Below, one piece after another: positions 1 to 15,191 of a stretch of 15,191 nucleotides of DNA. The notes beneath the pieces are model-generated. The model made no database searches, was not told where the DNA came from, and saw only the letters and a program-made list of their open reading frames with translations. The stretch's first letter is position 1. Each line of letters begins with the position of its first letter. Origin of the DNA: Eubacteriales bacterium (GTDB lineage: Bacteria; Bacillota; Clostridia; Peptostreptococcales; Acidaminobacteraceae); the NCBI GenBank assembly GCA_030625285.1, contig DAOURC010000008.1, positions 1 to 15,191 of the forward strand, in the 5' to 3' direction. The position numbers and the translations under genes were made by a program.

Positions 1-970
1 AAATAAAATCGTCGTCCATAAATACAATTTCCTGATAATTTTCCTGGTATGATTTTCTAAAAACCACTTCATTTTTAGAAAGATCGAAGCCAACTAGGTC
101 ATATTCATTCTTGTTCTTAATAACCTTGCTACTCTTGTCGAGAGTCTGAGTAACTAACAAATCATCTTCATAAGCAATCAAATCAACATTACCTATAGAA
201 TTGATCGAATCAATTAATTCCATCGTCTCATTATATGTTCCGATTTCCCTATCAGAAATTTTAATGAAATTCAAACCATCAAAATATATCTCAAATATAA
301 TTTCATCTATCAATTGAACAGATCCTATTAAATGACCCATCAAATCATATTTGTAGATATATGAATTCAATTTTCTTTCTTCTATATCTAGAGTCCCGAT
401 GTATAAATACTGATTATCTTCGTTGAAATCAAAAGATACTACATCTCCCTTATTTATAGCAACACGCGATATGAGATTTAACTCAGGATCATATGTCATG
501 ATAGCGTTTGACGCCTCCATCAAAACCATCACGTACCCCTCTTCAGTTACTTTCATATCGGATATTTCACCAACTTCAAGCAAACTCGCATTAATATTAC
601 CTCTATAATCATATATATATATATTTCCTTTTAAATAATCAACGACAGAAAAAAAATTACCGTTTCCATCAACCAATACATTTTCGAAATCATTTGTCTG
701 CTGCCACTTGGCTTCACCTTCATCGGTGAAAAGCGTAATTTTTGTATCGACAATACTCAAGACATATTCATCAAGTATGAAAATTTTCGGTATAATACCT
801 CTTTCAACATTATATTCAAATTCTACAGTCTTTAATTCACTCACCTGCAGATCTCCAAATCCAATTATACTTTTAACATTCCCATATATGGTTCCTCTAT
901 TAAATATAATGATATTGATAATTATAAATAATAATAAGGATACTAATTTACCTTTTCTTTTTCTTGCCAT
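1..970 (-). CDS. Membrane-anchored propeller-like protein, DUF5711-like (partial, 3' end outside window)
   Basis: The frame is open from the ATG at 970 to the window edge (about 323 codons) and has no stop, so the C-terminus is missing. The protein starts MARKRKGKLVSLLLF: a basic N-terminus and one transmembrane segment at about residues 8-23, which suggests an anchor with the rest outside the cell. The remainder is a series of short beta-strand-like repeats of the type 'Y-x-Y-D-hydrophobic-G' (for example near 'IYKYDLMGHLIGSV'), as in beta-propellers. In length and style it resembles the DUF5711 family of Firmicutes, but that assignment comes from memory of the family and is tentative. The start is supported by GGAG five bases upstream. 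It overlaps the end of the methyltransferase gene by 28 nt in another frame, so the two are probably co-transcribed and translationally coupled. No catalytic motif is visible and the function is unknown. Confidence 0.72.
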   Translation of the reverse strand, partial: MARKRKGKLVSLLLFIIINIIIFNRGTIYGNVKSIIGFGDLQVSELKTVEFEYNVERGIIPKIFILDEYVLSIVDTKITLFTDEGEAKWQQTNDFENVLVDGNGNFFSVVDYLKGNIYIYDYRGNINASLLEVGEISDMKVTEEGYVMVLMEASNAIMTYDPELNLISRVAINKGDVVSFDFNEDNQYLYIGTLDIEERKLNSYIYKYDLMGHLIGSVQLIDEIIFEIYFDGLNFIKISDREIGTYNETMELIDSINSIGNVDLIAYEDDLLVTQTLDKSSKVIKNKNEYDLVGFDLSKNEVVFRKSYQENYQEIVFMDDDFI

Positions 971-2121
971 GGGATCTCCTTATTTGTACGCTTTGGTCTT
1001 TCTCCATAATACTGGTAGTAATATGTTTTTATTCTTCCATTATATAGCTTTCTATTTTTCGTAGCCTTTTGTCCGTATTCTACTTCAAAATCTTCATAAG
1101 ATGTGATTATATATTTCGACCATGTAGTCAATGGACTAAATTTTCTTCCCATTTCTCTATATAATTCTTTTACTTCATCAATGCCACCACCTAATCTTTC
1201 TCCATAAGGTGGATTGATGATAATGTAACCGTTTTTCTTGTTTGTGCTAAAATCTTTAAAATCTCTAGCTTGAAAATGAATATTATCCTTAACTCCCGCC
1301 AATTCGGCATTCTCTATAGCTACTCGTATAGCTCTCGGGTCGATATCATAGCCTTCTAGAGCAAGTTCTTTTTCATTATCAATCATACTGTGAGCTTCTT
1401 CTCTGATCTTATCATAAACGCCTACAGGAATGCATTTCCAATATTCAGAAACGAATTTTCTGTTTAATCCAGGTGCAATATTCTTTCCAATCAATGCAGC
1501 TTCTATCAATAGCGTACCACTACCGCACATCGGGTCGATTAATTGAATTTGCGGTTTCCATCTACTAATCAACACAAGCGCCGCCGCTAAAGTCTCTTTC
1601 AATGGAGCTATGTTTCCTTGTGCTCTATATCCTCTTTTATGAAGGGCATCTCCTGATGTATCCAACAAGACAGATACTTTGTCTTTTAATATCGCTACTA
1701 CAACTGAAAACTTATTACCAGTCTCATTGAACCATTGAACTTTGTAATGATCACTCAATCTATTGACAATAGCTTTTTTACTGATAGATTGTATATCCGA
1801 TAGACTAAAAAGCTCCGACTTGACACTTTTTGCATTTACAGGAAATTCTCCATCTTCTTCAATATAATTTTCCCAGGGAATATTATTAATTTTATTAAAT
1901 AAATCTTCGAAAGATTTTGCTATAAAAGAATCTAAAAGTATATAAATTCGGTCAGGTGTTCTTAGCCAAAGATTTGATTTGGCAATACCTATTAAATCAG
2001 AGTCGTATATAACTCGTCCATTTTCAGTTACCACATTTTCAAATCCTAAGTTTTTTATTTCCTGAGCAGCAATTGCCTCTATACCAAAAGCTGTTGTTGC
2101 AACTAATCTAATTTTCTTCAT
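943..2121 (-). CDS. rlmL: THUMP-domain class I SAM-dependent rRNA methyltransferase (RlmL/YpsC type)
   Basis: This 392-residue protein has an N-terminal ferredoxin-like/THUMP region (about 1-160), which binds RNA, and a C-terminal Rossmann methyltransferase domain. The SAM-binding motif is DPMCGSGT (196-203), and the catalytic motif is NPPYGERL (303-310), the N-P-P-Y signature of N2-guanine/N6-adenine methylases. Its size and order match Firmicutes YpsC and the N-terminal half of Escherichia coli RlmL, which makes m2G2445 in 23S rRNA; that exact target is inferred by homology. The fused RlmK half of the E. coli protein is absent, as is usual in Firmicutes. Translation starts at an ATG preceded by AAGGGGG about 11 nt upstream. 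The gene is divergent from iorA and overlaps the downstream propeller-like gene by 28 nt. Confidence 0.9.
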   Translation of the reverse strand: MKKIRLVATTAFGIEAIAAQEIKNLGFENVVTENGRVIYDSDLIGIAKSNLWLRTPDRIYILLDSFIAKSFEDLFNKINNIPWENYIEEDGEFPVNAKSVKSELFSLSDIQSISKKAIVNRLSDHYKVQWFNETGNKFSVVVAILKDKVSVLLDTSGDALHKRGYRAQGNIAPLKETLAAALVLISRWKPQIQLIDPMCGSGTLLIEAALIGKNIAPGLNRKFVSEYWKCIPVGVYDKIREEAHSMIDNEKELALEGYDIDPRAIRVAIENAELAGVKDNIHFQARDFKDFSTNKKNGYIIINPPYGERLGGGIDEVKELYREMGRKFSPLTTWSKYIITSYEDFEVEYGQKATKNRKLYNGRIKTYYYQYYGERPKRTNKEIPWQEKEKVN

Positions 2122-2146
2122 TGTTTGATGTCCCCCTTGACACTAT

Positions 2147-2175
2147 ATTATACCCCAATCAGCAAATAATTTACA
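2147..2175 (-). promoter_or_regulatory. Probable promoter of the rRNA methyltransferase gene
   Basis: On the minus strand a perfect -10 TATAAT (2152-2147) lies 25 nt upstream of the start codon. Seventeen bases further upstream is TGTAAA (2175-2170), a weak match to the -35 consensus. The -10 is convincing; the -35 is not. Confidence 0.5.
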
Positions 2176-2238
2176 CCTTAATTGTTCAACCGATTATTAA
2201 TAGTTTCAATACACCACTGCCAAGAAATCTGTTTATCT

Positions 2239-2257
2239 ACAATTATTTTGTAATTGT
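2239..2257. repeat. 19-bp palindrome, candidate operator over the iorA -35 box
   Basis: ACAATTA-TTTTG-TAATTGT is a perfect inverted repeat with 7-bp arms and a 5-nt spacer. It covers the -35 box (2248-2253) of the iorA promoter. The right arm is part of TAATTGTTCAA (2251-2261), repeated exactly at 2179-2189, and TTGTAATT recurs at 2281-2288. The position fits a repressor site, but the regulator is unknown and the AT-rich sequence makes chance palindromes more likely. Confidence 0.4.
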
Positions 2258-2276
2258 TCAAAATATTTAGTATAAT
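2248..2276 (+). promoter_or_regulatory. Promoter of the ior-buk operon
   Basis: TTGTAA (2248-2253), a 17-nt spacer and a perfect TATAAT (2271-2276) make a good sigma-A-type promoter. The expected start of transcription, near 2283, leaves a leader of about 25 nt containing the GGGAGG ribosome binding site (2297-2302). Confidence 0.65.
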
Positions 2277-2308
2277 TGATTTGTAATTATTGAGTTGGGA
2301 GGTTTAAT

Positions 2309-4099
2309 GTGAAAAAATTATTGACAGGAAATGAAGCGGTCGCACGCGGCGCATATGAAGCTGGTGTCGTATTCGCATCTGCTTATCCAGGAACTCCAAG
2401 TACAGAAATACTTGAAAATATCGCTCCTTACAAGAAAGACATTATAGCTGAATGGGCTCCAAATGAAAAAGTTGCTCTTGAATCTGTTATTGGCGCATCA
2501 ATCGCGGGAGCTAGGTCTTTAGCAATCATGAAACATGTAGGTGTAAATGTCGCTGCAGATCCACTTTTCACGTTTGCTTATACAGGTGTCACAGGTGGAA
2601 CTATTTTAGTTACTGCAGATGAACCAGGTATGCATTCATCTCAAAATGAACAAGACAACAGATACTACGCAAAATTCGCTAAAATCGCCATGGTTGAACC
2701 TAGCAATTCCCAAGAAGCTAAAGATATGATGCTAGAATCAATGAAAATAAGCGAAGAATATGATACTCCTGTTCTTTTTAGAATGACAACAAGAATTTGT
2801 CATAGTAAAACTATTGTCGAACTCGGTGAAAGAGAAGAAGCTATAAAAAAACCGTATGTTAAAAATCTTCAGAAATATGATGCTGTTCCTTCTGTAGCAA
2901 GAGAACTTCATAAAAAAGTAGAAATCAGACTAATTAAGCTAGAAGAGTATTCTAATAATTCTCCGCTGAATTATTTTGAGTGGAATGATAAAAAAATCGG
3001 CATTATTAGCTCCGGAATCGCTTTCCAACATGCCAAAGAGGTTTTTAAGGATACAGTTTCTTATTTGAAACTGGGATATACTTATCCGCTTCCTTTTGAA
3101 AAAATCAAGGAATTTGCTGATCAAGTTGAAACCCTTTACGTTATTGAAGAGTTAGAACCATTTATCGAGGAACAAATTAAAGCACGTGGTATCAAGTGCA
3201 CCGGCAAAGAAAAATTGTCAAATCAAGGCGAGTTGAATCCTGATATAATATCGAAATCGCTATTGAATAAAAGCCATGAAATGATCGAATACGACGCATC
3301 AGATATTGTTACAAGACCTCCGACATTTTGTGCAGGATGTCCTCACAGAGGACTATTTTACGAATTAGGTCAAAGAAAGAATATTATGATCGCTGGAGAT
3401 ATCGGTTGTTATGGACTCAGTGGTTTTGCACCGCTCAACGCCAAAGATACGACAATCTGCATGGGAGCAAGTGTGAGTATGGCTCACGGAGCTCAAAAGA
3501 TTTTCAATCGTTATAATGAAAATGTTAGAGCTGTAGCTACTATAGGTGATTCAACTTTTTTCCATACCGGTATCAATAGCATGCTCGATGTCATATACAA
3601 TAGAGGCAATTCCATTACAATCATCTTGGATAATAGAATAACCGGCATGACAGGTCAGCAAGATCATCCTGGCACAGGTTATACTCTTCAGGGAATGCCT
3701 ACTACAGCTATCGATATCGCTGACTTGATAAAGGCAATGGGAGTAAAAAACCTTCGCGTCATCAACCCCAACGATTTGAACGAAGTCAATGAATCTATCG
3801 ACTGGGCACTTGCCATAGAAGATGAACCTTCTGTTATCATCACCAGATGGCCTTGTGCACTAAAAAAATATTCATCACAAGATTTAGAGGAATTCGGTCC
3901 TATCGACAGTAAATGTATAATTGATGAAGATGCATGCATCGGTTGTAAACAATGTGTAAAAACCGGTTGTCCAGCATTGATTTACGATCCTGAGAAGAAT
4001 AAAGTCGACATCGATCCAATTCAGTGCGTTGGATGTGAAGTATGCATGCAAACTTGTCCTGTAGATGCAATAAGCAAGGTAGGTGTTAAAAATGACTGA
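2309..4099 (+). CDS. iorA: Indolepyruvate ferredoxin oxidoreductase, alpha subunit
   Basis: This is the large subunit of the enzyme that decarboxylates arylpyruvates (indolepyruvate, phenylpyruvate and related 2-oxo acids, from transamination of aromatic amino acids) to aryl-acetyl-CoA while reducing ferredoxin. At 596 residues it has the family's normal length. The N-terminal pyrimidine-binding domain begins LLTGNEAVARGAYEAG and includes AYPGTPSTEI. The TPP/metal motif is GDS (413-415) followed by DN (441-442). The C-terminus holds two [4Fe-4S] motifs: C543, C546, C549, C554 (one residue longer than usual before the last Cys) and C573, C576, C579, C583-P. The start is GTG, because the ATG two bases upstream meets TGA at once; GGGAGG lies 6 nt before it. 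It overlaps iorB by 8 nt. The true substrate range (aromatic or branched 2-oxo acids) cannot be read from sequence. Confidence 0.96.
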   Translation: MKKLLTGNEAVARGAYEAGVVFASAYPGTPSTEILENIAPYKKDIIAEWAPNEKVALESVIGASIAGARSLAIMKHVGVNVAADPLFTFAYTGVTGGTILVTADEPGMHSSQNEQDNRYYAKFAKIAMVEPSNSQEAKDMMLESMKISEEYDTPVLFRMTTRICHSKTIVELGEREEAIKKPYVKNLQKYDAVPSVARELHKKVEIRLIKLEEYSNNSPLNYFEWNDKKIGIISSGIAFQHAKEVFKDTVSYLKLGYTYPLPFEKIKEFADQVETLYVIEELEPFIEEQIKARGIKCTGKEKLSNQGELNPDIISKSLLNKSHEMIEYDASDIVTRPPTFCAGCPHRGLFYELGQRKNIMIAGDIGCYGLSGFAPLNAKDTTICMGASVSMAHGAQKIFNRYNENVRAVATIGDSTFFHTGINSMLDVIYNRGNSITIILDNRITGMTGQQDHPGTGYTLQGMPTTAIDIADLIKAMGVKNLRVINPNDLNEVNESIDWALAIEDEPSVIITRWPCALKKYSSQDLEEFGPIDSKCIIDEDACIGCKQCVKTGCPALIYDPEKNKVDIDPIQCVGCEVCMQTCPVDAISKVGVKND

Positions 4100-4670
4100 T
4101 GTAAAAAATATTCTTTTAGTTGGCGTTGGTGGTCAAGGTACTATTTTAGCCAGCAAGATATTATCTAATGGACTTCTCGAACACGGATATGACGTGAAAA
4201 TGGCCGAAATTCACGGTATGTCGCAGCGTGGTGGTTCCGTTGTAAGTCAAGTTCGTTATGGTGAAGAAGTTTTTTCACCTGTTATAGATAAAGGCAATGC
4301 GGATATTATCGTAGCTTTTGAAATGATGGAAGCTTTAAGATGGTTAGGTCATCTTAAACCAAATGGCAAGGTAATTGTGAATAATTACAAACTGCCTTCA
4401 GCGAGGATTAACTCCGGTATTGATCAGTATCCCGAAAATGTATTGGATCGGATAAAAGAAAAAGCAAATATAACAATCATCGATGCCGCAGACATAGCTG
4501 CAGATCTTGGGAACAGACGTACCATGAATGTAGTTTTGCTCGGTTCTTTAATTCAAGCAATGGATTTAGATAACATTGATTGGAATACTGTCGTTAAGGA
4601 AAATATTAAAGAAAAATTTGTAGATATCAATATTGAAGCATTACAAGCAGGTATGAACTGCATAAAATGA
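4092..4670 (+). CDS. iorB: Indolepyruvate ferredoxin oxidoreductase, beta subunit
   Basis: This is the small partner of IorA and corresponds to the gamma domain of pyruvate:ferredoxin oxidoreductases. With the ATG at 4092 it has 192 residues, beginning MTDVKNILLVGVGGQGTILA, the typical IorB N-terminus with a glycine-rich GVGGQG turn. EIHGMSQRGGSVVSQVRYG is the second family hallmark. A GTG at 4083 in the same frame would add three residues, but it lies inside the AGGTAGGTG ribosome binding sequence, so the ATG is preferred. The start sits inside the end of iorA (ATGACTGA overlap), which favours translational coupling and equal subunit amounts. No Fe-S cysteine motif is present, as expected. 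Confidence 0.95.
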   Translation: MTDVKNILLVGVGGQGTILASKILSNGLLEHGYDVKMAEIHGMSQRGGSVVSQVRYGEEVFSPVIDKGNADIIVAFEMMEALRWLGHLKPNGKVIVNNYKLPSARINSGIDQYPENVLDRIKEKANITIIDAADIAADLGNRRTMNVVLLGSLIQAMDLDNIDWNTVVKENIKEKFVDINIEALQAGMNCIK

Positions 4671-4713
4671 GACTGAGCAGTTGAATTTCTAGTCGAATCA
4701 ATCCAGAAGTTGT

Positions 4714-4758
4714 AGAGTTTTCATCTCCAACCTTAAGAGGATGGAGTGTCAGAACTCT
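4714..4758 (+). other. Long imperfect hairpin in the iorB / membrane protein gap
   Basis: AGAGTTTT (4714-4721) pairs with AGAACTCT (4751-4758), with one G-U pair. Inside it, CTCCA (4725-4729) pairs with TGGAG (4742-4746), followed by an A/A mismatch and CCT/AGG around a short loop. No T-run follows, so it is not a normal intrinsic terminator. It may be an intercistronic RNA element (processing, stability or attenuation) or the remnant of a palindromic repeat. It matches no riboswitch class I know. Confidence 0.35.
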
Positions 4759-4792
4759 TAACTTTCGGATAAAATAAAAAGGAGTGTGTATT

Positions 4793-5446
4793 TTGAAAAA
4801 AGGAGATTTTATTTGGGGAGCATTATTATTAGCCTTTATACTAATACTTGTAATCCCTTCATCACGAACTGCATTTATCACATTTACAACCAATGCGCCA
4901 CTAATAGGAGGATTTCTAAAATTCTTTGTTCTTGCTACTATGGGAGAATTATTGGCTATTAGAATAACAACTAGAGATTGGTCATTTCCAAACGGAATGA
5001 TTTACCGCTCAATCATATGGGGTTTCTTAGGCGTAGTCATAACTTTGATATTTAACATTTATGGTGTTGGTATTACCGTAGCAATGGAAAAAGGATTACT
5101 GCCTGGTGCTGGTTCTGCCCTTGCTTTTGCATTTTTAACTAGTTCTATAATGAACCTTACTTTCGCACCGTCTTTTATGGCATTCCATAGAGTAACCGAT
5201 ACAATCATAGACATAAAGTATGAAAAGCCAGGAGAAAAAATCAATTTAAAAGAAGTTGTTACAAGAATTGATTGGTATGGATTTATTTCCTTTGTCGTTG
5301 GTAAAACAATTCCTTTCTTTTGGATACCGGCTCATACGATGACGTTTTTATTACCCGGGGAATACAGAGTTATAGCAGCAGCATTTCTATCTATCGCCCT
5401 AGGTGCAATACTGGCCTTTTCCAAGAAAAAGAAATCTACCGTTTAG
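4793..5446 (+). CDS. Conserved polytopic membrane protein, possibly Mpv17/PMP22-like
   Basis: The 217-residue protein has about four or five hydrophobic segments: near residues 8-25, 38-54, 70-90, 108-125 and the C-terminal third. It ends in a basic tail (KKKKS), likely cytoplasmic. The C-terminal stretch F-W-I-P-A-H-T-M-T-F-L-L-P-G-E-Y-R resembles the W-x-P-x-x-x-x-x-F-x-x-x-P-x-x-x-R pattern of the Mpv17/PMP22 family, and similar proteins occur in clostridia; I treat that as a lead only. The start is probably TTG at 4793, eight bases after AAAAGGAG. The GTG at 4784 overlaps that Shine-Dalgarno site and is unlikely. It sits between iorB and buk, only 10 nt before buk, so it is probably co-transcribed with them. 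A role in transport of the acid products, or in redox or membrane adaptation, is speculation. Confidence 0.8.
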   Translation: MKKGDFIWGALLLAFILILVIPSSRTAFITFTTNAPLIGGFLKFFVLATMGELLAIRITTRDWSFPNGMIYRSIIWGFLGVVITLIFNIYGVGITVAMEKGLLPGAGSALAFAFLTSSIMNLTFAPSFMAFHRVTDTIIDIKYEKPGEKINLKEVVTRIDWYGFISFVVGKTIPFFWIPAHTMTFLLPGEYRVIAAAFLSIALGAILAFSKKKKSTV

Positions 5447-5456
5447 GAGGAGAATT

Positions 5457-6521
5457 ATGAATTATAAAATATTAGCTATTAATCCAGGGTCGACTTCTAC
5501 AAAGTTGGCAATCTATGAAAATGAAAAAGAACTATACAAAACCAACATTACTCATTCAAATGAAGAACTCGAAAAATATCCAAATATCGCCGATCAGTAT
5601 GAAATGCGTTATGAATCAATTATGAATTTTCTTAAAGAAGCTTCTATTGATACACATGAACTAGCTGCAGTAGTTGGAAGAGGTGGACTTTTACCACCGG
5701 TAAAATCAGGTGCATATTTAGTGAATGAAAAAATGGTAGATCGCTTGAAAAATAATCCTGTTGTTCATCACGCATCAAACCTAGGAGCTATGATTGCTTT
5801 TGAAATCGCGAAAGCAGTAGGAGTTAATTCTTATATCTACGATTCTGTTGCAGTTGATGAATTAGAAGATATCGCTAGAATAACCGGCCTAAAGGAAGTG
5901 AAAAGAAAGAGCCTTGTACATACACTAAACATGAGAGCTATCGCCATTAAAACCGCTAAAGAATCTAATAAAGATTATAACAGCACTACAGCGATTGTTG
6001 CTCATCTAGGTGGAGGCATTACAATAAGTCTTCATAAAAACGGTAAGATGATAGATATCGTTTCAGATGATGAAGGACCTTTCTCACCAGAGCGATCTGG
6101 CGGATTACCAGGAAAAGATTTAGTTTCAATGTGTTATAAAAATGATGTTTCAACAATGAAGAAAAAATTAAGAGGAAAAGGTGGATTGACATCACTCTTA
6201 AGCACCAACAACACTTTGGAAGTTCAAAAGATGATCGATGGCGGCGATGAAAACGCCAAGCTTATCTATGAAGCTATGGCATACCAAGTAGCAAAAGGCA
6301 TTGGTGAACTCGCTACTGTAGTAGATGGTAAAGTAGATCATATCATACTTACCGGTGGAATCGCCTACTCTGAAATTTTCACCGCTTGGATTAAAAAGCG
6401 TGTTGAATTTATTGCTCCTGTTATCATTGCAGCAGGAGAAAACGAATTGGAATCATTAGCACAAGGAGCTTTGAGAGTTTTAACGGGTGAAGAAGAAGCA
6501 AATATATACGACATAGATTAA
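5457..6521 (+). CDS. buk: Butyrate kinase (or branched-chain/aryl acid kinase)
   Basis: A member of the acetokinase family (ASKHA fold) that interconverts acyl phosphate + ADP and carboxylate + ATP. The 354 residues match the usual length of about 356 for butyrate kinase. Family signatures are NPGSTSTKLA (9-18, phosphate-binding), VVHHASNLGA, AHLGGGITISLHKNGKMIDI, DDEGPFSPERSGGLP and ILTGGIAYS near the C-terminus. The chosen ATG at 5457 has AGGAGGAG a few bases upstream, and an alignment-like N-terminus (MNYKILAINPG) follows; an open extension to 5403 in the same frame lies inside the upstream gene and is rejected. It is last in the operon and is followed at once by a terminator. Because the operon has iorAB rather than phosphotransbutyrylase (ptb), the physiological substrate may be isobutyryl-, isovaleryl- or arylacetyl-phosphate; that is inference. 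Confidence 0.95.
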   Translation: MNYKILAINPGSTSTKLAIYENEKELYKTNITHSNEELEKYPNIADQYEMRYESIMNFLKEASIDTHELAAVVGRGGLLPPVKSGAYLVNEKMVDRLKNNPVVHHASNLGAMIAFEIAKAVGVNSYIYDSVAVDELEDIARITGLKEVKRKSLVHTLNMRAIAIKTAKESNKDYNSTTAIVAHLGGGITISLHKNGKMIDIVSDDEGPFSPERSGGLPGKDLVSMCYKNDVSTMKKKLRGKGGLTSLLSTNNTLEVQKMIDGGDENAKLIYEAMAYQVAKGIGELATVVDGKVDHIILTGGIAYSEIFTAWIKKRVEFIAPVIIAAGENELESLAQGALRVLTGEEEANIYDID

Positions 6522-6549
6522 GAATAGGGCAATTCGCCCTATTCTTTTT
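6522..6549 (+). terminator. Rho-independent terminator after buk
   Basis: GAATAGGGC (6522-6530), a 5-nt loop and GCCCTATTC (6536-6544) form a perfect 9-bp GC-containing stem followed by a T run. It begins one base after the buk stop. The convergent SAF-domain gene ends inside the T run; read on the minus strand the hairpin lacks a good U tract, so it may stop that operon only partly. Confidence 0.92.
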
Positions 6550-7153
6550 ATAATGAAATCTCAAAATGTCCATTTCCTCTATTCGAAATAATATAATTTC
6601 TCTGTTCTTCTGTCACTAATAATACTGCGTACCTTGGATAATCATCACTAGGTTTCATGTAAATCAAATTATAGACAATCACTCCTTCAAATATTTTTAA
6701 AGAATTGAATTCTTCTTCATCAAAATGAGCAACTTCTACCGTATCTCCCTTTTGACCTACCCAACTATCAGCTTTATCAATATCGAGTTTGATAGTTACC
6801 AATCTCATTTCTTCATCTTTTTTAATAAATTGATCCTTGTCAGTGGTCAAGTTAGAAAGAAGTAATTCACCAGGGATCAGTTCTCTTATCGCTACTAAAT
6901 CTTTAAACTCATTTATATATCCATATTCTTTTGCTATATCTTGATCGATTGAAATCCTATCTATTTTAGCTTCGCTGATTAATTCTCCTTGCATTATTTT
7001 TTCATTTACAACCAACACCGTTATCTCGGAATCATTATTAACTAAATACGCTTGAACTGCAATTATCAATAATGACACCAACACAGCTAAAATAAATATT
7101 ATTTTTTTCCTATTATCTATCAACCGGTAATGTAAACTTTCTCGTAATTTCAT
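6548..7153 (-). CDS. SAF-domain pilus assembly protein, CpaB/RcpC-like
   Basis: A 201-residue protein with a short basic cytoplasmic N-terminus, one transmembrane helix (about 17-37) and an extracytoplasmic SAF domain starting ITVLVVNEKIMQGELISEAK, then an RcpC-like region (RLVTIKLDIDKADSWVGQKGD). CpaB/RcpC proteins support Flp pilus assembly at the cell envelope. The ATG at 7153 is chosen because GAGGGGG lies just before it; an upstream in-frame ATG at 7198 would add 15 unremarkable residues. The gene overlaps the upstream small membrane protein by 41 nt in another frame. It is the last gene of the operon, whereas cpaB often comes first in proteobacterial Tad loci. Function is by family; the cargo or partner is unknown. 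Confidence 0.8.
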   Translation of the reverse strand: MKLRESLHYRLIDNRKKIIFILAVLVSLLIIAVQAYLVNNDSEITVLVVNEKIMQGELISEAKIDRISIDQDIAKEYGYINEFKDLVAIRELIPGELLLSNLTTDKDQFIKKDEEMRLVTIKLDIDKADSWVGQKGDTVEVAHFDEEEFNSLKIFEGVIVYNLIYMKPSDDYPRYAVLLVTEEQRNYIISNRGNGHFEISL

Positions 7154-7523
7154 AGGCCCCCTCATTTGATAATAGCGACTTATAAATATGGCTTTCAAAA
7201 ATTACTTTGATTTTTATTTCACCATTTAAATCCCTATCAATCTCTTTCAAATTGACTTCAATATCTTCATAAGAGATTTCACTTATGTCAAAGTATCTTT
7301 TCATAGCATGCTTCACTTCATATTCTTTAGCAGATAAACTGCCATGTGATAATTTGCTTAGATCTAATTCGATGATAATATTATTGAGGCCAAGATCGAT
7401 GTAATCCTTTAGGATTTCCATCTCCAATAAGACGATGTTTTTTTCAACCATAAATAAAAGCGTCGGAATTATTAACAAGGCTAAAAGTACAACAACAATT
7501 ATAAGCACTGAAAGATCACTCAA
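7113..7523 (-). CDS. Small single-TM protein of the Tad locus (TadE/pseudopilin-like architecture)
   Basis: I do not recognise this family. The 136-residue protein has only a four-residue head (MSDL), a strong hydrophobic helix (about 5-25) and a soluble, acidic, strand-rich remainder, which is the plan of TadE-like minor pilins. The start is TTG in a 4-nt TTGA overlap with the stop of the preceding gene, with AAGAAGG about 7 nt upstream, so expression is probably coupled and modest. It overlaps the SAF-domain gene by 41 nt. Its place between the pilin genes and the CpaB-like gene suggests a minor pilus or assembly component. No cysteines are present for disulfide links. Confidence 0.72.
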   Translation of the reverse strand: MSDLSVLIIVVVLLALLIIPTLLFMVEKNIVLLEMEILKDYIDLGLNNIIIELDLSKLSHGSLSAKEYEVKHAMKRYFDISEISYEDIEVNLKEIDRDLNGEIKIKVIFESHIYKSLLSNEGAYEITRKFTLPVDR

Positions 7524-7903
7524 TTCACAACCTTCTTTACAATAATATCTCTTTTATATTCATAAGCTATTTTCTTGATTTTATGCTTTAGAAATCCTGT
7601 AATCCATCCAAACTCACTATCACCGATTACCGACACCGAAATAATATCTCCTAATCCCTTATCCTCATCATCAACTTCGATGATTACATTATTGACTCCA
7701 ATGCCTTTTAATTTTTCTTCAATGTCAATTTTCTGACTCGATGAAAGCGTTCCATTGTCTTCCAACGCATATAAGTATGGCCTCATCAAGTATATAATCT
7801 CAATATTTTTATTTATCACCATAACAAATGTAAATATCATCACAGATATAATCAGTATCACTATGATTGAATACGTTATAGTAATAGGTAGTGTAGTATT
7901 CAA
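7520..7903 (-). CDS. Small single-TM protein of the Tad locus, possibly DUF4320-like
   Basis: A 127-residue protein with an N-terminal transmembrane helix (about 8-32), a charged segment starting NKNIEIIYLMRPYLYALEDNG, and a soluble domain with a V-N-N-V-I-I-E-V strand. The 'R-P-Y-L ... G-T-L' region recalls DUF4320, a TadE-like family found in clostridial Flp loci; this is a recollection, not an alignment. The start is TTG (7903) in a TTGA overlap with the stop of the Flp-like gene. No clear Shine-Dalgarno precedes it, so it depends on ribosomes terminating on the pilin gene. That would keep it well below the pilin level, as expected for a minor pilin. Confidence 0.72.
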   Translation of the reverse strand: MNTTLPITITYSIIVILIISVMIFTFVMVINKNIEIIYLMRPYLYALEDNGTLSSSQKIDIEEKLKGIGVNNVIIEVDDEDKGLGDIISVSVIGDSEFGWITGFLKHKIKKIAYEYKRDIIVKKVVN

Positions 7904-8112
7904 TTAGTTACAAAAATCTCATTTTTTATTGTTGTCTCCCACCAATCATCAAGTTCTGTTACAGCTTTTTGAGATATTCCCTTTATCCCTGGGAATAGTA
8001 TAAATACTGCAACGATTAGAGCAATCGCTATGCTTAGTAAAGCACTGATTCCAAATTCTCCTCTCTCATTGGATAAAAACTTCTTGAATTTCTTCTTTAA
8101 ATTATTAATCAT
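7900..8112 (-). CDS. Flp-like (type IVb) pilin candidate
   Basis: Seventy residues, the size of Flp pilins. A lysine-rich leader (INNLKKKFKKFLSNERG) is followed by a long hydrophobic helix (about 20-42, FGISALLSIAIALIVAVFIL), then a short tail with a W-W pair. Leader, hydrophobic helix and position after tadC fit the major pilin. The cleavage site is unusual: canonical Flp pilins have G, then cleavage, then Glu at +5 with a Tyr next, whereas here Glu directly follows the only likely Gly (RG-EFG). The ribosome binding site AGGAGG (8122-8117) lies 4 nt before the ATG and is the strongest in the operon, as expected for the most abundant subunit. It overlaps the tadC stop codon. No prepilin peptidase gene is in the window. 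Confidence 0.75.
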   Translation of the reverse strand: MINNLKKKFKKFLSNERGEFGISALLSIAIALIVAVFILFPGIKGISQKAVTELDDWWETTIKNEIFVTN

Positions 8113-8120
8113 AACTCCTC

Positions 8121-8817
8121 CTAATATATATTTTCTATAGATTCCATGAATTCAATAAATATCGGGTAACTAATTAAAAATATCAATACAGCAGCCAATA
8201 GCATACCTGCAAAAAAAATCTTAAGTTTATTCCTATCCCCCTTTTTTTGAATAATTCCAATGTATTTATTGAACATCATATCTTCTTGATACTTAAGCAC
8301 TTCGTTTCTCATTCCAACCTGAAGGGCATTTTTTATCGCATATTCAACTGAAAAATACTCTTCTTTATCAAATTTTTTAGAAATGTTTTCAAGATATTCT
8401 GTTAAATTATAATGTCGAAGATATTTTTCCCCCTCCTTTTTAAGATGTTGTTTTATTTCATTGTTATTCACTACTTTGTATATTTTAGAAATAATATCTT
8501 CAAGTCTGAGTCCAGCATTAATTTGATTATTGATAAAACTAAATATTTGATATAAAACAATTTGTGAATTTTCTCGCTTTTTATTGATACTAATATTTTT
8601 CAATGTTTCATAGATTAACAAAACTATAAAAGACAATAAACTCGTTTTTTCTATGTCTATTTGATTTCTAAAAAAAAATAATTACTATTATAGAACACCA
8701 TAGAAAAATAATTTCATTGTAATACTCTTCTATAATCCTGTATTTTCTATGAGGATAAACTCTTTCAATCAGAATATAAAATATGTATATAAGCAATAAC
8801 CATTGAATAATTATCAT
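8121..8817 (-). pseudogene. TadC-like type II/IV secretion F-domain protein, split by a frameshift in a T9 tract
   Basis: An ATG at 8817, five bases after AAGGAG, opens a frame (MIIIQWLLLIYIFYIL) that ends at TAG (8670-8668) after 49 codons. Dropping one T from the nine T's just before it joins the frame to the downstream reading frame that runs to 8121, giving a 231-residue protein. The joined protein has transmembrane helices near 2-18, 34-50 and 60-73, a GspF/TadC cytoplasmic domain (LYQIFSFINNQINAGLRLEDI onward) and a C-terminal helix (about 205-222). The downstream part alone (8636-8121, from a TTG) has no ribosome binding site and lacks the first two helices, so it is not a credible independent gene. 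The break may be a real mutation, a phase-variable switch, a slippage-decoded gene or an assembly error. TadC normally forms the inner-membrane platform with TadB. Confidence 0.75.
8670..8678. repeat. A9 homopolymer (T9 on the coding strand) at the tadC frame break
   Basis: Nine A's on the plus strand read as T9 in the gene. An eight-T version restores one open frame. Tracts of this length are prone to slipped-strand mispairing and to RNA polymerase slippage. Confidence 0.9.
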
Positions 8818-8826
8818 AAATACTCC

Positions 8827-9342
8827 TTAATAGCTATATTTTCCCACATCGTAGAATATTACCAGAGCTATGCATATTGAAAACAGCGAAATAATTATGA
8901 TTAAATTATTTGATAACCCTTTAATATAAACTCTAATTAATGCGAGTATTGTTAAAAATATCATTATGAATAAAAATATCCTGTCTTTATAATTTTTTAT
9001 ACTGTTGTTATATAAGGTTTCTTCAATATTAAATGCTTCATGTTCGAATTTTGATAACAATTTCAACATATCTCCGTTATTCTCAATTACTGATTGAATA
9101 TTGATAAAGACATTTCTCATAAATGGTGATTTTATAGTATTCAAGTCTTGTTCTAGAGCCACAGATGCTTCCATTCCCCTATTAATCCTTAAAATGAAGT
9201 TTTCGAAAAAATCATTATAGCGACTACCTACTCCTTGTTCATATGTCTTTTTAAAAATAAATACCGCATTATTATCAACCGAAGCCCATCTTGTCATTGT
9301 ACTCAGTAATTTAATATTTTCATTTTTTTTAAAACTGTTCAT
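8827..9342 (-). CDS. TadB-like type II secretion F-domain protein
   Basis: A 171-residue protein: an amphipathic cytoplasmic GspF-like domain (about 20-115, including FENFILRINRGMEASVALEQD and the I-E-N-N-G-D-M stretch typical of TadB/TadC), then two transmembrane helices near 120-140 and 144-162. It is shorter than proteobacterial TadB (about 300 residues) and lacks N-terminal helices, so it may form the platform together with the TadC-like product. The ATG at 9342 is preferred because GGAGAG lies 6 nt upstream; the open extension to 9384 lies inside tadA. It overlaps tadA by 14 nt and ends 9 nt before the tadC start. The assignment rests on domain plan and order (tadA-tadB-tadC), with moderate sequence resemblance. 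Confidence 0.78.
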   Translation of the reverse strand: MNSFKKNENIKLLSTMTRWASVDNNAVFIFKKTYEQGVGSRYNDFFENFILRINRGMEASVALEQDLNTIKSPFMRNVFINIQSVIENNGDMLKLLSKFEHEAFNIEETLYNNSIKNYKDRIFLFIMIFLTILALIRVYIKGLSNNLIIIISLFSICIALVIFYDVGKYSY

Positions 9343-10423
9343 GATTTTCTCTCCTATAGACGACTTTCCATTTTTTATCTTCAATCAATGCGATTTCAAC
9401 AACTTTATATTTCCTCATATAAATTATATAGTCTAAACTTCTACCTATAATGCTTTTGATTTCATTATCTTCGTTACCAATTATTTTTGAGTTGATCAAC
9501 ATCTTTAATCTAGGTATAACTTCTTTATATCCAGAGGCATGTATAGTTCCAAAAGTTATATGATCTGTCAATCCAGCCATAATAAATTCCCACGCTTCAG
9601 GACCGACAATTTCTCCAATGCAATACCCATCAAGTGATAATGTAAGTCCATCTCTTATAAGATCAGATAAATTCACATTTTTCCCGTATTCATTTACAAC
9701 AATCTTTTCAACAATGAAATTATCACTCTTAGGATATAATTCATTTTCCGATTCACATACTAAAAACCTTTTATCATTTGGAATATAGTCTAGAATGCTT
9801 CTTAGCAGTGTTGTTTTCCCTGCTCCACCTCTACCGCAAATCAAAATATTTTTTTCGCGTTCAACGATATCTTTAATTAAATCAACAACATGCTTATCAA
9901 CCATTTCAACGCTCATCAAATCATCAAATGTATAACTGTTTTTTTTATGCTTTCTTATGCTTAAATTCGGTCCTAATGAACTCCTCGGAGGTATGCTTGC
10001 AGATATTCTCAATAGCCTTTCATGATCATCGACTCTATCATGGTTGTGTGTACTATTTAATTTTCCTCCATTTCTCAATATTATTAATTTGCAATAAGAT
10101 AGAAATTCATTTACATTTCTAAACTGAACATCGCTTTTATAATGGTTACCTCTTTTTTTAAAAATAATATTATCGTATCGAGTAATGTTAATGTCGCTAA
10201 TTTCTTCATCTTCTATGAGGTCTTGTAGTATTCCATATCCAAACATATGATTAAAAAGCGCTTTTGCAATATAATCAATTTCCGTTTGATTATTTAACAT
10301 TTCACTTTCAATAATTTTCTTATAAAATTGATCATAATTTTTTGTCGTTTCAATTTCCTTCATAAATCCTAAATCACTTTCCAACATTTCACTTGCAATT
10401 TTCTCAATGCTTATCTCTTTCAT
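9329..10423 (-). CDS. tadA: Pilus assembly ATPase TadA/CpaF
   Basis: A hexameric secretion ATPase (GspE/VirB11 superfamily) that drives pilin assembly from the cytoplasmic face. In its 364 residues, an N-terminal domain (about 1-180) carries the ISDINITRYDNI motif typical of CpaF. Next come Walker A GRGGAGKTT (197-205), the acidic box CESENELYP (223-231), Walker B GYCIGEI with E271, and the His box GTIHASG (292-298). The usual R-P-D-R just before Walker B is changed here to L-D-G-Y, a small departure from the CpaF norm. All ATPase residues are intact. ATG follows GAGGCGGTGATTGC, with only 4 nt separating it from the TadZ-like gene upstream. Confidence 0.92.
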   Translation of the reverse strand: MKEISIEKIASEMLESDLGFMKEIETTKNYDQFYKKIIESEMLNNQTEIDYIAKALFNHMFGYGILQDLIEDEEISDINITRYDNIIFKKRGNHYKSDVQFRNVNEFLSYCKLIILRNGGKLNSTHNHDRVDDHERLLRISASIPPRSSLGPNLSIRKHKKNSYTFDDLMSVEMVDKHVVDLIKDIVEREKNILICGRGGAGKTTLLRSILDYIPNDKRFLVCESENELYPKSDNFIVEKIVVNEYGKNVNLSDLIRDGLTLSLDGYCIGEIVGPEAWEFIMAGLTDHITFGTIHASGYKEVIPRLKMLINSKIIGNEDNEIKSIIGRSLDYIIYMRKYKVVEIALIEDKKWKVVYRRENHEQF

Positions 10424-10427
10424 GCAA

Positions 10428-11423
10428 TCACCGCCTCTCCACTATTTTATTAAATGTTTTTTTGTACTCTCCTATCATTTTTTTATTCATATCTTTTAGA
10501 TCAATCCATCTGAGCAATTTACCATCCGTTAAAAAGTGTTTTTTATTGAGTACTACATATTTATCCAAAAGCAAATTATCCTTAAGAAAAAAATAGTCTC
10601 CAATGAATGACTTGTTTTTAATCCCTACATAACTACACCTATTAAACTTTTTTGAACCATTGTTCACATTTATAATATTTTCATATGATATTTTATTTGC
10701 AACAATTACATGACTAAATAATTTCCCCAGTTTGCTATCGCATCGTTTTTCATCAAAATAGACAATGAGAAACTCAAAATCCTCTCTGCACTTGTTTATA
10801 AAATCCTCTAACATCAGATTTTCATCGTTTATATAACCACCTGGGAAAGAAACTAAATGAAATTTTCTGTACTTATTCTTAGCGTTTACTTTTTCAAAAC
10901 TATACATTTCATTAATATATATTTTTTCATCCTTTAAATTTACTTTGAGTCTTTTATCAGAAAAACAATTGATAGAATCACCGTCGATAAATAAAATGTT
11001 TTTCTCATAGCTCATTGCTTCTGTCAATAGAATGGCAAATTCGAAACTGCCACTAACTCCTATGATTTTTTTACTCTCATCAAACGACTTCTCTATATGA
11101 ATATTTTGATTATCATCTAAGTACTTCAACTCTTTTATTATTTGATATCCTTGATTTTTAAGAAAATTTATATATGGTTTTATTGATTTTCCTTTAACCC
11201 ACAAAATTATTTTCAATTTATTATTCTGGATGAAAACATTTTCTCTTTTTAAGATTTCAATATCGTCAATGAAAATAATAATTTGATCATACTCATCAAT
11301 CTTAAAATCAATAATATTCATAGAATTGAAATCTACAAATACTCCAAAGTTGTATTTTTCCCTATAAATCAATTTTTCAATCTTATTAATACTTTTAAAA
11401 TCACCAACAATAATTCGATTCAT
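10428..11423 (-). CDS. TadZ/CpaE-like protein with degenerate P-loop (putative pilus localisation factor)
   Basis: The 331-residue protein is rich in Lys, Asn, Ile and Phe. Residues 1-100 look like a receiver-type alpha/beta domain (FGVFVDFN, QIIIFIDDIE, KLKIILWVKG). From about 119 the pattern follows a MinD/ParA-type ATPase: KIIGVSGSFEFAILLTEAM stands where the P-loop should be, KNILFIDGDS (141-150) matches the strand and DxD after it, and FEFLIVYFD matches the Walker B strand. The lysine and threonine of the P-loop are gone, so ATP hydrolysis is doubtful. CpaE/TadZ proteins place Tad pili at a cell pole. Being first in the operon directly before tadA supports the call. The start has AAGGTGAT five bases upstream. 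I did not align it, so remote homology is inferred. Confidence 0.68.
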   Translation of the reverse strand: MNRIIVGDFKSINKIEKLIYREKYNFGVFVDFNSMNIIDFKIDEYDQIIIFIDDIEILKRENVFIQNNKLKIILWVKGKSIKPYINFLKNQGYQIIKELKYLDDNQNIHIEKSFDESKKIIGVSGSFEFAILLTEAMSYEKNILFIDGDSINCFSDKRLKVNLKDEKIYINEMYSFEKVNAKNKYRKFHLVSFPGGYINDENLMLEDFINKCREDFEFLIVYFDEKRCDSKLGKLFSHVIVANKISYENIINVNNGSKKFNRCSYVGIKNKSFIGDYFFLKDNLLLDKYVVLNKKHFLTDGKLLRWIDLKDMNKKMIGEYKKTFNKIVERR

Positions 11424-11440
11424 CTAATCACCTTAAAATA

Positions 11441-11446
11441 ATTATA
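11441..11446 (-). promoter_or_regulatory. Possible -10 box of the Tad operon promoter
   Basis: TATAAT on the minus strand, 17 nt before the TadZ-like start codon. The spot 17 nt upstream reads ATTTAT, a poor -35, and the implied leader is only about 10 nt. ATGGAAAT and ATATCCAT (about 11488 and 11456) flank the AT-rich promoter as a near-palindrome that a regulator might use. A separate promoter is expected because a strong terminator lies just upstream. Confidence 0.35.
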
Positions 11447-11499
11447 CTCACGAAATGGATATAATAAATATATATTCTATAAATTTCCATTATGTACAC

Positions 11500-11523
11500 A
11501 AAAAAAAAGAGCCGTATAGGCTC
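11500..11523 (-). terminator. Rho-independent terminator after rplY
   Basis: Read on the minus strand: GAGCC, a 5-nt loop, GGCTC and then T9. It begins 6 nt after the rplY stop codon and separates housekeeping transcription from the Tad operon. Confidence 0.9.
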
Positions 11524-11528
11524 GATTC

Positions 11529-12143
11529 TTATAAAATTTCTAGTTGTTCTTCTATTGTAGTTGTTTCTTCTTCCTCTTCACTATCTGATGTTTCAGATTT
11601 TCCAATTACTGAAACAACTATTTTATCTGCTTCATCATTAATTTCTACACCTTTAGGAAGAAGTGCTTCAAGATCAGCTACAACAATTTGTTCGCCTGCC
11701 ACTTTACCTTCGACATCAATAGTTATTGAGTCGATTAAATTTTTCGGCAACGCTGTTATTTCAACATCATGCATAGTCTGTTGAACTACTGTTCTTTTGT
11801 CTTCTATACTTTCTTTGTTGATTAAATGAATTGGAATTTGAATTTTTATTGCCTCTCCAGCTTTCAACATCTGAAAATCGACATGTTCAACAAATCGAGT
11901 GACTGGGTTCCTTTGAACGTCTTTAAGAACTGCAGCTTGTTTCTTTCTTCCAATTTTCAATTCAGTTTTTGCTCCAACTGCATTAGATTCTAAAAATTTC
12001 TCAATATCTTTAGTTGATAAAGATATATGCAAAGTTTCAGCACCATGTCCATAAATGACTCCTGGAATAACACCTTCATCTCTCAATTTGTTTACTTTAT
12101 TCTTTCCAATCTCTGTTCTTTTTTTTACATTTAATATGCTCAT
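11529..12143 (-). CDS. rplY: 50S ribosomal protein L25 / general stress protein Ctc
   Basis: The long (Ctc/TL5) form of L25, which binds 5S rRNA. It has 204 residues from the preferred start: an N-terminal L25 domain (MSILNVKKRTEIGKNKVNKL, GVIPGVIYG, about 1-92), a C-terminal beta domain (about 93-180, with ITALPKNLIDSITIDV) and a glutamate-rich tail. Two ATGs are in frame: the one at 12149 is only 2 nt from GGAGG, while the one at 12143 has an 8-nt gap and is chosen. In Bacillus subtilis ctc is under sigma-B stress control; here a sigma-A-like promoter is visible, so stress control cannot be assumed. Its position after recR is unusual enough to note; it has its own promoter and terminator. 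Confidence 0.94.
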   Translation of the reverse strand: MSILNVKKRTEIGKNKVNKLRDEGVIPGVIYGHGAETLHISLSTKDIEKFLESNAVGAKTELKIGRKKQAAVLKDVQRNPVTRFVEHVDFQMLKAGEAIKIQIPIHLINKESIEDKRTVVQQTMHDVEITALPKNLIDSITIDVEGKVAGEQIVVADLEALLPKGVEINDEADKIVVSVIGKSETSDSEEEEETTTIEEQLEIL

Positions 12144-12175
12144 TCTCATTCCCTCCCGTCTTTGGTTCTACTTAC

Positions 12176-12204
12176 ATTAAACCAAATTTTCTGACAATTT
12201 ACAA
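12176..12204 (-). promoter_or_regulatory. Probable rplY promoter
   Basis: On the minus strand, TTGTAA (12204-12199), a 17-nt spacer and TTTAAT (12181-12176). It sits directly after the recR stop codon and predicts a leader of about 25 nt containing the GGGAGGG ribosome binding site. Confidence 0.5.
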
Positions 12205-12205
12205 A

Positions 12206-12805
12206 TTATAATTCATGCCGACTCTCAAGAGCTTTTATGATAGTAATCTCATCTGCAAATTCTATGTCTCCACCAACAGGTACTCCATGTGCAATTCTTG
12301 TAATTTTTATACCGAACGTTGAAAGTAGTTTTGATAAATATACAGCTGTAGCTTCTCCTTCAATTGTAGGACTATTTGCTAAAATCAATTCTTGGATATC
12401 TTCTGTTCCCAATCTGGTAATCAGTTCTTTAATTTTAATATCATCTGGTCCTATCCCATCTAATGGAGATAGGCTTCCGTGAAGCACATGATATAGCCCT
12501 TTATATTCTTTTGTTCTCTCTATCGCCAAAAGATCTTTAGGAGAATCCACAATACAAATTGTAGATTCATCTCTTTTTGAATTCTGGCAGATATAACAGT
12601 ATTCTTGATCCGTTAAATGAAAGCATTTCTTACAATAATGTGTATTTTCTTTAGCGTTAATAATTGAGTTCGCCATTCTTTTGACATCTTCGTTATTCAT
12701 ATTGATTATATAGAAAGCCAACCTCTGAGCTGTTTTTCGCCCAATACCAGGTAGTCTTGCCAGTTGATCTATCAGCGAATTCATAGATTCAGGAAAATTT
12801 ATCAT
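12206..12805 (-). CDS. recR: Recombination mediator protein RecR
   Basis: RecR acts with RecO (and RecF) to load RecA at single-strand gaps. The 199 residues are the standard length. Visible are a helix-hairpin-helix (LPGIGRKTAQRLAF, 18-31), a zinc finger with C58, C61, C70 and C73, and a Toprim domain with VDSPKDLLAIERT (86-98), LSPLDGIGPDDI (112-123), PTIEGEATA (146-154) and AHGVPVGGDIEFAD (172-185). The ATG follows AGGGG and lies 8 nt after the ybaB stop, part of the common dnaX-ybaB-recR operon. No residue expected of the family is missing. Confidence 0.97.
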   Translation of the reverse strand: MINFPESMNSLIDQLARLPGIGRKTAQRLAFYIINMNNEDVKRMANSIINAKENTHYCKKCFHLTDQEYCYICQNSKRDESTICIVDSPKDLLAIERTKEYKGLYHVLHGSLSPLDGIGPDDIKIKELITRLGTEDIQELILANSPTIEGEATAVYLSKLLSTFGIKITRIAHGVPVGGDIEFADEITIIKALESRHEL

Positions 12806-12813
12806 CTTAACCC

Positions 12814-13152
12814 CTATAGTAAACCTGGTATATTCATTCCACCAGTTACTTTTGACATTTCCTTATTTACAGTTTCGTCGGCAGTTTTGTTTGCTTGGTT
12901 GACTGCTGCAATAATCAAATCTTGCAACATTTCAATATCATCAGTATCGACAACTGATTCATCAAGTTTAACTTCCAACAATTCTTTCTTTCCATTAACC
13001 TTTACTAATACAGCACCACCGCCAACAGAAGCTTCAAAAGTTTTATTTTCTACTTCATCCTGCATTTTAGCCATATCCTTTTGCATCTTCTGCATTTGTT
13101 TCATCATGTTATTCATATTTCCCGGCATAGCCATCTTTTTTCCTTTTGCCAT
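12814..13152 (-). CDS. YbaB/EbfC family nucleoid-associated protein
   Basis: A small DNA-binding protein (112 residues) that forms a dimer with a tweezer-like fold. The N-terminus is rich in Met, Gly and Lys ([20 protein letters not shown], a coiled-coil-like helix). It is followed by the conserved [17 protein letters not shown] strand region and the C-terminal helix [22 protein letters not shown] lies 8 nt before the ATG. It is 12 nt after dnaX and 8 nt before recR, the classic order, which suggests work near replication or repair; its precise role is unsettled in the family. Confidence 0.95.
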
Positions 13153-13164
13153 TTTTAGTTCCTC

Positions 13165-14727
13165 CTATTTAATTTCTAAAATTTCTTCAAATTCTTTTCC
13201 AAGAAAATTTTTTATTTTTTCTACATTGTCTTTCTCGACAATTTTTTCTTCTTTCATAATAGCATCGACTGAATATCTTTTACCCGTATGTTCTAAAATA
13301 ATTTTTTCGATTGTATTTTTATTGTCTTGCTGCATAACATTTTCCATATGAAATTCATAACCGATTTGATACTCGATCGTTATTTTCATATCTTCAACTT
13401 TTTTTAGAACTCCTTCAATCAAAAAGGCATGAACTATCTTCTTTTTTTGATTAACCTTCGCCAATATCTGATTCCATTGATCAAATATATCCCCATTATT
13501 TTCATCTATTACCCGGGAAATAATTTCTTGTTTTTCAGTACTTCTATCGTTTGTTTCAATAATTTGAATATCTTTTTTAGCTTCTACAACAGCAGGTTTT
13601 GAAATTGGCTTTTCAACTTCTTGTACACTGCTTTCGTTGTTGAATAAAAGACTTATTGCGATAAGTGATAATTCTAAATTCAACCTCGGATTTGCTGCAT
13701 ATTTCAATTTTCCTATTCCTTGATTCAATATATCAATAGTCTGCTGTAAAGTCATCAATTTGACACCTTTAAATTCATTTATTAAAACTTCTTGTCTTTC
13801 AACCGACAACTCAATTATCTCATTCGTTTCACCAAAGACATTCGCCAATGTAATATTTCGCAAAAATTCTAATAATTGATTAAAAATACTGCTGACAGAA
13901 ATTCCACAGGAAAGCATATTGTTGAGAACTATCAAAGCTTCATCTATATGGTCGTTAACAATGGAAGTCATAATTTTCATAAGATCATTGAATTCAACAA
14001 TTCCTAAAGTTTTTGTAGCCGATTCGAGAGAAATGTGCCCCTCGGATTTTGATACCACTTTTTCTAATAAGCTCAGTGCATCTCTCATGGCACCATCACT
14101 TTTTATTGCAATCTGTTCTAAGACTTCTTCATCACAAGTAACATCAATATCATTTAATATAAATTTCATCCTATCAATCATATCTACCAATCTAACTCTT
14201 TTGAAGTCATATCTTTGACAACGAGATAGAATAGTCACTGGAATCTTTTCAGGTTCCGTTGTAGCCAGGATAAACATAACATGCTCAGATGGTTCTTCAA
14301 GCGTTTTAAGTAGTGCGTTAAAAGCTCCAGTAGAAAGCATTTGCACCTCGTCGATTATATATACTTTATACTTGCCTTTCGATGGTAGGTATTTTGAGTG
14401 CTCTCTTAATTCTCTTATATTGTCGACACCATTATTTGATGCAGCATCGATTTCTATAACATCCATAAAACTTTCATTATTTATTTCTTTACAAATCTCA
14501 CATTCGTTACATGGATTTCCATCATGCAAATTAAGACAATTTACTGTTTTTGCAAGTATTTTAGCGGTCGATGTCTTTCCTGTTCCCCTTATTCCAGAGA
14601 ATAAATACGCATGGCCAAATTTACCGTTTATTATCTGGTTTTTTAAAATTTCAGTTATCTCTGATTGTCCGACTATTTCATTGAAATTGTTTGGTCTGTA
14701 CTTTCGATAAAGTGCTAAATAGCTCAT
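13165..14727 (-). CDS. dnaX: DNA polymerase III subunit gamma/tau
   Basis: The clamp-loader ATPase. From the ATG at 14727 it has 520 residues and begins MSYLALYRKYRPNNFNEIVG, the family's standard start. The four-residue longer start at 14739 is rejected because GGAGG stands 5 nt before 14727. Domain I carries Walker A GIRGTGKT (45-52), zinc cysteines C64, C73, C76, C79, Walker B IIDEVQM (124-130), and sensor-1 and arginine-finger region ATTEP...SRC (155-170). Domain III spans roughly 240-365, followed by a variable linker and a short tau C-terminus. An A AAA AAG heptamer in the right phase (A run 13448-13442, AAG being codon 429) could permit a -1 shift with a stop eight codons on. It starts the dnaX-ybaB-recR operon. 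Confidence 0.97.
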   Translation of the reverse strand: MSYLALYRKYRPNNFNEIVGQSEITEILKNQIINGKFGHAYLFSGIRGTGKTSTAKILAKTVNCLNLHDGNPCNECEICKEINNESFMDVIEIDAASNNGVDNIRELREHSKYLPSKGKYKVYIIDEVQMLSTGAFNALLKTLEEPSEHVMFILATTEPEKIPVTILSRCQRYDFKRVRLVDMIDRMKFILNDIDVTCDEEVLEQIAIKSDGAMRDALSLLEKVVSKSEGHISLESATKTLGIVEFNDLMKIMTSIVNDHIDEALIVLNNMLSCGISVSSIFNQLLEFLRNITLANVFGETNEIIELSVERQEVLINEFKGVKLMTLQQTIDILNQGIGKLKYAANPRLNLELSLIAISLLFNNESSVQEVEKPISKPAVVEAKKDIQIIETNDRSTEKQEIISRVIDENNGDIFDQWNQILAKVNQKKKIVHAFLIEGVLKKVEDMKITIEYQIGYEFHMENVMQQDNKNTIEKIILEHTGKRYSVDAIMKEEKIVEKDNVEKIKNFLGKEFEEILEIK

Positions 14728-14760
14728 TATATCCTCCATGATTGTTTTCTATCTATGAAT

Positions 14761-14766
14761 ATTATA
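14761..14766 (-). promoter_or_regulatory. Possible -10 box of the dnaX operon promoter
   Basis: TATAAT on the minus strand, about 33 nt before the dnaX start and just downstream of the SRP RNA terminator. The region 17 nt upstream (TTTATA) is a poor -35. A promoter here is likely from context but weakly supported by sequence. Confidence 0.4.
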
Positions 14767-14779
14767 TATCTTATCAACT

Positions 14780-14816
14780 ACAATATAAAAGAAAAATCAC
14801 TTATTAAGTGATTTTT
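14780..14816 (-). terminator. Rho-independent terminator after the SRP RNA
   Basis: An 11-bp stem (AAAAATCACTT at 14792-14802 with AAGTGATTTTT at 14806-14816, 3-nt loop). On the minus strand the stem runs into TTTTTCTTTTAT. It can also act on the plus strand, where T's follow as well, so it may be bidirectional. Confidence 0.75.
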
Positions 14817-14829
14817 TTTTATAATTAAG

Positions 14830-15096
14830 GTCGTGCACCTTAATCGATAAACATATACCAACGTTACCCAAGTAGTTAACTCAAATCAGGCAGACCTACG
14901 GCACATGAAAGGTTTTGCTTACCGCTGCTTCCTTCCGGATCTGACGGGGTTCACAAATTTCCATTGCGTAGGACCCAATTATCATCATCACTTGCTTGGG
15001 GCAGCTTGACACATGCTTACCTCAATAAGGCGTTCAATCCTGCTATAGCGGATTGCAGGTTACAGGGCACCGCTACCTCCCCATCTAGCACGACAC
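14830..15096 (-). ncRNA. ffs: Signal recognition particle RNA, large (Alu-domain) type
   Basis: About 267 nt, the size of Bacillus/Clostridium scRNA. The S-domain core reads CCGGAAGGAAGCAGC with the GTGAACCCCGTCAG symmetric/asymmetric loop sequence, capped by the GGAA tetraloop that FtsY/Ffh recognise. The 5' part has GTGCTAG, GGGGAGGTAGCGGTGCCCTG and CTGCAATCCGC, matching the Alu domain of B. subtilis scRNA. The ends pair: GTCGTGC (15094-15088) with GCACGAC (14836-14830). The ends given are estimates from that pairing. No promoter fits into the 17 nt between this gene and the tRNA, so it is probably cut out of a joint transcript. Confidence 0.94.
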
Positions 15097-15113
15097 ACTT
15101 ATTCAATTTAATC

Positions 15114-15191
15114 TGGCAGAGAGAGCGGGACTTGAACCCGCGGGACCTTGCGGTCTTACACGCTTTCCAGGCGTGCCCCTTAGCCAACTCG
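15114..15191 (-). tRNA. tRNA-Ser(GGA), 5' end outside window
   Basis: The visible 78 nt cover the D arm (from CGAGTTGGC), anticodon stem-loop CACGC-CTGGAAA-GCGTG with anticodon GGA (15168-15166), a long variable arm with GACC-GCAA-GGTC (class II, serine), the T arm GCGGG-TTCAAGT-CCCGC, acceptor strand TCTCTCT, discriminator G and an encoded CCA (15116-15114). About 11 nt of the 5' end are missing. Confidence 0.95.

Follow-up and report, generated by a model that had tools for sequence, protein, structure and literature searches.

A one-base frame change at a run of nine T's in the tadC-like gene of a Tad-like pilus operon

Why should one gene of an otherwise orderly pilus operon change frame at a homopolymer? 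The window analyzed here, a contig of 15,191 bases (C17) from the draft genome of a Eubacteriales bacterium, presents this question in a tadC-like platform gene. An earlier note on the same DNA offered four explanations: slipped-strand phase variation, RNA polymerase slippage, a +1 ribosomal frameshift and a homopolymer sequencing error. A plain recent slip mutation, which is the simplest reading, was not listed separately among them. Overall, we find that an ordinary slip or a miscount is most likely.

A tadC-like gene in two frames

The Tad-like pilus operon lies on the minus strand between 11423 and 6548, in the order tadZ-like, tadA-like, tadB-like, tadC-like, small pilin-like, two TadE-like and cpaB-like genes (Table 1). 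Apart from tadA, the gene names are based on position and weak scores, and TadZ, Flp and TadE are used by analogy. The tadB-like gene probably starts at the ATG at 9342, since, with the window's own protein set aside, four of eight homologues have a length of 171 residues. The name TadC-like draws its support from the operon, in which the gene adjoins a tadB partner and a TadA ATPase, the neighborhood of TadC in Tad/Flp systems. The fold matches, to PilC, EpsF and OutF, support the name weakly and are no proof of identity. The family search gave no T2SSF (PF00482) match for this protein, and a sequence search of the PDB returned one match, with an E value of 0.37.

Table 1. Features of the window, with the evidence for each name
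Feature	Position	Strand	Details
tadC-like gene, whole extent	8817-8121	minus	697 bases; frame change at T9
tadC-like 5' piece	8668-8817	minus	49 residues; ATG at 8817; stop TAG at 8670-8668
T9 homopolymer, frame-change site	8670-8678	minus	ninth T is the first base of TAG
tadC-like 3' piece	8121-8669	minus	182 residues counted from the break; open frame to 8121
tadZ-like	10428-11423	minus	position and collinear relatives; no family match over cut-off
tadA-like ATPase	9329-10423	minus	PF00437 over cut-off; best NCBIfam TIGR03819 (TadA family), E 1e-36, below the model's cut-off
tadB-like	8827-9384	minus	weak PF00482 (T2SSF), E 0.0023, below the curated cut-off
Small pilin-like (Flp-like)	7900-8112	minus	position and look of the sequence
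Two small TadE-like genes	7113-7903 (7520-7903, 7113-7523)	minus	N-terminal hydrophobic stretch; named by position
cpaB/rcpC-like	6548-7198	minus	TIGR03177, E 0.014, below cut-off
Second T9	within 11500-11523	minus	tail of a terminator-like hairpin (11523-11509), hence non-coding
Gene upstream of the hairpin	12149-11529	minus	ends just before the hairpin; presumably ribosomal protein L25/Ctc, from its look
Bacterial large SRP RNA	14831-15093	minus	223 bits
tRNA match beside the SRP RNA	15117-15191		cut by the contig end

Direct reading of the minus strand from the ATG at 8817, which is preceded by AAGGAG as the earlier note's mention of a good ribosome binding site implied, gives ATT TTT TTT TAG across the tract, with the stop inside the T9. 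The placement of that stop immediately after the nine T's was off by one base. The frame arithmetic was correct: the two frames lie one base apart, the two pieces add up to 231 residues (49 + 182) after a one-base correction, and the opposite shift fails to join them. A T9 at the break of two frames one base apart is the sequence pattern of an A9/T9 transcriptional-slippage gene. The first starts within the 3' piece are TTG codons at 8636 and 8621, and inspection by eye showed no clear ribosome binding site before either; the second is the start used for the predicted protein P0001, the window's own 3' piece.

The run encodes Ile-Phe-Phe and is expected from the codon use of this genome, where TTT accounts for 72% of Phe codons and ATT for 44% of Ile codons. 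A run of eight T's also occurs in the open part of tadC (8211-8218), and the A8 runs reported for tadA and tadB exist, at 9939-9946 in tadA and at 9323-9330 in the tadA-tadB overlap. Promoter-like sites are about as frequent as in shuffled sequence (35 versus 36.1).

That the rest of the operon is intact agrees with its collinearity with two relatives, L113 and L114, which have the same order of tadZ-like, tadA, tadB, tadC, small genes and cpaB-like gene. The tadC match in both comes from the 3' (C) piece, and the 49-residue 5' (N) piece had no tblastn match there at E 0.01. The small pilin-like gene of L113 is matched over 27 of 70 residues, in a stretch that is partly masked. Two tadA-like ATPase matches in relatives contain one internal stop each, a TGA in L116 (G017:C12:148608-149663) and a TAG in L124 (G019:C88:1563-2609).

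Homologues of the TadC-like protein

When the C piece was searched against about 5.8 billion proteins, nine rows were returned: P0001 itself, a partial record (P0003) and seven complete homologues. All seven complete homologues consist of one frame of 228-231 residues, and the frame break is thus a singleton. This rules out two stable separate genes, an arrangement that, if common to the relatives, would have spoken against a broken gene. P0003 is marked partial, has 187 residues and no Met, and begins five residues before the break position, so its contig may end near the tract.

When the two pieces were aligned separately, they filled columns 1-49 and 50-231 of the 231-residue homologues, with neither gap nor overlap at the break. 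They are equally conserved, at 84% (5' piece) and 82% (3' piece) identity to P0004, and we found no second lesion. Identities to P0004 are 90% for P0002 and 83% for P0005, so the broken gene is about as close to P0004 as whole relatives are. An ageing pseudogene is ruled out by the equal conservation and the absence of further damage. The break at T9 is therefore borne out by the reading of the tract, the single-frame homologues and the piecewise alignment.

No independent assembly of the same species was found in the TadC and TadB protein searches. The only TadC row above 86% identity is P0001 (two member sequences, one contig), the nearest other row being at 86%. For TadB the nearest full-length rows are at 84%, and a fragment (P0018) from a 699-base contig is 91% identical over 43% of the query.

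More broadly, 22 of 61 genomes searched for tadC gave matches. The 60 genomes other than the window's own contain 25 matched places. No stop interrupts 24 of them, and the remaining one, weak and only 52 residues long, contains a TAA. Many of the weaker matches among these 60 relatives may be paralogues. G001, the single genus relative (73% complete), had no tadC match. Scanning genome contigs brought up no relative with the C piece and two loci, at 38-41% identity, with alignment A2. A DNA search of 41 family genomes gave only short matches, in four genomes besides the window's own. For the N piece alone no homologue was found, in a search that tests little because the 49-residue query yielded no candidates.

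The earlier note proposed counting the T's in related strains. DNA could be read across the site in four relatives, L003, L004, L113 and L114, which are about 42-46% identical to the C piece and represent two distinct sequences as printed; none has a long T run at the tract position. The closer relatives P0002, P0004 and P0005 were compared as proteins only. L113 encodes the same TadC-like protein as L004, which belongs to a genome (G029) of the window's own family; the title of the L113 record, 'delta proteobacterium ML8_F1', conflicts with that placement.

Homopolymers in the assembly and in coding sequence

The source draft genome comprises 1,064,934 bases in 201 contigs, is 62.8% complete and was probably assembled from a metagenome. 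We surveyed homopolymers in 67 contigs totaling 353,014 bases, a third of the assembly (80 of the 201 contigs were fetched, 14 of which are all N, and the window was added). Long tracts were defined as A or T runs of 8 or more and G or C runs of 6 or more. Of 112 such tracts, 68 lie in open coding frames, including two runs of nine, three have the geometry of a break, and 41, which were not read singly, are neither. Two candidate breaks were rejected: the G7 of L037 is a ribosome-binding site before an ATG, and the frame upstream of the T8 of L041 has no coding score. The tadC T9 is the only gene-breaking tract found among the 112. With 68 tracts in open frames and one gene break, the assembly is not generally homopolymer-prone, and the idea that it is riddled with homopolymer errors was rejected, leaving room for a single error.

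A codon-score scan for frame changes produced 30 candidates. The 28 that were read were judged to be ordinary gene starts, ends, overlaps or spurious frames, and the two unread ones adjoin candidates that were read. The scan is of limited sensitivity, as it missed the tadC break itself. The lengths of the contigs read, 2.5-20.5 kb, suggest a short-read assembly, and reported indel rates of short reads are very low (PMC5574713).

Long A and T runs were also counted in 345 ORFs on the 67 contigs (314,388 coding bases) and compared with 40 synonymous within-gene shuffles. The tadC T9 falls outside this set because its upstream piece is short. At length eight, A runs are mildly depleted (47 observed against a shuffle mean of 62.7, range 55-75) and T runs are not (17 against 15.8, 9-24). 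At nine, the counts drop to two for A (20.9, 11-30) and zero for T (4.3, 2-9). Runs of ten or more number one for A (12.9, 5-20) and zero for T (2.2, 0-5). Pooled, A/T runs of at least nine number three against about 40 expected, and are approximately thirteen times rarer than in the shuffles.

Such avoidance is expected if these runs are slippage-prone, and with T8 undepleted and A8 mildly depleted it fits slippage being costly in this organism. A fixed coding T9 would accordingly be unusual here. The drop at nine agrees with the threshold of Baranov et al. (2005; PMC1088944), who describe nine A or T as the length at which selection is evident in a large proportion of 108 genomes. They give transcriptional slippage as one likely reason for the avoidance, and also note hypermutability by replication slippage. 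Their paper includes six cases of such a break with single-frame homologues elsewhere, and the tadC break is of the same form.

Weighing the explanations

The best explanation, to which we give about an even chance, is that the T9 arose recently by slipped-strand replication as a one-base length variant of the tadC-like platform gene, and is not conserved. The Ile-Phe-Phe run would have slipped in replication, and the one-base change would have broken the frame. The variant would be present in cells, and not merely in the consensus; it would be recent, and would leave the tadC-like gene off or strongly reduced. Some full-length protein would probably still be made through RNA polymerase slippage, to which runs of nine or more T's are prone. 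In favor of a recent slip are the tract, the frame change, the single-frame homologues, the absence of a second lesion, the collinear operon and the finding of no other such break in the third of the assembly that was surveyed. In Aggregatibacter passaged in culture, mutations of the flp-tad locus are known to cause spontaneous loss of piliation (PMC9239275). Counting against it, no second strain was seen, one broken tract does not allow a rate to be estimated, and the organism avoids runs of nine.

Its serious rival, which we consider less probable but far from negligible, is a miscount of the homopolymer in the consensus or assembly of this one contig, the gene being whole in cells. In the single assembled sequence of one strain the two look the same, and several observations suit both: a gene that is whole in every complete homologue of the C-piece search, and an operon collinear with its relatives. 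The avoidance of coding runs of at least nine makes a T9 unexpected and so favors a miscount. Singletons with one-frame homologues are read as indel mutations or sequencing errors by the GeneTack authors, who expect sequencing error, not a genuine indel, where BLASTp confirms the singleton (PMC3711429), which weighs for a miscount and against a slip. On the other side, the 68 tracts in open frames include two runs of nine, and no other broken gene was found. The many short contigs also suggest short reads, which rarely miscount (PMC5574713). The sequencing error proposed earlier thus keeps a share of the probability, although no sign of miscounting was seen in the third of the assembly that was surveyed.

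Pili are often phase-variable, and the tract could be a contingency site at which changes of length switch Tad piliation between on and off within the population; T9 is short for such a tract. Outside the break the operon is intact, and replication slippage at homopolymers is reported to switch sortase-pilus genes in Bifidobacterium breve (PMC9187656). A second allele was not seen, however, the four relatives read as DNA (two distinct sequences) lack a long T run at the site, the low-powered search found no homologue of the N piece alone, and the run follows from Ile-Phe-Phe in a genome that prefers TTT. We regard phase variation as improbable. A similarly doubtful proposal is that the T9 is tolerated because RNA polymerase yields mixed transcripts, including full-length ones, and so provides TadC at a reduced, perhaps useful level. 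The threshold of nine and the six cases of Baranov et al. (PMC1088944), together with the same threshold in this genome, lend it some weight, but the avoidance may equally reflect replication slippage, and the arrangement occurs in no complete homologue, whereas sharing of the arrangement is the sign of function described in that paper. Polymerase slippage is plausible as a consequence of the break and conjectural as an evolved device: a real T9 would probably yield some full-length mRNA, and such rescue is compatible with a recent slip.

A programmed +1 ribosomal frameshift at UUU-UAG is highly improbable. From the sequence, Phe-tRNA could re-pair perfectly one base on, but programmed frameshifts are recognized by conservation of the break, which occurs in none of the seven complete homologues, and no Shine-Dalgarno-like stimulator is seen by eye upstream. 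A stimulatory RNA structure at the tract was rejected: the predicted folding of 8610-8700 is no stronger than that of shuffled sequences (z +0.47), 141 of 200 of which fold equally well or better. We thus found no positive evidence for a programmed ribosomal frameshift or an evolved switch. Less credible than either phase variation or tolerance taken singly is their combination, a graded control of Tad pili in an uncultured Bacillota bacterium, in which T-tract slippage would switch piliation and RNA polymerase slippage would keep a low basal level in the interrupted state.

Breaks of this kind are already known, and this instance is ordinary. It shares with the A9/T9 breaks of Baranov et al. 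(PMC1088944) the nine T's, a possible slippage product, homologues in one frame and the avoidance of nine. It differs from them in coming from a single assembly, in not being an IS element and in being known from DNA sequence. More generally, it has been remarked that genes broken at homopolymers may still yield functional products (PMC2627896). Within the type IV filament superfamily, the locus resembles the TadB/TadC pair of Tad/Flp systems (PMC6668835) in having a tadZ-like gene and a TadA-type ATPase followed by two platform-like genes side by side. The pair is divergent here, and the TadC-like protein, without a T2SSF match, is named from position and weak fold matches.

For pili, we found no case of a tadC tract switch, or of homopolymer slippage controlling a Tad pilus, in the open-licence literature searched. 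The nearest published case is the G-tract switch of the B. breve sortase pili (PMC9187656), in which a homopolymer likewise divides a gene of a pilus operon into two frames. Those G-tracts lie in pilin genes and have measured length heterogeneity, whereas here a short T-tract lies in a platform gene with one known allele. The rough-to-smooth loss of piliation in Aggregatibacter (PMC9239275) is similar in being a spontaneous mutation of a Tad locus, and the tadC break should also abolish or reduce piliation. The lesions described there are flp promoter mutations and one multi-gene deletion, and here the lesion is a homopolymer frame change with a predicted effect. A mutation causing loss of piliation is, by that example from culture, nothing strange in Tad loci.

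If the T9 is a miscount, it illustrates why homopolymers should be checked before pseudogenes are called in draft genomes. If it is real, it would be another A/T9 break that calls for a look at transcripts before the gene is annotated as dead, and the locus would be a candidate for control of a Tad pilus by slippage.
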